Positions 1 to 64,000 of a DNA stretch of 64,000 nucleotides are shown here, piece after piece. Positions within the stretch are counted from its first letter, which is position 1. Every line of letters starts with the position of its first letter. Made by a program: the position numbers and the translations under genes. Under the pieces are notes generated by a model that saw nothing but the letters and a program-made list of their open reading frames with translations, had not been told where the DNA came from and made no database searches. The stretch is from Kitasatospora sp. MAP12-44 (lineage in GTDB: Bacteria; Actinomycetota; Actinomycetes; Streptomycetales; Streptomycetaceae). Location: contig NZ_JARZAE010000004.1 of NCBI RefSeq assembly GCF_029892095.1, positions 4,526,001 through 4,590,000 of the forward strand, given 5' to 3'.

Positions 1-506
1 GCGGTGGCGAAGTGCAGGCCGGCGCCGGCCCGGACCACATGGGGGTGCCAGGGGTCGATGTCGCCGGTGGTGATCACGCCGGTGGCGCCGAAGCCCGCGG
101 CCAGCCGGACCACCGCGCCGATGTTGCCGAGGTTGCGCGGGTTGTCCAGCACGATCACGGGCGCCGGCCGGGGCGTCGCGCGCAGGGTGGCGAGCACCGA
201 GGCCGCCGTCGGCCGGATCGCCAGCGCGGCGACGCCGGTCGGGTGCGGGCGTCCGACCAACTCCCGCAGTACGGCCGGCGGCACCTCGACGGCGGCCGCG
301 GTGATCGTGAGCGCCACATCGTCCGCGAGGTCCGCGGCGAGCGCGGCGAGCGCGGCCCGGTCGCTGGTGAGCACCTGGCGGACCTCGCCGCCGAAGCGCA
401 GGGTGTGCTTCAGCGCGTGAAACCCGTCGATCAGGACGGCCTCGGGGGCCCCGGCTGTCTCGCGCCACCGCCGGACCGCCGCGTCGGGGGCATCATGGTC
501 TGTCAT
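1..506 (-). CDS. SpoU/TrmH-family RNA 2'-O-methyltransferase (5' part; runs off the window edge)
   Basis: The complement encodes a protein starting MTDHDAPDAAVRRW. It contains the SpoU motif 1 core DNPRNLGNIGAVVR near residues 115-128, followed by AAGFGATGVITTG and HPHVVRAGAGLHF. These are hallmarks of the SPOUT (alpha/beta-knot) methyltransferases that use S-adenosylmethionine to methylate ribose 2'-OH groups in tRNA or rRNA. The first ~100 residues resemble the substrate-binding N-terminal part of this family. The carboxyl end, with the remaining knot motifs, lies outside the window. Its ATG (506-504) overlaps the ATG of the divergent regulator inside a single CATG. RNA target unknown. Confidence 0.85.
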   Translation of the reverse strand, partial: MTDHDAPDAAVRRWRETAGAPEAVLIDGFHALKHTLRFGGEVRQVLTSDRAALAALAADLADDVALTITAAAVEVPPAVLRELVGRPHPTGVAALAIRPTAASVLATLRATPRPAPVIVLDNPRNLGNIGAVVRLAAGFGATGVITTGDIDPWHPHVVRAGAGLHFAT

Positions 507-2802
507 GCCCCCACTGTCGCATGATGATCCGGTCGAGCCGGGCGCGCTGGTCCCCTCCAAGCTCCGGCCGCCCCGGCCGCCCAGCGCCCTGATCGTCCGG
601 CCGGCGCTGCAGCGGCGGTTCAGCGCGGCGGTGGACACGGCGGACCTGGTGCTGCTGCACGGTTCGGGCGGGACGGGCAAGACCTCGCTGCTGCTGGGCT
701 GGTCGGCGGCCCGGCAGGGTCAGGGGCACGGGCAGGGGCAGGGGCAGCGCCCGGTGGCCTGGCTGACCGTGGACGTCCTGGACAACGATCCGGCGCGGTT
801 CTGGGCGCATCTGGCGGCGGCGCTCGCACTGGCCCTCGGCGAGCTGACGGTGGGTGAGGTGGCGGCCGGCGGTGTCACGGTGGACGGCCTGGCGTCCGGG
901 GAGTCGGCGGCCGAGCTGCGGCCCGGCAGCGAGCTGTTCGTGTTGGCGCTGGCCGAGCGGATCGTCGCCTCCGGACGCCGTCCGGTCCTGGTGCTGGACG
1001 AGTTCGAGCAGCTCACCGATGCCGTGCTGCACCGCCAGTTCGAGCTGCTGCTGCGCGGCTGCGCGGACCGGCTGACCACCGTGCTGTCGGGCCGGGTGCC
1101 GCCGTCGCTGCGGCCGGCCGGGCTCGCGGTGGCCGCGCTCGGCCCGGCGGAGCTGCGGATGGACCGGCGCGAGGCGGGCCGCCTGCTGGCCGGTGGCGGC
1201 GAGCTGCGGCTGTCCGAGCAGCGGGTGGCCGCGCTGGTCCGCTCCACCGGCGGCTGGGTCGGCGCGCTGATACCGGCCGCCACCCGGCTGCGGCCGGACA
1301 GCGGGGCGCCGCTGCGCGGGGTCGGCCCCGAGGACGGCCTCCCGGCGAGCGGCGCGGTGCTGGCGGAGCAGCTGCTCGCCCAGGTGTGGTCCGCGCTGGA
1401 CCCTGGGCTGCACGAGTTCCTGCTGGACACCGCCGTGCTGGAGCGGTTCGGGGTCGAGCTGGCCGGCGCTGTCCATCCGGGCGGCGACGCAACGAAGTTG
1501 ATCGCTCGGCTGCGCCGGGGCGGGATCTTCCTGGCGAGCGAGCAGGACGGCTGGTTCCGCTACCAGCGGCTGCTGCGCTGGGCGCTGGCCGGCCGGTTGG
1601 CGGCGCACGACCCGGCCCGTGAGCGGCTGGCGCACCGGGCCGCCGCCTGCTGGCACCTCGCGGCGGGCCACCGCGAGCAGGCCGTCGACCACGCGCTGCG
1701 GGCCGGCGACCAGGCCTTCGCCGTCGAGTTGATCGGGCCGCTCTTCGAGCCGCTGCTGGCGGCCGGTCGGCCGGGCACCCTGGAGCGCTGGCTCGGGGCG
1801 CTCAGCAACGAGGCGATAGCCGCCGCCGAGGCGCCGTTCGCGGACCGGGCGTCGGCGCTGTGGTCCGCGCTGGGCCGTCCCGACGAGCGGGACCGCTGGG
1901 CCCGCGCGGCCGGCCACCGGGCGGGTCCGCGCGGACCGCGGCTGGCGGCGCAGGCCTGGCAGCTCTGCCTGCCGCGCGAGGCCGGGGATTTGGACCGTGC
2001 GCTGCGGCAGGGCCGCGCCGCGCTGGACCGCAAGGACGACGGCTGGGCGGCCGGGGCGACGCCGGCGCGGGTGCGGCTGAGCCTGGCCCGGACCCTGCTG
2101 CTTGCCGGACACCCGGTCGAGTGCGGCGAGTTGGCGGCAGAGGTGCTGGCCGAGGTGCCGGCGTTGGTGCAGGGCGAGGTGCCGGGCGAGGAGACGCTCG
2201 CGCAGGACGGCGAGTTGCTGCGGCGGCTGCACGCGCACGCGCTGCTGGGCCTGGCCGCGTGGCGGACGGGCGAGCACGCGGTGGCCCGGGCGCAGGCCGA
2301 GCTGGCGCGGGCCGTCCGGGCCGGCTGCCCGGCGCCGCCGCGCGCCCGGGCGGTGCCCGAGTACCTGGTGCTGCGGGCCGCGCTCGCGCAGCCGTCAGCG
2401 GCACCGGAGGCGGCGGAGGCAGCGGAGACGGCGGAGTTGGCGGAGCTCGTCGACGGCTCGCCGGGGCTCGGGCCGGACCGCAGTCTGACCGTCTTCGCGC
2501 AGCTGGTGCTGGCGCTGCGCCAGCCCGCCCGCGCGGCCGGGCGGCTGGCCGCGGCGGACGCGGCGCTGGCGGGCCTGCGCAGCGCGCTGGGGCTGGCCGA
2601 CTTCCGCGCCGAGGTGGCGGCCGCGGTCGGGCCGCCCGCGCCGGGCGCCGCGCCCGCGCCGGGCCCGGTGCTCACCGACCGCGAACTCGCGGTGCTGCGG
2701 CTGCTGCGCGCCGATCTGAGCCCCAAGGAGATCGCCGACCGGCTCTACATCTCGCTGAACACCGTGCGCACCCACGCCCGCAACGCCCACCGCAAGCTCT
2801 GA
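505..2802 (+). CDS. MalT-like LuxR-family transcriptional regulator with ATPase domain; HTH ends abruptly
   Basis: A 765-residue protein with the opening typical of MalT/LAL regulators (SKLRPPRPP). A Walker A motif GSGGTGKTS lies near residues 53-61 and a Walker B-like VLVLDEFEQL near 160-170. A long helical, TPR-like middle follows. The C-terminal LuxR helix-turn-helix (LTDRELAVLRLL, LSPKEIADRLYIS, NTVRTHARNAHRKL) stops directly after RKL, so the last helix of the usual GerE fold is missing. Proteins of this class use ATP and an effector to switch on target promoters. The neighbours do not show the target. Alternative starts are possible because the chosen ATG shares bases with the start of the divergent methyltransferase gene. 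Confidence 0.85.
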   Translation: MPPLSHDDPVEPGALVPSKLRPPRPPSALIVRPALQRRFSAAVDTADLVLLHGSGGTGKTSLLLGWSAARQGQGHGQGQGQRPVAWLTVDVLDNDPARFWAHLAAALALALGELTVGEVAAGGVTVDGLASGESAAELRPGSELFVLALAERIVASGRRPVLVLDEFEQLTDAVLHRQFELLLRGCADRLTTVLSGRVPPSLRPAGLAVAALGPAELRMDRREAGRLLAGGGELRLSEQRVAALVRSTGGWVGALIPAATRLRPDSGAPLRGVGPEDGLPASGAVLAEQLLAQVWSALDPGLHEFLLDTAVLERFGVELAGAVHPGGDATKLIARLRRGGIFLASEQDGWFRYQRLLRWALAGRLAAHDPARERLAHRAAACWHLAAGHREQAVDHALRAGDQAFAVELIGPLFEPLLAAGRPGTLERWLGALSNEAIAAAEAPFADRASALWSALGRPDERDRWARAAGHRAGPRGPRLAAQAWQLCLPREAGDLDRALRQGRAALDRKDDGWAAGATPARVRLSLARTLLLAGHPVECGELAAEVLAEVPALVQGEVPGEETLAQDGELLRRLHAHALLGLAAWRTGEHAVARAQAELARAVRAGCPAPPRARAVPEYLVLRAALAQPSAAPEAAEAAETAELAELVDGSPGLGPDRSLTVFAQLVLALRQPARAAGRLAAADAALAGLRSALGLADFRAEVAAAVGPPAPGAAPAPGPVLTDRELAVLRLLRADLSPKEIADRLYISLNTVRTHARNAHRKL

Positions 2803-2807
2803 GCGCG

Positions 2808-3935
2808 TTACTCCCACTCCCAGCGGATGCCGGTCTGGCCCGGCGGCTGCTCGGTGGCCAGTACGTGCGCGCTGGCCGAGGCGCCGATCCAGAGCCGCTG
2901 GCGCAGCCGGTCGTCCTCGGTCCCGGGATCGCGCTCGTAGCGCTCGCAGTGCGCGGGCACCGCGGACGGGTCGAAGTGCACCTGGAGCACATACTCCCGC
3001 ACCGGCGCCGCGAAGCGGCGTCCGTAGACCGTGGTGGGGGCGCCGGGCGGCAGCTCGACCTCGTACTCGAAGACCGTGCAGTCGCCCTGGCCGAGCGGTC
3101 GGTCGAGCAGCAACTCGGCGACCAGCAGGCCGATCTCGGGACGGCGGCGGACCCGGCCGAGCCGGGCGTGCCGGACCGAGGAGATCTCCGGGCAGCCGGT
3201 GGTGCCCTGGTCGGCCTGGTGCACCACCAGGCAGCGCGAGACCCCGCCGGTGGTGGCCCGGACGACCTGGCGCATCCGCAGCAGGACGCCGAACCGCCGG
3301 GCGTCCACGTAGTAGGCATCGTGGACGCTGAGGCGCTCCAACTCGCCGATGGGCGGCGCGTCCAGCTCCTCGAAGACCTGGGCGACCTGCTGCTCCTCGG
3401 GCCAGATCTCCTCCATCGGGAGGCTGCCTGGCACCACCGCGGAGACCCAGCGCCCGCGCGGCCGGGGCGGACCCAGCAGGCTGGAGAGCTCGCCTCGGGG
3501 GAGCACCAGCAGCTCCTCCAGCAGCTCGACGGCGCGCATCGAGGAGGCCCGTTCGGGCTGGCTGCGCCCGCGTCGCCAGTAACTCAGCGTGGTGACGCTC
3601 AGTCTGACGCCCTGTCCGGCGAGCACCGACCGGATCCGGTCCAGGCTCAGCCCGCTCGCCTCGATCGCGGCGTGCAGGTTCTGGGCGAAGGTGCCGGTCG
3701 CGGGCGGTCGGCCCGGCGCCGCGTCGGCCGCCGTGGGGGTGGCGGCCGCTGCGGAAACCGGGACATTACCTGTCACGGTCGTGACACCGCCGATGGATTC
3801 AGTGGCGTGACAGACCGACGGAAGAAGCGGTCGAAGGGGCGCCGGATCGACCGGATCGGTCAACAGGGCCGAATGGTTCGGCTGCTGTTCGACCAACCTG
3901 AGGTGACCGGCGTTGTACGGGTATTGCGAGCCCAT
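2808..3935 (-). CDS. XRE-like helix-turn-helix protein with large C-terminal domain (function unknown)
   Basis: The 375-residue reading frame has a helix-turn-helix-like segment at about residues 82-125 (AIEASGLSLDRIRSVLAGQG, then LSVTTLSYWRRGRSQPER), as in XRE/Cro-type domains that read a promoter element. A ~230-residue C-terminal domain rich in charged and beta-forming residues follows; I do not recognise it. The true start is uncertain. The first ~53 codons have weaker third-position G/C bias, and an in-frame GTG at 3776 (VTGNVPVS) is an alternative that would place the palindrome at 3771-3786 over the start codon. It converges on the LuxR-type gene with 5 bp between stops. Probably a regulator; target unknown. 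Confidence 0.7.
   Translation of the reverse strand: MGSQYPYNAGHLRLVEQQPNHSALLTDPVDPAPLRPLLPSVCHATESIGGVTTVTGNVPVSAAAATPTAADAAPGRPPATGTFAQNLHAAIEASGLSLDRIRSVLAGQGVRLSVTTLSYWRRGRSQPERASSMRAVELLEELLVLPRGELSSLLGPPRPRGRWVSAVVPGSLPMEEIWPEEQQVAQVFEELDAPPIGELERLSVHDAYYVDARRFGVLLRMRQVVRATTGGVSRCLVVHQADQGTTGCPEISSVRHARLGRVRRRPEIGLLVAELLLDRPLGQGDCTVFEYEVELPPGAPTTVYGRRFAAPVREYVLQVHFDPSAVPAHCERYERDPGTEDDRLRQRLWIGASASAHVLATEQPPGQTGIRWEWE
3771..3786. promoter_or_regulatory. Palindrome TGTCAC-N4-GTGACA at the 5' end of the XRE-like gene
   Basis: Six-base arms TGTCAC and GTGACA are separated by GGTC. Related half-sites occur nearby (GCGTGACAG around 3807, TATGACAGTGGTCAC around 4057-4071). It may be an autoregulatory operator of the XRE-like protein. 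The inference rests only on symmetry and position. Confidence 0.35.
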
Positions 3936-4128
3936 GCGGATACCTTCCCCACCTGCCGAGTTCGGCGGGATTGGCCCAGTGACGGTGTCGTGGGGGCGTC
4001 ACCGAGCTGGGGGAACCTTACGCACGGAGCAGAGGCTACGTCATCTACCGGTTGGTATGACAGTGGTCACGACAAACTAACTTCACGGCAGTTGCGTTGA
4101 TCTCCAAACTCACGAAACACGAATGCAA
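3936..4128. other. Intergenic region upstream of the XRE-like gene
   Basis: There is no coding frame with convincing codon bias here. The stretch is less G+C-rich than the genes around it and contains a TATGACAGTGGTCAC near-palindrome around 4057-4071. It probably holds the promoter of the leftward XRE-like gene. I cannot assign -35 and -10 boxes with confidence. Confidence 0.5.
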
Positions 4129-4172
4129 CAATCCCGCCGGTATCGGGCAGCGGCCCGATACCGGCGGGATTG
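4129..4172 (-). terminator. Strong intrinsic terminator hairpin after the S53 protease gene
   Basis: A perfect 19-bp inverted repeat (4129-4147 and 4154-4172, core CCCGCCGGTATCGGG) with a 6-nt loop begins 62 nt downstream of the protease stop. There is no clear U-tract, as is common for actinobacterial terminators. Confidence 0.85.
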
Positions 4173-4234
4173 CTAATCACCTGGGATAACTTGCTGAATG
4201 GTCTCAGCGAGCCACCGGATAATCACGCACGGTG

Positions 4235-6661
4235 TCAGCTGGTGGTGACCGACGCGTCGTCGATGACGAAGCTGGTCTGCAGCGACGAGGAGTTCTCGAC
4301 ACCGGTGAACTTCAGGGTGACCGTCTTGCCCGCGTAGGCCGAGAGGTCGACGGTCTGCTGGGTGTAGCCGGTGCCGGCGTTCACGTTGGAGAAGGTCTGC
4401 AGCGTGGTGCCGTTGGCCGTGACGGTGAGCTTGTCGGCCGCGGTGCTGCCGGTCTTGGCGGTGTCGATGTGCAGCCAGTAGCTGAAGCTGGCCTTGCAGC
4501 CGGCCGGCACGGTGACGCTCTGCGACAGGGTGTCGGTGTGGCTGCTGCCGTAACCGTCCAGCCAGGCGTCGTAGTTGCCGGAGTGGGCGGGCTCGGAGAC
4601 GGTGTCGCTGTTGATCACGCCGGAGGTGGCGGTCCACGGGGCGGCGCTGCCGGTCTCGAAGTCGCCGTTGCCGAGCAGCTGGGCCGGGGTGCAGCTGGAG
4701 GCGGCGGCCACGGTGAAGGTGAAGGTGGTGTTGCCGGTGGCGCCGGTGGAGTCCTTGGCGGTGACCGTGACGGTCGAGCTGCCCGCGGTGGTCGGGGTGC
4801 CGCTGATCAGGCCCGAGGCGCTGATCGACAGGCCGGCCGGCAGGCCGGTCGCCGAGTAGGTCAGGCTCTGGCCGGAGGCGCTGTCAGAGCCGCTGACCTG
4901 CAACGAGACGGCGCTGCCGACGGTGCCGCTCTGGTTGCCGGGGGCGGTGACGCTGACGGTGTTGCCGCCGCTGGTCGAGCTGCCGCCGCCGAGCAGGGCG
5001 GTGGTCAGCGCGTCGGCGACCGGGGAGCCCCAGCCGGTGACCTGGTCGTAGCCGGTCTTGGTGCTGAAGTCCTGGTTGGCGCCGCTCGTCACGTCGTGGA
5101 ACGCGGCTCCGTAGCTGGAGCTGTTGGCGACCGCGTAGAGCGCCGGGTTGGCCTGGCCCAGGTTGGCCTTCGAGGCGGCCGCGGCCTTCTGGTTGAAGAG
5201 CGCGGTGTAGCCCGCCCACAGCGGGGCAGCGGCGCTGGTGCCGCCGTAGACCTGCCAGCCGGGGCTGCTGGTGCCCTGGGTGTAGATCGCGAAGCCACTG
5301 TTCGGGTCGGCGTTGGAGGAGATGTCCGGGACGGTGCGCATGGTGCCGGTGACGTTGGTGCCGGTCTGCCAGCTGGGCTTGGCGAAGACGGTCGAGACGC
5401 CGCCGCCGGAGGTGCTCCAGGCGCTCTCCGAGGAGTAGCTGCTGCCCGAGAGCTGCAGGTTGGTGCCGCCGACGCTGGTCACGTAGGTGTCCGAGCCGGG
5501 GAAGTCCACCGACACGACGGAGGAGCCGCTGGTGGAGCGCGAGCAGTCGCGCGAACCGTCGTCACCGGCGGCCGAGTAGACCGAGATGCCCTGCGCGGCG
5601 GCCTGCTTGAAGGAGTTGTCCACCGCGGTCATCGAGGACTGCGTGGTGTCGGGCTCGCAGCCGCCCCACGAGATGGAGATGACCGAGACCTGGTTGTCCG
5701 CCACGATCTTGGCGGCCATGTCGATCTCGCCCTGGTCGCTGTTGGGGGCCTCGTAGATCAGCTGGGTGGCCTTGGGGGCCACGCCGCGCACGATCTCGCT
5801 GTCCAGCTCGACCTCGCCCTGGCCCTGGCCGGGGGCGCTGTCGTAGCTCTGGCCGTCGACCGGGACGGTGGTGACCGCGGGGCCGGTCAGACCGTACTGG
5901 TTCTGGTAGGTGGTCAGGTTCGAGGCGGTGTAGCCGTCGAACTCCCAGAGCGCGACCTTCTCGCCGGTGCCGTCGGTGCCGACCTTGTTCAGGTTGTACG
6001 CACCGTCGTACTGCGCCGGGCCGTAGCCGCTCGGGGTGGCCATCGGGGCCGACGCGTTCGGCTTGGCCAGCTGCGGGGTGCGCACGCTCTTGTTGTTCAG
6101 CCCGGAGATGCCCTGGACGACCGCGGCGACGTCGGCCGGGAGGGAGGCCGCGTTGTCGTTGGCGTAGAACTTCTTGGCGTCGGCGGCGTCGAAGTAGGCG
6201 CTCTCGTGGGTGCCGAAGGCCGCGGCGATCTGCGCGGTGCTGCCCTTGGCGTCGATCACCTGGCGGTTGGCGCTGACCGTGGCGGTCAGGCCCTGCGCCT
6301 TGAGGTACGCGACGACGTGGTCCACGTCGGCCTGGGTCGGGCCGTAGCGCGCGTTGAACTGGGCCGGCGTCAGGTAGTGCCCGTACTCGTTGGAGCCGGG
6401 GGTGCTGACCGCGGTGAGGAAGCGGTCAAGGTCGGCGGTGTTGCGCAGCTTGAGGCTGACCGCGACCGAGAGCTGCTGGGCGGCGGGGACGTCGCCCTGC
6501 TTCTGCGAGCTCGCTACCGCGGGGGTCACGGTGTTGGGCAGGGATATCCTCGGAGACACCGTGTTGGGGGTCGCTGCTTGCGCGGCGGTGATTCCCATCG
6601 AGGCCACGGTCAGGGGCAGCAGGGCGATGGCCGCTGCGAGGGCGAGAGGGCGGGGACGCAC
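4235..6661 (-). CDS. Secreted S53 (sedolisin/kumamolisin) serine-carboxyl protease with Ig-like and jelly-roll-like C-terminal domains
   Basis: A 808-residue preproprotein. A signal peptide ([16 protein letters not shown]) ends near AQA-A at residue 30. The pro-kumamolisin activation domain spans about residues 55-190. The catalytic domain follows, with the E-x3-D pair in GEVELDSE (E283, D287), the oxyanion Asp in AAGDDG (about D367) and the nucleophile in GGTSAAAP (S476). The calcium-site end ([15 protein letters not shown]) is present. A putative Ig-like domain (about 560-655; [17 protein letters not shown]) and a C-terminal beta-sandwich starting [12 protein letters not shown] follow, probably for substrate or wall binding. 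Such enzymes act extracellularly at acid pH. GTG start with a strong GGAGGAG six bases upstream. A tandem palindrome precedes the gene. Confidence 0.93.
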
Positions 6662-6724
6662 GGGCTCCTCCTCTGGCCGGCTTGCATGTGCCGGCAGGGG
6701 CTAAGCGTTCCGGGGTCGAAAACG

Positions 6725-6764
6725 CTGGGATGAACATCCCAGAAATTCGCTGGGAGTTGTCCCA
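6725..6764. promoter_or_regulatory. Two TGGGA-Nx-TCCCA palindromes upstream of the protease gene (CebR-box-like)
   Basis: CTGGGATG-AA-CATCCCAG lies at 6725-6742 and TGGGA-GTTG-TCCCA at 6751-6764, in an A/T-richer leader about 60-105 nt before the GTG start. The second has the 14-bp layout of the streptomycete CebR box (TGGGAGCGCTCCCA), differing only in three central bases. The first has the same half-sites with a wider spacer. This suggests a LacI-type operator, possibly linking protease expression to cellobiose-type signals. Binding is inference. Confidence 0.5.
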
Positions 6765-6888
6765 TGCTTAGGTAATTGGTTCCTAAATAACAGTCAAGTG
6801 TTCACGGATCAGTTCTGAACTGAATGGAGGGATTTCCATACAGTTAATAGGATCCGACAGGCTTCGCCGGCCCTTCGCCGACGGTCGG

Positions 6889-7758
6889 TCAGTCGTGCTT
6901 GACGGGGCACCCGGGGGCCGGGAAGGTGCCCAGGTCGGCCAGCCGGAAGCCGTTGGGGTAGCCCTTGATCTCGGGGTTCTGCCGCGCGTAGTGCGGGGTG
7001 CGGCGCGGCGGCAGCAGGCGTACCACGGCGGCCCGCAGGTGCAGGGCGCTCTGGACCAATGTCCTGGTCAGCGGCGCGGGGGAGGCGTAGCGGAAGGCGC
7101 GCAGCAGCGGCTCGTCCAGCAGGGCCAGGCTGGCCCCGCGGACCAGCTTGGCCAGTGGCCGCGGGTACCAGGAGGCGATCAGGTCGAGGGTGGCGTCGGA
7201 GACCTGCCGGGCGCCCGCGTCCCAGCCGAAGTGCGCCGCCTCGTAGGCATTCAGGAGATCCTCGAACTCCTGGTAGTTTGCTGGGAGCTCCTTGATCCCC
7301 AAGTGCTTTCCCAGTGCCCGGTAGTACGCCGCGGTCGCCTCCAGTTCGTGGGCGGAGAGCTTGCGCCAGCCGTAGGAGTCGATCCACCGCTTGGGGACGA
7401 CCACGAAGGTGCAGAGCACATAGCGCATGTCGTCGTTGCTGATGTCGTAGCGCTGGTGCATCTGGTTGACCCGGCGGATCGCGGTGCGGCCGTCCTCGGT
7501 GTCGAAGCCGTGCTCGACCACGGCGCCGAGCAGCAGCGAGGTGTCGTCGTAGCGCTGCTGGGAGCGGTCGGTCAGCTCGGCGGTCTCGGCGAGCAGCCGG
7601 CCGATGCTGGGCACCGCGTAGGTGCGGTAGAGCGCCAGCTCCAGGGCCCGGGTGTGGTCCCAGGGGAACTCGTAGGTCGAGGTGAGGCGGTAGATCTCCA
7701 GGAAGTCCCGCTCGGGGTCGAGTTGCTGGATCTGCCGGAGCCGGGCATAGCGCTTCAT
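6889..7758 (-). CDS. MpaB-like oxygenase family protein (DUF2236)
   Basis: A 289-residue protein with the conserved core of the DUF2236/MpaB/rubber-oxygenase-like family: YAVPSIGRLLAETAELT, RYDDTSLLLGAVVEHG, RVNQMHQRYDISNDDMRYVL and KRWIDSYGWRKLS. Characterised relatives are haem-containing oxygenases, and the conserved Arg and His residues of the MHQRY and MRYVL segments belong to that core. The substrate here is unknown. The gene follows the FAD monooxygenase by 32 bp on the same strand, so the two are probably co-transcribed and may act on one substrate. There is no signal peptide, so it is likely cytoplasmic. Confidence 0.8.
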   Translation of the reverse strand: MKRYARLRQIQQLDPERDFLEIYRLTSTYEFPWDHTRALELALYRTYAVPSIGRLLAETAELTDRSQQRYDDTSLLLGAVVEHGFDTEDGRTAIRRVNQMHQRYDISNDDMRYVLCTFVVVPKRWIDSYGWRKLSAHELEATAAYYRALGKHLGIKELPANYQEFEDLLNAYEAAHFGWDAGARQVSDATLDLIASWYPRPLAKLVRGASLALLDEPLLRAFRYASPAPLTRTLVQSALHLRAAVVRLLPPRRTPHYARQNPEIKGYPNGFRLADLGTFPAPGCPVKHD

Positions 7759-7790
7759 CCGACCATCGTTCCACAGGGCCGGACGGACCG

Positions 7791-9341
7791 TCAGATGTCC
7801 GAGGGCTCCCCCAGCCAGTTGACCAGCGCGGCGCGCAGCTCGGCGTGGCTGGGGTCGGCGGCGGCCCAGGCGGCGTAGCCGTCCGGGCGCACCAGCAGCA
7901 CGGTGGAGCGCAGTTTGCCGTGCGGGTCGGCCGGCGCGGTGTGCACCAGGCGGTCCGACCAGGGCTCGGTGACGGCTGCCTCCAGGCCGCTGAACGGTGC
8001 GCCGGGCGCCCGCTCGTCCGTGGTGACCAGGACGAACTTGCCTTCGCGCAGGGCCTCGTAGAGCCGGGTGGGCTGCCCCGGCCGGTCCGCGGCGAGCCGC
8101 AGATCGGGCACCCGGCGCCCGGCCAGCGGGTGGGCGCCGGGGACGGCCGGGTAGCCGATGCCCAGGCCCGAGAGGCTCCGGGCGCCGCGCGAGATCAGTG
8201 GGCCCAGCGCCTCGCCCAGTGTGGTCAGCGCGGAGCGCACCGCGCGGGTCGCCGCGCTGCGGGCCAGCGCGACCCGGATCAGCGTGCCCGAGCTGCGCAG
8301 GACGGCCTTGCCGACCGGGTGGCGCTCGTCCTGGTAGCTGTCCAGCAGCCCCTGCGGTGCCCAGCCGCGCACCACGGCGGCGAGTTTCCAGCCCAGGTTG
8401 GCGGCGTCCTGCAGGCCGGTGTTCATGCCCTGCCCGCCGGCCGGGGAGTGGCAGTGCGCGGCGTCGCCGGCGAGCAGCACCCGGCCGTCGCGGTAGCGGG
8501 CCACCTGCCGCTCGTCGCTGTGGAAGCGGGACATCCAGCGGGCGTCGTGCAGGCCGTAGTCCTCGCCCAGCGTGCGACGGGTGATGTCGGCGATCTCGGC
8601 CAGCTCCACCGGTGCGTCGTCCGGCAGTTGGCGGGTGCGGTCCCAGGCGGTCACCCGGTACCAGCCGTCGCCGAAGGGGGCCAGGAAGGCGAAGCCGGCC
8701 TCGGTGGCCCGCACCGTCAGCACGTCCTGCGGGGCGCGCGACAGCCGGACGTCGGCCAGCAGCACCGAGCTGATCACCGACTCACCCGGGTACGGGATGC
8801 CGAGCAGCTCGCGGACGGTGCTGTGCACGCCGTCGGCGCCGACCACGTACGCCGCCCGGTGGGTCGCCGTCCCGGTGGGGGTGCGCACCTCGAGGGTGAC
8901 GCCGTCGGCGTCCTGGCGCAGGCCGGTCACCTCGTGGTCTCGCAGCAGCAGCGCGCCGGCCTTCACCGCCCGCTCCAGCAGCAGGCGCTCGGTCTGCGAC
9001 TGCGGGGTGATCAGCACGAACGGGAAGCGCGAGGGGAGTTGGCTGAAATCGACGCTGAGCCTGCCGAAGAGCCGCATCGAGGAGAGCGTGGTGCCGGTGC
9101 CGATCAGCTCGTCGGCCAGGCCCCGGGCGTCCAGCTGCTCCAGGGTGCGGGCGTGCACGGCGAAGGCGCGGGTCAGGTTGGACTCCTTGCCGCGCCGCTC
9201 CAGCAGCGTGACCCGGACGCCGGCCGCGGCCAGGTCGCCGGCCAGCAGCAGGCCGGTCGGGCCGGCGCCGACCACGATCACGTCGCAGTCCGGCTGGTCG
9301 GACTCGGTCGGCTGGGCGCTCGGCTGCTCGGTCATGGCCAT
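7791..9341 (-). CDS. FAD-dependent monooxygenase (PheA/TfdB/RdmE-type aromatic hydroxylase)
   Basis: A 516-residue class A flavoprotein monooxygenase. The FAD ADP-binding motif VVGAGPTGLLLAGDLAAAG lies at about residues 21-40. The DG motif is VVGADGVHSTVRELLG (about 165-180) and the second FAD motif is GRVLLAGDAAHCHSPAGGQG (about 285-305). A C-terminal thioredoxin-like domain (after about 390) ends LLVRPDGYAAWAA, as in polyketide-tailoring and rifampicin-type hydroxylases. It hydroxylates an aromatic or polyketide-like substrate with NAD(P)H and O2. The substrate cannot be read from sequence. First gene of a likely two-gene operon with the MpaB-like protein. A GC-rich palindrome lies upstream. 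No biosynthetic cluster surrounds it, so detoxification or catabolism is as likely as biosynthesis. Confidence 0.9.
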   Translation of the reverse strand: MAMTEQPSAQPTESDQPDCDVIVVGAGPTGLLLAGDLAAAGVRVTLLERRGKESNLTRAFAVHARTLEQLDARGLADELIGTGTTLSSMRLFGRLSVDFSQLPSRFPFVLITPQSQTERLLLERAVKAGALLLRDHEVTGLRQDADGVTLEVRTPTGTATHRAAYVVGADGVHSTVRELLGIPYPGESVISSVLLADVRLSRAPQDVLTVRATEAGFAFLAPFGDGWYRVTAWDRTRQLPDDAPVELAEIADITRRTLGEDYGLHDARWMSRFHSDERQVARYRDGRVLLAGDAAHCHSPAGGQGMNTGLQDAANLGWKLAAVVRGWAPQGLLDSYQDERHPVGKAVLRSSGTLIRVALARSAATRAVRSALTTLGEALGPLISRGARSLSGLGIGYPAVPGAHPLAGRRVPDLRLAADRPGQPTRLYEALREGKFVLVTTDERAPGAPFSGLEAAVTEPWSDRLVHTAPADPHGKLRSTVLLVRPDGYAAWAAADPSHAELRAALVNWLGEPSDI

Positions 9342-9363
9342 CTCCCGGTGCTCGGACGACGTT

Positions 9364-9389
9364 CGGGGGGCGGATGCTCTCGCCCCCCG
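9364..9389. promoter_or_regulatory. GC-rich palindrome upstream of the FAD monooxygenase
   Basis: Perfect 9-bp arms CGGGGGGCG and CGCCCCCCG with an 8-nt spacer lie 23 nt before the monooxygenase start. It could be an operator or a 5'-leader hairpin. No cognate regulator is adjacent. Confidence 0.4.
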
Positions 9390-9442
9390 TTCAGCTTCCC
9401 ATCATCGCGGGATCGTCCGGCGCTGTGAATCTCCTTTCCCGA

Positions 9443-9484
9443 AGCGGTCCGTCCGACGGGTTTCGACACGTCGGACGGACCGCT
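9443..9484 (-). terminator. Intrinsic terminator after paaN
   Basis: A perfect 16-bp stem (AGCGGTCCGTCCGACG and its complement, 9443-9458 and 9469-9484) with a 10-nt loop lies just past the paaN stop codon at 9498-9500. Confidence 0.85.
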
Positions 9485-9497
9485 GCTCGGGAGAGAC

Positions 9498-11195
9498 CTA
9501 CGCGGGGCGGCGGACCTGCACCACGCGGAACCGGTTGGCCACGAACGCCGCGTCGGTGTAGGCGGAGTTGGCGGCCGGGTTGGCGCCGGTGCCGTGCAGG
9601 TCGGAGAAGGCGGCGGTCTGGTTCGGGTAGACCCCGCCGGTCAGGTTGAGCGAGAGCGAGACGCCGGTGTCCAGGCAGGCCTGCACCAGCTGGAGTTCCA
9701 CCTCGGGCGAGGTGGTGTAGCCGGTCGCCGTCATCGCGCCCTGCTCGCGCACGGTACGGCGCAGCAGGTCCACCGCGTCGCTGCTGGAGTCGACCGCGAC
9801 GGCGAAGAAGACCGGGCCGAAGCACTCGCTGAGGAAGACCGCCCGGTCGTCCGGCTTGTGCGCCTCGACCTTGACCAGCGCGGGCGTCCTGATGGTCGCG
9901 CCGGGGTGCTCGGCCGACTCCACCACCCGCGGGGCCAGGGCGAGTTCGCCGTACTCGCCGCCGGCCGCGGCTGCGCTGCGCTGCAGCACGGCCGGGTTGA
10001 CGATGGCGCCCAGGATGCCGGCCGCGCGGGCGTCGTCCGCCAGCAGGCCCTCGATGGCGCGGGCCAGGTCGGCCACCACCTCGTCGTAGGACTTCACGCC
10101 CTGGTCGGTCTCGACGCCGGTGCGCGGGATCAGCAGGTTCTGCGGGGTGGTGCACATCTGGCCGCTGTAGAGCGAGAGCGCGAAGGACAGGTTGGAGAGC
10201 ATGCCCTTGTAGTCGTCGGTGGAGTCGATGACCACCGTGTTGACGCCGGCCTTCTCGGTGTAGACCAGGGCCTGGCGGGCGTTCTCCTCCAGCCAGTCGC
10301 CGAACTCGGTCGAGCCGGTGTAGTCGATGATCCTGATGTCCGGGTGCAGCGCCAGCGTCTTGGCGATGCCCTCGCGGTCGCGCTCGGCGGCCAGGGTGAC
10401 CACGTTCGGGTCGAAGCCGGCCTCGGCCAGCACCTCGCGGGCGATCCGCACGGTGAGCGCGAGCGGCAGCACGGCGCGCGGGTGCGGCTTGACCACGACG
10501 GGGTTGCCGGTGGCGAGCGAGGCGAACAGGCCGGGGAACCCGTTCCAGGTCGGGAAGGTGTTGCAGCCGATCACCAGCGCCACGCCGCGCGGCACGACGA
10601 CGGACTCCTTGGAGAGCCGCAGCGGGTCGCGCTTGCCCTGCGGCTTGGTCCAGTCGGCCTGCGGCGGCAGCTTGGTCTGCTCGCCGAAGGCGTAGGCCAC
10701 CGCCTCGAGGCCGCGGTCCTGGGCGTGCGGGCCGCCGGCCTGGAAGGCCATCCCGTAGGCCTGGCCGGTGGTGTGCATGACGGCCTGGCCGAACTCGTGC
10801 GAGCGGGCGTTGATCCGGGCCAGGATCTCCAGGCAGACCGCGGCGCGCGCGGTCGGACCGGCCGTGGCCCAGTCCGGGGCGGCGGCGCGGACGGCGGGGA
10901 GCAGCGCGTCCAGGTCGACCCGCGGGTAGGCGATGTCCAGCTCGAGGCCGTACGGCGAGACCTCGGTGCCGACCAGTTCGCCCGCCTCGGGCTGCCCGGG
11001 CAGCGCGAAGGTGGTGCCGAGCAGGGCGTCGAAGGCCGCCTTGCCGTCGGCCGCCCCGGTCTCCCCGTAGGCCTTGGGGAACTCGGGGTAGGGCGACCAG
11101 TAGTCGCGGTCGGCGAGCGCGGTCAGTGCCCTGGTCAGGGTCTCGTGGTGACGCTCGATCAGTTCGCTGACGTAGGGGTGTGCCGCTGCGGCCAT
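9498..11195 (-). CDS. paaN: PaaN-type aldehyde dehydrogenase of phenylacetate catabolism
   Basis: A 565-residue protein matching the PaaN branch of the aldehyde dehydrogenase superfamily. It has NAD-binding and oxyanion segments GVALVIGCNTFPTWNG and VVVKPHPRAVLPL, a general-base region YTEKAGVNTVVIDST, and the nucleophile in YSGQMCTTPQNLLIP. Late conserved pieces are ECFGPVFFAV and LNLTGGVYPNQTAAFSDLHG. The start at 11195 (MAAAAHPYVSEL) is chosen because GAGGAG lies 6 nt upstream; an ATG 14 codons earlier has no ribosome site. PaaN-type proteins are associated with ring-cleavage aldehyde oxidation in phenylacetyl-CoA degradation. No other paa gene is in view. A TetR gene diverges from it with a palindrome between. 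Confidence 0.9.
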   Translation of the reverse strand: MAAAAHPYVSELIERHHETLTRALTALADRDYWSPYPEFPKAYGETGAADGKAAFDALLGTTFALPGQPEAGELVGTEVSPYGLELDIAYPRVDLDALLPAVRAAAPDWATAGPTARAAVCLEILARINARSHEFGQAVMHTTGQAYGMAFQAGGPHAQDRGLEAVAYAFGEQTKLPPQADWTKPQGKRDPLRLSKESVVVPRGVALVIGCNTFPTWNGFPGLFASLATGNPVVVKPHPRAVLPLALTVRIAREVLAEAGFDPNVVTLAAERDREGIAKTLALHPDIRIIDYTGSTEFGDWLEENARQALVYTEKAGVNTVVIDSTDDYKGMLSNLSFALSLYSGQMCTTPQNLLIPRTGVETDQGVKSYDEVVADLARAIEGLLADDARAAGILGAIVNPAVLQRSAAAAGGEYGELALAPRVVESAEHPGATIRTPALVKVEAHKPDDRAVFLSECFGPVFFAVAVDSSSDAVDLLRRTVREQGAMTATGYTTSPEVELQLVQACLDTGVSLSLNLTGGVYPNQTAAFSDLHGTGANPAANSAYTDAAFVANRFRVVQVRRPA

Positions 11196-11243
11196 GCTGC
11201 GCTCCTCGAAGCGGGAGGACGGGGGCTGACAATCCACAGCGTA

Positions 11244-11257
11244 ACCGAACGATCGGT
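11244..11257. promoter_or_regulatory. TetR-type operator between paaN and the TetR gene (site 1)
   Basis: Arms ACCGA and TCGGT are separated by ACGA, in the 117-bp divergent region. The longer context AACCGAACGATCGGTCGG recurs almost unchanged at 12631-12648 before the 2-oxoacid dehydrogenase operon, with two changes in 18 bases. This points to a shared operator for the adjacent TetR protein. Confidence 0.65.
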
Positions 11258-11312
11258 CGGCTCAACAGACCCTGATGGACGGCAGGTGGCGGTGGCCGGG
11301 GATACTCGGGAC

Positions 11313-11903
11313 ATGGCCGCATCTCCCAGCACCCGCACCACGTACACCGTCGACTCGCTGCTCGCGGTCACCGTGGAGGTCTTCAACGCGCGCGGCTACG
11401 ACGGCACCTCGATGGAGGACCTCTCCCGGGCGGCCGGGATCTCGAAGTCCTCCATCTACCACCATGTGCGCGGCAAGGAGGAGCTGCTGCGGCTCGCGGT
11501 GGGCCGTGCGCTGGACGGGCTGTTCGGCATCCTGGACGAGCCGCCGGCCGTCCAGGGCCGCCCCGTGGACCGGCTGGAGCACGTGGTGCGGCGGACCACC
11601 GAGGTGCTGCTCGCCGAGCTGCCGTACGTCACGCTGCTGCTGCGGGTGCGGGGCAACACCGAGACCGAGCTCTGGGCGCTGGAGCGCCGCCGCGACTTCG
11701 ACCACCGGGTCGCCGAGCTGGTCCGGGCGGCCGTCGCGGCCGGCGAGCTGCGGGCCGATGTCGAGCCGCGGCTGGCCACCCGGCTGCTCTTCGGCATGAT
11801 CAACTCCGTGGTCGAGTGGTACCGCCCGGACGGCGCCCCGGACACCGTCGACGGGATCCCGGACGCGGTGGTCCGGCTGGCCTTCGACGGGCTGCGCGCC
11901 TGA
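11313..11903 (+). CDS. TetR-family transcriptional regulator, probable repressor of paaN and the dehydrogenase operon
   Basis: A 196-residue protein. The N-terminal TetR DNA-binding domain spans residues 8-58, with the helix-turn-helix in GTSMEDLSRAAGISKSSIYHHVRGKEELL. An all-helical ligand-binding domain follows (residues 65-190; LLRVRGNTETELWALERRR). TetR proteins usually repress until a metabolite, often an acyl-CoA, releases them. It diverges from paaN. Matching palindromes occur before paaN and before the E1/E2 operon, so a phenylacetyl-CoA or branched acyl-CoA responsive role is plausible but unproven. Start chosen at ATG 11313 because the N-terminus then aligns with the family. Confidence 0.9.
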   Translation: MAASPSTRTTYTVDSLLAVTVEVFNARGYDGTSMEDLSRAAGISKSSIYHHVRGKEELLRLAVGRALDGLFGILDEPPAVQGRPVDRLEHVVRRTTEVLLAELPYVTLLLRVRGNTETELWALERRRDFDHRVAELVRAAVAAGELRADVEPRLATRLLFGMINSVVEWYRPDGAPDTVDGIPDAVVRLAFDGLRA

Positions 11904-11919
11904 GCCACCCCGGTCGGTC

Positions 11920-12531
11920 TTACGCCGGTGGGACCCGGTCGGTCTCCTCGAAGACCAGCAGGGTCTGGGTGGCCAGCACCTCGGGCAGGCTCTGGATGCT
12001 GCCCAGCACCAGTTCGCGCAGCGCCCGGTTGTCCGGGGTGTGGACCAGCATCAGCACGTCGAACTCGCCGCCGACCAGCGCGATATGCGCGACCCCGGGG
12101 AGTTCGAGGAGCTGCTCGCGCACGGTCCGCCAGGAGTTCTGCACGATCTTGAGCGTGACGTAGGCCGAGGCGCCCTGGCCGGCCCGCTCGTGGTCGACCC
12201 GGGCGGTGAAGCCCCGGATCACGCCGTCCTCCATCATTCGGGCGATCCGGGCGTAGGCGTTGGCGCGCGAGACGTGCACCCGTTCGGCGACCGAGCGGAT
12301 CGAGGCGCGGCCGTCCTGCTGGAGCAGGCGCAGGATGGAGTGGTCCACCCGGTCGAGGCCGCGCTCGACGGGAGGCGGTGGGGCCGGTGCGGCCGGTGCG
12401 GCGGCGGGTGCGGGCACCCGGCCGAAGGTCGCCCTGGTGCGCTCCGGCGGCGCCTGGAGGTTCGTACCCGGCGGGTTCGTACCCGGTGCGATCCGGCCGG
12501 CGCCCGGCCCGGCCATTTGTTCAGCGTCCAT
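11920..12531 (-). CDS. Lrp/AsnC-family regulator (BkdR-like)
   Basis: A 203-residue protein. A Pro/Ala-rich 55-residue N-terminal tail is followed by the Lrp winged helix (LDRVDHSILRLLQQDGRASI, SVAERVHVSRANAYARIARM). The C-terminal RAM/ligand domain (ARVDHERAGQGASAYVTLKI, LPGVAHIALVGGEFDVLMLV) completes it. Lrp proteins form octamers that sense amino acids. It is divergent from the 2-oxoacid dehydrogenase operon, the arrangement seen for BkdR and branched-chain 2-oxoacid dehydrogenase genes, so it probably activates or tunes that operon. The N-terminal tail is longer than usual; a later start is possible, although a GGGGG site precedes this ATG. Confidence 0.88.
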   Translation of the reverse strand: MDAEQMAGPGAGRIAPGTNPPGTNLQAPPERTRATFGRVPAPAAAPAAPAPPPPVERGLDRVDHSILRLLQQDGRASIRSVAERVHVSRANAYARIARMMEDGVIRGFTARVDHERAGQGASAYVTLKIVQNSWRTVREQLLELPGVAHIALVGGEFDVLMLVHTPDNRALRELVLGSIQSLPEVLATQTLLVFEETDRVPPA

Positions 12532-12630
12532 GTCCCCCGGCTCTCTGCTGTGGACGTGCTGCCTTCAGTCGACTGCTCTGGCGGCCGATTGTCCAGCACC
12601 TTCACTCGGCTGTGGCCACAATGAAAAGAC

Positions 12631-12646
12631 AACCGAACAATCGGTT
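12631..12646. promoter_or_regulatory. TetR-type operator before the 2-oxoacid dehydrogenase operon (site 2)
   Basis: AACCGA-ACAA-TCGGTT is a perfect 6-bp-arm palindrome 66 nt before the E1 alpha start, in the region shared with the divergent Lrp gene. It matches site 1 at 11243-11260 in 16 of 18 bases over AACCGAAC(A/G)ATCGGT(T/C)GG. Its position suits repression of the operon by the TetR protein. Confidence 0.65.
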
Positions 12647-12711
12647 GGGAGGCAATCACCTCCCGCTCCCCAGCGGCCCCCCGCCCTCCCCACCCCTTGG
12701 AGGTGCCCGCG

Positions 12712-13845
12712 ATGACCGTCCTCGACCACAGGCCTACCGCGCCTGTCCCTGGCTGGCTACCCGGCGCGACCAGCCCCCGGACCGACCCCTCGCCCCTCCT
12801 CCCCGACTCGTCCCCGGTCCGCGTGCTCGGCACCCCTGCCTTCCAGAAGGCGGACCCGGAGCTGCTGCTCGACCTCTACCGGCGCCTGGTCGTCGGTCGT
12901 CGCTACAACCAGCAGGCCACCACCCTGACCAAGCAGGGCCGGCTCGCCGTCTACCCGGCCTCCACCGGGCAGGAGGCCTGCCAGGTGGTCGCCGGCTCGG
13001 TGCTGCAGCCGCAGGACTGGCTCTTCCCCAGCTACCGCGACACGCTGGCCGTGGTCTCCCGCGGGGTCGACCCGCTGGAGGCGCTCACGCTGCTGCGCGG
13101 CAACGCGCACACCGGCTACGACCCGGTCGCCACCCGCACCGCGCCGCTCTGCACCCCGCTGGCCACCCAGGCCCCGCACGCCGTCGGGCTGGCACACGCC
13201 GCCCGGCTGCGCGGCGAGCCGGTGGTCGCGCTCGCCATGCTGGGCGACGGCGGGACCAGCGAGGGCGACTTCCACGAGGCGCTGAACTTCGCGGCCGTGC
13301 TGAACGCCCCGGTGGTCTTCCTGGTGCAGAACAACGGCTACGCGATCTCCGTCCCGCTGACCCGGCAGTCCGCCGCGCCCTCGCTGGCGCACAAGGCGGT
13401 CGGCTACGGGATGCCCGGCCGGCTGGTGGACGGCAACGACGCACCGGCGGTGCACGCGGTCCTCGCCGAGGCCGTCGAGCGGGCCCGCAGCGGCGGCGGT
13501 CCGACCCTGGTCGAGGCGCTGACGTACCGCCTGGAGGCGCACACCAACGCCGACGACGCGACCCGCTACCGCGAGGACGCCGAGGTCACGGCCTGGCGCG
13601 AGCACGACCCGATCCTGCTGATGGAGCGCGAGCTGCGCGACTGCGGGCTGCTGGACGACGCCGTCGCGGCGGCCGCCACCGAGCAGGGCGAGCAGCTGGC
13701 CGCCCGGATGCGCGCCGAGTTCCACGCCGAGCCCGAGCTGGACCCGGCCTCGCTCTTCCGGCATGTCTACGCCGAGCCGACGCCGCAACTTCTCGAGCAG
13801 GCCGCACAGTTGGACGCCGAGCTGGCAGCGGAGGCCGGTCGATGA
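12712..13845 (+). CDS. 2-oxoacid dehydrogenase E1 component alpha subunit (pyruvate or branched-chain)
   Basis: A 377-residue thiamine-diphosphate-dependent E1 alpha. Features: RRLVVGRRYNQQATTLTKQG (substrate-channel region), STGQEACQVVAG, and the ThDP motif GDGGTSEGDFHEALNFAAV...VQNNGYAIS (about residues 178-213). The later YRLEAHTNADDATRYR is the phosphorylation-loop-like segment. With E1 beta it decarboxylates a 2-oxoacid and reductively acylates the E2 lipoyl group. Start at 12712 (MTVLDHRP) is preferred because GGAGGT sits 7 nt upstream. Its stop overlaps the E1 beta start in ATGA. With Lrp and paaN-linked control nearby, a branched-chain or aryl 2-oxoacid is at least as likely as pyruvate. 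Confidence 0.9.
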   Translation: MTVLDHRPTAPVPGWLPGATSPRTDPSPLLPDSSPVRVLGTPAFQKADPELLLDLYRRLVVGRRYNQQATTLTKQGRLAVYPASTGQEACQVVAGSVLQPQDWLFPSYRDTLAVVSRGVDPLEALTLLRGNAHTGYDPVATRTAPLCTPLATQAPHAVGLAHAARLRGEPVVALAMLGDGGTSEGDFHEALNFAAVLNAPVVFLVQNNGYAISVPLTRQSAAPSLAHKAVGYGMPGRLVDGNDAPAVHAVLAEAVERARSGGGPTLVEALTYRLEAHTNADDATRYREDAEVTAWREHDPILLMERELRDCGLLDDAVAAAATEQGEQLAARMRAEFHAEPELDPASLFRHVYAEPTPQLLEQAAQLDAELAAEAGR

Positions 13846-14849
13846 GCACGCTGACCCAGACCTCGGGCGCCACCCGGACCAGCACGATGGCCCAGGCGCT
13901 CAACGCGGCGCTGCGGGACTCGATGCGCGAGGACCCGGGCGTCCACCTGCTCGGCGAGGACGTCGGCGCGCTCGGCGGGGTCTTCCGGATCACCGACGGC
14001 CTGGCCGCCGAGTTCGGCGCGGACCGCTGCCTGGACACGCCGTTGGCCGAGGCCGGCATCCTGGGGACCGCGATCGGCATGGCGATGTACGGGCTGCGCC
14101 CGGTGGTCGAGATGCAGTTCGACGCCTTCGCCTACCCGGCGATGGAGCAACTGGTCTCGCACGTCGCCAAGATGCGCAACCGGACGGCGGGCCGGCTGCC
14201 GATGCCGATCACCATCCGGATCCCCTACGGCGGCGGGATCGGCGGGGTCGAGCACCACAGCGACTCCTCGGAGGCGTACTACGCCGGGACCCCGGGGCTG
14301 CACGTGGTCACGCCGGCCACCGTGCAGGACGCCTACGGGTTGCTGCGGGCCTCGATCGCCTCCGACGACCCGGTGGTCTTCCTGGAGCCCAAGCGGCTCT
14401 ACTGGTCGAAGGCCGAGCTGGATGTCGCGGCCGCGGTGGAGCCGGTCGGCAAGGCGGTGCTGCGCCGGACCGGCCGCTCCGCGGTGCTGATCACCTACGG
14501 GCCCTCGCTGCCGGTCTGCCTGGAGGCGGCGCAGGCCGCCCAGGCGGAGGGCTGGGACCTCGCGGTGCTGGACCTGCGCAGCCTGGTGCCGTTCGACGAC
14601 CGGACGGTCTGCGAGGTGGTCCGCTCGCTCGGGCGGGCCGTCGTCGTGCACGAGTCGACCGGCTTCGGCGGGGTCGGTGCCGAGATCGCTGCTCGCGTTA
14701 CGGAGCGGTGCTTCCATCACTTGGCGGCGCCGGTGATCCGAGTGACAGGTTTTGATATTCCATACCCGCCGCCGATGCTGGAGCACCACCATCTGCCCGG
14801 CGTGGACCGGATCCTGGACGCGGTCGCCCGACTCCAGTGGGAGGGGTGA
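13842..14849 (+). CDS. 2-oxoacid dehydrogenase E1 component beta subunit
   Basis: A 335-residue E1 beta with the expected transketolase-like pyrimidine domain (MAQALNAALRDSMREDPGVH, GEDVGALGGVFRITDGL, RCLDTPLAEAGILGTAIGMA) and the IPYGGGIGGVEHHSDSSEAY segment that contributes to the active site. The C-terminal transketolase domain (LDLRSLVPFDD, VVVHESTGFGGVGAEIAA) is complete. It assembles with E1 alpha as an alpha2beta2 enzyme. The gene overlaps E1 alpha by 4 bp, and the E2 start region begins within 3 bp of its stop, so translation is probably coupled. Confidence 0.92.
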   Translation: MSTLTQTSGATRTSTMAQALNAALRDSMREDPGVHLLGEDVGALGGVFRITDGLAAEFGADRCLDTPLAEAGILGTAIGMAMYGLRPVVEMQFDAFAYPAMEQLVSHVAKMRNRTAGRLPMPITIRIPYGGGIGGVEHHSDSSEAYYAGTPGLHVVTPATVQDAYGLLRASIASDDPVVFLEPKRLYWSKAELDVAAAVEPVGKAVLRRTGRSAVLITYGPSLPVCLEAAQAAQAEGWDLAVLDLRSLVPFDDRTVCEVVRSLGRAVVVHESTGFGGVGAEIAARVTERCFHHLAAPVIRVTGFDIPYPPPMLEHHHLPGVDRILDAVARLQWEG

Positions 14850-14851
14850 TC

Positions 14852-16222
14852 GTGGTGCCGATCGTGCGCGAGTTCAAGCTGCCGGACCTCGGCGAGGGGC
14901 TGACCGGTGCGGAGGTGGTGCGCTGGCTGGTCGAGGTGGGCGAGGTGATCGTCGTCGACCAGCCGGTGGTGGAGGTGGAGACCGCCAAGGCCGTCGTGGA
15001 GGTGCCCTGCCCGTACGGCGGGGTGGTCACCGCGCGGTACGGCGAGGTGGGCGAGGAGCGGGAGGTCGGGCAGCCGCTGGTGATGGTGGCGGTGCCGCCA
15101 TCGGGCGCGTCCGACGCGTTGGCGCAGCCCGGTCCGGAGGCGGACCTGGCGGACGGTGCTTCCGGCAACGTGCTGGTGGGGTACGGGGTTGCGGCGGGCG
15201 GCAAGGGTTCGCGCCGCCGCCGGGTCGGCGTGCCCGAGATGCCGGCCGCGCCGGTCGTGCCGGTCGCTCCGGCGGCTGCGGCTGCGGCTGTTCCGGTCGC
15301 GACGGCGGCTCCGGTGGCCGGGATGCCCGCGGTGGTCGCGGTGATCTCGCCGCTGGTTCGCAAGCTGGCCCGCGAACACGGCCTCGACCTCACCACGGTG
15401 GCCGGCAGCGGTCCGGACGGCCTGATCATGCGGGCCGACGTCGAACGCGCACTCGCCGCCCCGGCTCCAGCCCCGGTCCTGGCCCCGGTCCCGGCCGCGT
15501 CCGTGGCACCCGCCGAGGCTGCGGCAGAGGCCGTCCCGCTGCGCGGGCTGCGCCGCACGGTGGCCGAGAAGCTCACCCGCAGCCACCACGAGATCCCCGC
15601 CGCCACCTGCTGGGTGGACGCCGACGCCACCGAACTGCTGGAGCTGCGGCGCCAGTTGAACGAGGGCCCCGGCCCGCGGATCGGCCTGCTCGCGATGCTC
15701 GCCCGGATCTGCACGGCGGCGCTGGCCCGCTACCCCGAGCTCAACGCCAGCGTCGACCTGGACGCCGCCGGAGCTCCTGCGGCGCTGCGCCGGCACTCCG
15801 CCGTCCACCTGGGCTTCGCGGCCCAGAGCGACCGCGGACTGGTGGTCCCGGTGGTCCGCTCCGCGCACCTGATGTCCACCGAGCAACTCGGCGCCGAGCT
15901 GGCCAGGTTGACCGAGTCGGCCCGGTCCGGCTCGCTCAAGCCGGCCGAACTCACCGGCGGCACCTTCACCTTGAACAACTACGGGGTGTTCGGGGTGGAC
16001 GGCTCCACGCCGATCCTCAACCACCCGGAGGCGGCGATGCTCGGGGTGGGCCGGATTGTGGCCAAACCCTGGGTCTACCAGGGCGAGTTGGCGGTCCGCC
16101 AGGTGACCCAGCTGTCCTTCACCTTCGATCACCGGGTCTGCGACGGCGGCACGGCGGGCGGCTTCCTGCGGTTCGTCGCGGACTGCGTGGAGCAGCCGGG
16201 GATGCTGCTGCGCCAACTCTGA
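14852..16222 (+). CDS. Dihydrolipoyl acyltransferase E2 component
   Basis: A ~456-residue E2. A single lipoyl domain at about residues 5-80 has the lipoylated Lys in VEVETAKAVVEVP. An Ala/Pro/Val-rich linker follows, then the peripheral subunit-binding domain (ISPLVRKLAREHGLDLTTVA, about 170-205). A second linker leads to the catalytic domain (LRGLRRTVAEKLTRSHHEIP), with GTFTLNNYG and the catalytic HxxxDG as HRVCDG near the end. It transfers the acyl group from the lipoyl arm to CoA. Start choice: GTG 14852 has GGGAGG 7 nt upstream; GTG 14855 or 14846 are alternatives. There is no E3 (lipoamide dehydrogenase) gene in the operon, so that subunit must come from elsewhere. Confidence 0.92.
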   Translation: MVPIVREFKLPDLGEGLTGAEVVRWLVEVGEVIVVDQPVVEVETAKAVVEVPCPYGGVVTARYGEVGEEREVGQPLVMVAVPPSGASDALAQPGPEADLADGASGNVLVGYGVAAGGKGSRRRRVGVPEMPAAPVVPVAPAAAAAAVPVATAAPVAGMPAVVAVISPLVRKLAREHGLDLTTVAGSGPDGLIMRADVERALAAPAPAPVLAPVPAASVAPAEAAAEAVPLRGLRRTVAEKLTRSHHEIPAATCWVDADATELLELRRQLNEGPGPRIGLLAMLARICTAALARYPELNASVDLDAAGAPAALRRHSAVHLGFAAQSDRGLVVPVVRSAHLMSTEQLGAELARLTESARSGSLKPAELTGGTFTLNNYGVFGVDGSTPILNHPEAAMLGVGRIVAKPWVYQGELAVRQVTQLSFTFDHRVCDGGTAGGFLRFVADCVEQPGMLLRQL

Positions 16223-16236
16223 GAACCAGGTGGTCA

Positions 16237-16290
16237 GGTCCCCCCGTCGGCGCGCGAATCGGCAGAGCCTAGCGTGCGGCCGGGGGGACC
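16237..16290 (+). terminator. Possible terminator after the E1/E2 operon
   Basis: A 10-bp perfect inverted repeat (GGTCCCCCCG at 16237-16246 and its complement at 16281-16290) encloses a long 34-nt loop, starting 15 nt past the E2 stop. The long loop makes this a weaker call than other terminators here. Confidence 0.4.
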
Positions 16291-16318
16291 GTCCGGCGTT
16301 CGCCGGATTTGTCGGATG

Positions 16319-17989
16319 AGCTTTTCGGTCATGCCACGCTACCCAAGCGTTGCTGGGACGACCGGAGGCGAAACGATTCTTTTGAGTACGCGTCAGGCTG
16401 ATGTCACGCCGCTTCCCGTGCTGCTGGTCCGCTCCGGACACGGGTCGGCCGCGGTCGCCGCCGTGCCGGGGATGCCGGCGCCGGCGCCCTCACGTCCGGC
16501 CCTGGTGCCGACCGAGGTCGCCGGTGTCCCCGTACCGCCGCGCCCCACCGCGCCGCCGACCATCCCCGCGCCATCGGCCATCCCCGGGCCGCCGCCGGTG
16601 CCCGTGGTGCCGCTGCCGGGCCACGCACCCACCCCGGCGGCCTTCCTACCGCCGCCGCGACCGGCCGAACGTCCTGCAGCCGAGCGCCTCGCCATTGAGC
16701 GCCCCGCCATCGAGCCGCTCTTCAGCTGGGCGCCCGGGCTCAACTGGGCGGGCCCCGGCGACCAGTGGAGCCAAGCCTGGGAGACGACGGCGCCCGGCGC
16801 ACTGCCTCCCGCCTCCGCCAGCGTCCCGCCGCCCGAGCGGCCGGCTGCCGCCGAGCCGCCCACGGCCCGCGACATCGAGCTGATCCGCGCCAGCCTGGCC
16901 GCCGTCGAGCCGGTCGCCGACCGGGCCACCGCGCACTTCTACGCGCTGATCTTCGAGCGGCACCCGGAGCTGCGCGCGCTCTTCCCCGCCGCGATGGACG
17001 TCCAGCGGGACCGCCTCTTCCGGGCTCTGCTGATGTCCGCCCGCAGCGCCGACGACCCGGCCGGCCTGACCGCGTACCTGAGCCGGCTGGGCCAGGGCCA
17101 CCGCAAGTACGGGACGCTGAGCGGCCACTACCCGGTGGTCGGGGAGTGCCTGATCGCGGCGCTGGAGAAGTACTGCGCCGGCCGCTGGGACGCCGCGACC
17201 GAGCTGGCCTGGCGCCGCGCGTACGGCCTGATCTCCAAGATCATGATCGACGCCGCCGAGGGCGCGGCCCGGCAGTCGCCGCCCTGGTGGCAGGCCGAGG
17301 TGGTCTCGCACCAGCAGCGCGGCCGGGACGTCGCGGTGATCACCGTCCGCCCCGACCAGCCCTACCCGTACCGGGCCGGCCAGCACACCACCCTGGAGAC
17401 GCCCTGGTGGCCGCGGGTCTGGCGGCACTTCTCGTTCGCCACCGCGCCGCGCCCGGACGGCCTGCTCACCTTCCACGTCAAGGCACTGCCGGCCGGCTGG
17501 GTGAGCACCGCGCTGGTCCGCCGGGCCGCCCCCGGGGACGTCCTGCGGCTGGGCCAGCCGGACGGCGCGATGGTGGTCGACCACGCCGATCCGGCGCACC
17601 TGCTCTGCCTGGGCGGCGGCACCGGCATCGCGCCGATCTGCGCGCTGGTCGAGGAGGTGGCCGAACGCGGCGCGGCCGGCCGCCGGGTCGAGGTCTTCTA
17701 CGGCGCGCGGCAGGCCGCGGAGCTGTACGAGCTGGACCACCTGCGCGCGCTGGAGCAGCTCCACCCCTGGCTCGCGGTACGGCCGGTGGTCTCCGAGGAG
17801 CGCGGGCGGCCGGGCTCGGCGCCGGCCGGACTGCTCACCGACGTGGTGGCCCGGCTCGGACCGTGGGACGGCCACCAGGCCTTCCTGAGCGGCCCGGCCG
17901 CGATGGTGCGCCGCGGCGCGGGCGCGCTGCTGCGCTCCGGCGTGCGGCCCGAACACATCCGGCACGACCTGGTCGGCGATCTGGCGTAG
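16319..17989 (+). CDS. Flavohaemoprotein (globin + FAD/NAD(P)H reductase) with Pro-rich N-terminal extension
   Basis: The C-terminal ~370 residues form a flavohaemoglobin. A globin domain (IELIRASLAAVEPVADRATA, HFYALIFERHPELRALFP, and LGQGHRKYGTLSGHYPVVG, which contains the likely proximal His) comes first. An FAD domain (AGQHTTLE, WRHFSFATAP) and an NAD domain (CLGGGTGIAPICALVEEV, VFYGAR) follow. These enzymes detoxify nitric oxide by dioxygenation to nitrate. The first ~170 residues are Pro/Ala-rich, low-complexity and not part of the family. The start is unsettled: ATG 16319, ATG 16334 and TTG 16381 are all in frame, and GGAGG lies about 13 nt before the TTG. I saw no recognisable NsrR palindrome upstream. 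Confidence 0.88.
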   Translation, partial: SFSVMPRYPSVAGTTGGETILLSTRQADVTPLPVLLVRSGHGSAAVAAVPGMPAPAPSRPALVPTEVAGVPVPPRPTAPPTIPAPSAIPGPPPVPVVPLPGHAPTPAAFLPPPRPAERPAAERLAIERPAIEPLFSWAPGLNWAGPGDQWSQAWETTAPGALPPASASVPPPERPAAAEPPTARDIELIRASLAAVEPVADRATAHFYALIFERHPELRALFPAAMDVQRDRLFRALLMSARSADDPAGLTAYLSRLGQGHRKYGTLSGHYPVVGECLIAALEKYCAGRWDAATELAWRRAYGLISKIMIDAAEGAARQSPPWWQAEVVSHQQRGRDVAVITVRPDQPYPYRAGQHTTLETPWWPRVWRHFSFATAPRPDGLLTFHVKALPAGWVSTALVRRAAPGDVLRLGQPDGAMVVDHADPAHLLCLGGGTGIAPICALVEEVAERGAAGRRVEVFYGARQAAELYELDHLRALEQLHPWLAVRPVVSEERGRPGSAPAGLLTDVVARLGPWDGHQAFLSGPAAMVRRGAGALLRSGVRPEHIRHDLVGDLA

Positions 17990-18001
17990 GGGGTGGCGGC
18001 G

Positions 18002-18559
18002 TTACCCGAGGTCGTCGGCGAGCATCGCCCGGACACCCTCGATGTTGGCGGCCAGGAAGGCCCGCAGCGCGGGCGGCACCAGGTTCACCGAGGTGACCCC
18101 CTCCCTGGTGAACGGCAGCCGGACGATCTCGTACTCGCCGCGCGGTTCGTCCACCTCGGGACCGTGCCGCCGCTCGGGGTCCATCGCGGCCAGCCGGCAG
18201 ACGAAGAAGTGCTGCACCTTGACCCCGTGCGGGTGCGCCAGGCTGCCGTCCTCGTGGTGCGCGTGCGCGACGGTGTCGACGAAGGCCGGCACGACGTCGA
18301 CCACCTTGCCGCCGAGCTCCTCGTCGACCTCCCGGTGCAGCGCGTCGGTGACGGTCCGGTCCTCGGGCTCCACCCCGCCGCCGGGGGTGATCCAGTACGG
18401 ATTGCTGCCGGGGCGGGTCCGCTTGATCACCACCAGCGAGGCGGTGGCGTGCGGGTCGTCGGGGGAGAGGTCCAGCAGGATCGCCCGGGCCGTGCGCTTG
18501 ACGACCGGGCGGGGGTGCGGAGTGCGGGACGGTCGGGCGTCGGAACGGCCCATGGTCAC
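18002..18559 (-). CDS. Nudix hydrolase
   Basis: A 185-residue protein with the Nudix fold and catalytic helix GGGVEPEDRTVTDALHREVDEELGG, given here in two parts: GGGVEPEDRTV and TDALHREVDEELGG. The REVDEELGG half is canonical, while spacing to the upstream Glu is shifted by two residues relative to the standard box. VKRTARAILLDL starts the fold. Nudix enzymes hydrolyse nucleoside diphosphates linked to another moiety; the substrate is unknown. The GTG at 18559 has GGAGGT 8 nt upstream and is preferred over the ATG two codons later. It converges on the flavohaemoprotein gene with 12 bp between. Confidence 0.85.
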   Translation of the reverse strand: MTMGRSDARPSRTPHPRPVVKRTARAILLDLSPDDPHATASLVVIKRTRPGSNPYWITPGGGVEPEDRTVTDALHREVDEELGGKVVDVVPAFVDTVAHAHHEDGSLAHPHGVKVQHFFVCRLAAMDPERRHGPEVDEPRGEYEIVRLPFTREGVTSVNLVPPALRAFLAANIEGVRAMLADDLG

Positions 18560-18683
18560 CTCGGGTCACCTCCGGAAGGCCGGTCGGCTGCCGGACCGGC
18601 ACGTTGTGCGGGAGTCTCCCGCAGCCGACGGCCTCCGAAACTCGCACAGGCGGGCGAAGAGGAGCCAATGATTCCGTTCGGTC

Positions 18684-19061
18684 TCAGTCGTCGTCGCCGA
18701 ACGCCAGGTGCAGGCCCCAGGAGACCAGGCTGATGATCAGCGAGCCGAGCAGCGCCGGCCAGAACCCCGTCACATGGAAGTCCAGGCTGAGCTTGTCCGA
18801 GGCGAACGAGGTGAGCAGGAGCATCAGGGCGTTGATGACGAAGGTGATCAGGCCCAGGGTGAGGATGAACAGCGGGAAGGAGAAGAGCTTCACCAGCGGC
18901 TTGATCAGCCAGTTCACCACCCCGAAGACCAGCGCGACGGCGATCACCGTCAGCGTCCGGTGCTGCCAGTCGCCGCTGGAGAGCGTGATCCCGTTGACGA
19001 TCCAGGCGGCGACCCAGATGGCTGCCGCGTTGATGAGGGTCTTGACCGCGAAGTGCTTCAT
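18684..19061 (-). CDS. Small membrane protein of the phage-holin-like / YvlD (DUF360) family
   Basis: A 125-residue protein with about four hydrophobic segments: AVKTLINAAAIWVAAWIV, LTVIAVALVFGVVNWLI, LFSFPLFILTLGLITFVINA and FWPALLGSLIISLVSWGLHL, ending in an acidic GDDD. The PLVKLFSFPLFILTLGL core is typical of the YvlD/DUF360 holin-like family of actinobacteria. Despite the name, most members are not tied to phages; the role is unknown. It is divergent from the cupin gene, with a 105-bp intergenic region. Confidence 0.8.
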   Translation of the reverse strand: MKHFAVKTLINAAAIWVAAWIVNGITLSSGDWQHRTLTVIAVALVFGVVNWLIKPLVKLFSFPLFILTLGLITFVINALMLLLTSFASDKLSLDFHVTGFWPALLGSLIISLVSWGLHLAFGDDD

Positions 19062-19166
19062 GACTCCGCATGGTCGCAGGCCCGGGCGCTCGGCGAAAGC
19101 TTCGGTCGGTGCATCTTGTGCGACACGGTGTTGAATGCCGCTGTACCGAGGTGAGGGAGCAGGGCG

Positions 19167-19484
19167 ATGAAGGTCTTCCGGCTGGACGAGCTGGACGAGG
19201 AGCGGGCCGCCAACCAGGGCGCGTACCTGCGCTTCCTGAAGGAGCGGCAGATGTCCGCCGGGCTGTACGCGCTGTCGCCCGGCGACACCGACACCCAGAG
19301 CGCGCACGAGCAGGACGAGATCTACCAGGTGATCAGCGGCCGGGCCTATCTGACCGTCGGCTCCGAGACCACCACGGTCGGCCGGGGCACCGTGGCGTAC
19401 GTACCGGCCGGGGTGCCGCACCGGTTCCACCACATCACCGAGGAACTGCGGGTGCTGGTGGTCTTCTCACCCCCTGAGGCGTAG
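19167..19484 (+). CDS. Small cupin-domain protein
   Basis: A 105-residue single-domain cupin. Cupin motif 1 is seen as SAHEQDEIYQVISGRAYLTVG, written here as SAHEQDEIYQVISG then RAYLTVG. Motif 2 is VPAGVPHRFHH. Metal ligands are likely His and Glu of HEQDE plus the His of VPHRF. Enzymatic or sensor role unknown. A GAGG-rich ribosome site precedes the ATG. tenA starts 27 nt downstream, so the two are probably one transcript; a link to thiamine salvage is inference only. Confidence 0.85.
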   Translation: MKVFRLDELDEERAANQGAYLRFLKERQMSAGLYALSPGDTDTQSAHEQDEIYQVISGRAYLTVGSETTTVGRGTVAYVPAGVPHRFHHITEELRVLVVFSPPEA

Positions 19485-19511
19485 CGGAGGCCGGCACGTA
19501 GGGTCGGGGGC

Positions 19512-20180
19512 ATGACGCAGACGCTGACCGAGGAACTCTGGACGGCCATCGAGCCGGTGTACGCGCAGATCCTCGACCACCCCTTCCTGGCCGGGTTGAC
19601 CGACGGCACCCTGCCGCGCGCCGCGTTCCGGCACTTCGTCGTGCAGGACTCGCACTACCTGCGCGACTACGCCCGGGCGTTGGCGATCTGCGCGGCCAAG
19701 GCGCCGGGCGAGCAGGAGGTCCGGGCCTTCGCCGACGACGCGATCGGGGCGCTGGCCGCCGAACAGGGCATGCACGCGCAGTTCCTGGACGCCTTCGGGG
19801 ACACCGCCGAGCGCGCCGCCGCCGAGCCGGTGCTGCCCACCACCCGCGCCTACACCAGCTACCTGCTGGCCACCGTCTACGGCGGCTCCTTCGCCGAGGC
19901 CGTCGCCGCGGTGCTGCCCTGCTACTGGATCTATGCCCGGGTCGGCGAGCAGCTGCTCGCCAAGTCCTCCCCGGACCCGCTCTACGCCCAGTGGATCGCG
20001 ACCTACGGCGACGAGGCGTTCCAGTCGGTGGTGCGCCGGGTGCTGGCGCTCACCGACCGGCTCGGCGAGGAGCTCTCCGCGGCCGAGCGGCGCCGGGTGA
20101 CCGAGCACTTCTGCACCACCTCGCGCTATGAGTGGATGTTCTGGGACGCCGCCTGGCGGGGCGAGACCTGGCCGGTCTGA
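19512..20180 (+). CDS. tenA: TenA-family aminopyrimidine aminohydrolase (thiaminase II)
   Basis: A 222-residue all-helical protein of the TenA/PQQC fold. Visible motifs: HPFLAGLTDGTLPRAAFRHFVVQDSHYL, given as HPFLAGLTDGTLP and FRHFVVQDSHYL, then the nucleophile Cys in VLPCYWIYARVG, and the late YEWMFWDAAWRGETWPV with the conserved Glu. TenA hydrolyses amino- and formylamino-pyrimidines to HMP, salvaging thiamine breakdown products. It lies 3.4 kb from thiC, which makes HMP by the de novo route, so two HMP supplies sit close together. No TPP riboswitch was seen in front of this gene. Confidence 0.92.
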   Translation: MTQTLTEELWTAIEPVYAQILDHPFLAGLTDGTLPRAAFRHFVVQDSHYLRDYARALAICAAKAPGEQEVRAFADDAIGALAAEQGMHAQFLDAFGDTAERAAAEPVLPTTRAYTSYLLATVYGGSFAEAVAAVLPCYWIYARVGEQLLAKSSPDPLYAQWIATYGDEAFQSVVRRVLALTDRLGEELSAAERRRVTEHFCTTSRYEWMFWDAAWRGETWPV

Positions 20181-20361
20181 CCTGTTGGGGCACCTGGTTC
20201 CCCGGGGTTCCCCTGGCTTCCGGCTCAGGGGGATCTCCGGGTTCTCTCGGGGACCGGATCCCTCGTTTCCGACTCGTCGGGCTCGTACGATCGAGGTACC
20301 GAAAGCAGACGGGATGCGGCGACCACTAGGAGCCGACCCGAGGGGGAGAGAAGGAACGGAC

Positions 20362-20562
20362 ATGGCTGAGCTCTGGAAGTCGCTGCCCTCTTGGGTGCGC
20401 AACATCGTTGTCCCGATCATCGTGCTGGTGCTCGCCTGGAACGTGGTCTGGTTCGTGGTCGGCGTGGTCAGCGCGCTGGTGGGCTTCCTGATCAAGGCGC
20501 TGGTGGTGGTCGGTATCGCGGCCGCCGTGGTGATCCTGGTGAAGAAGGCCGCCAAGAGCTGA
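20362..20562 (+). CDS. 66-residue two-segment membrane protein (DUF5326-like)
   Basis: A short protein, MAELWKSLPSWVRN followed by two adjacent hydrophobic stretches (IVVPIIVLVLAWNVVWFVVGVV and FLIKALVVVGIAAAVVILV) and a basic tail KKAAKS. It matches the small streptomycete DUF5326 membrane proteins by length and composition; no function is known. GAAGGAACGGAC before the ATG is a plausible ribosome site. The 181-nt gap upstream probably carries its promoter. Confidence 0.75.
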   Translation: MAELWKSLPSWVRNIVVPIIVLVLAWNVVWFVVGVVSALVGFLIKALVVVGIAAAVVILVKKAAKS

Positions 20563-20619
20563 CGCTCCTCCCCCGATCGTTCGGCGCCCGTTCCACTCGC
20601 GAGTGGGGCGGGCGTTCGG

Positions 20620-20648
20620 CTGTCATGCGGTTGCTATGACAGCTGTCA
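20620..20648. promoter_or_regulatory. Overlapping palindromes upstream of the VC0807-like gene
   Basis: CTGTCAT-N9-ATGACAG (20620-20642) overlaps a perfect TGACAGCTGTCA (20637-20648), about 95-120 nt before the membrane protein start. Possibly an operator; the half-site resembles the TGTCAC/GTGACA elements near 3771. No regulator is adjacent. Confidence 0.35.
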
Positions 20649-20740
20649 CGCCGAACTGCGCACAGTCGGCACTGACGGGCGGTCAGGCCGGCGCGGCAAG
20701 CTGAACGCAGATCAGGAAGCGAGCTGCACAGGAGCAGACC

Positions 20741-21418
20741 ATGAGCGAGAGCGTCACCGCCCCGGGCGCCGTCGGGACCTCGAACCCGTTGCCGGCCGCG
20801 CTGCGGCCACTGGCGGTGGACATCGTCGTCCCGCTCGCCGTCTACTACCTGGCGCACTCGGTGGCCGGTCTGGGTCTGGTCGCCTCGCTCGCGCTGAGCA
20901 GCGTCGTCCCGGCGGTGCGGACCGTGGCGGGCCTGCTGCAGGAGCGCTCGGTGAACGGGCTGGCGGCGCTGATGCTGGCGGTCAACCTGGTCGGGATCGC
21001 GCTCGGCGCGGTGGCCGGTGATCCGCGGCTGATGATCGCCAAGGACGGCGCGGTGAGCAGCGTCATCGGCCTGTCGATCGTCGTCTCGGCGCTGCGCGGC
21101 CGACCGCTGATGAGCGCCGGCCTCAAGCCCTTCCTGACCAGGGGTGACGTCGGCCTGAGCGCGCGGTGGGACCTGCTGGCGCAGGACTCGACCGAGTTCC
21201 GCCGGGCCGAGCGCCACCACTCGATCATCTGGGGGCTCGCGCTGGTCGCCGAGTGCGTGCTGCGGATCGTCCTCGCCTACACCCTGCCGGTGGCGACCAT
21301 GGTGTGGCTGGCCACCGTGCTGCTGATCGGCGCGATCGGGGTGGCGAGCGTGCTGAGCGGCCCGTCCGGCCAGCGGCTGAAGGCCTTGCTCACGGCCCCT
21401 CGGACTCCCGCGAACTGA
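20741..21418 (+). CDS. VC0807-family integral membrane protein
   Basis: A 225-residue protein with about six hydrophobic segments (DIVVPLAVYYLAHSVAGLGL, ALMLAVNLVGIALGAVAG, AVSSVIGLSIVVSAL, SIIWGLALVAECVLRIVLAY, ATMVWLATVLLIGAIGVASV). The segment with GDPRLMIAKDGAVSS, and RWDLLAQDSTEFRRAERHHS, match the VC0807-type family. Some relatives are annotated as intracellular septation-like; the function is unknown. It ends in a shared bidirectional terminator opposite the flotillin gene. Confidence 0.75.
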   Translation: MSESVTAPGAVGTSNPLPAALRPLAVDIVVPLAVYYLAHSVAGLGLVASLALSSVVPAVRTVAGLLQERSVNGLAALMLAVNLVGIALGAVAGDPRLMIAKDGAVSSVIGLSIVVSALRGRPLMSAGLKPFLTRGDVGLSARWDLLAQDSTEFRRAERHHSIIWGLALVAECVLRIVLAYTLPVATMVWLATVLLIGAIGVASVLSGPSGQRLKALLTAPRTPAN

Positions 21419-21462
21419 CCGAAGCCCGGCCCCCGGAGAACATCCAGGCGGCCGGGCTTCGG
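21419..21462. terminator. Bidirectional terminator between the VC0807-like and flotillin genes
   Basis: A perfect 13-bp inverted repeat (CCGAAGCCCGGCC at 21419-21431 and its complement at 21450-21462) with an 18-nt loop lies between two convergent stops, right behind one and 12 nt from the other. Confidence 0.8.
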
Positions 21463-21474
21463 ACGGCATGCGGG

Positions 21475-22974
21475 TCAGGACGCGGAGTCCCCCTGGAGCG
21501 GAATGCTCTGGGTGGTCGTCCGCTTGGCGCCGGTCTCGGCGGGCACGGCAGCTGTGGTGGCGGGTACGGGGGTCTCGCCGGCGGCGTTCATCGAGCCGAG
21601 CAGCTGGCGGGCCAGGCCGAGGCCGGTGCCGCCCATGGTGAGGGCCTTGGCGAACATCTCGCCCATGCCCTCGGCGCCGTTCAGCAGCACCATGTGCTCG
21701 ACGTTGCCGAAGGCCTCCGCCCCGGCACGCACGATCTCCGGCCAGTTTTCGGCCAGTTGCTGGGCGACCACGGCCTCCTGGTTCTCGGCCAGGGCGGCCG
21801 CGCGGGCCTTGATCGCCTCGGCCTCGGCGAGGCCGAGCGCCTTGGCCGCGGCGGCCGCCGCCAGACCCTTGGCCTCGGCGCTGGCCGCCTCGGCCTGGCC
21901 GGTGGCCCGGGTGGACTCGGCGCTGGCGAGACCGCGGGCCTTGGTGGCCTCGGCCTCGGCGATCGCGGCGATCTTCACCCGGTTCGCCTCGGCGACGGCC
22001 TTGAGCTCGGTCTCCTGGGCCTGCGCCTGGGCGGCCGAGATCCGGGCGTCGCGCTCGGCTTCGGCCTTGGTGCGGGTCTCGTACGCGCGGGCGTCGGCCG
22101 GCTTGCGGACCTCGACCTGCAGCTGCTGCTCGGTGCGGTGCGCCTCCAGCTCGGCGACCTTGGTCTCCTGGACCACGACCTCCTGGCGCGAGGCGGCCTG
22201 GGCGAGCGGTCCGGCCTGCAGCGCGCGGGCCGCCGCCGTGTCCATCTCGGCCTGGTAACCGGCCTGCTGGATACCGGAGTTGCGGGTCGCCTCGGCCTTG
22301 CGGGCGAACGCCTCCTGCTCCGCCTCGGTGGCCTCCCGGTCGGCCGCGGCGGCCGCGATACGGGCATCACGCTGGACAGCCGCGGCGTGCGGGGCGGCCA
22401 AGTTCTTGATGTAGCCGGTCGGGTCCAGGATCTCCTGGATCTGCAGCGAGTCGATGATCAGACCCAGCTTCTCCATCTCGGAGCCGGAGGCGGCCCGGGT
22501 CTCACCGGTCAGCCGCTCGCGGTCGCGGATCATCTCCTCGACCGTCAGCCCGCCGACGATCGAGCGCAGGTGGCCGGCGAAGACGTTGTGGACCCGGTGG
22601 CCCATCATCTTCTGCTGGTCCAGGAAGCGTCGGGCGGCGTTCGCGATGGAGACCTGGTCGTCGCCGACCTTGAAGATCACCACGCCCTTGACCTGCACCG
22701 GGATGCCCTGGGACGTCACGCACTCGACGTCCAGGTCGGCCTCGTTGAGGTCCAGTGACAGCTTGCGGACGACCTGGACGCCCGGGGTGACGAGCGTCCC
22801 GCGCCCGGTCACCACGCGAAAGCCCAGGCCGTCGGCGACGCCCTCGGTGCGGTGCCGGGAGCCCGAGATGATCAGGGCCTCATTGGGCTCGGCCACCCGC
22901 CACATGAGCTTGAACAGAATGATGAACAGGATGATGACTGCGGCGACCCCACCGCCGACGATGCCGAAAAACAT
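21475..22974 (-). CDS. Flotillin-like SPFH-domain membrane scaffold protein
   Basis: A 499-residue protein. An N-terminal membrane anchor (FGIVGGGVAAVIILFIILFKL) is followed by the SPFH/band 7 domain (about residues 30-195; VAEPNEALIISGS, GIPVQVKGVVIFKVG, HLRSIVGGLTVEEMIRDR). A ~200-residue Ala/Glu/Lys coiled coil of the flotillin type follows, with EA-rich repeats such as AEAEATKARGLASAESTRA. Flotillins organise membrane microdomains. The start is set at 22974 (MFFGIVGG) by GGGGGAAAGG just upstream; an ATG 8 codons earlier is less likely. The NfeD-like gene lies 168 bp upstream on the same strand, so they probably act together. Confidence 0.92.
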   Translation of the reverse strand: MFFGIVGGGVAAVIILFIILFKLMWRVAEPNEALIISGSRHRTEGVADGLGFRVVTGRGTLVTPGVQVVRKLSLDLNEADLDVECVTSQGIPVQVKGVVIFKVGDDQVSIANAARRFLDQQKMMGHRVHNVFAGHLRSIVGGLTVEEMIRDRERLTGETRAASGSEMEKLGLIIDSLQIQEILDPTGYIKNLAAPHAAAVQRDARIAAAAADREATEAEQEAFARKAEATRNSGIQQAGYQAEMDTAAARALQAGPLAQAASRQEVVVQETKVAELEAHRTEQQLQVEVRKPADARAYETRTKAEAERDARISAAQAQAQETELKAVAEANRVKIAAIAEAEATKARGLASAESTRATGQAEAASAEAKGLAAAAAAKALGLAEAEAIKARAAALAENQEAVVAQQLAENWPEIVRAGAEAFGNVEHMVLLNGAEGMGEMFAKALTMGGTGLGLARQLLGSMNAAGETPVPATTAAVPAETGAKRTTTQSIPLQGDSAS

Positions 22975-23142
22975 CGGCCTTTCCCCCTTCAGACACACGA
23001 CGTCCCGTGACTGCGCTCGGTTGTGCAGGATGGCGCGGAACCCCGTGGCGACACGTGATTCTGCGCCGATTCCGATCGCTTGGGAAGTCCGATACGGCGT
23101 GTCCTGTCACTCAGTGCCCGCGGAGGCACCTGCGTTCGACTG

Positions 23143-23349
23143 TCAGCCGAACGCGGGGGAGACGTAGACCGTCCGCGGTGGCTGGTATTCGACCACCACG
23201 ACGGGCGTGCCGACGAGCAGCGAATCCCCCGGCGCCGCCGGATACGCGAGGAACGCCTCGGTCCCCTGCCGCTCCGGCACGTGTACCAGCACCTCCCCGA
23301 CCAGTCCCGGTCCGACCTTCCCGGTGACCCGTCCCGTACAGCCGATCAT
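23143..23349 (-). CDS. Short NfeD-like OB-fold protein, likely flotillin partner
   Basis: A 68-residue protein (MIGCTGRVTGKVGPGLVGEV, later TPVVVVEYQPPRTVYVSPAFG). The G-x-TG-x-V pattern, beta-rich composition and VGTPVVVVEYQ-x-R-TVYV ending match the OB domain of NfeD proteins, but without the membrane or protease domains of full-length members. NfeD proteins are commonly encoded next to flotillins and are thought to work with them. Located upstream of the flotillin gene in the same direction. A G-rich ribosome site precedes the ATG. Family call is by pattern only. Confidence 0.65.
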   Translation of the reverse strand: MIGCTGRVTGKVGPGLVGEVLVHVPERQGTEAFLAYPAAPGDSLLVGTPVVVVEYQPPRTVYVSPAFG

Positions 23350-23470
23350 GTGCCCGCCCCCTCTTCGGTTGTGTCGCCGTCCAGTCTGTCCCACTGGCCG
23401 GGAGCTGCCCATATCCAGGACCCCCTCTGGACCGACGCCGGAGCTGCCGCTACCGTATGGACGTCTTTTG

Positions 23471-23490
23471 TGCAGGCAAGACCGCCTGCA
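23471..23490 (+). other. Small perfect hairpin just before the TPP riboswitch
   Basis: TGCAGGC and GCCTGCA with a 6-nt loop lie immediately 5' of the riboswitch core. It may be part of the leader structure or an operator around the thiC promoter. Confidence 0.4.
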
Positions 23491-23492
23491 GA

Positions 23493-25484
<1,992 letters not shown>

Positions 25485-25503
25485 CCACACTCGCCAACGA
25501 TCT

Positions 25504-25545
25504 GGTCCTGCTCTGAGAGGCCGGGGGGCCTCTCAGAGCAGGACC
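25504..25545 (+). terminator. thiC terminator
   Basis: A perfect 19-bp stem (25504-25522 and 25527-25545; GGTCCTGCTCTGAGAGGCC and complement) with a GGGG loop starts 20 nt after the thiC stop. Confidence 0.9.
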
Positions 25546-25647
25546 AAAGATCAGCAAATCCACATCGACGATGCTCTCGCGCTATGGGCGGTCCCGTTCC
25601 CGGATGTCGGGGGAGGGATTGGCGCTTGAACTGGCCAGTTTTCGTGT

Positions 25648-25660
25648 CTGCATTTCGCAG
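25648..25660. promoter_or_regulatory. Possible antitoxin operator before the toxin-antitoxin pair
   Basis: CTGC-N5-GCAG in an A/T-richer stretch lies 22-35 nt before the antitoxin ATG, followed by a TAGAGT -10-like box at 25671-25676. Such modules are usually self-repressed by the antitoxin; the assignment is tentative. Confidence 0.35.
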
Positions 25661-25682
25661 TCAGTGATGCTAGAGTGCAGAT

Positions 25683-25913
25683 ATGACAGCGCTCACCATT
25701 CGCGACGTCCCGGACGATCAGATCCAGACCCTGAAGGTTCGGGCCGCCCAGGCCGGACAGTCGCTCCAGGCATTCATGCAAGACCTGATCGAAAGGGAAG
25801 CGTCCAAGCCCACCATGGCGGAGATGATGGAGCGGCTGAACCGGGAGACCACCGCCCGCGTCAGCGCCGCCGACATCGTCGCTGCCATCGACGAGGGGCG
25901 AGCCGGGCGTTGA
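25683..25913 (+). CDS. VapB/FitA-like ribbon-helix-helix antitoxin
   Basis: A 76-residue protein opening MTALTIRDVPDDQIQTLKVR, then AAQAGQSLQAFMQDLIERE. This is the ribbon-helix-helix pattern of FitA-type VapB antitoxins: a beta strand, two helices and a C-terminal tail that plugs the toxin active site. The end EGRAGR overlaps the toxin start (TTGA), so translation is coupled. It binds the PIN toxin downstream and probably represses its own promoter. The pair lies between thiC and a duplicated thiC 3' end, suggesting recent acquisition. Confidence 0.85.
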   Translation: MTALTIRDVPDDQIQTLKVRAAQAGQSLQAFMQDLIEREASKPTMAEMMERLNRETTARVSAADIVAAIDEGRAGR

Positions 25914-26317
25914 TCGTTATCGACTGTTCCGCTCTGATCCTGGTCCTCACGGCCCAAGGCCCCGACGGAGAGCTCATCCGGAGCCGTGTGGCCGAGGCGG
26001 GGGACGTCTACGCTCCCACCCTCCTGGACTACGAGATCCAGTCAGCGCTCCTCGGCATGCAGCGTGGCGGCAAGCTGACTGAGAGGGAAGTGGAAAGGGC
26101 GGTCGTCGCATACCGGATGCTTCCCATCGCCAAACGGGAGACGCTGCCGTTCTGGGACAGAGTGAAGAAGCTGCACGCCAACCTCAGTGCCTACGATGCC
26201 CAGTACGTCGCCCTGGCGGAAGCTCTTGGCGTACCGCTGATCACCAGCGACGCGAGGATCAAGCGCAGCGGCGCGGCAAAGTGCGACATCGAGATCTTCG
26301 CCTCGATCCGCCCTTAG
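25910..26317 (+). CDS. VapC-like PIN-domain RNase toxin
   Basis: A 135-residue PIN-domain protein. The acidic metal-binding residues are visible in order: Asp in VIDCSALI near the start, Glu in LLDYEIQSALLG, Asp in LSAYDAQYVALAEAL, and Asp in LITSDARIKRSG. VapC toxins cut tRNA or rRNA when released from the antitoxin. The TTG start at 25910 overlaps the antitoxin stop; no ATG fits better at the N-terminus. All catalytic positions are intact, so the toxin is probably active. Target RNA unknown. Confidence 0.87.
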   Translation: MIVIDCSALILVLTAQGPDGELIRSRVAEAGDVYAPTLLDYEIQSALLGMQRGGKLTEREVERAVVAYRMLPIAKRETLPFWDRVKKLHANLSAYDAQYVALAEALGVPLITSDARIKRSGAAKCDIEIFASIRP

Positions 26318-26353
26318 CCCGAGCGGCGCGTCCCAGTGGTGCCTTTGTCGATG

Positions 26354-26539
26354 TTCTGCTCGATGAAGATCAGCCAGAACATCCGCGAACTGCACGAAGG
26401 GGGCACCTCCCGGCCGGAGGCTGGGGGCGGCTCCACCGCCGTCACCAGCGAACTGGACGATGCCGCCGCCGGCATGGCCGAGAAGTCCGCCGAGTTCGCC
26501 GCCAACGGCAACCGGGTCTACCTCCCGCTGGCCGACTGA
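26354..26539 (+). pseudogene. Duplicated 3' end of thiC
   Basis: The segment repeats the last 162 bp of thiC (25323-25484) nearly base for base, starting in the codons for [14 protein letters not shown] and ending [16 protein letters not shown] then stop. Differences: about 27 bp of extra palindromic sequence in frame after RELH, a 3-bp deletion and scattered silent changes, with final residue D in place of N. The region lacks all of the enzyme before the last cluster cysteine, so it cannot be functional. It has its own terminator-like hairpin downstream. An ATG at 26336-26353 could start a 60-odd-residue peptide but no ribosome site is seen. Confidence 0.9.
26396..26431. repeat. Short palindromic insertion inside the thiC remnant
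   Basis: Between the codons for RELH and STAV the copy has 36 bp where thiC has 9. The extra part includes GGGGGCACCTCCCGGCC and GGAGGCTGGGGGC, which can fold as CCTCC/GGAGG. Elements of the type GGGGGCACCTCCC...CTGGGGG recur in Streptomyces genomes (recalled, not searched). The insertion keeps the frame. Confidence 0.6.
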
Positions 26540-26560
26540 CCCGGGTCGGACGACCTAGGC

Positions 26561-26594
26561 GCTGCACTGGGAGGCCGGTGGCTCCCAGCGCAGC
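26561..26594 (+). terminator. Hairpin after the thiC remnant
   Basis: A 13-bp stem with one mismatch (GCTGCACTGGGAG and CTCCCAGCGCAGC) and an 8-nt loop starts 21 nt after the remnant stop. It may be the original thiC terminator or belong to the SLOG gene on the other strand. Confidence 0.6.
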
Positions 26595-26655
26595 CGTCGG
26601 TTGCCGGCCGCGGTGGGAGGATCGTGGCGCCCGTGCTGGGTGGCGCTCCTGATGG

Positions 26656-27141
26656 TCACCCCTTTCTGGCCGCACCTTCAGGCCAGATGACCTCCACCGG
26701 AATTCCAGCGGCCTGGGCGCCGGCAACCGTGTCAGCCGTCCCGCCCCGGCCGTTCCCTGGGTGGCCGTCCCACACCGCGATGAGTTGATCCGCGCGCCGG
26801 AGCAGTTCCTGATTGGCGGCCTCGTACGCCTCGCGACTGGCTTCCCCGAATGGCATGACGACTACCTCGATCGCGGCCTGACGAAGGCGGTCGAACTCGT
26901 CCGCGTAGTCGGGTTTCACCTTGGCCTCGCGGTAGTCAGCAGACGGGATGACGACCACCAGGCTCCCGCCGAGCGACAGAACGGCATCAGCGAACAGGGC
27001 ATCGGCGCCCTTGGCGATGCAAGAAACGCCTGTCAGGCCCGAAGTCGTATACGAGGAAAGAGTGGTGAGGAGTGCCTCGCCGACCAGCCGGGCCGTCTGC
27101 TCGGTCAGGTCCATGTGCCCCGTCACAGCGATCACGGTCAT
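26656..27141 (-). CDS. SLOG-like (Rossmann, nucleotide-binding) protein
   Basis: A 161-residue protein: MTVIAVTGHMDLTEQTARLV, then GLTGVSCIAKGADALFADAVL, LGGSLVVVIPSADYRE and ADQLIAVWDGHPGNGRGGTADTV. The TGH motif near the start and the GGTAD segment near the end resemble the SLOG/DprA-like superfamily, whose members bind or cleave nucleotide-derived signals. The function is unknown. It ends the leftward pair led by the XRE/TPR-like regulator (16-bp gap), so the two are likely co-expressed. The pair diverges from the peptide-modification operon. GGGGAG precedes the ATG. Confidence 0.7.
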   Translation of the reverse strand: MTVIAVTGHMDLTEQTARLVGEALLTTLSSYTTSGLTGVSCIAKGADALFADAVLSLGGSLVVVIPSADYREAKVKPDYADEFDRLRQAAIEVVVMPFGEASREAYEAANQELLRRADQLIAVWDGHPGNGRGGTADTVAGAQAAGIPVEVIWPEGAARKG

Positions 27142-27157
27142 GCCGCTCCCCTTCGGG

Positions 27158-28612
27158 TCAGTTCGCCAGTAGCTCGCGGATGCTATCGCGCGCGTCGCGT
27201 ACCGCAGCGTTCGCCGAGCGACCAACGGTGTACTGGTAGAGAGCTCCCAGCTGGCTTCTGACACGGCTGGACTGGGTGCGTGACGCGACCTGCACAGCAA
27301 CGCGCGTCTCTTCGACGGCCCCGGTGACATCACCGACCAGGAATCGTGTCTCGGCTAGTCCGATCCGGTCCAGCGCATGGGAACGACCGGCCTCTTCCCC
27401 ACGAATGGAAATGGCGGCCCGGATATGCTGGGCGGCTGTTTCTGCGTGGGCGCGGGGTTCTGTCCGAGCGAGATCGAGCAGACGCCCACCCGTCACTCCG
27501 GCCAGTTCGGCGGTGTCGAAGTAGGAGATCCAGTGGGGCTCGTCAGCATTCGCTCCGACTGACGCGAGCTCCTCCTCAGCCTGGCTGGTCGCCCGCCGAA
27601 ATGCCGCGACTCGGCCCATGGCTGCATAAGCCCATGCCTCTCGTGTGTGCAGCATGGCCAGAACCCGTGGCCCGCCAAGCCCGCGGGCGCCGTCCTGGGC
27701 GAAGCGGATGAGTTCGAGTGCGTCCGCCGGCCGATCGATGTACAGCATCTGCCGGGCCATGCCTGCCAGCACATTGGCGCCGAACGGGCGGTCTTCTCCT
27801 GCATGGGCAGCGCGCAGGGCAAGGCGGTAGTAGTCCTGCGCCCTGCGCTGGTGTCCGGAGTCCCACGCCATTGTCGCTGCCGTGCCGGCGAGTTGTGCCA
27901 TGACGCGATACAGACGGCGCTCGATGTCCGGGTGTTGGCGATCTTCAAGGGCCGAGGCTGTCTCATTGAGCTGGCCCAGGACTGCCTTGGACCGGAGCCC
28001 GCCGCCGAACTGGTGGTCCCAGCGCCGGAAAGCGACGGCAGCAGCTTCGAGCTGGCTGACTTCGTGTTCGCCGAGGCGCCCCGGTCGCCGGCGCTCATCA
28101 GCCTTTGCCGCTGCGGTCAGCCAACCTTCGAGCGGGTCCAGTAGCGCGGTTCCTGAGACGGCGGCGACGGCGAGAAGGAGAGTGGCGGTTCGTCTGTCCA
28201 TAGCGAGATCGGCTCTTGTCAGTTGAGTCGCGAGATCGGTGGTTACCGCCGGGTGCCATGGGACGTCATCTGCAGGGGACCCGCCTGACACGGGTGCTGG
28301 CGGTACAGCTGGCTGCTTCTCCCACGGACGCGCGCTGAGCCCCAGGAGATCCCCGGGAATCGACAGGCCGTCTGCGATTCGCGTGATCACATCGTAGGAA
28401 GTGACGTGCTGATCGCCGGAGATCACCGTCGATACCTTGCCCGGCGTCAGCTGACATGCTGAGGCGATGCGGTTCTGAGACAGCCCGCCGTACTTCTTGA
28501 TCAAGCTGAACGCCGAAGCGAAGTCGTGTTCCGCGAGAGCTGCGCGGAGGTCTTCGCGCGCGAGAAGGTCAGCGGAGAGTAGCGGGCCACGGGTGGGGCC
28601 GGAATGCGTCAT
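27158..28612 (-). CDS. XRE-family regulator with TPR-like sensor domain
   Basis: A 484-residue protein. An N-terminal helix-turn-helix (GGLSQNRIASACQLTPGKVSTVISGD, given as GGLSQNRIASACQL and TPGKVSTVISGD) is at about residues 40-70. A ~330-residue helical region with TPR-like repeats follows (RRAQDYYRLALRAAHAGEDR, PADALELIRFAQDGARG, EAWAYAAMGRVAAFRRATSQ). Such architecture is common in streptomycete regulators that bind small peptides or partner proteins. It probably controls the divergent promoter toward the anti-sigma-type ATPase and peptide operon. Start at 28612 (MTHSGPTRG) has AAAGG upstream; longer starts lack a site. Confidence 0.82.
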   Translation of the reverse strand: MTHSGPTRGPLLSADLLAREDLRAALAEHDFASAFSLIKKYGGLSQNRIASACQLTPGKVSTVISGDQHVTSYDVITRIADGLSIPGDLLGLSARPWEKQPAVPPAPVSGGSPADDVPWHPAVTTDLATQLTRADLAMDRRTATLLLAVAAVSGTALLDPLEGWLTAAAKADERRRPGRLGEHEVSQLEAAAVAFRRWDHQFGGGLRSKAVLGQLNETASALEDRQHPDIERRLYRVMAQLAGTAATMAWDSGHQRRAQDYYRLALRAAHAGEDRPFGANVLAGMARQMLYIDRPADALELIRFAQDGARGLGGPRVLAMLHTREAWAYAAMGRVAAFRRATSQAEEELASVGANADEPHWISYFDTAELAGVTGGRLLDLARTEPRAHAETAAQHIRAAISIRGEEAGRSHALDRIGLAETRFLVGDVTGAVEETRVAVQVASRTQSSRVRSQLGALYQYTVGRSANAAVRDARDSIRELLAN

Positions 28613-28678
28613 GAGGCACAGCCTTTGCTCGAGAGCATAGCCACTGCTGATCATCAAATCGCGCTGAGTAGCAGCCTA

Positions 28679-28693
28679 TTACCGTCTCGGTAA
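28679..28693. promoter_or_regulatory. Palindrome TTACCG-TCT-CGGTAA in the divergent promoter region
   Basis: Perfect 6-bp arms with a 3-nt centre lie 67 nt before the XRE/TPR-like gene and 99 nt before the ATPase gene. A second imperfect repeat (TGCTC-GA-GAGCA) lies at 28626-28637. Candidate operators for the XRE-type regulator. Confidence 0.45.
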
Positions 28694-28792
28694 CACCTGC
28701 TGGTCATCCCCTGAATCTCGTTTGCGGCCGATGCTCTTCCTGGATGCGCTACGGCGCGCAGCTGAAGCGTTCGGCAGGGACGAGGTACATGG

Positions 28793-29287
28793 ATGAGCCC
28801 GTTGAAGACAGCATCGTTCCCGGTGCCGTACGAGTGGGATGTTGAGGCTGACGCGGCCGCTGTCCCGCCGGCCCGGCGCTTGGTCGTCGACATCGCGCGG
28901 TTCTGGCAGGTGCCGTTGTCGGACGATGCCCTGCGCGATGTCGAGTTGTGCACGAGTGAGCTGCTGGCGAACGCCATGGAGCACACGAAGGCGCGGTGCA
29001 AGGTGACGGTGCGTTGGACGGGCATTCGACTGCGGGTGGAGGTCGCGGACAGCAGCCTCCGGCTCCCGGACCCGGATACGGCGCAGGACACCGTGACGGG
29101 TGGTCGGGGCCTGATGGTGGTCGCGGGTCTGTCGCACTCGTGGGGCTGGGAGCCGTCCGGGGCCGGGAAGGTCGTCTGGTTCGAGTGCGCCCCGGACCAA
29201 GTGGTGACCGGCGACGAGCGCCTGTCCGTACTCGTGCGGGCCGCCGACATCGATGCCGCTGCGAAGGTGCGCTCGTCAGCCGCGTAG
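28793..29287 (+). CDS. Anti-sigma-type HATPase (RsbW-like ATP-binding protein)
   Basis: A 164-residue GHKL ATPase. The N box is ELCTSELLANAMEHTKARC (about residues 55-73), the G1-like motif is VEVADSSLRLP and the G2 box is GGRGLMVVAGLSHSWGWEPSG. Such single-domain proteins act as anti-sigma serine kinases or as partners of XRE-family regulators in streptomycetes. It stands first in the rightward direction, 165 nt before the peptide gene, and may share its promoter. It is likely a regulator of the downstream operon, or couples it to stress signals; direct evidence is lacking. Confidence 0.82.
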   Translation: MSPLKTASFPVPYEWDVEADAAAVPPARRLVVDIARFWQVPLSDDALRDVELCTSELLANAMEHTKARCKVTVRWTGIRLRVEVADSSLRLPDPDTAQDTVTGGRGLMVVAGLSHSWGWEPSGAGKVVWFECAPDQVVTGDERLSVLVRAADIDAAAKVRSSAA

Positions 29288-29356
29288 CTGTCCACCCGCT
29301 CTGACGTGTCATCAATCTCCACTCGGCCTGCTGGGATGTCGCGGCCGGGTGGTCCA

Positions 29357-29394
29357 GGCGCCAGCCACCATTCCCCTTTTGGCTGGCTGGTGCC
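29357..29394 (+). terminator. Stem-loop between the ATPase gene and the peptide gene
   Basis: A 10-bp stem (GGCGCCAGCC and GGCTGGTGCC, one G-U pair) with an 18-nt loop lies 70 nt after the ATPase stop and 57 nt before the peptide ATG. It could separate the ATPase transcript from the peptide operon or set their ratio. Confidence 0.4.
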
Positions 29395-29451
29395 GCCCAA
29401 GTCTTCCCGTTGGAACCCCGGCGGGAGATCCCATGAGAAGGGAAGAAGCGC

Positions 29452-29586
29452 ATGGTGCAGGACACCACGTCGGCCCCGGCCGCTGAGGGCGGCCTCCTGG
29501 TCGCCGCACGGAAGATCGCTGCTGCCCGGGCCCGGACCGAGGTCCCGTCCGACGTCACCAGCGGCAAGTCCGACGGCAACGACTGA
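29452..29586 (+). CDS. Small peptide, candidate ribosomal precursor for the downstream modifying enzymes
   Basis: A 44-residue reading frame: MVQDTTSAPAAEGGLLVAAR, then KIAAARARTEVPSDVTSGKS, then DGND. A ribosome site (AAGGGAAGAAG) lies 5 nt before the ATG, and the next gene starts 14 nt after its stop. The Ala/Arg/Lys-rich helix-like middle and Ser/Thr/Asp-rich tail look like a leader-core layout, but the boundary cannot be set. No Cys is present, so it is not a lanthipeptide or sactipeptide. The neighbouring JmjC oxygenase family is known to hydroxylate Arg, His, Asn, Asp and Lys in proteins, and this peptide has four Arg residues and two Lys. I know no matching family. A small regulatory or structural protein is the alternative. 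Confidence 0.6.
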   Translation: MVQDTTSAPAAEGGLLVAARKIAAARARTEVPSDVTSGKSDGND

Positions 29587-29600
29587 TAAGGGCGCCCACG

Positions 29601-30791
29601 ATGCTTGATGCTGCCTCGTGGGCGGCGCGTCTGGGCGGGGAGTCCTTCCTCGTCCAGACGCTCAGCCGCTCCTACGCCGTCTTCCCGGGTGAGGCCGCCG
29701 ATGTGGCCGACCTCCTGTCCTGGGACGACATGAACAACATCCTCGCCACCCAGCGCTTGGAGGCCCCGCGGCTTCGGCTGTCGCTGGATGGCGAGATGGT
29801 GCCCCAGTACCGGTATTCGCTGCCGGTCACGACCCGACGGTCCGTGACCTGGCACCGCATCCAGCCGGCCGACCTGCACACTCAGCTGGCTGAGGGGGCC
29901 TCCCTCGTTCTGGACTCGATCGAGAAGATCCACCCGCCGATCGGGGCCGCCGCTGAGGCCCTGGAACGCTTCCTCGGCACGCTGGTTCAGGTGAACGCTT
30001 ACGCCTCCTGGACCGAGCGGGAGGGCTTTGGGACCCATTGGGACGACCACGACGTGGTGGTGGTCCAGGTGTACGGATCGAAGCGTTGGAAGCTGTACGG
30101 GCCCACCCGGCCCGCGCCGACGTTCCGGGACGTGGAGACCCCGGAGGAGCCGCAGGGCGATCCGGTGGCCGATGTGGTCCTGACGGCTGGTGACGTGCTC
30201 TACGTGCCGCGCGGCTGGTGGCACGGGGTCATGGCGGATCAAGGAACAGAGTCCCTGCACCTGTCGTTCGGCCTGGTGACCCAGACCGGGTCTGACTTGC
30301 TGATCTGGCTGGTCGATCAGCTTCGCTCGCGCTTCGTTCTCCGCCGTGACGTACCCCGGTTCGCCTCACCGCGCGAACAGGCCGCGTTCGTGGAGGAGTT
30401 GCGCGAAAAGATGATGACCGAGCTGTCGGATCCGGATCTGATCAGCCGGTGGGCGGAGTCGGTGGACACCACCCACTACGGCCGCGCGGTCCCCTCGCTG
30501 CCCTATGTCACCGGCCTGCCCGCTCGCGCGGAGGTGTCGGTGCGCCTGACCACTCCTCGGGCGCGGCTCACGGAGAACCGGGCCGAGGGCACGGTGACCC
30601 TCGCAGCGGCGGGAACTGCGTGGGACTTCACCGAACAGGCTGCTCCGATGCTCCGGGTCCTGCTCACTGGGCAGCCGGCCACACTCGGTTCGCTGGCCGC
30701 GACAGCCGGACTTGAGGTCAAGGACGTGGCGTCGCTGCTCACGGTCCTCATCGAGGGCCAGGCGGCTTCCGTCGTCGGGACGGCGCTGTGA
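29601..30791 (+). CDS. JmjC/cupin-type 2-oxoglutarate- and Fe(II)-dependent oxygenase (YcfD/ROX-like)
   Basis: A 396-residue protein. The iron-binding facial triad is visible: H146 and D148 in GTHWDDHD and H208 in GWWHGV. Between them lie VYGSKRWKLYGP, with a Lys probably contacting 2-oxoglutarate, and GDVLYVPRG. The order JmjC core, helical dimerisation segment (about 245-300) and C-terminal winged-helix-like domain (about 325-396) follows the ribosomal oxygenases such as YcfD, which hydroxylates an Arg of ribosomal protein L16. Here the gene directly follows a small peptide gene and overlaps an aldo/keto reductase gene by 4 bp (GTGA), so the peptide is the likely substrate. A ribosomal-protein target remains possible. 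Confidence 0.85.
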   Translation: MLDAASWAARLGGESFLVQTLSRSYAVFPGEAADVADLLSWDDMNNILATQRLEAPRLRLSLDGEMVPQYRYSLPVTTRRSVTWHRIQPADLHTQLAEGASLVLDSIEKIHPPIGAAAEALERFLGTLVQVNAYASWTEREGFGTHWDDHDVVVVQVYGSKRWKLYGPTRPAPTFRDVETPEEPQGDPVADVVLTAGDVLYVPRGWWHGVMADQGTESLHLSFGLVTQTGSDLLIWLVDQLRSRFVLRRDVPRFASPREQAAFVEELREKMMTELSDPDLISRWAESVDTTHYGRAVPSLPYVTGLPARAEVSVRLTTPRARLTENRAEGTVTLAAAGTAWDFTEQAAPMLRVLLTGQPATLGSLAATAGLEVKDVASLLTVLIEGQAASVVGTAL

Positions 30792-31693
30792 CGGCCGTCC
30801 TCGCATTGGGAACGTACCGGGTGCGCGTCGTCAGCCAGGCGGCGCGCACCGCCCTCGCCGCCGGTGCGCTGTGGGTGGACACGGCCCCGAACTACGCGCA
30901 TGGGTTGGCCCACCAGGAGCTGGCTCCTGTGCTTGAGGAGTACCCGCAGGCGCGGGTGGCGACCAAGACCGGCTTTCACACCCCTGCTCAGGGGCGGGCG
31001 GCTGTCGTTGCGGGTGTGCTGACCGACGAGAGCGCGGCCGTCGGCCACAGCTTGGCGTCTGCCTTCGTGCGCTGGCAGACAGAGAACTCCCTGCACGTCC
31101 TTGGCCGAGCCGACCTGGTGTTCGTCCACAACCCCGAACGCGTCTGGCACGATCACGGCCGGGATGAGTGCCACGCCCAACTGCGCTCGGCCTTCGCAGA
31201 ATTGGAGAGCCTCGCGCACAACGGCCGAATCCGGGGCTATGGCATCGCCACCTGGTCCGGATTCACCTCCGGTGCGTTCACCGTCGCGGAGCTGCTGCGC
31301 CTGGCGGAGGAAGCCGCCGGCTCCTCCCATCACCACTTCAGCGGCCTGCAACTCCCTGTGAGCCTGGTGATGGCCGACCCCATAAGCCAAGCCCTCGACA
31401 GTGGCGGTCCGCTCTTCCACGCGCGCGCTGCCGGGGTGACAACCTTCGGCTCGGCGCCGCTGCACGGCGGTGAACTTCCCGACCTGATGACACCCGAACT
31501 GGTGGAGTTCATCCGGCCCGGCCTTTCAACCCCGGCCGCCGCTCTGCTGGTAGCGGCCTCATGCCCAGCCCTGGACGTGGTTCTGGTCTCGGCGAGCAGC
31601 CCGGAACACTGGCACGATGCTGCCCGTGTGCTGGCCGACCCGCTGGCCGCCGACCGACTCAGGAAGGTGATCGATGCACTCGCCACCGGATGA
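30788..31693 (+). CDS. Aldo/keto reductase-like protein
   Basis: A 301-residue protein with the AKR barrel pattern and its catalytic tetrad: D31 and Y36 in VDTAPNYAHG, K60 in VATKTG, and H114 in DLVFVHNPE. Later conserved pieces are IRGYGIATWSGF and the C-terminal VLVSASSPEHW, which matches the NADP-binding end. AKRs reduce carbonyls with NADPH. In this operon it could reduce an aldehyde or ketone formed after oxygenase action on the peptide. The GTG start overlaps the JmjC stop, and its end overlaps the next gene by 20 bp, so the products are probably made together. Confidence 0.82.
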   Translation: MTAVLALGTYRVRVVSQAARTALAAGALWVDTAPNYAHGLAHQELAPVLEEYPQARVATKTGFHTPAQGRAAVVAGVLTDESAAVGHSLASAFVRWQTENSLHVLGRADLVFVHNPERVWHDHGRDECHAQLRSAFAELESLAHNGRIRGYGIATWSGFTSGAFTVAELLRLAEEAAGSSHHHFSGLQLPVSLVMADPISQALDSGGPLFHARAAGVTTFGSAPLHGGELPDLMTPELVEFIRPGLSTPAAALLVAASCPALDVVLVSASSPEHWHDAARVLADPLAADRLRKVIDALATG

Positions 31694-32525
31694 ACAGACC
31701 AGGGTCCGGATGGAGGCGGCGCACCAGGAAGCGGCCCGCCAGTTCGGGGTGCACTGCGATGGCGCCCCGGTCTGGGGAGACCGCGGAAGCACTCTCAGCC
31801 GACGCGCCGCGAACCAGTGGCTGCGTGTCTTCTCGACCAGGAAGGCGAACCCCGTCCGCAACAATGGCGAGGGCATCGTGGGCGCGTCGGAGCTGATCCC
31901 CGACGACGTGCCGCGCCCCCGGCTGCACGGCTCCTTGGACTGGATCGAGGACGATTTCGGCTACGGCGCCGACCTCATCGACTTCGTGCCCCACCCGGTC
32001 ATCTCGCCGCACCGCCCCGACTTGGACCACGACCCCGAGCTGTCCGACGAATGGTGGAGCACCCTGCGCCGTGCTCTCACCAGCCTGGGACAGGTCCAGG
32101 GTGTGCGAACGACGGTGCGGGACACCTGGATCGAGAGGGCGTTCCCCCAGTTCCTCGGCATCCCGGCCCCTGAGAGGATCGAGCGCACCACCGGCCACGG
32201 TGACCTGGCTTGGGGGAATCTGACCGCGCCGCTGATCATCCTCGACTGGGAACGCTGGGGGCTCGTCCCCGTCGGACACGACGTCGGCACACTGCACGCG
32301 ACCAGCCTCCTCGTTCCCGAGGTGGCCGCCCGCATCCGCACCGAGTTCGCCGATGTGCTCGACAGCCCCGCCGGCCGGATCGGCGAACTCATCGCGCTGG
32401 CCGAGATGCTGCAAGCCGTCGCACGCGGCTACTACCCCGAACTGGCGCACCTCCTGGTTGCGCGAGCTGCTGAACTCACCGGAGTCCAACCCCCCATCCC
32501 GGTCAGCTCGGAGATCCCTGTCTGA
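31674..32525 (+). CDS. Phosphotransferase-like (APH/kinase fold) protein
   Basis: A 283-residue protein. The catalytic-loop motif is TTGHGDLAWGNL (Brenner-type HGD-x4-N) and the metal-binding motif is LIILDWERWGLVP. These are typical of aminoglycoside phosphotransferase/fructosamine kinase-type enzymes. The N-terminal lobe is short and a glycine loop is not clear, so activity is uncertain. It closes the peptide operon, overlapping the reductase gene by 20 bp; AAGGTG 4 nt before ATG 31674 supports the start. It may phosphorylate the peptide product, confer self-resistance or phosphorylate a sugar or amino substrate. Confidence 0.65.
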   Translation: MHSPPDEQTRVRMEAAHQEAARQFGVHCDGAPVWGDRGSTLSRRAANQWLRVFSTRKANPVRNNGEGIVGASELIPDDVPRPRLHGSLDWIEDDFGYGADLIDFVPHPVISPHRPDLDHDPELSDEWWSTLRRALTSLGQVQGVRTTVRDTWIERAFPQFLGIPAPERIERTTGHGDLAWGNLTAPLIILDWERWGLVPVGHDVGTLHATSLLVPEVAARIRTEFADVLDSPAGRIGELIALAEMLQAVARGYYPELAHLLVARAAELTGVQPPIPVSSEIPV

Positions 32526-32542
32526 CGAGACCAGAACTGATC

Positions 32543-33028
32543 TCACGTCACGGGACCTGGCGCCGGGGTGCTCGGCGTTTCCGATTGCGCGGAAGCCAGC
32601 CATACGGCACCTACCGCGAGAGAAACTGATGCCACCACCAGGCCAATAGTCATGCCCATATCAATGGCATTGGGATGCCTCAACGTGGCGCCGCTGGCCG
32701 AATCTTCGCTCTGAGATATCCTGGCAAATACCAGACCTCCGAAGAAGAGAACTACCAATGAGGAGGCTTGTATGAAGGGGCGCCCTCTCGAATCCTTCTT
32801 CCCATGCCTGATCAGTTCTGCATTTGCGGCAACTACAATTAGCATTGAGGTTAGAATGACCTGAGTGCTAACAAAGAGACTGCTGATTCCTGTTCGGTTA
32901 TTCCTGTTGGCGATCAGCTGGGCGAAAACGGCAATAAAACCCACCAGGAGAACGGCGAGAAACCAAACTCCGAAGTCTGTCGCCCTCTTGTTTATCTTCT
33001 CGCGTAATTTGCTTGTCTTCTTGCACAC
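32543..33028 (-). CDS. Low-G+C four-segment membrane protein (unknown)
   Basis: A 161-residue protein with about four transmembrane segments (VWFLAVLLVGFIAVFAQLI, LFVSTQVILTSMLIVVAAN, SLVVLFFGGLVFARI, MGMTIGLVVASVSLAVGAVW), a basic N-terminus and a Pro/Thr-rich end. Base composition is close to half G+C, far below all neighbours, and codon eight is TTA, so translation may depend on bldA tRNA. Start GTG 33028 is tentative. It converges on the peptide operon with 17 bp between stops; this may be immunity or transport for that system, or an unrelated recent arrival. Confidence 0.65.
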   Translation of the reverse strand: MCKKTSKLREKINKRATDFGVWFLAVLLVGFIAVFAQLIANRNNRTGISSLFVSTQVILTSMLIVVAANAELIRHGKKDSRGRPFIQASSLVVLFFGGLVFARISQSEDSASGATLRHPNAIDMGMTIGLVVASVSLAVGAVWLASAQSETPSTPAPGPVT

Positions 33029-33349
33029 TCCAATGACGATAGGTCAGGCGGGCGTATTGCGCAGCCCGGGTAGTCCATGCGGCTTACACCTGGTAGGCGG
33101 CACGAGGGGAACCATTCCGGTCGGGCGCCCCGATAGGTGCCGAGTGGTAGGGGCGGGCGGGTTCGGTCAAGCCCGCGCGTACGGGCCTGCGCCTGGCGAC
33201 GGTGGCGAGCGGTGCGGGCTTGACGGGTTCCGTTCGCCCCGGACAATCGGGCTTCGGGGAGCCCGGCCGAACGGCGAGTGACCATCGGCCCTGGCCCGAG
33301 CCACGCCAGGCCCGACTGCCTGTCCGGGGTCCTTCCGGGGCCTGCTCGA
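33029..33349. other. Intergenic region with long imperfect inverted repeat; island edge
   Basis: No reading frame here has convincing codon bias. It holds the promoter side of the low-G+C membrane gene and an imperfect inverted repeat at 33150-33240 (outer arms GGGGCG/CGCCCC, inner arms TCAAGCCCGC/GCGGGCTTGA), followed by a small CGGGCT/AGCCCG hairpin. The truncated propeller-like gene begins at its right end. Confidence 0.5.
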
Positions 33350-33351
33350 CC

Positions 33352-33900
33352 GCGAAGCTGACCCCGCTGTTCGGCATCAACGACACCGCCCAGGTCATCA
33401 ACCCGGCCGCCGGGGCGCCCGCCGCGGCCCCGCTCGGCCTGACCGACCCCGACTCCAACCGCTGGGTCCCGGGCAAGGACGGCGGCACGCTGATCCAGGA
33501 CGCCCAGGCGGACAGCAAGTTGGTGTACGTGAGCGACCTGAACGCCAAGAAGCCGACGGTCCGTCAGCTCGACCTCACCAACGCCGTCACCCCCGCCGGT
33601 GGCGCGGCCACCCCGCAGCTCGACGACATCCTGCCGGTCGCCGGCTCCGGCGCCCTGTACGTGGTCGACCAGGGCAGCGGCGGCATCTACCAGGCCGAGC
33701 TGACCGGCGTGGCGCACGGCACGCTCTTCGCCTCCCAGCCCGCGCCCTCGTCCGGCGACCTGCCGAACAACCCGGCGCTCGCCGTGGTGGACCAGAAGAC
33801 GGGCGTGGTGACCCACCTGTCCGTCGGCGTGCAGCTCGCCAACCCGAAGGGCCTGCTCTTCATCCCCGCCGCCGGCAACCGCCACCACCAGGGCAACTGA
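33352..33900 (+). pseudogene. 3' fragment of a secreted, probably propeller-like protein gene
   Basis: About 182 codons with good third-position bias: AKLTPLFGINDTAQVINPAA, then LGLTDPDSNRWVPGKDGGTL, SKLVYVSDLNAKKPTVRQLD, DILPVAGSGALYVVDQGSGG and GVQLANPKGLLFIPAAGNRH. The repeated strand pattern and VVDQGSGGIYQAEL suggest a beta-propeller-like extracellular protein. There is no signal peptide, start codon or ribosome site at the left end; the frame runs back only into non-coding-like sequence. I read this as a gene that lost its 5' part where the accessory region ends. A strong terminator follows. Confidence 0.65.
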
Positions 33901-33928
33901 CGCCTCCGACGCGTCCGCGGCACCCGGT

Positions 33929-33969
33929 GGGCGCTGTTCCGAAGGCTGACAGCCTCCGGAACAGCGCCC
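33929..33969 (+). terminator. Long terminator hairpin after the truncated gene
   Basis: A 13-bp perfect outer stem (GGGCGCTGTTCCG and complement) is extended after one mismatch by 5 bp (AGGCT/AGCCT) around a GAC loop. Confidence 0.88.
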
Positions 33970-33970
33970 A

Positions 33971-34102
33971 TCGGCCGGTCGACAATGGGCATCCTGGTAC
34001 CCCCAAGCGATCAAAGAGGCGGACGCCAAGTACGCGGCCTACCTTGAAGCGCTCAAGCAGGAGAAACTGGACAACCAGCGGAAGGAAGGCAAGGGACGAT
34101 GA
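33971..34102 (+). pseudogene. 3' fragment of a HigB/RelE-type toxin gene
   Basis: Reading back from the TGA at 34100-34102, the frame encodes SAGRQWASWYPQAIKEADAK, then YAAYLEALKQEKLDNQRKEG and KGR. The W-x2-WY-x2-AI-x-EAD-x2-Y pattern is the C-terminal end of HigB/Gp49-type RelE-fold toxins. The first two thirds of the toxin, including the beta sheet, are missing; the fragment abuts the terminator hairpin of the previous gene. Its stop overlaps the antitoxin start (ATGA), the normal higBA layout. The toxin is therefore dead while the antitoxin is intact. Confidence 0.72.
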
Positions 34103-34404
34103 AGCTCGGTGGCATGGCCGATCTGACGGCCGATATCACTCCAGAACAGCGCGAGCGGATTGACGCGATTAAGCTGGGACTGGTCGACGCCGAGCGCGGG
34201 CATGAGCTTTCCGCCCTTCGTAAGTCCCAGGGCCTCACTCAGGCACAGGTCGCCGCCGCGATGGGTGTCACTCAGGGCCGGGTCAGCCAGATCGAGCGTG
34301 GTACCGCTCGTCTCGATACCGCCACTATGGCGGCGTACTTGCATGCCATCGGCGGTGAACTGACGATAATGGCCACGGTGGGCAAGCTCTCTGTGCGGCT
34401 GTAG
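34099..34404 (+). CDS. HigA-like XRE antitoxin, orphaned
   Basis: A 101-residue protein. An N-terminal ADITPEQRERIDAIKLGLVD region precedes an XRE helix-turn-helix (LSALRKSQGLTQAQVAAAMG, VTQGRVSQIERGTARLDTAT) and a beta-like end (LHAIGGELTIMATVG). This is the HigA layout in which antitoxin follows toxin. Its partner is reduced to a C-terminal fragment, so it now acts alone, if at all, as a DNA-binding protein. Overlaps the toxin remnant by 4 bp. Confidence 0.85.
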   Translation: MKLGGMADLTADITPEQRERIDAIKLGLVDAERGHELSALRKSQGLTQAQVAAAMGVTQGRVSQIERGTARLDTATMAAYLHAIGGELTIMATVGKLSVRL

Positions 34405-34457
34405 ATGTGGACTGGACAGCGAGGCGGCTGCGGCGTTCTCTCGCTTGGCGGCTTCGC

Positions 34458-34853
34458 TCAGCTGGTGGTGTCCTGTGGGTACCAGCGGAGTTCGACGGTG
34501 TTGCCGTCCGGGTCCTGGACGTAGACGGACGTTGCGTTGCCGCGTGCGCCGTAGCGGGTGGCGGGGCCGTCGAGAATGGTGAAGACGCCCGAGTCGATGA
34601 CCTCCTGCCAGTCCAGCGGCTCCACGGTGAGGCAGATGTGGTCGACGTTGGACTCGCCCCGCGGGCCGGCGACCAGGTCGATGATGGTCTCGGGGGTGAC
34701 CCGGACGGAGGGGAACGGGGCCTGGCCGGCCCGCCAGTCGGCGGCGCGTACGGGTTCCAGGCCGAGCAGGCCGGTGTAGAAGGCCAGGGAGCGTTCCACG
34801 TCCTCGACGTTGAGGACCAGGTGGTCGAGGGCCTTCACGCGCAGGATGCTCAT
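34458..34853 (-). CDS. VOC-family (glyoxalase/bleomycin resistance-like) protein
   Basis: A 131-residue protein of the vicinal oxygen chelate fold with two beta-alpha-beta-beta-beta halves: KALDHLVLNVEDVERSLAFY (metal His), SNVDHICLTVE, and the closing SVYVQDPDGNTVELRWYP (metal Glu). These enzymes bind a metal and act on oxygen-chelating substrates or sequester drugs. The substrate is unknown and the neighbours give no clue. It is divergent from the DoxX-like membrane gene. Confidence 0.88.
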   Translation of the reverse strand: MSILRVKALDHLVLNVEDVERSLAFYTGLLGLEPVRAADWRAGQAPFPSVRVTPETIIDLVAGPRGESNVDHICLTVEPLDWQEVIDSGVFTILDGPATRYGARGNATSVYVQDPDGNTVELRWYPQDTTS

Positions 34854-35007
34854 AGGATTCGCTACTCCGTGGGTTGCGGTCGGACTGGGTGACGCCTTCT
34901 ACGATCGGCTGGGTGGACGCTGCGATCAAGGCTTCTGCGACCCGTCCTGCGACGGGCGGCGGCCTGTGATGTCGCCCGCTAGCTCTCAACCAGGGGGAAA
35001 TCCAACC

Positions 35008-35379
35008 GTGTTCGCTCTCGCCGTCGCCGTCACCGCCCTGTTGCTGCTCGAAGTCCTGCCGTCGGCGGTCGTCGCGCTGCCACGGGCCAGGGTCGGCCTG
35101 GCCCGGCTTGACGAGCTGACCCGACTCGGGGTGTTGGAGGGCCGCAAGCTCTGGGTGGTCTCGCTGCTGGGCGTCTGCCACTCGCTCGCCGCCGTCGGCG
35201 TCCTGGTAGGGCTGAGCCGGCCGTCGGTCGGGGTGGCCGGGGCGGCCCTCGAACTGGCCGTCTTCCTCTGGGTGCTCTCGCGCCAACTGCGCTTCGGTGA
35301 CCGCGGCCGCGCCCTCTTCGCGTACAGCCTCTTCTCGGCCATGGCCCTCGCCGTCCTCGTCGTCGACGCCCTGCGCTGA
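35008..35379 (+). CDS. Four-segment integral membrane protein (DoxX-like)
   Basis: About 123 residues with four hydrophobic segments (VFALAVAVTALLLLEVLPSA, LWVVSLLGVCHSLAAVGVLV, VAGAALELAVFLWVLS, ALFAYSLFSAMALAVLVVDA). Size and topology are like small DoxX-type proteins; family membership is a guess. GTG 35008 is chosen because AGGGGG lies 10 nt upstream; ATG 34969 in the same frame is an alternative. Unknown function. Confidence 0.65.
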   Translation: MFALAVAVTALLLLEVLPSAVVALPRARVGLARLDELTRLGVLEGRKLWVVSLLGVCHSLAAVGVLVGLSRPSVGVAGAALELAVFLWVLSRQLRFGDRGRALFAYSLFSAMALAVLVVDALR

Positions 35380-35447
35380 CTCCCTGCGCTGATTCCGAGG
35401 CTGGTAAACGACTTCTGCTGCCGGTGGTGGTGCGTCAGGATGCCGGT

Positions 35448-37109
35448 ATGGCAGATGAAACGACCACCTCGCGCAGCATCGCCGACGGCTACCTCGACCA
35501 GGTGGTCGCCCTGGACCCCTTGCTCGCCACCAGGTTGGGGGTGTGTCCGGGGGACGAGCGGCAGGTGGACCTCTCGCCGGAGGGGTTCGAGGCTCGGGCC
35601 GGGCTGGCGCGGGCGGCGCTCGGCGCGCTGGACGCGGTGGCGGGCGCGGGCGCGGACGCCGACGGGTGCGGGCGGCTGCTGCGGGAGCGGCTGGAGGCGG
35701 AGCTGGCCGGGCACGAGGCCGGCGACCACCTGCGGCAGCTGCGGAATATCGCCTCGCCGGTGCAGTCGGTGCGGGAGATCTTCACCCTGATGCCGACGGC
35801 CACCGAGGACGACTGGGCGACGGTGGCCGGCCGTCTGCGCAACGTGGCCGGGGCGCTGGGCGGTTATCGGACGACGCTGGGCGAGGGGATGGCGCGCGGA
35901 CTGCTCGCCGCGCCCCGGCAGGCGGCCGCGGTGGCGGAGCAGTTGGAGGCATGGACCAGCGGAGCGGGTTGGTTCGCGGACTTCACCGCAGGCGGGCCCG
36001 AGCGGCTGCGGCCGGAGCTGGAAGCGGCTGCGCGCCAGGCGACCGCCGCGGTGGCCGGGTTCCGCGACTGGCTGCGTGAGTGCTACCTCCCGGCGGCCGA
36101 GGGCACCGCGGACGGCGTGGGCCGCGAGCGCTACCTGCGGGCCGCCCGCCAGCTCACCGGCGCGGACCTGGACCTGGACGAGGCGTACGGCTGGGCCTGG
36201 AGCGAGTTCCACCGGATGAACGCCGAGATGCGGGCGGAGGCCGAGCGGGTGCTGCCCGGCGCGGGCCCGCTCGCCGCGATGCACCACCTCGACGCGCACG
36301 GCCACGCGGTCAAGGGCGAGGAGGGCATCCGGGCCTGGCTGCAGCAGCTGATGGACGAGGCGATCGAGGCGCTCGACGGCCGGCACTTCGACATCGCCGG
36401 GCCGATCCGTGCCGTCGAGTCGTGCATCGCCCCGCCGGGCAGCGCCGCAGCGCCGTACTACTCAAGCCCCAGCCTGGACTTCAGCCGGCCGGGCCGCACC
36501 TACCTGCCGACGCTGGGCCGGGAGGCCTTCCCGACCTGGCAGCTGGTCAGCACCTGGTACCACGAGGGCGTGCCCGGCCATCACCTCCAGCTCGCCCAGT
36601 GGAACCTGGTCGCCGACCGGCTCAGCCGCTACCAGGTGAGCCTGGGCAAGGTCAGCGCCAACGTCGAGGGCTGGGCGCTGTATGCCGAGCGGCTGATGGA
36701 CGACCTGGGCTTCTTCGCCGAACCGGCCCATCGGCTGGGCTTCCTGGACGAGCAGATGCTGCGCACCATCCGGGTGATCATCGACATCGGCATGCACCTG
36801 GGCCTGGCCGTCCCGGCGGACTCCGGTTTCCACCCGGGCGAGCGCTGGACTCCGGCGCTGGCCGCGGAGTTCCTGGCGACCTACAACGGCAGCCCGGCCG
36901 AGCTGCGGTCCAGCGAGATCGACCGCTACCTCGGCTGGCCGGGCCAGGCGATCGGCTACAAGCTCGGCGAACGCGCCTGGCTGCAGGGCCGGGAGGCCGC
37001 CCGGCGCCGCCAGGGCGCCGCGTTCGACCTCAAGTCCTGGCACATGAAGGTGCTTTCGCAGGGCTCCTTCGGCCTGGACGACCTGGCCGGCAACCTCGCC
37101 GGACTGTAG
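35448..37109 (+). CDS. DUF885-family metal-dependent hydrolase
   Basis: A 553-residue cytoplasmic protein. The zinc-binding motif is WYHEGVPGHHLQLAQW (HExxxHH region, about residues 365-380). Other family landmarks are YYSSPSLDFSRPGRTYLPTL, LYAERLMDDLGFF and MLRTIRVIIDIGMHLGLAVP, plus the end GYKLGERAWLQGREAARRRQ. DUF885 proteins resemble thermolysin-like (M32-type) metallopeptidases; the substrate is unknown. ATG 35448 (MADETTTSR) is taken as the start because the family begins there; an ATG 8 codons upstream is possible. Confidence 0.88.
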   Translation: MADETTTSRSIADGYLDQVVALDPLLATRLGVCPGDERQVDLSPEGFEARAGLARAALGALDAVAGAGADADGCGRLLRERLEAELAGHEAGDHLRQLRNIASPVQSVREIFTLMPTATEDDWATVAGRLRNVAGALGGYRTTLGEGMARGLLAAPRQAAAVAEQLEAWTSGAGWFADFTAGGPERLRPELEAAARQATAAVAGFRDWLRECYLPAAEGTADGVGRERYLRAARQLTGADLDLDEAYGWAWSEFHRMNAEMRAEAERVLPGAGPLAAMHHLDAHGHAVKGEEGIRAWLQQLMDEAIEALDGRHFDIAGPIRAVESCIAPPGSAAAPYYSSPSLDFSRPGRTYLPTLGREAFPTWQLVSTWYHEGVPGHHLQLAQWNLVADRLSRYQVSLGKVSANVEGWALYAERLMDDLGFFAEPAHRLGFLDEQMLRTIRVIIDIGMHLGLAVPADSGFHPGERWTPALAAEFLATYNGSPAELRSSEIDRYLGWPGQAIGYKLGERAWLQGREAARRRQGAAFDLKSWHMKVLSQGSFGLDDLAGNLAGL

Positions 37110-37193
37110 CCGCGTCGGAGCGGGCCGGTAGCGGGCCGGTAGCGGGCCTGGAACGCGGGCTTCCCCGGCGGTGCGCCGCCCGGCGCACATAGG

Positions 37194-37640
37194 GTGTCGG
37201 TCGTGGAGCTGACCATGATGGACATCGCGCCGGGCGACCGCGCGCTGCAGAGCGACGTCGCGCCGCTGATCCGCTCACTGCGGCCGGGGCTGAGCCCGGC
37301 CGGCTTCGCCGCGTTCGCCGCGGAGGCGTACGGCCAGGGGCTGGTGTTCACGGCGGCCTACGACGAGCGCGGGCGCTGCGTGGCGGTGGCCGGGCACCGG
37401 ATGCTGGCCACCAGCCGCGGCCGGGTGCTGTTCATCGACGACCTGGTCACCGACCCGCAGGTCCGCTCCGGCGGGATCGGCAGCAGGCTGCTGGCGGAGC
37501 TGGAGGCCCGCGCGCGGGAGTCCGGGTGCGTCCGGGTCGAGCTGGACTCCGGGGTGTCCAACCACGGGGCGCACCGTTTCTACCACGCACGGCGGATGGC
37601 GATCGTCGCGCTGCACTTCGCGCACGACCTGGGTCATTAG
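37194..37640 (+). CDS. GNAT-family N-acetyltransferase
   Basis: A 148-residue GNAT-fold protein. The acetyl-CoA pyrophosphate loop is seen as VTDPQVRSGGIGSRLLAELE (Q/R-x2-G-x-G/A pattern), preceded by the strand VLFIDDL and followed by CVRVELDSGVSNHGAHRFYH. It transfers an acetyl group from acetyl-CoA to an amine; the substrate is unknown. Start GTG 37194 or GTG 37203. It is convergent with the membrane protein gene downstream. Confidence 0.85.
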   Translation: MSVVELTMMDIAPGDRALQSDVAPLIRSLRPGLSPAGFAAFAAEAYGQGLVFTAAYDERGRCVAVAGHRMLATSRGRVLFIDDLVTDPQVRSGGIGSRLLAELEARARESGCVRVELDSGVSNHGAHRFYHARRMAIVALHFAHDLGH

Positions 37641-37659
37641 GCCGGTCGGTGCTGGCGCG

Positions 37660-38586
37660 TCAGACCTCGTCCGGGCCGGTGAAGCCCGGTGGGCTGTAAC
37701 CGGGGCTGCTGAACTCGGCGGTGCGCGGCTCGAGGCCCTGCGGGTCGGTCACTCCCTCGCTGCCGGGGCTGGAGAAGCCGGGGCTGCTGAACGTCGCGCT
37801 GCTGTAGCCGGGGCTGCTGAACTCCGGCCCGCCGCCTGGACCAGAACGCCCGCCTGGACCAGAACGCCCGCCCGGACCAGAACGCTCGCCCGGGCGCGGC
37901 GCGAGGGCGGGCGAGGAGTCCAGGTTGGCCAGCAGGTACGGCAGCAGCCCGCGCTCCCGCAGCGCGAGCAGCCAGGCGGCCCGCGCCTCCGCCACCCCGG
38001 CACGCAGTTCGGGGTCCTCGCCTGCGGGGCCGGCCGAGCCGTCCCGCAGCGCGGTGAGCACCAGCCCGACCAGCCCGATCAGCAGCGAGGCGGCGGCCAC
38101 CGAGGCGGCGGCCCAGCCGGAGAGCAGCACCGAGCGGCCGTAGGCGAGCTTGGGGTCGGCGGTGGTCAGCGCGTAGCCGAGGATCAGCAGGACGATCGCC
38201 GCGCCGGCCGAGAGGATCGGCACCAGCACGGTGAGCACCGGCCACAGCCCGCCGCCGCCGGGGGAGCTGAGCTGGGCGAGCAGCTCGCCGGTGGTCTGCG
38301 GCCGCGGCCGCCCGCCACCGCCGGGCCGGTCGGTCGTCACTGAGTGGAACTGGCGCGGGCCGCCCGCGAGGTCGTCCCGCAGGCCCGCGTAGTGCAGGTA
38401 CTCGTCGAGTGCCGCCTCGGCGATCGCGTCCTGGTCGAACAGTGCCTTGGTGCGCAGTTGTTCGGCGGTCAGGCCGGTATCGCGTTCTCGCAGGGCGGCG
38501 AGGATCGTGCTGTCGCGCAGTGCCTCGTCGAGGGCCCGGCCGAAGTCCGGCCGGTCCTCGGCGCGCAGGTGCGGGGCGTGGTTCAT
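37660..38586 (-). CDS. Two-segment membrane protein with SGPGGR and FSSPG repeats at the C-terminus
   Basis: A 308-residue protein. The N-terminal soluble helical part (FGRALDEALRDSTILAALRE, LRTKALFDQDAIAEAALDEY) is followed by two transmembrane segments (LTVLVPILSAGAAIVLLILG and SGWAAASVAAASLLIGLVGL). A cytoplasmic-looking helical region follows, then a low-complexity tail with SGPGGR three times and FSSPGY/FSSPGF several times. The tail is rich in Ser/Pro/Gly and aromatic residues; it could be a flexible binding or phosphorylation tail. I recall similar streptomycete proteins without function. Confidence 0.75.
   Translation of the reverse strand: MNHAPHLRAEDRPDFGRALDEALRDSTILAALRERDTGLTAEQLRTKALFDQDAIAEAALDEYLHYAGLRDDLAGGPRQFHSVTTDRPGGGGRPRPQTTGELLAQLSSPGGGGLWPVLTVLVPILSAGAAIVLLILGYALTTADPKLAYGRSVLLSGWAAASVAAASLLIGLVGLVLTALRDGSAGPAGEDPELRAGVAEARAAWLLALRERGLLPYLLANLDSSPALAPRPGERSGPGGRSGPGGRSGPGGGPEFSSPGYSSATFSSPGFSSPGSEGVTDPQGLEPRTAEFSSPGYSPPGFTGPDEV
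37833..37886. repeat. Tandem 18-bp repeat, three copies, in the membrane-protein tail
   Basis: Three units of CGCCTGGACCAGAACGCC (the third with two changes) encode the RSGPGG repeats on the minus strand. Slippage could change copy number. Confidence 0.85.
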
Positions 38587-38771
38587 GACTACCCCGTTCG
38601 CTCCGTCAGGGAGGTGGACGGCCACCGGCAGGCGCGGGCGGCGGCCGACACGGGCGGGCGCGGACGCCTGGGGTGGGTCCCTCGATGGTAGGGGCCGGGG
38701 GGCGGGTGCTGACAGCCCGTTTCCGGAAATTCGACCGCGCAGCAGGTCAACAGGGCCGCCCGGCCCGCCGG

Positions 38772-39950
38772 TCAGTCCAGCGGCAGCCGGGCCACCAGCA
38801 GCCGGCCCTCCATGGTGACCCCGCCGTCCATCGCGACGGCCAGCTCGTCCGCATAGATGTACGGCCCGGGCACGTACGGGCGCTCGCCGCTGTCGTTGTT
38901 GGCCTCGCCGGTGAGGTACGGGATCGGGCTGTGCCCGTGCACCACCCGGTGCCCGCCGTAGGTCCCGAGCAGCTCGCCGGCAGCCACCGGACCGCCCGGG
39001 CCGCGGAACGCGAAGCGCTTGGTGAACCGCCGGAAGGCGTCCCACCACTCGTCAGCGCCCTCGTCGGCGAGCAGGTCGTGGACGGCGTCGTTGACCTCGT
39101 CGATGGACGCGCCGTACTCCAGGTACGACGTGGTGTCCGAGTGCAGCAGCAGGTGGTCGTCCTCCAGCGCGATCGCGGGCAGCCGGGAGAGCCAGCTGAT
39201 GTGGTGGCCCTCCAGGCGCTCCAGGTCGTGCTGCTGGCCGCCGTTGAGCAGCCAGGCGGCGCGGAACGAGGCGGTCCCGGCGGTGGACTGGACGGGCTCG
39301 TCGCCGTAGCGGTGGGCGCCCAGGAAGAGCAGTTCGTGATTGCCCATCAGGGCCCGGCAGTACCCGCCGGCGGCGGCGGCCTCGGCGGCCAGCTGCATCA
39401 CCAGGTCGATCACACCGATGCCGTCAGGCCCGCGGTCGGTGAAGTCGCCGAGGAACCAGACCCGGGCGCGGCCGGCCGACCAGTGGCTCTCGGCGTCGAT
39501 CAGGCCCTGCCGGTGCAGCTCGGCGCGCAGCTCGTCGAGGTAGCCGTGCACGTCGCCGACCACGTAGAGCGGGCCGATCGGGCCCGGCTCCTCGACCGGC
39601 TGGTAGGGGACCGCGTAGGGGTTGTCCTCGGTCAGCGGCGGACCCAGCTCGATGGTCGGCGGGTCGTCGTGGTCCATCGCGCGGTCCATAGAGTGGCCCT
39701 GGGAGGCCTGGGAGGGCTCCTGCGGTGCCTCGTGCCCGGCCACCGGCCAGTGCTGCTCCAGGTAGCGCGCGCCACCGTACCCGCTGTAGGTGGCGTCGTT
39801 CCCGCCGGCCTGCTCGCCGGGCGAAACCTGGTACTCCTGCTGGGGATTGGGCTCGTGATACGAACCGTACGGAAGCACGTCGAGGTCCTGGTGCGGGTGG
39901 GGGCCTGAGTGGGGCAGTTCAGGCCCGGGGAAGCGGTCCTCGGGTGTCAT
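38772..39950 (-). CDS. Calcineurin-like metallophosphoesterase with disordered N-terminus
   Basis: A 392-residue protein. The first ~125 residues are low-complexity (Pro/Gln/Glu/His-rich). The phosphoesterase domain has all motifs in order: YVVGDVHGYLDE, FLGDFTDRGPDGIG, ALMGNHELLFLGA, LLLHSDT and VVHGHSPIPYL. It resembles PPP-type serine/threonine phosphatases and bis(nucleosyl)tetraphosphatases of the ApaH type. The substrate is open. Start 39950 (MTPEDRFPGP) is preferred over an in-frame ATG 18 codons upstream on the basis of coding bias. Confidence 0.9.
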   Translation of the reverse strand: MTPEDRFPGPELPHSGPHPHQDLDVLPYGSYHEPNPQQEYQVSPGEQAGGNDATYSGYGGARYLEQHWPVAGHEAPQEPSQASQGHSMDRAMDHDDPPTIELGPPLTEDNPYAVPYQPVEEPGPIGPLYVVGDVHGYLDELRAELHRQGLIDAESHWSAGRARVWFLGDFTDRGPDGIGVIDLVMQLAAEAAAAGGYCRALMGNHELLFLGAHRYGDEPVQSTAGTASFRAAWLLNGGQQHDLERLEGHHISWLSRLPAIALEDDHLLLHSDTTSYLEYGASIDEVNDAVHDLLADEGADEWWDAFRRFTKRFAFRGPGGPVAAGELLGTYGGHRVVHGHSPIPYLTGEANNDSGERPYVPGPYIYADELAVAMDGGVTMEGRLLVARLPLD

Positions 39951-40076
39951 TCGCCCATCATAGGAAGACCGCTCTCCCGTCGTCCTCACCCGGTGGGTAT
40001 CCAATCTGTACGAACGTGCCCCGCCGGGCCCCGCCGAGTGGTCGGGACCACTCGGCGGGAGGGTCGGATCGACGCC

Positions 40077-41234
40077 CTAGACCTCGCCCGGCGGGCGCGG
40101 TGGGCTGACGGTGGTTCGGGGGCTGCGCCGCTGTGAGGAGGCCCGGACGATCAGTTCGGTGGGCATCAGGGTGCCGGGCGGCGGTCCGGTCCCGGCGGTC
40201 CGGTAGCGCGGCGGGAAGAGTCTGGCGATGTCGACCCCGGTGCCCGAGTCGACCCCCTCGATCGCGTCGATCAGCAGGTTGACGACGGTGGTTCCGATCC
40301 GGCGCGGTTTGAGCGAGAGGGTGGTGATCGGCGGCTCGGTGCCGGCGTAGACGTCGCTCTCGCTGCAGCAGACCAGCAGCAGGTCCTCGGGGACCCGCAG
40401 GCCGTAGCGGCGCGCGGCGGCGAGCAGGTCGGTGCCGTTGGGGTCGAAGAGCCCGTAGACGGCGTCCGGCCGGTCGGGGCGGGCGAGCAGCCGGTCGGCG
40501 GCGACCGCGCCGGCGGCCGGATCGTGCGCGGGGTAGGCCTCGTACACCGGCTCCTGGCCAACCCGGTCGCACCAGCCGAGGTAGGCGTCGGTGGAGAGCC
40601 GGGTGTAGGTGTCGGTGCTGGTGCCGGTGAGCAGGCCGATCCGGCGGGCGCCGGCCTCGCTGAGGTGTTCCAGGATGCCGAGCACGGCGGCCTCGTGGTC
40701 GTTGTCGACCCAGGCGGTGACCGGGCAGTTGCCCGGTTTGCCGTCGCTGACCACCGGCACGCCGGATCGGTACAGCTCGCTGACCAGGGGGTCCTGGTCG
40801 GCGGGGTCGATCACCACGGTGCCGTCCAGCGCGACGTTGCTCCACACGTCGTGCCGGGAGGAGGCGGGCAGTACGACCAGCGCGTAGCCGCGGCCCAGCG
40901 CCGCGCTGGTGGCCGCGCGGGCCATTTCGGCGAAGTAGGCGAACTCGGTGAAGGTGAACGGCTCCTCGCCGTAGGTGGTGACGGTCAGTCCGATCAGTCC
41001 GGACCGGCCGGTGCGCAGCGTCCGGGCGGCGGCGGACGGCCGGTAGCCGAGGCGCTCGGCGACCTCGCGCACCCGGCTGCGGGTTTCGTCGGGCAGGCGG
41101 CCCTTCCCGTTCAGGGCGTCGGAGACGGTGGTGATGGACACTCCGGCGGCTGCTGCCACGTCCCGGATGCCGGCCCGCTCCAGACGTCGTGAGGTGGTGG
41201 GTCGCCGACCGCTCTGGTTGGCTGCTGCTGTCAT
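40077..41234 (-). CDS. LacI-family transcriptional regulator
   Basis: A 385-residue protein. The N-terminal LacI helix-turn-helix and hinge (GIRDVAAAAGVSITTVSDAL, NGKGRLPDETRSRVREVAER, LGYRPSAAARTLRTGRS) is followed by a periplasmic-binding-like effector domain (GLIGLTVTTYG, TVVIDPADQDPLVSEL, GARRIGLLTGTSTDTYTRLS, AVYGLFDPNGTDLLAAARRY). A sugar or similar ligand would control DNA binding. It diverges from the HisC-type gene across a 366-bp region. The C-terminus has an Arg/Pro-rich extension (SSQRRSPRTTVSPPRPPGEV). Confidence 0.9.
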   Translation of the reverse strand: MTAAANQSGRRPTTSRRLERAGIRDVAAAAGVSITTVSDALNGKGRLPDETRSRVREVAERLGYRPSAAARTLRTGRSGLIGLTVTTYGEEPFTFTEFAYFAEMARAATSAALGRGYALVVLPASSRHDVWSNVALDGTVVIDPADQDPLVSELYRSGVPVVSDGKPGNCPVTAWVDNDHEAAVLGILEHLSEAGARRIGLLTGTSTDTYTRLSTDAYLGWCDRVGQEPVYEAYPAHDPAAGAVAADRLLARPDRPDAVYGLFDPNGTDLLAAARRYGLRVPEDLLLVCCSESDVYAGTEPPITTLSLKPRRIGTTVVNLLIDAIEGVDSGTGVDIARLFPPRYRTAGTGPPPGTLMPTELIVRASSQRRSPRTTVSPPRPPGEV

Positions 41235-41600
41235 GGCGGACCGATCGTATGGCGCTGCGGCGCATCGCGGGACCAGGCCTCGGATCGGGGGTGAAGAACC
41301 GTTTCTGCACGCCCGGAGCCCGTGACGGTCCTGGGAACGAGGGTCTGATTTCGGCCGATTACCTCTGACATGTGCCATAGGAACGGGACACAATGGCTGA
41401 TCCGCGTCGGTAACCCGACAGCACATCTCACCCCTACGAGTGAGCGCGCTCGGTATCGTTCTTGGCACCCGACCGGGGAGAACCGTCGCGTGCCGCGCCC
41501 GGCGCACACCACCGCGTCGGGGCGCGCACCCGGCACCGGGGCCACGCCCCGCCGGGCCGGTGCACAGCACCGGCTCCGACAGACGAAGGAGAGCACCACC
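41235..41600. other. 366-bp divergent promoter region between the LacI and HisC-type genes
   Basis: No coding frame with gene-like bias was seen. It must hold both promoters. The part around 41345-41430 is A/T-richer (for example GATTACCTCTGACATGTGCC). I could not identify a clear LacI-type palindrome. Confidence 0.5.
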
Positions 41601-42680
41601 GTGAGCGGTACGGCAGCGCAGGGCCCGCGGCTTCGCCCGAGCCTCGATGGCATCCCCACCTACAAGCCCGGCAAGCCCGCCGGCGCCGAGGCCTTCAAGT
41701 TGTCCTCCAACGAGAACCCGTACGAGCCGCTGCCCGGCGTGCTGGAGGCCGCGCTCGCGGCGGCCGGCTCGTTCAACCGCTACCCGGACATGGCGGTCGG
41801 CGAGCTGACCGCCGAGCTGGCGCAGCGCTTCGGCGTGCCCGCCGAGCACCTCGCCACCGGCCCCGGCTCGGTCGGCGTCGCCCAGTCGCTGGTGCTCTCC
41901 ACGGCCGGTCCGGGCGACGAGGTGATCTTCGCCTGGCGCTCCTTCGAGGCCTACCCGATCATCACCCAGGTGGCCGGTGCGACCCCGGTGGCGGTGCCGC
42001 TGACCGCGGGGGAGGAGCACGACCTCGACGCGATGCTCGCCGCGATCACCCCGCGGACCCGGCTGATCTTCGTCTGCAACCCGAACAACCCGACCGGCAC
42101 GGCGATCCGCCGCCCGGAGCTGGAGCGCTTCCTGGACGCCGTCCCCGGCGACATCCTGGTGGTCGTCGACGAGGCCTACCGCGAGTTCCTGCGCGACGAG
42201 CTGGTCCCGGACGGCGTCGAGCTCTACCGCGAGCGTCCCAACGTCTGCGTGCTGCGCACCTTCTCCAAGGCGTACGGCCTGGCCGGGCTGCGGATCGGGT
42301 TCGCGATCGCGCACGAGCCGGTGGCCACCGCGCTGCGCAAGACGGCCCTCCCGTTCGGCGTCAGCCAGCTCGCCCAGGACGCGGCGGTGGCCTCGCTGCG
42401 CGCCGAGGAGGCGCTGATGGTGCGGGTGGAGGCGCTGGTCGGCGAGCGCACCCGGGTGGCCGGCGCGCTGGCCGAGCAGGGCTGGACGCTCGCCGAGTCG
42501 CAGGCCAACTTCGTCTGGCTGCGGCTGGGCGAGCGCACCCTCGACTTCGCCGCCGCGTGCGCCGCGGCGGGCGTCATCGTCCGGCCGTTCCCCGGCGAGG
42601 GCGTCCGGGTGACGATCGGCGAGGTGGCGGCCAACGACCTCTTCCTCGCCACCGCCGAGGCGTTCCGCAAGGAGTTCTGA
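41601..42680 (+). CDS. hisC: HisC-type histidinol-phosphate / aromatic aminotransferase
   Basis: A 359-residue class I/II PLP aminotransferase: [67 protein letters not shown] and the Schiff-base Lys in [19 protein letters not shown], with an Arg for the substrate carboxylate in [11 protein letters not shown] and VRVTIG. It transaminates imidazole-acetol phosphate in histidine synthesis or aromatic amino acids such as phenylalanine; sequence alone does not settle this and no his gene is nearby. GTG 41601 has AAGGAG 9 nt upstream. It is divergent from the LacI regulator. Confidence 0.85.
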
Positions 42681-42689
42681 GCGACGGAT

Positions 42690-42736
42690 GGTGAGCGGGC
42701 GGGGGCCGTAGGCCGGTGGGCCCCCACCCGCTCACC
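42690..42736 (+). terminator. Terminator after the HisC-type gene
   Basis: An 18-bp stem with one mismatch (GGTGAGCGGGCGGGGGCC and complement at 42719-42736) with an 11-nt loop begins 9 nt after the stop. Confidence 0.85.
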
Positions 42737-42748
42737 ACCGCAACGAAT

Positions 42749-42767
42749 GAATGACGTTCCGTCATTC
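42749..42767. promoter_or_regulatory. Palindrome GAATGAC-N5-GTCATTC upstream of the exporter operon
   Basis: Perfect 7-bp arms lie in an A/T-richer stretch about 230 nt before the adaptor gene. Candidate operator; the 316-bp intergenic region has no gene. Confidence 0.4.
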
Positions 42768-42996
42768 TCCCGGCCAAGGGCGGAAAAGCCATGATCTGCT
42801 GGCCGCAGGCCGATTAAAGGCAACGGACCAGATCTCTGGGAAAACCCTGAGAGTTGCGCCAATAGAGCTTCAGAGATTCCGGCTCGGCGGCGGTGCTTTG
42901 TCCCGCTATGTCCGCTATTGCTTCCCCTGGATGATTCAGCTGGCTCTCAGTCGTCGCTCAGAGCTTCGCAAGAGCGCCAGGCAACTCTTGTGCGCT

Positions 42997-44532
42997 ATGA
43001 AGGTCCTCCCGCGACGGCGTGGTGCCGTCCTCGTCAACTCAGTACTCGGTGTGGCCCTCCTCGCCGGAGGTGCCCTGGCGTACAGCACCGTGAACAGCAG
43101 CAGTGCTGCCGCCAGTAAGCCGACCACGCGCAGCGCCACCGTGACCAAGGGCACGGTCCTGGCCACCGTGTCCGGATCCGGTGCCCTCTCCTCCCCGTCA
43201 GACGCAGGCCAGAACTTCGTGACCGGTGGCAAGCTCACCGCCGTCAAGGTGTCGGTGGGTGACACGGTGACGCAGGGCGAGGTGCTCGCCACCGTCGACA
43301 CCACCGACGCCCAGCAGCAGGTGAACACCGCGCAGAACAACGTGACCACCGCCCAGGCCTCGCTGACCACGGCGGAGGCCAACCTCACCAAGGCGCAGGC
43401 CGGGGTCACCACGACCACGACCAAGCAGGCCTCGTTCGTCACCCCGAACACCACCTCGGGAGCCTCGTCGGCGCCGTCCACCGGGCGCACCGGCGGCAGC
43501 ACCGGCGGCACCGGCGGCGGCGCCTCCACCGGCGGCGCGGTGAGCGGCAACGCCGCCAACGCCACCGGCGGTAACAGCTCCAACAGCTCCAACAGCACGC
43601 CCGTCCCGCTGGCCACCGTCACCACCACCACCGTCGACCCCGACGCGGTGGCCCAGGCGCAGCAGCAGGTGGTGCAGGCCCAGGCGCAGCTCAACTCGGC
43701 CCAGATCGCGCTGACCAACGCCCAGACGGCGCTGGCCGGTACGACCCTGGTCGCCTCGGAGGGCGGCACCGTCGCCTCCATCTCCAACAAGGTCGGCGAC
43801 ACCGTCGCCGGCACCACCGACTCGTCCAGCTCCTCGGGCGGCGGCGCCAGCAGCTCCACCAGCAAGACCAGCACCAGCAGCTCCACCTCCACCACCCCGA
43901 CCGGCTTCATCGTGCTCACCAACCCGACCGGGATGCAGGTGACCGCGGACTTCTCCGAGCTCGACTCGCTGAAGCTGAAGAAGGGCGAGGCGGCCACCGT
44001 CACGCTCAACGCGCAGTCCAGCACCGTCCTCAACGCGACGGTGCTGTCGGTCAGTTCGCTGCCGGTTTCGAGCGGCTCGGGCGCTGCCTCCAGCTCGGCC
44101 GTGCAGTACGCCGCGACGCTCCAGATCAACGGTGACACCAGCACGCTGCGCACCGGCCTGAGCGCCACCATCTCGGTGGTCACCGGCGAGGCCGACAACG
44201 CGCTCTCCGTTCCGGCGGCGGCGCTCTCCGGCACCGGCACCACGCGCACCGCGACCCTGGTCAAGCCGGACGGCACCACCTCCCGGGTGAGCGTCACCGT
44301 CGGCGTGGTGGGCGACACCACCGTGCAGGTCGTCTCCGGCCTCAACGCCGGTGACAAGGTGCAGATCGCCTCGGCCACGGCCGGCAGCGGCACCGGCTTC
44401 CCGAGCGGCGCCTTCCCGGGCCTCGGCGGCGGAGCCGGTGGCGGCTTCGGCGGCGGTGGCGCCGGCGGTGGCGGCGGCGGTCGTGCCGGCGGTGGCGGCG
44501 GTGGCGGCGGCAGCACCAAGGGCGGCAGCTGA
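42997..44532 (+). CDS. HlyD/MacA-type adaptor subunit of an ABC exporter, with Gly-rich tail
   Basis: A 511-residue secreted or membrane-anchored protein. The signal anchor is VLVNSVLGVALLAGGALAYS. The split lipoyl/barrel-sandwich halves are GGKLTAVKVSVGDTVTQGEV and TTLVASEGGTVASISNKVGD, separated by a helical hairpin with long Ser/Thr/Gly-rich insertions. The beta-barrel and membrane-proximal parts are MQVTADFSELDSLKLKKGEA and LSVPAAALSGTG. It ends in a Gly-rich tail (after about residue 470). With the next two genes it forms a MacA-MacB-like exporter; in Gram-positives the adaptor links the permease to the cell envelope. ATG 42997 is used; TTG 42988 has a better ribosome site (CCAGG). Confidence 0.85.
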   Translation: MKVLPRRRGAVLVNSVLGVALLAGGALAYSTVNSSSAAASKPTTRSATVTKGTVLATVSGSGALSSPSDAGQNFVTGGKLTAVKVSVGDTVTQGEVLATVDTTDAQQQVNTAQNNVTTAQASLTTAEANLTKAQAGVTTTTTKQASFVTPNTTSGASSAPSTGRTGGSTGGTGGGASTGGAVSGNAANATGGNSSNSSNSTPVPLATVTTTTVDPDAVAQAQQQVVQAQAQLNSAQIALTNAQTALAGTTLVASEGGTVASISNKVGDTVAGTTDSSSSSGGGASSSTSKTSTSSSTSTTPTGFIVLTNPTGMQVTADFSELDSLKLKKGEAATVTLNAQSSTVLNATVLSVSSLPVSSGSGAASSSAVQYAATLQINGDTSTLRTGLSATISVVTGEADNALSVPAAALSGTGTTRTATLVKPDGTTSRVSVTVGVVGDTTVQVVSGLNAGDKVQIASATAGSGTGFPSGAFPGLGGGAGGGFGGGGAGGGGGGRAGGGGGGGGSTKGGS

Positions 44533-45401
44533 TGGCCCGCCGCGGTCGAGCGCGTCACTCCGAAACCGCTCCCACCCCAGCGGCCGAGGGCCCGGCGACG
44601 CCGACCCCGGTCATCCAGATCCGCCGGCTCACCAAGGCCTACGGCCACGGGGACGCGACGGTGCACGCGCTGCGCGGGCCCTCCGACCCGGAGACCGGTC
44701 TGCCGGAGGGCGTCAGCCTGGACATCGACGAGGGTGACTTCGTCGCGGTGATGGGTAGTTCGGGTTCCGGCAAGTCGACCCTGATGAACATCCTGGGTTG
44801 CCTGGACGTCCCGACCGCCGGGCGGTACCTGCTGGACGGCATCGACGTCGGGCACCTGGACGAGGGTCAGCTCTCCCTGGTCCGCAACCGCAAGATCGGC
44901 TTCATCTTCCAGTCGTTCAACCTGGTGCCCAAGACCACCGCGCTCGCGCAGGTCGAGCTCCCGCTCGCCTACGCCGGCGTGAAGTCGGCCGAGCGGCGCA
45001 AGCGGGCACTGGCCGCGCTCTCGCTGGTCGGCCTCTCCGAGCGCTCGGGGCACAAGCCCAACGAGCTCTCCGGTGGTCAGCAGCAGCGTGTCGCGGTGGC
45101 CCGGGCACTGGTCACGGCCCCGGCGATGCTGCTGGCGGACGAACCGACCGGAAACCTGGACAGCCACTCCACCGAAGAGGTTCTCAATATCATCGACGGA
45201 CTGAACGCGACCGGACGAACGGTCGTGCTGATCACCCATGAGGACGAGGTGGCCATGCACGCCAAGCGCGTGCTGCGGCTGGTCGACGGCCAGGTGATCT
45301 CCGACGTCCGTCAGGGCCCGGTCGTCGGCCCGCCGCCGGTGCTCGCCGCGCAGCTGCGCAGGCAGGCCGCCAACGGCGAACTGATCGGAGGCCGGCAGTG
45401 A
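44532..45401 (+). CDS. ABC transporter ATP-binding protein (MacB/LolD type)
   Basis: A 289-residue ATPase: Walker A GSSGSGKST, Q-loop FIFQSFNLVPK, signature LSGGQQQR, Walker B MLLADEPTGNLDSHS and the switch His in VLITHEDEVAM. The GNLDS pattern is typical of the LolD/MacB/FtsE class that partners FtsX-like permeases. It powers the exporter encoded by the flanking genes. Its ATG overlaps the adaptor stop by one base, and its end overlaps the permease start. Confidence 0.93.
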   Translation: MARRGRARHSETAPTPAAEGPATPTPVIQIRRLTKAYGHGDATVHALRGPSDPETGLPEGVSLDIDEGDFVAVMGSSGSGKSTLMNILGCLDVPTAGRYLLDGIDVGHLDEGQLSLVRNRKIGFIFQSFNLVPKTTALAQVELPLAYAGVKSAERRKRALAALSLVGLSERSGHKPNELSGGQQQRVAVARALVTAPAMLLADEPTGNLDSHSTEEVLNIIDGLNATGRTVVLITHEDEVAMHAKRVLRLVDGQVISDVRQGPVVGPPPVLAAQLRRQAANGELIGGRQ

Positions 45402-46612
45402 TCATCTTCCAGATCATCCGCTTCGCCATCGGCGGCCTGGCCGCCAACAAGGTCCGCTCCGCGCTCACCATGCTCGGTGTGCTGATCGGTGTGGCCTCGG
45501 TGATCCTGCTGCTCGCGGTGGGCAACGGGTCCTCGGTCGCGGTGAAGAACTCCATCACCTCGCTCGGCACCAACTCGCTGACCGTCACCTCCGGTTCGTC
45601 CTTCGGTGGCTCGCGCAGCGCGGCCACCACCAAGAAGCTGACGGTGGACGACGCCAAGGCGCTGGCCAACCCGGCCGCCGCGCCGGACATCAAGTCCGTC
45701 GCCCCGGTGGTCTCCACCAGCGCGACCGCGGTGTACGGGGACATCTCCTACACCCCCGGCTCGATCCTGGGCACCTACCCGGCCTACTTCGAGACGGCCA
45801 ACGAGAAGATCGCCAAGGGCGACTACTTCAGCGCCGACGACGTGCTGAACTCCCGCAAGGTCGCAGTGATCGGCTCGACCACCGCGCAGCAGCTCTTCGA
45901 CACCGACGACCCGGTCGGCAAGACCATCAGCCTGGGTGGCACGCCGTTCACGGTGGTCGGTGTGCTGCAGACCAAGGGCGGCAGCACCGGCTTCAGCGAC
46001 CCGGACGACGTGGTGATCGCGCCGCTGCCGACCGTGCAGAACGCCTTCACCGGCTTCAGCTCGGTCAACCAGATCCTGGTGCAGGCGACCTCCGCGGACA
46101 CCACCACGCAGGCCCAGTCCGAGATCACCTCGGTCCTGATGGGGACGCACTCGCTGACCGACCCCACCAAGCTCGACTTCCGGGTGAGCAACCAGGCCTC
46201 GCTGCTGACCACCCGGGAGAGCACCACCAAGACCTTCACCGTGCTGCTCGGTGCGGTGGCCGCGATCTCGCTGCTGGTCGGCGGGATCGGGATCACCAAC
46301 ATCATGCTGGTCACGGTGACCGAGCGGACCCGGGAGATCGGCATCCGCAAGGCACTGGGCGCGCCGAAGGCGGTGATCCTGGGCCAGTTCCTCACCGAGT
46401 CGACACTGCTGTCGGTGCTGGGGGCGGGACTCGGCGTGGGCGTCGGCCTGATCGGCTCGCACTTCAAGGTGGTCGGGATCGTGCCGGTGGTGATCCCCTC
46501 CTCGGTGCTCGCCGCCTTCGGGATCTCCGTGGCCATCGGCCTCTTCTTCGGCAGCTACCCGGCCAACCGCGCCGCCTCGCTGCGACCCATCGACGCGCTG
46601 CGGCACGAGTAG
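45398..46612 (+). CDS. MacB-like ABC transporter permease (FtsX fold)
   Basis: A 404-residue permease with the MacB arrangement. A first transmembrane segment (KVRSALTMLGVLIGVASVIL) is followed by a large extracytoplasmic domain (about residues 45-275). Three C-terminal segments follow (FTVLLGAVAAISLLVGGIGI, LSVLGAGLGVGVGLIGSHF, VLAAFGISVAIGLFFGSYPA). The coupling region TERTREIGIRKALGAPKAVI and the end PANRAASLRPIDALRHE are family hallmarks. It exports peptides, antibiotics or lipids; the substrate is unknown. GTG start overlapping the ATPase gene. Confidence 0.92.
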   Translation: MIIFQIIRFAIGGLAANKVRSALTMLGVLIGVASVILLLAVGNGSSVAVKNSITSLGTNSLTVTSGSSFGGSRSAATTKKLTVDDAKALANPAAAPDIKSVAPVVSTSATAVYGDISYTPGSILGTYPAYFETANEKIAKGDYFSADDVLNSRKVAVIGSTTAQQLFDTDDPVGKTISLGGTPFTVVGVLQTKGGSTGFSDPDDVVIAPLPTVQNAFTGFSSVNQILVQATSADTTTQAQSEITSVLMGTHSLTDPTKLDFRVSNQASLLTTRESTTKTFTVLLGAVAAISLLVGGIGITNIMLVTVTERTREIGIRKALGAPKAVILGQFLTESTLLSVLGAGLGVGVGLIGSHFKVVGIVPVVIPSSVLAAFGISVAIGLFFGSYPANRAASLRPIDALRHE

Positions 46613-46621
46613 GCGGCAGAC

Positions 46622-47356
46622 ATGATCACCGAGCGAGACGAGCGGGAGCAGTCAGAGCCCATGTCCAACAACAACAGTGACCTGGTCCGGGCGGACGACA
46701 CGATTCAGCTGTCCGCCATCAGCCTCGACAAGCCGGACAACCTGCCGGCCCATGTCCCGGTCAACGTCCCGGAGCCCGGTAGTCCGGCCGCCTACGCGGC
46801 GCTGCTGGCGACGCCGCCGGACGCCCGGGACATCACGGCCGAGCTGGCCGCGCCGCCGCGGCGCAAGCTGCCCTGGCTGACCCTGGTCCTGGCCGGCGGC
46901 GTGATCGCGGCGGCCGCCTTCGCCGGCGGTGCCTGGTACCAGAAGAACGACGGCACGCCTGCCGCCTCGGCGAGCGGCTCGCGCGGTGCGGCAGCTGCCG
47001 CGGCCGGCGCCCGTCGCGGCGGTGGCGCGGGCGGTGGCCAGGCGGCCGGCGCGCCCGGCTTCACCCGGGGCACGGTCAAGCTGGTCGACGGCAGCACCGT
47101 CTACCTCACCGACAGCAACGGCAACACCGTCAAGGTGACCACCAACGGCAGCACCAGCGTGCAGGTGAGCAAGAGCGGCGCCGTCGGCGACCTGCTGCCC
47201 GGCCAGAGCGTGACCGTGGTCGGCACGCCGGACTCCTCCGGCGGCTACGCGGCCTCCTCGGTGACCGAGGGTGGCGGCGCTGCGGCCGGCGCGTTCGGCG
47301 GCGGTGGTGGCGGCTTCGGCGGCGGCGGCACGGGCGGTGCCTCCAAGAGCGGCTGA
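46622..47356 (+). CDS. Membrane-anchored accessory protein with DUF5666-like domain and Gly-rich tail
   Basis: A 244-residue protein. A cytoplasmic Pro/Ala-rich part precedes one transmembrane anchor (LPWLTLVLAGGVIAAAAFAG). An extracytoplasmic small beta domain follows (TRGTVKLVDGSTVYLTDSNG, NTVKVTTNGSTSVQVSKSG, LLPGQSVTVVGTPDSSGGY), resembling DUF5666. It ends in a Gly-rich tail like that of the adaptor. It follows the permease by 9 bp, so it likely belongs to the exporter operon. An internal ATG at 46661 is an alternative start. Confidence 0.75.
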   Translation: MITERDEREQSEPMSNNNSDLVRADDTIQLSAISLDKPDNLPAHVPVNVPEPGSPAAYAALLATPPDARDITAELAAPPRRKLPWLTLVLAGGVIAAAAFAGGAWYQKNDGTPAASASGSRGAAAAAAGARRGGGAGGGQAAGAPGFTRGTVKLVDGSTVYLTDSNGNTVKVTTNGSTSVQVSKSGAVGDLLPGQSVTVVGTPDSSGGYAASSVTEGGGAAAGAFGGGGGGFGGGGTGGASKSG

Positions 47357-47374
47357 CCCGCGCGCGGCACGGCA

Positions 47375-47410
47375 CAGGGGCGATCGGTTGCAGCCAACCG
47401 GTCGCCCCTG
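47375..47410 (+). terminator. Terminator of the exporter operon
   Basis: A 16-bp stem with one wobble pair (CAGGGGCGATCGGTTG and complement at 47395-47410) with a 4-nt loop lies 18 nt after the stop. Confidence 0.85.
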
Positions 47411-47587
47411 CGGCTTTCCTCCCGGGGGCCTGGTCACCGTCCGCTCGGATCCGACAGAATGTGCCCGGGTGCGAGCGCGTACGATCCGGTCGTTCATATA
47501 CCTCTCATCACCCGCGTGTAACCTCCCGAGTCCGTCATCCGACGGGGTGTACGGACCGGCTCGACCCTCAACCTGGGAGGCGGACCC

Positions 47588-48433
47588 ATGATGCAGGGGA
47601 CTGCGACAAGCACGGCCCTCACGGCGCCCTCGCCTGTCGGACCGGCCGGCGGGAGCCGGACACCGGGTGAGGCCTTCCTGCTGGTGGTCGACGATGAGCC
47701 GAACATCCGCGAGCTGCTCTCCGCCTCGCTGCGCTTCTCCGGCTTCCGGGTCGAGTCCGCGGCCACCGGCGAGGAGGCGCTGGCCGCGATCGCGGTCGAG
47801 CGCCCCGACCTGGTGGTGCTCGACGTGATGCTGCCCGACCTGGACGGTTTCACCGTCGTCGAGCGGTTGCGCGAGCGCACCCGCCGCCAGCAGATCGCCA
47901 ATCCGGCGGGCCTGGCCGCCCGTCCGGGCCGAGCGCGCCCGGCCGAGCACCTCCCGGTGCTCTTCCTGACCGCCAAGGACGGCACCGAGGACAAGGTGCA
48001 CGGCCTGGCGGCCGGCGCCGACGACTACGTCACCAAGCCGTTCAGCCTGGAGGAGCTGATCGCCCGGATCCGGGCGATCCTGCGCCGGGCCGGCGGTCCC
48101 GCCGAGGACGGCCGGCTGATGGTCGCCGACCTCACCCTCGACCCGCTGGCCCACGAGGTGACCCGGGACGGCCACGCCGTCTCGCTGTCGCCCACCGAGT
48201 TCAAGCTGCTGCACTACCTGATGGCCAACGTCGGCCGGGTGGTGTCGAAGGCGCAGATCCTGGACCACGTCTGGGCGTACGACTTCGGCGGGGACCTGAG
48301 CATCGTCGAGTCGTACATCTCCTACCTGCGCCGCAAGCTCGACTCGGGACCGGACCACGGGCCCAAGCTGATCCACACGGTGCGCGGCATCGGCTACGCG
48401 CTGCGCCGTCCGCCGCAGCAGCCGCAGGACTGA
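47588..48433 (+). CDS. OmpR/PhoB-family response regulator
   Basis: A 281-residue protein. The receiver domain (about residues 30-160) has the acidic pair VVDDEP, the phospho-acceptor Asp in LVVLDVMLPDLDGF, the Thr in LFLTAKDG and the Lys in VTKPFSLEEL. An unusual ~20-residue insertion (QIANPAGLAARPGRARPAEH) sits in the middle. The winged-helix DNA-binding domain (VSLSPTEFKLLHYLMANVGR, SIVESYISYLRRKLD, HTVRGIGYALR) follows. It pairs with the kinase 6 bp downstream. GGGAGG precedes the ATG by 7 nt. The upstream exporter operon is a plausible target. Confidence 0.92.
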   Translation: MMQGTATSTALTAPSPVGPAGGSRTPGEAFLLVVDDEPNIRELLSASLRFSGFRVESAATGEEALAAIAVERPDLVVLDVMLPDLDGFTVVERLRERTRRQQIANPAGLAARPGRARPAEHLPVLFLTAKDGTEDKVHGLAAGADDYVTKPFSLEELIARIRAILRRAGGPAEDGRLMVADLTLDPLAHEVTRDGHAVSLSPTEFKLLHYLMANVGRVVSKAQILDHVWAYDFGGDLSIVESYISYLRRKLDSGPDHGPKLIHTVRGIGYALRRPPQQPQD

Positions 48434-48439
48434 CGCGCG

Positions 48440-50038
48440 GTGCGCCGACTGCTCTCCCGACTGCGCCCGCTGCTCGCGCGGGTAGGCCGGCTGCGGCCCG
48501 GCGCGGTGATCCGCCGGACCGGCCGTTTCTCGCTGCGCAGCCGACTGCTCGCGCTGACCCTGGCGCTGGTCGCCACGGGCCTGGTGGTCAGCGACCTGGT
48601 CGTGCTCGGTAGCGTGCGCATGCAGCTGGTCGGCCGGCTCGACCAGCAGTTGGAGCGCTACTGCACGCAGCTCGCGCACCGCTCCGGCAAGCCCGGTGGC
48701 CCCGGCGCGGCCAGTACCCCCGGTACGTCCACTTCGACCTCCTCTGACGGGGGCTGGGACTGGACCCCCGACGGGCAGGTGCAGTACCAGAAGGGCCTGC
48801 CCAGCCAGTTCGAGATCCGCTTCCTGGCCGCCGACGGCAGCGTGCTGCGCACGGTCCGCCAGCCGATCGCCGAGTCCGACCCCGGTCCGCGGCTGCCCGC
48901 GGCCGGCGACTCGTCGCTGCTGAACCACCTGGGCAAGGGCTTCAACCTGCCCGCCGAGCACGGCTCGGACACCTGGCGGGTGCTGATCCTGCCGGTCGTG
49001 CGCACCAGCCCGCCGACCGGCGCCAACCCCTCCTCCTATGTGATGGTCGCGGTCTCCTCGGACGAGGTGGAGGCCACGGTCGAGAAGCTGCGGGCGGCGT
49101 TCCTGGCGATCGGTACGGCCGTGCTGCTGCTGATCGCCGCGCTCGGGACCTTCGCGGTGCGGGCCGGTCTGACGCCGCTGCGCCGGATCGAGCGCGGCAC
49201 CGAGCTGATCGCGGCCGGCGAACTCTCCTACCGGATGCCCGAGTTGCCGACCAGCACCGAGGTCGGCCGGCTCTCGGCGGCGCTGAACGGGATGCTCGAC
49301 CAGATCGAGTCGGCCTTCGCCGCCCGCGCCGAGTCCGAGGAGCGGATGCGCAGCTTCGTCGCGGACGCCTCGCACGAGCTGCGCACCCCGCTGGCCGGCA
49401 TCCGCGGCTTCGCCGAGCTCTACCGGATGGGCGCGCTGCCCTCCGAGTCGGACGTCAAGCGGACCATGAACCGGATCGAGAGCGAGGCGGTCCGGATGGG
49501 CGGCCTGGTCGAGGACCTGCTGATGCTGGCCCGCCTCGACGAGGAGCGCCCGCTCGACCTCGCCCCGATGGACCTGCGCACGCTGGCGGCGGACGCGCTG
49601 CACGACCTGACGGCCCTCGACCCGACCCGCGCGGTCGCCCTCACCGGCCCCGGCGGCGACGGCACCCCGGGCGCCGCCACCGTGCTCGGCGACGAGGCCC
49701 GGCTGCGCCAGGTGGTCACCAACCTGGTCGGCAACGCCGTCAAGCACACCCCGCCGGGCACCGCCGTACGGATCGGCGTGGGGACCGACAAGACCGGCTG
49801 CATACTCGAAGTCGCCGACTCCGGCCCAGGATTGACGAAGGATCAGGCAGCCCGGGTGTTCGAGCGCTTCTATCGCGTGGACGGCTCCCGCAGCCGCCAC
49901 GACGGCGGCGGCGCGGGCCTCGGCCTGGCCATCGCCGCGGCTCTCACCCGCGCCCACGGCGGCACCCTCTCGCTGGACACCGCCCCCGCCACCGGCGCCA
50001 CCTTCCGCCTCCACCTCCCCCGTTCGAGCGGCGCGTAG
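48440..50038 (+). CDS. Sensor histidine kinase (partner of the OmpR-type regulator)
   Basis: A 532-residue membrane kinase. TM1 (LLALTLALVATGLVVSDLVV) is at about residues 37-56. An extracytoplasmic sensor of ~150 residues precedes TM2 (FLAIGTAVLLLIAALGTFAV). HAMP follows (LTPLRRIERGTELIAAGELS), then the HisKA phospho-His in FVADASHELRTPLAG. The ATPase domain has the N box VVTNLVGNAVKHTP, G1 VADSGPGL, F box VFERFYRVDGSRS and G2 GGAGLGLAIAAAL. It phosphorylates the response regulator encoded just upstream. Signal unknown; envelope stress would fit the nearby exporter. Confidence 0.93.
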   Translation: MRRLLSRLRPLLARVGRLRPGAVIRRTGRFSLRSRLLALTLALVATGLVVSDLVVLGSVRMQLVGRLDQQLERYCTQLAHRSGKPGGPGAASTPGTSTSTSSDGGWDWTPDGQVQYQKGLPSQFEIRFLAADGSVLRTVRQPIAESDPGPRLPAAGDSSLLNHLGKGFNLPAEHGSDTWRVLILPVVRTSPPTGANPSSYVMVAVSSDEVEATVEKLRAAFLAIGTAVLLLIAALGTFAVRAGLTPLRRIERGTELIAAGELSYRMPELPTSTEVGRLSAALNGMLDQIESAFAARAESEERMRSFVADASHELRTPLAGIRGFAELYRMGALPSESDVKRTMNRIESEAVRMGGLVEDLLMLARLDEERPLDLAPMDLRTLAADALHDLTALDPTRAVALTGPGGDGTPGAATVLGDEARLRQVVTNLVGNAVKHTPPGTAVRIGVGTDKTGCILEVADSGPGLTKDQAARVFERFYRVDGSRSRHDGGGAGLGLAIAAALTRAHGGTLSLDTAPATGATFRLHLPRSSGA

Positions 50039-50139
50039 CCGAACCCCCTTGCCGGCGGCCAGCAGTGTGTGATCGTGCGGTTGCGGCTTGTGCCACCCGG
50101 TCCCGCCGCTCACACTGGACTGGAAGAGAGGTGTCCTCA

Positions 50140-50760
50140 ATGACCGCGCTCGCACTCGAGGAGATCACCGTGGACCTGGACCAGGCCCTGTGGCAGGTGT
50201 GGAAGTCCATGGACGTTCCGGAGGGCTTCCGGGCGGAGATCATCGAGGGGGCCATCGAGATGTCACCAACTGGTGGAAGCCGTCATGGCAAGATCAACCA
50301 GCGGGTAGCCCTGGTGCTGCACGATTTTCTTCGTGGCAGTGGATACGCACCCGGCCAGGACTTCAATGTCATCGACGGCCTCAAGGTCTGGATCCCCGAT
50401 GTTCTCGTCGGCCCTGCCGACGTCGACGAAATCGACCACCCCGATGGCCTCGGCCTCCTCGCCTCCGGCATCGGCCTCGTCGTCGAGACCGTGTCCCCCG
50501 GCGGCGACGCACGTCAGCGCGACCACGTCCGCAAGCGCCGCGCCTACGCCCAGGCGGGCATCCCGGTCTACGTGATCATCGACGACTACGACGACGGCGG
50601 TGCCGTCACCGTCCTCAGCGGCCCGGACCGGTCCCGCGGCGACTACGCCAGCTCCGTCCGCACCCCGTACGGCGCGGAGGCGCTGGTCCCCGAGGGCCCC
50701 GCCAAGGGCTTCGTGATCGGCCCGGCCATCACGGGTGACCCGCTCGACAAGCGAGCCTGA
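50140..50760 (+). CDS. Uma2-family (DUF820) endonuclease-like protein
   Basis: A 206-residue restriction-endonuclease-like fold protein. Visible conserved parts are PEGFRAEIIEGAIEMSPTGG, GLKVWIPDVLVGP (catalytic Asp) and GLVVETVSPGGDARQRDHVR, then KRRAYAQAGIPVYVIID (Glu and Lys of the PD-(D/E)xK site). Uma2 proteins are expanded in actinobacteria and cyanobacteria; the function is unproven, possibly nuclease activity or mobile-element-linked. ATG 50140 (MTALALEEI) has AGAGGTG upstream. Confidence 0.85.
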   Translation: MTALALEEITVDLDQALWQVWKSMDVPEGFRAEIIEGAIEMSPTGGSRHGKINQRVALVLHDFLRGSGYAPGQDFNVIDGLKVWIPDVLVGPADVDEIDHPDGLGLLASGIGLVVETVSPGGDARQRDHVRKRRAYAQAGIPVYVIIDDYDDGGAVTVLSGPDRSRGDYASSVRTPYGAEALVPEGPAKGFVIGPAITGDPLDKRA

Positions 50761-50834
50761 GCCTCCTCCACACAACCCCCACCCCCCGGTGTATCGCGCC
50801 GAACAGGCGTGCGTGATACTGGCTGTCGATGGAG

Positions 50835-50860
50835 CTTGTGAACGTGTTCACGTTCACAAG
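50835..50860. promoter_or_regulatory. Rex-type redox operator upstream of cydA
   Basis: A near-perfect 26-bp palindrome has halves CTTGTGAACGTGT and TCACGTTCACAAG (12 of 13 positions symmetric). It contains TGTGAAC-GTG-TTCAC, the pattern of streptomycete Rex operators, in two overlapping registers. Rex represses cyd genes until NADH/NAD+ rises under low oxygen. Located about 100 nt before the cydA start. Confidence 0.88.
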
Positions 50861-50957
50861 CGCGCAAGCTTGGCATGCATTGGGGCGCTTCACGGTGAAC
50901 CGCACCTTTGTCTGCTATGTGTCGAATCGGACAGCGGACCGCAGGGAAGAGGCCGAA

Positions 50958-52502
50958 GTGGAGCTATCAGTCGCTCACGAGACCATCGCGCGATGGCAGT
51001 TCGGGGTCACCACCGTCTATCACTTCCTCTTCGTACCGCTCACCATCAGCCTCGCCGCGCTGGTGGCCGGGCTGGAGACGGCCTGGGTGCGGACGGGCAA
51101 GGAGAAGTACTTCCACGCCACCAAGTTCTGGGGCAAGCTCTTCCTGATCAACATCGCCATGGGCGTGGTGACCGGGATCGTGCAGGAGTTCCAGTTCGGG
51201 ATGAACTGGTCGGACTACTCGCGCTTCGTCGGCGACGTCTTCGGTGCGCCGCTGGCGATGGAGGCGCTGATCGCGTTCTTCTTCGAGTCCACCTTCATCG
51301 GGCTGTGGATCTTCGGCTGGGACAAGCTGCCCAAGAAGATCCACTGCGCCTGCATCTGGATGGTGGCGCTCGGGACGGTCCTCTCCGCGTACTTCATCCT
51401 GGCCGCCAACTCCTGGATGCAGCACCCGTCCGGCTACACCATCGACCCGGTCACCAAGAAGGCCCAGCTCACCGACATCACCAAGGTGCTCTTCCAGGAC
51501 ACCACGCTCGTCGTGGTCTTCCACACGCTGACCGCGGCCTTCCTGACCGGCGCGGCCTTCATGGTCGGCATCGCCTCGTACCACCTGTGGAAGGCCAAGC
51601 GCCGGCCCGAGGCGGCGGACGGCCGCAAGACCGCCGCGATGCGCACCTCGCTGCGCGTCGGCCTGGTCCTCGCGGTGGTCGCGGGCCTGGGCACCGCGAT
51701 CAGCGGTGACAGCCTCGCCAAGGTGATGTTCGAGCAGCAGCCGATGAAGATGGCCTCGGCCGAGGCGCTCTGGGACACCCAGGCCCCCGCGCCGTTCTCG
51801 ATCTTCGCGGTCGGCAACGTCAACCAGGGCCACAACTCGGTCGAGTTGGAGGTCCCGGGGATACTCTCCTTCCTCGCCAAGAGCGACTTCAGCTCGCCGG
51901 TCCCCGGCATCAACGACACCGCCGCCGCCGAGGCCGCCAAGTACGGCGGCAAGCCGGCCGACTACATCCCGAACATCTTCGTGACGTACTGGGGCTTCCG
52001 CCTCATGATCGGCTTCGGGATGACCTCCTTCATGGCCGGCCTGATCGGCCTCTGGACCACCCGCCAGCGCAGGTTCCTCGCCCCCGAGTACCGCACCGCC
52101 GAGGACGAGGTGCCCCGGCTGATGCTCACCCCGCGCCGGGAGCTGAGCCCGCTGCTGACCAGGTGGAGCTGGCGGATCGGCATCCTCACCATGGGCTTCC
52201 CGCTGATCGCCAACAGCTTCGGCTGGATCTTCACCGAGATGGGCCGTCAGCCCTGGGCCGTCTTCGGCCTGATGACCACGGCCGACGCCGTCTCCCCGAA
52301 CGTCAGCGTGACCACCCAGGTGATCGCCTTCTCCACCTTCACCGCGCTCTACGCGGTCCTCGCGGTGATCGAGGTCAAGCTGCTCGCCAAGTACGCCAAG
52401 GCGGGAATCGACCTCACCGAACGGCCGCCGGCCAAGGACCCGACCCTGCGCGGCCCCTCCTCGGACGAGGACGCCGACAAGCCGCTCGCCTTCGCCTACT
52501 GA
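50958..52502 (+). CDS. cydA: Cytochrome bd quinol oxidase subunit I
   Basis: A 514-residue integral membrane subunit of the high-affinity oxygen reductase. ARWQFGVTTVYHFLFVPLTI holds the haem b595 axial His. GWIFTEMGRQPW is the invariant GRQPW loop region. SGDSLAKVMFEQQPMKMASA and GFRLMIGFGMTSFMAG are further conserved parts. The Q-loop is of the short class typical of actinobacteria. It oxidises menaquinol and reduces O2 without pumping protons. GTG 50958 has GAAGAGG upstream; longer frames would add an unrelated N-terminus that overlaps the Rex site. First gene of cydA-cydB-cydDC-kinase. Confidence 0.95.
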   Translation: MELSVAHETIARWQFGVTTVYHFLFVPLTISLAALVAGLETAWVRTGKEKYFHATKFWGKLFLINIAMGVVTGIVQEFQFGMNWSDYSRFVGDVFGAPLAMEALIAFFFESTFIGLWIFGWDKLPKKIHCACIWMVALGTVLSAYFILAANSWMQHPSGYTIDPVTKKAQLTDITKVLFQDTTLVVVFHTLTAAFLTGAAFMVGIASYHLWKAKRRPEAADGRKTAAMRTSLRVGLVLAVVAGLGTAISGDSLAKVMFEQQPMKMASAEALWDTQAPAPFSIFAVGNVNQGHNSVELEVPGILSFLAKSDFSSPVPGINDTAAAEAAKYGGKPADYIPNIFVTYWGFRLMIGFGMTSFMAGLIGLWTTRQRRFLAPEYRTAEDEVPRLMLTPRRELSPLLTRWSWRIGILTMGFPLIANSFGWIFTEMGRQPWAVFGLMTTADAVSPNVSVTTQVIAFSTFTALYAVLAVIEVKLLAKYAKAGIDLTERPPAKDPTLRGPSSDEDADKPLAFAY

Positions 52503-52521
52503 GCCGGGGGGACCCACCGCC

Positions 52522-53565
<1,044 letters not shown>

Positions 53566-53566
53566 G

Positions 53567-56500
53567 ATGAAGCCCGTCGACCCCCGGTTGCTCAGCTACG
53601 CCCGGACCACCCGGGCCTTCCTGGCCGGCTCCGTGCTGCTCGGTGCGCTGGGCGCGGTGCTGGTGCTCTGCCAGGCCACCCTGATAGCCGAGATCACCGT
53701 CCGCTGCTTCCAGCACGGCCAGGGGATCGACCAACTCCGCACGCCGCTACTGCTGCTCGCCGCCACCGCGGTCGGCCGGGCCGCGGTGGCCTGGCTGACC
53801 GAGCTGACGGCCCATCGCTCGGTGGCCCGGGTCAAGTCGGTGCTGCGCCGGCGGCTGCTCGACCACGCCACCGCGCTCGGCCCGGGCTACCTCTCCAGCC
53901 GCCGCACCGGCGAACTCACCACCCTCGCCACCCGCGGCGTCGACGCCCTCGACGACTACTTCGCCCGCTACCTCCCGCAGCTGGCGCTCGCCGTGGCGGT
54001 GCCGGTGGTGCTGCTGGCCCGGATCCTCGGCGCGGACTGGATCTCGGCGGCGATCATCGCCGGCACCCTCCCGCTGATCCCGGGCTTCATGATCCTGATC
54101 GGCCTGGCCACCCAGTCCCGGATGGACAGCCAGTGGCAGGCCCTGTCCCGCCTCTCGCACCACTTCCTGGACGTGGTCGGCGGCCTGCCCACGCTGAAGA
54201 TCTTCAACCGCGCCAAGGCGCAGGCGGAGACCATCGCCAGGATCACCGACGAGTACCGCCGGGCCACCCTGCGCACGCTGCGGATCGCCTTCGTCTCCTC
54301 CTTCGCGCTGGAACTGCTCTCCACCATCTCGGTCGCGCTGGTCGCGGTCTCCATCGGCTTCCGCCTGGTGGACGGCACGCTGCCGCTGCAGACCGGTCTG
54401 CTGGTGCTGATCCTGGCGCCGGAGGTCTACTTCCCGCTGCGCCAGGTCGGCGCGCTCTACCACTCCAGCGTCGAGGGCCTGGCCGCCGCGGACCAGATCT
54501 TCACCGTGCTGGAGACCCCGCTGCCGCCCGCCGGGACGGTGCCGGCTCCGCCGCTGGCCGGCGCCGCGCTGAGCATCGAGAAGCTGACGGTCACCCACCA
54601 TGGTCGCAGCACACCCGCATTGTGCGACCTCACTCTCACCATCCACCCCGGCGAGACACTGGCGCTCACCGGCGCCAGCGGGGCGGGCAAGAGCACGCTG
54701 CTCGCGGCCCTGCTCGGCTTCGTCCGCCCCGACGCAGGGGAGGTGCGGATCACGGCGGCCGACGGCTCGTCGTACCGCCTGAACGACCTCGACCCGACCT
54801 CCTGGCACGCGCAGATCGCCTGGGTCCCGCAGCGCCCGCACCTCTTCGCCGGCACCATCGCCGACAACGTCCGCCTCGGCTACCCCGACGCAACTGACGC
54901 CGAGCTGCGCACAGCCCTGACCGCCGCGCAAGCCCTGGACTTCGTCGACCACCTCCCGCAGGGCCTGGACACCCCCCTCGGCGAGGGCGGCACGGGCCTG
55001 TCGGCAGGTCAGCGCCAGCGCCTGGCCCTGGCCCGGGCGCTGCTCGCCACCGATCGCCCGCTGGTGCTGCTGGACGAGCCGACCGCCAACCTGGACGGCG
55101 AGAGCGAAGCCGCGGTGGTGGCCGCGGTCCGCGCGCTGGCGGCCGACCCGCGGCGCACTGTGCTCCTTGTGGCTCACAGGCCTGCCCTGCTGGCGGTAGC
55201 GGACCGCCACATCGAGCTGAACCTCCGCACCTCCCTTACCCCCCTCACCCCCCTCACCCCCCTCACCCCCCTCACCCCCCTCACCCCCCACCCAAGCGAG
55301 AGGGTCGCGCTGCGGGAGGGGGTGGCGGACGGGGTGGTCGCGGAGGGGGGCGTGGTGCGTGATTTTCAGACTGCCGAACGGCGAGACACCACCCCCACAC
55401 CTCTGCGGCAGTCAGAAAATCATGCAGCCCCCCGCAGCGACCACCCCGGGAGCCACCCCCGCACCCACCCACCCGAGAGCCCCCAAGCCGCCACCACCCC
55501 CCGCTTGAGCCTCGCCGTCCTGCTCGGCAGCCTCGCGCTCGGCTGCGCGGTAGCGCTCCTCGCGCTGTCCGGCTGGCTGATCTCCCGCGCCTCGCAGCAG
55601 CCCCCCGTGCTCTACCTGATGATGGCCGTCACCTCGGTGCGCGCCCTCGGCGTCGGCCGCAGCGTCTTCCGCTACGCCGAGCGACTCGTCTCGCACGACG
55701 CGGTGCTGCGCACGCTCGGCGGCCTGCGCACCACCGTCTACCGCCGACTGGAGCGGCTGGCCCCGAGCGCGCTGCCGGCCTTCCGCCGCGGTGACCTGCT
55801 CTCCCGGCTGGTGGCCGACGTCGACTCGCTGCAGGACCGGTACCTACGCTGGCGCCTGCCGGCCGCCGTCGCGCTGACCGTCTCGCTGGCCTCCGCCGCC
55901 GCGCTCGCGCTCTTCCTGCCCGCCGCCGGCCTCCTGCTCGGCCTCGGTCTTCTCCTGGCCGGCGCCGCCGTGCCGACCCTGTCGACCCTCCTCGCGGGCC
56001 AGGCCGAGCGTCAACAGGCGCCCGCCAGAGGCGCGTTGGCCACCGCCGTGGTCGACACCTGCACCGGCACCGCCGAGCTCACGGTGGCCGGCGCGCTGCC
56101 CGCGCGGCTCGGCGCCGTCCGGGCCGCCGACGCGCGGCTGACGGCGCTGGCCTCCCGGTCGGCGGCCACCGCGGCGCTCGGCGCGGGGCTGACCGCGCTG
56201 CTCACCGGCCTCACCGTGGCGGCGTGCGCCGCCGTCGGCGTGCACGGCGTCAGCAGCGGTTCGCTCTCCGGCCTCTGCCTGGCGGTGGTGATCCTCACCC
56301 CGCTGGCTGCCTTCGAGGCGGTGGCCGGGATGCCGGTGGCCGTGCAGTTCCGCGAGCGCAGCCGGGCCGCCGCCCGGCGGCTCACCGAGGTGCTCGACAC
56401 CCCGGAGCCGGTGACCGAGCCGACCTCCCCGGCCGCGCCGCCGCAGGATCCGTTCCCGCTGTCCGTGCGCGGCCTGCGGGCCCGCTGGCCCGGCCGTTCG

Positions 56501-57253
56501 GCGTACGCGCTGGACGGCATCGACCTCGACCTCGCCGCCGGTCGCCGGATCGCGGTGGTCGGCCCCTCGGGCTCCGGCAAGACCACGCTCGCGCACGTCC
56601 TGCTGCGCCTGCTCGACCAGCAGAGCGGCAGCGTCCGGCTCGCCGCCGATCGTCCACAGGCTGTGGATACCAGGATGCTGGACGGCGACGACGTGCGCCG
56701 GGCGATCGGCCTGTGCGCCCAGGACGCGCACGTCTTCGACAGCTCGCTGCGGGAGAACCTGCGCCTGGCCCGGCCCGGCTGCTCGGACCTGGAACTGCGC
56801 GCGGCGCTGGCCGAGGCCCGGCTGCTCGACTGGGTGGACACCCTGCCCGAGGGCCTGGACACCATGGTCGGCGAGCACGGTGACCGGCTCTCCGGCGGCC
56901 AGCGCCAGCGCCTGGCGCTGGCCCGGGCGCTGCTCGCCGACTTCCCGCTGCTGATCCTGGACGAGCCGGCCGAGCACCTCGACCTGCCGACCGCGGACGC
57001 CCTCACCGCCGACCTGCTGGCCGCCACCGCCGGCCGCGGCACCCTGCTGATCACCCACCGGCTGGCCGGCCTGGCCACCGCCGGGGTGGACGAGATCGTG
57101 GTGCTGGACGGCGGCCGGATCGTCGAGCGTGGCGGCTGGGCGGAGCTGACAGCGCGCGAGGGCGGCCGGTTGCGCGAGCTGTGGGATCGCGAATGCCGAT
57201 CCGAGGGCGCGCAGGTGGCCCGTCGCGAGCCCGTCCAAATCGGAGCAAACTAG
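53567..57253 (+). CDS. cydDC: Fused CydD-CydC thiol/haem ABC exporter needed for cytochrome bd assembly
   Basis: A 1228-residue fusion of two half-transporters. CydD half (about residues 1-550): membrane domain, then Walker A GASGAGKST, signature LSAGQRQR and Walker B LVLLDEPTANLDGES. CydC half (about 640-1228): a second membrane domain (LSLAVLLGSLALGCAVALLA), Walker A GPSGSGKTT, signature LSGGQRQR and Walker B LLILDEPAEHLDLPT. The linker contains six LTP repeats and a Pro/His/Ser-rich stretch including an inverted-repeat element. In other bacteria CydDC exports thiols or handles haem for cytochrome bd maturation. It starts 1 nt after the cydB stop. Fusion is common in actinobacteria. Confidence 0.94.
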   Translation: MKPVDPRLLSYARTTRAFLAGSVLLGALGAVLVLCQATLIAEITVRCFQHGQGIDQLRTPLLLLAATAVGRAAVAWLTELTAHRSVARVKSVLRRRLLDHATALGPGYLSSRRTGELTTLATRGVDALDDYFARYLPQLALAVAVPVVLLARILGADWISAAIIAGTLPLIPGFMILIGLATQSRMDSQWQALSRLSHHFLDVVGGLPTLKIFNRAKAQAETIARITDEYRRATLRTLRIAFVSSFALELLSTISVALVAVSIGFRLVDGTLPLQTGLLVLILAPEVYFPLRQVGALYHSSVEGLAAADQIFTVLETPLPPAGTVPAPPLAGAALSIEKLTVTHHGRSTPALCDLTLTIHPGETLALTGASGAGKSTLLAALLGFVRPDAGEVRITAADGSSYRLNDLDPTSWHAQIAWVPQRPHLFAGTIADNVRLGYPDATDAELRTALTAAQALDFVDHLPQGLDTPLGEGGTGLSAGQRQRLALARALLATDRPLVLLDEPTANLDGESEAAVVAAVRALAADPRRTVLLVAHRPALLAVADRHIELNLRTSLTPLTPLTPLTPLTPLTPHPSERVALREGVADGVVAEGGVVRDFQTAERRDTTPTPLRQSENHAAPRSDHPGSHPRTHPPESPQAATTPRLSLAVLLGSLALGCAVALLALSGWLISRASQQPPVLYLMMAVTSVRALGVGRSVFRYAERLVSHDAVLRTLGGLRTTVYRRLERLAPSALPAFRRGDLLSRLVADVDSLQDRYLRWRLPAAVALTVSLASAAALALFLPAAGLLLGLGLLLAGAAVPTLSTLLAGQAERQQAPARGALATAVVDTCTGTAELTVAGALPARLGAVRAADARLTALASRSAATAALGAGLTALLTGLTVAACAAVGVHGVSSGSLSGLCLAVVILTPLAAFEAVAGMPVAVQFRERSRAAARRLTEVLDTPEPVTEPTSPAAPPQDPFPLSVRGLRARWPGRSAYALDGIDLDLAAGRRIAVVGPSGSGKTTLAHVLLRLLDQQSGSVRLAADRPQAVDTRMLDGDDVRRAIGLCAQDAHVFDSSLRENLRLARPGCSDLELRAALAEARLLDWVDTLPEGLDTMVGEHGDRLSGGQRQRLALARALLADFPLLILDEPAEHLDLPTADALTADLLAATAGRGTLLITHRLAGLATAGVDEIVVLDGGRIVERGGWAELTAREGGRLRELWDRECRSEGAQVARREPVQIGAN
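55235..55288. repeat. 9-bp microsatellite (CTCACCCCC, six units) in the CydDC linker
   Basis: Six in-frame units (the first CTTACCCCC) encode Leu-Thr-Pro repeats between the CydD and CydC halves. The unit length keeps the frame, so changes in copy number would only alter linker length. Confidence 0.92.
55356..55426. repeat. 21-bp inverted repeat element inside the CydDC linker
   Basis: Arms TGCGTGATTTTCAGACTGCCG (55356-55376, written as TGCGTGATTTTC plus AGACTGCCG) and its complement at 55406-55426 match at 19 of 21 positions around a 29-nt loop. The A/T-rich core GATTTTC is unlike the surrounding gene. It looks like a small palindromic element inserted in frame. Confidence 0.75.
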
Positions 57254-57262
57254 GCTCAAACC

Positions 57263-59041
57263 ATGGCGACCACATCGGATGAGGAACCCGCACCGCACCG
57301 GGTCCCCGAGATCTCCTCGCTCGGCCTGGACACCCTGGTCACCGAGGTGGCGGAGCGGCTGCAGTCCGCCGCGGCCGTCACCGACCGGATGCAGCGGCTG
57401 CTCGAGGCCGTCGTCTCGGTCGGCGCGGGCCTGGACCTGCACGCCACCCTGGAGCGGATCGCCTCCGGCGCCGCCGAGCTGGTGGACGCGCGCTACGCCG
57501 CGCTCGGGGTGATCTCGTCGAACGGCAGCGGGCTGTCCGACTTCATCCACGTCGGCATCGACGAGGCGACCGCCGCGGCGATCGGCGACCTCCCCTCGGG
57601 CCGCGGCATCCTGGGCGCGCTGATCGACCGCCCCGAGCCACTGCATCTGGACGACCTGGCGAGTGACCCGCGCTCGACCGGCTTCCCGCCGCACCACCCG
57701 TCGATGAAGTCCTTCCTCGGCGAGCCGATCCGGGTGCGCGACGAGGTCTTCGGCAACCTCTACCTGACGGAGAAGCAGGGCGGCGGCGGCTTCACGCCCG
57801 AGGACGCCCAGGTGGTGCACGCGCTGGCGGCCGCCGCCGGTGTGGCGATCGAGAACTCCCGGCTCTACGAGGCGGGCCTGCGCCGCGAGCGCTGGATCGC
57901 CGGCGCCGCCGCCGTCACCACCGCGCTGCTCTCCAGCGACGAGGCGCACACCGCGCTCGCGGTGGCGGCCGAGCAGGTGCGCGAACTGGCGGACGCCGCA
58001 CTGGGGTTCATCGTGCTGCCGACCGCCGACGGCGGCCTGCGGATCGCGCACGCCTCGGGCGAGGCCGCCGAGTTCGTGGCCGGCGAGCTGGTGCCGGTGA
58101 CCGACTATGTGAGCCGACTGCTGGCGGGCGAGAGCATCTTCGTCGAGGACCTCTCCTGCGAACCGCTGCTGGACCTGCGGATCGCCCGCGACTTCGGCCC
58201 CGCGATGGCGCTGCCGATGATCGCGGCCGGCCGGGTGCTCGGCGGGCTCTGCATCTGGCGGCCGCTGGGCGGGCGGCCGTTCAGCGACGCCGAGAAGCAG
58301 CTCGCGCAGACCTTCGCCTCGCAGGCCGCGCTCGCCCTGCGGCTCGCCGAGGGCCAGCGCGACCAGCAGCGGTTGGCGGTCTTCCAGGACCGCGACCGGA
58401 TCGCCCGCGACCTGCACGATCTGGTGATCCAGCGGCTCTTCGCCACCGGGATGATGTTGGAGAGCGCCGCCCGGCGGGCCGTGGCGCCCGGGGTGAAGGA
58501 GCGCCTTGACACCGCGGTCGACGAGCTGGACGCCACCATCCAGGAGGTCCGCACCACCATCTACGCCCTCCAGCACGACGACCACGGCGACGAGCCGGAC
58601 ACCGTGCGCACCCGGGTGCTGCGCGAGGGCAGCCAGGCCGCCGCAGCGCTCGGCTTCAAGCCCTCGGTCACCTTCACCGGCCCGGTGGAGAATCTGATCA
58701 ACGATCAGATCGCCCGTCAACTCCTGGCCGCGCTACGGGAGATGCTGTCCAATGTGGCGCGCCACGCGCGGGCCTCGCGGGTCGGTGTGGAGGTCGATGC
58801 CACCGTCCGACTGGACGACCACGGGCGCCCGGTCCCCGGTGACCCCGAGGCGCCCGTCCGGGCCGGTCGGCCAGGGGTGCTGCTCAGCGTCACCGACGAC
58901 GGTGTGGGCATCCCCGAGGGCGGGCGCCGCAGCGGACTGGCCAACCTGCGCCGCCGCGCGGAGAACCTCGGCGGCGACGCCTGGCACGAGCCGGGCCCCG
59001 ACCGCCGCGGCACCCGGGTGCGCTGGTCGGCCCGGCTCTGA
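57263..59041 (+). CDS. GAF-domain sensor histidine kinase of the DevS/DosS type
   Basis: A 592-residue soluble kinase. GAF-A (about residues 60-200) contains GFPPHHPSMKSFLGEPIRVR, whose His matches, as far as I recall, the haem-ligating region of mycobacterial DosS/DosT. GAF-B (about 225-370) follows. The NarL-type dimerisation and phospho-acceptor segment is DRIARDLHDLVIQRLFATGM. The ATPase domain has LREMLSNVARHARASRV (N box) and VTDDGVGIPEGGRRSGLANL. It probably senses O2, NO or redox state. It follows cydDC by 9 bp, so it is expressed with the oxidase; the response regulator is not adjacent. Confidence 0.9.
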   Translation: MATTSDEEPAPHRVPEISSLGLDTLVTEVAERLQSAAAVTDRMQRLLEAVVSVGAGLDLHATLERIASGAAELVDARYAALGVISSNGSGLSDFIHVGIDEATAAAIGDLPSGRGILGALIDRPEPLHLDDLASDPRSTGFPPHHPSMKSFLGEPIRVRDEVFGNLYLTEKQGGGGFTPEDAQVVHALAAAAGVAIENSRLYEAGLRRERWIAGAAAVTTALLSSDEAHTALAVAAEQVRELADAALGFIVLPTADGGLRIAHASGEAAEFVAGELVPVTDYVSRLLAGESIFVEDLSCEPLLDLRIARDFGPAMALPMIAAGRVLGGLCIWRPLGGRPFSDAEKQLAQTFASQAALALRLAEGQRDQQRLAVFQDRDRIARDLHDLVIQRLFATGMMLESAARRAVAPGVKERLDTAVDELDATIQEVRTTIYALQHDDHGDEPDTVRTRVLREGSQAAAALGFKPSVTFTGPVENLINDQIARQLLAALREMLSNVARHARASRVGVEVDATVRLDDHGRPVPGDPEAPVRAGRPGVLLSVTDDGVGIPEGGRRSGLANLRRRAENLGGDAWHEPGPDRRGTRVRWSARL

Positions 59042-59057
59042 GCCTCGGCCCGGCGGC

Positions 59058-60146
59058 TCAGTGGTTCAGCACAGTCGCCAGGATGCCGCCGCCGAGCAGG
59101 ACCGCCAGCAGCAGCGCGGCCCACGGATTGCCGAGGTTGACGCTCCACCCCACGCCGAAGCGCTTGGGCACGAAGAACGCCGGATCCTCGCGGTTGACGT
59201 AGAACAGCCCGGCCCGCCAGTAGCGATCGTCGTCCTGGTGGACGGCGCCGGTGTCCGGGCCGGCGGGGGCCGCGATCCGGCTGCCGCTCTGCCCGGTCAC
59301 CACCGCGACGGCGATCACCCCGAGGGTGCCGAGCAGCACCGGCAGCAGCAGCGGGAGCGCGGCCATCGTGTGGTCACCGTGCCAGATCCCCCAGGCGGCC
59401 ACCAGCAGGGTCAGATCGGCGCAGGCGGTCAGCAGCAGGACCGAGGCCGCCATCCGCACGACGAAGCGGCGGTGCTGGAAGGCGCTCGCGGCGGGACGGG
59501 CCGGGTCGAGGTCGGCCCGGGAGCGGAACGAGAACCAGGCCGTCAGGCCCAGCAGCGCGGTCAGCCCCAGCTGCACGTAGACCGGCACGAACGCGGCGGC
59601 GACCGACTTGTCGGTGAAGTGGTCGGCCACGCCCGAGCCGTTGTAGTGGGTGGGCAGCCGCTGCGGCATCGCGGGGTAGCGCAGCACGCCCAGCACCGCG
59701 GTGGCGGCGGTGAGGAGCAGCGCCGGCAGGCCCCAGAGCCAGGGGAAGGGCTCGGGGTCGGTGCGCAGCGTGGTGTCGACGGTCACCGCCTGGCGCAGCC
59801 CGCGGTACCAGCCCTCGTGCTGCTTGACCGCCAGGATCGCGTGTCGGGCGCGCAGGTAGCAGGGCAGGCAGAGCGCGATGCTCAGCACGGCCGGCAGGGC
59901 GCGCAGCGGGGAGGCGGGGGCCGCGAAGGCCAGCGCGGCGCCCAGCAGCACCAGCACGCCACCGGCGCCGGCCAGCCACCGCCGGTAGACCGAGCGCTGC
60001 TCGGCGATCACCGGCTCGTCGGCGTGCTCGGCCGGGACGCGCACCCCGAAGGGCAGCGTGGGCCCGCTCAGTGCCGGTGTCAGCCAGGCCGCCGCCAGCA
60101 CCAGCAGCGGGAGGCCTGCGTCAGTCCACAGGGCTTCGCTTGTCAT
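59058..60146 (-). CDS. DUF1648-containing integral membrane protein
   Basis: A 362-residue protein with about eight transmembrane segments (LWGLPALLLTAATAVLGVLR, VYVQLGLTALLGLTAWFSF, VLLLTACADLTLLVAAWGIW, LLLPVLLGTLGVIAVAVVTG). The DUF1648 signature is RYPAMPQRLPTHYNGSGVAD. DUF1648 proteins are often paired with GntR/YtrA-like regulators, as here: the regulator stop overlaps this ATG (ATGA). The role is unknown, possibly membrane stress or anti-sigma-like sensing. It converges on the DevS-like kinase with 16 bp between. Confidence 0.85.
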   Translation of the reverse strand: MTSEALWTDAGLPLLVLAAAWLTPALSGPTLPFGVRVPAEHADEPVIAEQRSVYRRWLAGAGGVLVLLGAALAFAAPASPLRALPAVLSIALCLPCYLRARHAILAVKQHEGWYRGLRQAVTVDTTLRTDPEPFPWLWGLPALLLTAATAVLGVLRYPAMPQRLPTHYNGSGVADHFTDKSVAAAFVPVYVQLGLTALLGLTAWFSFRSRADLDPARPAASAFQHRRFVVRMAASVLLLTACADLTLLVAAWGIWHGDHTMAALPLLLPVLLGTLGVIAVAVVTGQSGSRIAAPAGPDTGAVHQDDDRYWRAGLFYVNREDPAFFVPKRFGVGWSVNLGNPWAALLLAVLLGGGILATVLNH

Positions 60147-60574
60147 ACCGGTTCTCCCCCTTGATCCGTCTGATCCGTCCGAGCAGTCGCGTCCACCGCG
60201 AACGACGTGAGCGTGTCGGCGCAGGCGCGGCGCACCGCGTCGTCGTCGACGCCGTGGGCCACCGCCTCGGCCAGCAGAGTGCGCAGCCGGGTTGTCCATT
60301 CCTCGGCGAACCCGGGCAGCGCCGGGCCGGAGCGGGCGTCGCGCTGGACGACCGCTCCGCTGCGGCGGTTGAGGACGAGCAGCCCCTCCTGCCGCAACAG
60401 GTCGTAGGCCTTGTTGGCGGTGTGGAAGTTGATGCCGAGATCGGCCGCGAGCTGGCGGGTCGAGGGCAGCGGGCTGCCCTCGGCGAGTTCGCCGGCCGCG
60501 ATCGCCTCGACCACCCGGTCCCGGATCTGCTGGTAGATCGGGACCTGGCCGCTCGGGTCAATGCTCAGGATCAC
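60143..60574 (-). CDS. GntR-family (YtrA-type) regulator
   Basis: A 143-residue protein: IDPSGQVPIYQQIRDRVVEA, then the winged helix LPSTRQLAADLGINFHTANK and AYDLLRQEGLLVLNRRSGAV, and a short helical C-terminal domain. The small size places it in the YtrA subfamily, which controls transport or membrane genes. GTG 60574 has AAGGAG 5 nt upstream. It is the first gene of a two-gene unit with the DUF1648 protein and likely represses its own promoter at the inverted repeat just upstream. Confidence 0.9.
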   Translation of the reverse strand: MILSIDPSGQVPIYQQIRDRVVEAIAAGELAEGSPLPSTRQLAADLGINFHTANKAYDLLRQEGLLVLNRRSGAVVQRDARSGPALPGFAEEWTTRLRTLLAEAVAHGVDDDAVRRACADTLTSFAVDATARTDQTDQGGEPV

Positions 60575-60591
60575 GTCGGCTCCTTGTTGAT

Positions 60592-60614
60592 CTGCTCTAT
60601 TACTTATAGAACAG
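60592..60614. promoter_or_regulatory. Operator/promoter of the GntR-DUF1648 unit
   Basis: CTGCTCTAT-TACTT-ATAGAACAG is an inverted repeat matching at 8 of 9 arm positions, in a rare A/T-rich patch, 18 nt before the GntR start. It resembles YtrA-type operators and overlaps a TATAAG -10-like box on the minus strand. Confidence 0.65.
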
Positions 60615-60660
60615 ACGGCGCCTGCAGGCAAGGCGCCGACTCCCTTGTCACGCAGAGGAG

Positions 60661-60676
60661 TTGCGCGATCGCGCAA
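60661..60676. promoter_or_regulatory. Perfect 16-bp palindrome TTGCGCGATCGCGCAA
   Basis: A complete palindrome lies between the GntR promoter and the DUF1508-like pair, about 180 nt before the latter. No regulator is known to me for it. It includes the CGATCG core, which can occur by chance in high-G+C DNA. Confidence 0.4.
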
Positions 60677-60855
60677 GATTAACGAGGGAGAACATCGGGG
60701 CCAATAGAACCGTTGAACGCTCATCAGCTCTATCTGTGCTCAGCTCTGCACACATACGGTTGCGCGCGGCGGGTGGCGGTCACACGATCTCTACGCAACA
60801 CCCACGGCCCAGGCCGCCCCACGGCGTGGGCGTGGAACCTGACAGGGGGGCGACC

Positions 60856-61278
60856 GTGGGCCAGGTGGGCGGGAACCGGGCGAGGGCGGCGGGCGTTCGC
60901 GGCGGATTCCAGGCCGAGCGGACGGCCAACGGGCGCTACCAGTGGCAGCTCAAGGCGCCGAACGGACGGGTCGTGGCGATCTCCCCTGCGGTCTACGAGT
61001 CGGCCGCCGAGGCGGCCCTGGTGTTCGACGGATTACGCCATGGCGCAGCGGAGTTGACCGCGCGGATCACCCATGTGCGGGACGGGATCGGCTGGATCTG
61101 GGTGGTCCCGGGGCCGCGCGGCCTGCCGGGGGCCCGCTCCAGCCGGGCCTACGAGCGCTACGCGACCTGCCAGAACGCCTTCCGCCGCTTCGTCGCACTG
61201 CTGGAGCGCCAGGAGCCGCTCGTCGAGCCGCTCGTCGAACCGGGCGTCGACGGGCTGAGACCCTCCGCCGATGCCTGA
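60856..61278 (+). CDS. DUF1508 (YegP)-like protein, first of a tandem pair
   Basis: A 140-residue protein with two YegP-like repeats: FQAERTANGRYQWQLKAPNG then RVVAISPAVYESAAEAALVF, and later IGWIWVVPGPRGLPGARSSR then AYERYATCQNAFRRFVALLE. The pattern Y-x-W-x-L-x-A-x-NGR-x(3)-S-x(2)-Y matches the DUF1508 fold. The function is unknown. GTG 60856 is preferred because AGGGGGGCGACC precedes it; codons further upstream lack gene-like bias. It overlaps the next gene by 8 bp. Confidence 0.7.
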   Translation: MGQVGGNRARAAGVRGGFQAERTANGRYQWQLKAPNGRVVAISPAVYESAAEAALVFDGLRHGAAELTARITHVRDGIGWIWVVPGPRGLPGARSSRAYERYATCQNAFRRFVALLERQEPLVEPLVEPGVDGLRPSADA

Positions 61279-61684
61279 ATCCCGCGCCGCACAGCGCGGC
61301 CCGCGGCTGCTCGCCGTCCAGGGTTCGGACCGCCGGGTCGGCTGGTCGCTCGCGGCGGGCAACGGCCGGCAACTGGCGGTGTCCGCGAGGATGTATCGCG
61401 GCGAGGTCGAACTGGCCACCGCCCTGCGGGAATTGATGATCGAACGAGCCGCCCTGCGGTACGCGCTGACGCAGGACGCGGCGCGGGCCTGGCGCTGGTC
61501 GGCCTTCCTGCCGCCGCGCAGCACCCGCCCCGGTTCGGGGGTCGAGGAACCGGTGGCCCGCAGTGCCCGCGGCTATCTGCGCCGCGACCAGTGCCGCCAG
61601 GGGCTGGAGAGCTTCCGCGCCGGACTCCACTCCCTGGAACGGGAGTTGAAGTCCACCGGCTGGCAGGGGCGATGGCCGTGGTGA
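61271..61684 (+). CDS. Second DUF1508-like protein of the pair
   Basis: A 137-residue protein with a diverged version of the same double repeat: RRVGWSLAAGNGRQLAVSAR then MYRGEVELATALRELMIE, and ARAWRWSAFLP then SARGYLRRDQCRQGLESFRA. The W-x-L-x-A-x-NGR core makes paralogy with the gene upstream likely. The 8-bp overlap suggests coupled translation and perhaps a heteromeric complex. Function unknown. Confidence 0.65.
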   Translation: MPESRAAQRGPRLLAVQGSDRRVGWSLAAGNGRQLAVSARMYRGEVELATALRELMIERAALRYALTQDAARAWRWSAFLPPRSTRPGSGVEEPVARSARGYLRRDQCRQGLESFRAGLHSLERELKSTGWQGRWPW

Positions 61685-61987
61685 AGCCGAGGCGTCCGGT
61701 TCCGGCCCGAATGGCCACCGCGAGAAGAACGTCCGGGAGCACCGGCCGGTAGCCCCGGCCGGATCGGCCCACCAGGCACCGGAGCTGGCCAGCGGTTAAA
61801 CCAACTCCGCTCCCGCACAGTGGAATTCACCTTGACCGCAGTCGGCGCAGTCGGACCTTTCCGGCCCGGCGTGACGCGGACAGGATCGGTCCCGTCGGAC
61901 GGCGGTCGGAACTGCCGCCCCCGGCCTGGATCCGACCCCGGATCCCGGACACGTCATGCCTGCATCTCCCACCGGAGGAAACGCACC
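61685..61987. other. 303-bp intergenic region before the PstS-like gene
   Basis: No gene-like frame was seen. It probably holds the promoter of the PstS-like gene, with an A/T-richer patch at 61790-61850 (CAGCGGTTAAACCAACT, TGGAATTCACCTTGACC). The TTCACC resembles a PHO-box half-site, but I see no second repeat at 11-bp spacing. Confidence 0.5.
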
Positions 61988-63049
61988 ATGCGTCACACTG
62001 CCGCAAAGCTGTTCGCGACCCTTGCCATCGCCACCTCTCTCGCCACCGTCGCCGCCGGTATGGCCTCGGCCGACCCGACCGTGACCCCGGCCGCCCAGGA
62101 CATCGTGGGTGCGGGTTCGGACACCACGCAGGCCGTGCTCAACCAGTTCTCCACCGACTACAACGCCTTCCTGACCGGCAAGGGCGACACCACGTCCCCC
62201 CGCCTGTACAGCTGGGACGCGACCGGCACCTCGCCGATCACCCCCAAGACGGGCGCGAACTCCATCGCCCGCCCGAACGGCTCCAGCGCCGGTGTCGCCG
62301 CGCTGAACGCCAACACCAACACCACGCTGGACTTCGCCCGTTCCTCGCGCGCCCCGCAGACCGGTGACCTGACCAGCGACCTGTTCGTCGCGTACGCCAA
62401 GGACGGCGTCTCCTGGGCGGGCAACTCCGCGGGCAACGCCCCGGCGAACCTGACCACCGCCGACCTGCTCGGCATCTACACCTGCTCGATCACCAACTGG
62501 AACCAGATCACCGACGTCTCCGGCTACACCGGCCCGAACGCCACGATCGACGCCTACCTGCCGCAGCTCAGCTCCGGTACCCGCGCCTTCTTCCTCAAGG
62601 CCATCGGCGGCGGCACCACGGTCACCCCCGGCTCCTGCGTCGAGGCGTACACCCCCGAGGAGAACGAGGGCACCGACGCGGTCTTCACCGACGTCAACTC
62701 GGTCTTCCCGTACTCGGCCGCGCACTACATCGGCCAGGTCTACGGCGGCCACACCACCACGACCGACGCCCCCGGCAGCCTGTCGATCCGCTCGGTAGAC
62801 GGGACCTTCCCGATCACCTCGACCCACACCCTGAACCCGACGTTCACCTCCACCAACTACGGCCGCAACGTCTACAACGTGGTGCGCAGTGGCGACTGGA
62901 CCGCCACCGGCACGCAGGCCACCGCGCTGAAGGCGATCTTCGGTGCCTCCGGCTGGATCTGCACCAACGCCACCGCCAAGGCCGACCTGAAGAGCTACGG
63001 CTTCCAGACCCTGCCGATCGGCGCCTGCGGCAGCACCACCCACATCTGA
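61988..63049 (+). CDS. Secreted PstS-like substrate-binding protein
   Basis: A 353-residue protein. A signal peptide (HTAAKLFATLAIATSLATVA) ends at ASA-D. The phosphate-binding-type fold has DIVGAGSDTTQAVLNQFSTD, LDFARSSRAP, LLGIYTCSITNWNQITDVSG and YLPQLSSGTRAFFLKAIGG. The SSRAP and SSGTR pieces are the likely anion-binding loops. No lipobox Cys is present, so it is secreted free rather than lipid-anchored, unlike transporter-linked PstS. A Cys pair near the end (WICTNATAK and IGACGS) may form a disulfide. GGAGG is 11 nt before the ATG. Confidence 0.85.
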   Translation: MRHTAAKLFATLAIATSLATVAAGMASADPTVTPAAQDIVGAGSDTTQAVLNQFSTDYNAFLTGKGDTTSPRLYSWDATGTSPITPKTGANSIARPNGSSAGVAALNANTNTTLDFARSSRAPQTGDLTSDLFVAYAKDGVSWAGNSAGNAPANLTTADLLGIYTCSITNWNQITDVSGYTGPNATIDAYLPQLSSGTRAFFLKAIGGGTTVTPGSCVEAYTPEENEGTDAVFTDVNSVFPYSAAHYIGQVYGGHTTTTDAPGSLSIRSVDGTFPITSTHTLNPTFTSTNYGRNVYNVVRSGDWTATGTQATALKAIFGASGWICTNATAKADLKSYGFQTLPIGACGSTTHI

Positions 63050-63102
63050 TCCACCCGTACCTGCTCCACCCGCTCCACGCGTAGCTGATCCATCGTCACC
63101 AT

Positions 63103-63138
63103 CCGGCGGCCAGGGGGTGCTTGCTCCCTGGCCGCCGG
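63103..63138 (+). terminator. Terminator after the PstS-like gene
   Basis: A perfect 13-bp stem (CCGGCGGCCAGGG and complement) with a 10-nt loop lies 53 nt after the stop. Confidence 0.85.
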
Positions 63139-63178
63139 TCGCTCCCCGAACGGCCGTTCACTTCACAAGGAGTCCTCC

Positions 63179-63766
63179 ATGCCCCGCAACCGCGTCCGCG
63201 TCGCCGCCACCGCCGCTGCCACCGCTGTCCTCGCCGTCACTGGCCTGAGTGGTGCGGCCGTGGCCGCCACCCCCGCCGCGCCCACCGGCAGCCTGGTGAT
63301 CCAGGAGGACAGCACCTTCCTGCAGCAGTCCTCCGCGGCCGGCATCATCGCGATCGCGCTGCCCAGTGCGACCTCCTCCTACAGCAGCAGCACCGGCCTC
63401 TCGGCGAGCTTCCCGGTGACCGCGGGCTCGGTCAGCCTGGTGGGCTACTACGGCAACGTCCAGGTCGGCGGCAGCCTGCTGCTGGTCAACATCCGGACCG
63501 GCAAGACCGCGATCTTCACCAACCTGGCCTTCAGCGCCGACAACTGGGCGGTCACCGGCGTGCCGCTGGGTGCGACCGCCCCGGTCAGCCTGCTGGACCC
63601 GGTCGGCAACACCGCGGTGGCCAAGAACGGCGCCAGCCAGACGCTGACCTCCGACGACCTGGAGATCGACCCGGCGGGCGCCCAGTACGCGGACAGCCAG
63701 CTGAACACCACGTTCTTCACGGCCGGCCAGCACACCGGAACCCTCGCGCTGACCGTCACCAACTGA
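63179..63766 (+). CDS. Small secreted protein, unknown
   Basis: A 195-residue protein with a Sec signal (VAATAAATAVLAVTGLSGAA, cleavage near AVA-A). The mature part is beta-rich and Ser/Thr-rich (GIIAIALPSATSSYSSSTGL, VTAGSVSLVGYYGNVQVGGS, LLLVNIRTGKTAIFTNLAFS), ending in a strand ALTVTN. It has no Cys and no recognised domain. It lies 129 bp after the PstS-like gene but is separated from it by a terminator, so it has its own promoter or is read through. AAGGAG precedes the ATG. Confidence 0.78.
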   Translation: MPRNRVRVAATAAATAVLAVTGLSGAAVAATPAAPTGSLVIQEDSTFLQQSSAAGIIAIALPSATSSYSSSTGLSASFPVTAGSVSLVGYYGNVQVGGSLLLVNIRTGKTAIFTNLAFSADNWAVTGVPLGATAPVSLLDPVGNTAVAKNGASQTLTSDDLEIDPAGAQYADSQLNTTFFTAGQHTGTLALTVTN

Positions 63767-63777
63767 CCGTTCGATCC

Positions 63778-63803
63778 AAGGGCCCACGCCACCGTGGGCC
63801 CTT
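63778..63803 (+). terminator. Terminator after the small secreted protein
   Basis: A perfect 11-bp stem (AAGGGCCCACG and complement) with a 4-nt loop ends in a short T run, 12 nt after the stop. Confidence 0.88.
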
Positions 63804-63978
63804 TCGGTCTCGCTGCGGAGCAACGCCCTTGCGTCGGGCCCCGGTTGGGGCCTCGTACACCTGAACGGTCTTCAAGTGTCATGTGGGCATGAGGAGATGG
63901 CCCCATCGGGAATCCGTTGGTCCGCTCAATGTCCGTAGCCCTCGCTCGTCTGCCGCGCGCACTGCCGGAGGTACCCTC

Positions 63979-64000
63979 ATGAAGCTCCGTGACCGACTTC
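63979..64000 (+). CDS. Start of a further gene (cut by window end)
   Basis: An ATG at 63979 is preceded by GGAGGT 6 nt upstream and opens MKLRDRL. Only seven codons are in the window, so no function can be given. The 175-nt gap before it likely carries its promoter. Confidence 0.55.

Follow-up and report, generated by a model that had tools for sequence, protein, structure and literature searches.

The locus studied here opens with a reading frame of only 44 codons and continues with three enzyme genes, and the question that it raises is whether the peptide is a precursor on which these enzymes act, and, if so, at which residues. The preliminary description of the window (i.e., the whole 64,000-nt stretch of DNA that was analyzed) had proposed an undescribed ribosomal-peptide pathway; a peptide with potential modifying enzymes of its own and a leader/core arrangement was recovered in our analysis, but the Arg/Lys target proposed with it was not.

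Organization of the locus

The analysis confirmed four co-directional genes. Their products are a peptide of 44 aa, an oxygenase of the JmjC family, an aldo/keto reductase (AKR) and a phosphotransferase of predicted APH fold. The ORFs lie where they had been placed, with a gap of 14 bp between the peptide and JmjC genes and overlaps of 4 bp (JmjC/AKR) and 20 bp (AKR/APH-like gene), and the RBS-like stretch reported for the peptide is also present. The features of the locus are as follows:

26656-27141, minus strand: 161-aa protein of unknown family that adjoins the regulators (copy at locus L139; no Pfam match)
27158-28612, minus strand: divergent XRE-type regulator (PF13560, 27.8 bits with a cut-off of 27; start assigned in this analysis to the ATG at 28612)
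28793-29287, plus strand: HATPase, anti-sigma-like, probable regulator (PF13581, 5.4e-15)
29452-29586, plus strand: putative 44-aa precursor peptide, MVQDTTSAPAAEGGLLVAARKIAAARARTEVPSDVTSGKSDGND (ORF with RBS-like stretch; homologues beside JmjC; dN/dS 0.29)
29491-29535, plus strand: leader-like segment G14-R28, GLLVAARKIAAARAR (alignments; similar motif in class B peptides)
29548-29583, plus strand: presumed core S33-D44, SDVTSGKSDGND (alignment; dN/dS of the last 14 codons)
29601-30791, plus strand: ROX-type JmjC 2-oxoglutarate/Fe(II) oxygenase, 396 aa (PF08007, model, invariant triad)
30537-30779, plus strand: C-terminal winged-helix domain of the JmjC protein (DSSP of the model; PF20514)
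30788-31693, plus strand: aldo/keto reductase, 301 aa (PF00248; tetrad alignment)
31674-32525, plus strand: predicted APH-fold phosphotransferase, 283 aa (loop alignment; model; Foldseek)

The four-gene order recurs in other actinobacteria

The preliminary description had suggested a search for the gene order, together with a conserved leader, in other actinobacteria. Both recur, with a core that is near-invariant in one class of loci (class A) and different in a second one (class B). The order was found in Kitasatospora, in Streptomyces, on linear plasmids and in seven genomes of a second family; three plasmid records carry the genes annotated as hypothetical, cupin, aldo/keto reductase and hypothetical. 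It was present in 31/31 same-genus loci (window included), in 45/53 further loci from the family search (with a gene split or partial in nine of the 45), in all 80 named JmjC-fetched loci, i.e., the best 80 out of 403 (a script found 79, and L275 was found by eye), and in seven of eight class-level loci fetched by the peptide, the eighth being without JmjC; these sets overlap in part. When the scan was made with JmjC only, the peptide lay before JmjC in 80/80 named loci (again the best 80 of 403), 36 of which duplicate a peptide sequence present under another locus number. The peptide profile matched 72 of 394 family genomes (E ≤ 0.001), at least two of them (G293 and G377) by chance and without a JmjC gene. 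With HMMs alone, both peptide and JmjC were found in 172 of 174 loci (31 + 53 + 3 + 87; L032-062, L088-140, L184-186 and L200-286), and the other two were the chance matches just named. L138, L140 and L287 matched the peptide by chance and have no JmjC gene. As to redundancy, 170 loci hold 131 distinct peptide DNA sequences.

The peptide frame is thus present in nearly all homologous operons, with exceptions. The phylum search gave six JmjC genes with more than 200 bits: three had a class A peptide and one a class B peptide, at L171 the peptide is decayed so that the last residues alone are kept, and at L173, with a more distant JmjC (272 bits), no peptide was found within 600 nt. Other loci deviate in different ways: L134, L135 and L137 are without AKR and keep APH, L132 has a shortened JmjC with nothing recognized downstream, and at L106 the peptide core is present with the stop codon not in place.

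The peptide has a leader-like segment and a near-invariant core

No match for the window peptide was found in Pfam or NCBIfam. That it is a real gene, under purifying selection, is indicated by its dN/dS, about 0.29 for the whole peptide and 0.15 over the last 14 codons (pairs of equal length only, with 78-97% DNA identity); when class A is taken by itself, the core is better conserved than the rest of the peptide. The class A leader motif is GLLVAxxxIxAARxR and the core motif PSDxxxGxSDxND. Residues S33, D34, G38, D41, N43 and D44 are invariant in 29 aligned class A peptides; the L132 peptide, which is not among these, has Ala at the G38 position. In a set found by HMM, in which the motif was not used as a filter, SD...[GA]..D.ND was present in 124 of 125 distinct peptides. 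The core is still near-invariant across two families with JmjC scores that go down to 377 bits, against a maximum of 736, and the core type tracks the JmjC tree, with 6 changes in 104 rows compared with 32-48 in 200 shuffles.

The Arg and Lys residues of the RKIAAARAR stretch had been named as candidates for hydroxylation, and this assignment is not supported by the alignments. Lys was rejected, as it is missing from 26 of 123 distinct peptides (a set picked by the core motif itself), and in 11 of the same 123 the Arg/Lys position of the core is Val. Arg is disfavoured because R26, invariant in class A and there as conserved as the core Asp residues, is Gln or His in most aligned class B rows.

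A second class shares the leader type but not the core

Class B loci encode the same four activities, with a similar leader (GLLVAVEELxAVxDR) and cores that differ from those of class A in length and sequence. A similar leader with a different core was seen in 30/30 top loci (29 by script, L336 by eye), and the leaders of both classes share an LLVAxxxL/I type with a conserved Arg. The class B peptides at L355 and L357 were missed by the script and found by eye, and L358, with a class-B-like JmjC, is without motif, AKR and APH. Of 22 class B regions, 21 have both AKR and APH no more than 7 kb away.

Furthermore, 25 other actinobacterial JmjC loci were examined; 10 of them encode an Asp-Gly repeat peptide within 600 nt upstream of JmjC, and none was found at the remaining 15. 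The repeats of these 10 peptides contain no Lys or Arg, and the peptides look like multi-core precursors.

The three enzymes keep their catalytic residues

The motifs previously noticed in the three enzymes are intact and, in addition, invariant among homologues: H146-x-D148...H208 of JmjC (16 rows), the AKR tetrad D31/Y36/K60/H114 (15 rows), and H175-x-D177-x4-N182 plus D191 of the APH-like protein (16 rows; window loop HGDLAWGN). We take these positions, from the families, to be the catalytic ones.

The JmjC protein matches Pfam JmjC_2 (PF08007, E 1.9e-30). Its model (mean pLDDT 73.4) has NO66, MINA53, YcfD and YxbC as Foldseek neighbours, in agreement with the YcfD-like layout described, and the modelled JmjC fold, with HxD...H and a winged helix, places it in the ROX/YcfD fold family. 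ROX enzymes commonly have a winged helix. Here it consists of strands followed by three helices (DSSP of the model), and with E up to 10 allowed, PF20514 (ROXA-like_wH) was detected in 9/16 JmjC members (best 4.8e-5). This domain is RRE-like in topology only: hhalign with ten PqqD-type RREs gave a probability of 1.7%, which is not significant. To our knowledge, an RRE is not present in all RiPP classes.

The protein shares fold, active site and winged helix with YcfD, NO66 and MINA53; however, it differs from them in forming a separate clade tied to the peptide gene. In a quick tree with long branches, starred branches set the class A clade apart from ten other actinobacterial JmjC, and in the phylum search three class A JmjC scored 548-712 bits, compared with ≤162 for JmjC of other families. 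On the clade and the score gap, orthology to a housekeeping ribosomal-protein hydroxylase, one of the outcomes that the preliminary description had listed as refuting its proposal, was rejected. In addition, class A JmjC genes are patchily distributed, with up to three copies per genome and some on plasmids.

The AKR matches Aldo_ket_red (PF00248, E 8.8e-13). Its sequence matches in the PDB are weak; the best of the six (2.3e-5) is a putative oxidoreductase, and aflatoxin aldehyde reductases are among them. The fourth protein has no Pfam, NCBIfam or PDB sequence match. An APH fold is predicted for it because its AlphaFold model (mean pLDDT 84.6) matches APH(3')-VIII (Foldseek, E 1.2e-5), with APH(4)-Ia and capreomycin phosphotransferase also retrieved; with its HxDxxxxN loop and metal Asp, the modelled protein fits an APH-type kinase.

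Regulators travel with some loci, and no protease or exporter was recognized

The neighbourhood was surveyed in 117 of the 170 loci (each distinct peptide DNA sequence represented once, with enough flank). XRE-like clusters were found near 93 and a HATPase-related cluster near 32 of the 117. The class B locus L139 carries copies of the HATPase (77% identical), the XRE regulator (72%) and the 161-aa protein (75%), and is the sole tblastn match of the latter at 1e-10 among the compared loci. No protease or exporter was recognized from -5 to +6.5 kb of the 117 loci, among the larger recurrent clusters, of which 14 representatives were scanned (two gave no Pfam match at all). As far as we know, a protease or exporter gene is not carried by all RiPP clusters.

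A probable RiPP-like pathway and its rivals

A short putative precursor gene is conserved beside dedicated enzymes, and its product appears to have a conserved leader with a separable core. Since it is a hallmark of RiPPs that cores are exchanged while the leader is conserved, we read classes A and B as an undescribed RiPP-like family, and it is probable, with some room for doubt, that the locus encodes a compact pathway of RiPP-like type in which a leader guides enzymes that act on the core. This reading draws on the gene order, the JmjC clade, the core motif, class B, the regulators beside L139 and the Asp-Gly repeats. It is also favoured by the action of JmjC enzymes on RiPP precursors elsewhere and by a precedent for Asp beta-hydroxylation in RiPPs. 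Against it stand the lack of a recognized protease or transporter, the unsupported RRE homology of the winged helix, a leader R26 that in class A equals the core Asp residues in conservation, the exceptions (L171, L173, L132, L134, L135, L137 and L358) and the 15/25 JmjC loci without a repeat peptide; moreover, the class A core is near-invariant and might belong, as a fixed functional stretch, to a small protein that undergoes no modification.

In the RiPP-like pathway as we picture it, the segment GLLVAxxxIxAARxR would be recognized by the tailoring enzymes, and JmjC would hydroxylate an Asp or Asn residue of the core, with Cbeta as the most likely position, a reaction known from other JmjC/2OG hydroxylases. 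In most loci the AKR would then adjust a carbonyl arising in maturation, and the APH-fold enzyme may phosphorylate a hydroxyl on a core side chain or, as self-protection, the finished product. Release and export may be left to general cell functions, because no protease or transporter was recognized alongside the operon, and the adjoining XRE and HATPase genes probably control expression.

A wider reading is that of a new RiPP superfamily, in which ROX-type JmjC enzymes beta-hydroxylate Asp/Asn of Asp-Gly-rich cores and, in classes A and B, the AKR and the APH-fold kinase lead to a phosphorylated or dehydrated residue; its members would be class A (SD...G..D.ND), class B (SD...GD...DG.LN) and the multi-repeat DGG precursors of other actinobacteria. 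We advance this joint claim tentatively and with more doubt than belief; such phosphorylated or dehydrated-residue chemistry was not found in a literature search of open-access papers.

The best-placed alternative, although an unlikely one, concerns the last gene: JmjC and AKR would make the modified peptide, and the APH-fold enzyme would confer immunity through phosphorylation of the mature product, in the manner of capreomycin phosphotransferase. That enzyme is among the Foldseek matches, and in 20 of the 21 class B regions having APH the gene lies on the opposite strand; however, it overlaps the AKR gene in the window and is kept in the three loci without AKR, and no bioactivity is known. 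Somewhat less probable is that the peptide is a scaffold, comparable to those of PQQ and mycofactocin, whose conserved C-terminal residues are remodelled by the enzymes, so that a general protease frees a fixed small product. The near-invariance of the core over two families despite the fall in JmjC score, the lack of a recognized export gene and the matches in 72/394 family genomes would suit a scaffold, but class B combines a similar leader with cores of different length and sequence, and a dedicated protease was not recognized either. Improbable, in our judgement, is an unmodified peptide that serves as a small adaptor or subunit binding JmjC (or the XRE/HATPase regulators) while the enzymes act on a metabolite. 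A conserved leader-like segment with a near-invariant tail, the regulators close by and a core type that tracks the JmjC tree would fit a binding partner too, but the structural neighbours of JmjC include protein-residue hydroxylases, class B cores differ, and 10/25 other JmjC genes lie behind the repeat peptides. That the operon serves a housekeeping ribosomal-protein hydroxylase and the small ORF is unrelated to it, a view for which the full ROX architecture with its winged helix could be cited, is scarcely credible for a gene that has its own clade, a patchy distribution, multiple and plasmid copies, and the peptide nearly always beside it.

Comparison with known systems

The enzyme set had been considered new to RiPPs. 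No such four-gene set or motif was found in a literature search limited to open-licence papers; the JmjC component, however, has a precedent in BipG/BpmG, the JmjC ornithine hydroxylase of the biphenomycin RiPP pathway (PMC12707348 and PMC12257519). In both cases a JmjC 2OG/Fe(II) hydroxylase acts, or here would act, on a RiPP precursor, but the MNIO, B12-radical SAM, arginase and TldD-type protease described there for biphenomycin clusters are absent from the annotated neighbours here, and the core here consists of Ser/Asp/Gly/Asn. PF08007 JmjC proteins with an RRE-like fold have been described in fish and algae, with bacterial homologues mentioned in general terms in RiPP-like contexts (PMC12710340). 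The portions of that paper on these proteins name no AKR, APH-fold kinase, precursor family or such leader motif, and the words 'aldo' and 'phosphotransferase' are absent from its main text; here, in turn, there is no significant profile match to PqqD-type RREs.

Class V lanthipeptide and thioamitide cores contain Cys. None of the 123 motif-picked peptides does, and no HopA1-type match was found among the 14 neighbour representatives, so that both classes were rejected. The likeness that remains is an APH-family phosphotransferase beside a RiPP precursor, which in those pathways has a HopA1-like partner (sections on them in the decRiPPter paper, PMC7794033).

The cassette is widespread and plasmid-mobile among soil bacteria related to Streptomyces, which have been heavily mined. 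Should the peptide prove to be modified, an enzyme combination would be added to RiPP chemistry, orphan actinobacterial JmjC enzymes would gain substrates, and genome mining could start from a simple leader motif; with four genes in all, the system is testable in E. coli.

Other observations on the neighbourhood

An anti-phage defence role was rejected: the four proteins had no PADLOC match, and the XRE regulator gave just weak HTH and control-protein matches. So was a phage origin: in PHROGs (AKR left out), JmjC matched families of unknown function, and the peptide and the kinase had no match. A search of the BldB and XRE-DUF397 papers for terms brought up nothing on the operon. In the neighbourhood survey, one ABC-ATPase-like cluster was seen by eye in 5 of the 117 loci.

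The Peptide Gene and the Conservation of the Operon

The four open reading frames, their gaps and their active-site residues, as reported in the preliminary description, were all found in the window, which belongs to a 9.04-Mb genome, and overall that observation stands.

29452-29586: 44-residue peptide
following genes, ending at 32525: JmjC oxygenase, aldo/keto reductase (AKR) and APH-fold phosphotransferase

When the four proteins were scanned, Pfam recognised a JmjC and an AKR domain; the peptide and the fourth protein had no match in Pfam or NCBIfam. The fourth protein was modelled (pLDDT 84.6), and its structural matches were aminoglycoside phosphotransferases. The peptide gene is both genuine and conserved. 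Searched for with a single sequence, it was located at 31 places in 23 of the 70 genomes of the genus, and a peptide profile matched 72 of 394 genomes at the family level (8 of 17 genera; two of the 72 are chance hits) and 14 of 394 at the class level (seven in one other family, one a chance hit). Its dN/dS was 0.29 overall and 0.15 over the last 14 codons, as calculated from 775 non-independent pairs of equal length and 78-97% identity among 131 distinct coding sequences. An RBS-like stretch preceded 169 of 170 peptide starts, which were chosen partly by that feature.

Peptide, JmjC, AKR and APH genes were present in 31 of 31 same-genus loci, window counted, and in this order in 45 of the 53 further loci of the family search (in nine of the 45, a gene is partial or broken across frames). 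In the loci fetched from other genomes (L numbers), AKR was absent from L134, L135 and L137, all family-search loci; L130 was cut by the contig edge; L132 had a shortened JmjC gene and nothing recognised downstream of it; L139 was assigned to class B (see below); and L138 and L140 were chance hits. Two consecutive APH-like genes were observed in L038, L039 and L055. In the reverse test, named genomes were scanned with the JmjC alignment alone, and the best 80 of 403 relatives were kept: the peptide was found at all 80 (79 by script, one by eye), and AKR and APH matches likewise at all 80. The locus sets are not independent, because 36 of the 80 named loci repeat peptide DNA identical to that of an earlier-fetched locus. 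With HMMs alone, peptide and JmjC occurred together in 172 of 174 loci, and SD...[GA]..D.ND was conserved in 124 of 125 distinct peptides so found, the sole exception being the class B peptide of L139. Among plasmids, 48 records have a JmjC match, and the three viewed, pSV2 and pSMg1-1 included, also carry the gene set. Seven loci from a second bacterial family have the same gene order, the core PSDGG[SG]TG[RK][SG]D[TL]ND, extra C-terminal tails that differ, and JmjC scores of 377-481 bits versus 536-736 in the 80 named loci.

Comparative evidence supports a RiPP-like reading of the operon well. No description of this gene set was found in the open-licence literature searched. The nearest items there are a comment, in general terms, about JmjC proteins that carry RRE-like domains (PMC12710340) and the biphenomycin JmjC hydroxylases (PMC12707348, PMC12257519). 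L182 (6225-12926) holds another gene set, in which a pair of JmjC-like genes, scoring 116 and 26 bits, is next to a TfuA-related protein that falls short of the curated cut-off; it may be a RiPP pathway of another kind.

The JmjC Protein and Housekeeping Hydroxylases

The JmjC fold family is that of the ribosomal oxygenases (ROX), because the model (mean pLDDT 73.4, C-terminal domain higher) matched NO66, MINA53, YcfD and YxbC and the protein carries a C-terminal winged helix. Homology of this winged helix to a leader-binding RRE was unsupported. In a quick tree, for which the program warns of long branches, a starred branch separates the JmjC proteins of the operon (104, non-redundant) from ten others of actinobacterial origin. 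The phylum search returned six JmjC genes above 200 bits, all within the family: three of class A (548-712 bits), L171 (468), L173 (272) and one of class B (211); JmjC genes of other families reached at most 162 bits. L171 is a decayed class A copy in which only the end of the peptide is left, and L173 has no peptide within 600 nt. The separate starred branch and this score gap rule out a housekeeping hydroxylase. The core type tracks the JmjC tree, with 6 changes versus 32-48 in 200 shuffles. At L171 (4870-7669), the APH forms part of a 519-aa ORF.

Class B Operons

Window-type operons (core SD...G..D.ND) are termed class A. Class B was collected by a search with the divergent JmjC of locus L172, from which the 30 top loci were taken. 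An upstream peptide with a GLLVAVEELTAVHDRYDS-like leader was present in 30 of 30 (29 by script, L336 by eye), and the cores differ (RSDNAGSSGDAPWPGGDGNL..., ESDPTGTSAGDDGDNRDGLNLPQE, RSDPPPDGGGDNPWPDGDSLNHPA and others), so class B supports the putative leader/core reading. Examination of 22 class B regions, largely those loci with longer flanks, detected AKR and APH matches in 21. In 20 of these 21 the APH lies on the opposite strand; it is 5.9 kb distant in L354. Region L358 had neither an AKR nor an APH match, and no such peptide. In the class B operons L309-L358 the AKR is co-directional and the APH usually on the opposite strand.

The Candidate Modified Residue

An alignment of 29 class A peptides shows no variation at S33, D34, G38, D41, N43 or D44, nor at L15 and R26 of the leader. 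The Arg/Lys chemistry suggested earlier is unsupported: among 123 distinct peptides, none with Cys or Trp, Lys is missing from 26 and the core basic residue is Val in 11 (Arg in 85, Lys in 27), and the R26 position is Gln or His in most class B rows, in which the residue matching R28 remains Arg. At 10 of 25 other actinobacterial JmjC loci (L146, L147, L148, L149, L151, L154, L156, L158, L163 and L170), a EGPADGGSNPEGHDGGADG-like Asp-Gly repeat peptide was encoded within 600 nt upstream of JmjC; 15 of the 25 had none in that interval. These look like a separate multi-core precursor family. Because the repeats contain neither Lys nor Arg, and Asp and Gly are common (by eye) to all three core groups, Asp (or Asn) hydroxylation is the favoured candidate for the JmjC reaction. 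RiPP Asp beta-hydroxylation by other enzymes is already on record. The AKR and kinase steps are proposed from fold alone. At locus L175, the next gene encodes a Suc_Fer-like protein.

Regulators and Other Neighbours

The XRE, HATPase and 161-aa genes of the window recur beside the class B locus L139 (72, 77 and 75% identity), and therefore a similar regulatory set lies beside both classes. The 161-aa protein (26656-27141) has no Pfam match and, among the loci compared, occurs only at the window and L139. Of 117 loci, 93 have an XRE-like cluster nearby (one of the three such clusters matches HTH only weakly) and 32 have HATPase nearby. No recurrent protease or transporter neighbour was recognised in the 117 loci, in scans that covered 14 cluster representatives, three of which had no Pfam match; an ABC-ATPase-like cluster was seen by eye in five loci. 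Rarer neighbours are DUF397, DUF6879, methyltransferase, resolvase, relaxase, short-chain dehydrogenase and RibD_C genes. A FitA-like ribbon-helix-helix and PIN domain pair in the window (25683-26317) is a probable VapBC/FitAB-type toxin-antitoxin module.
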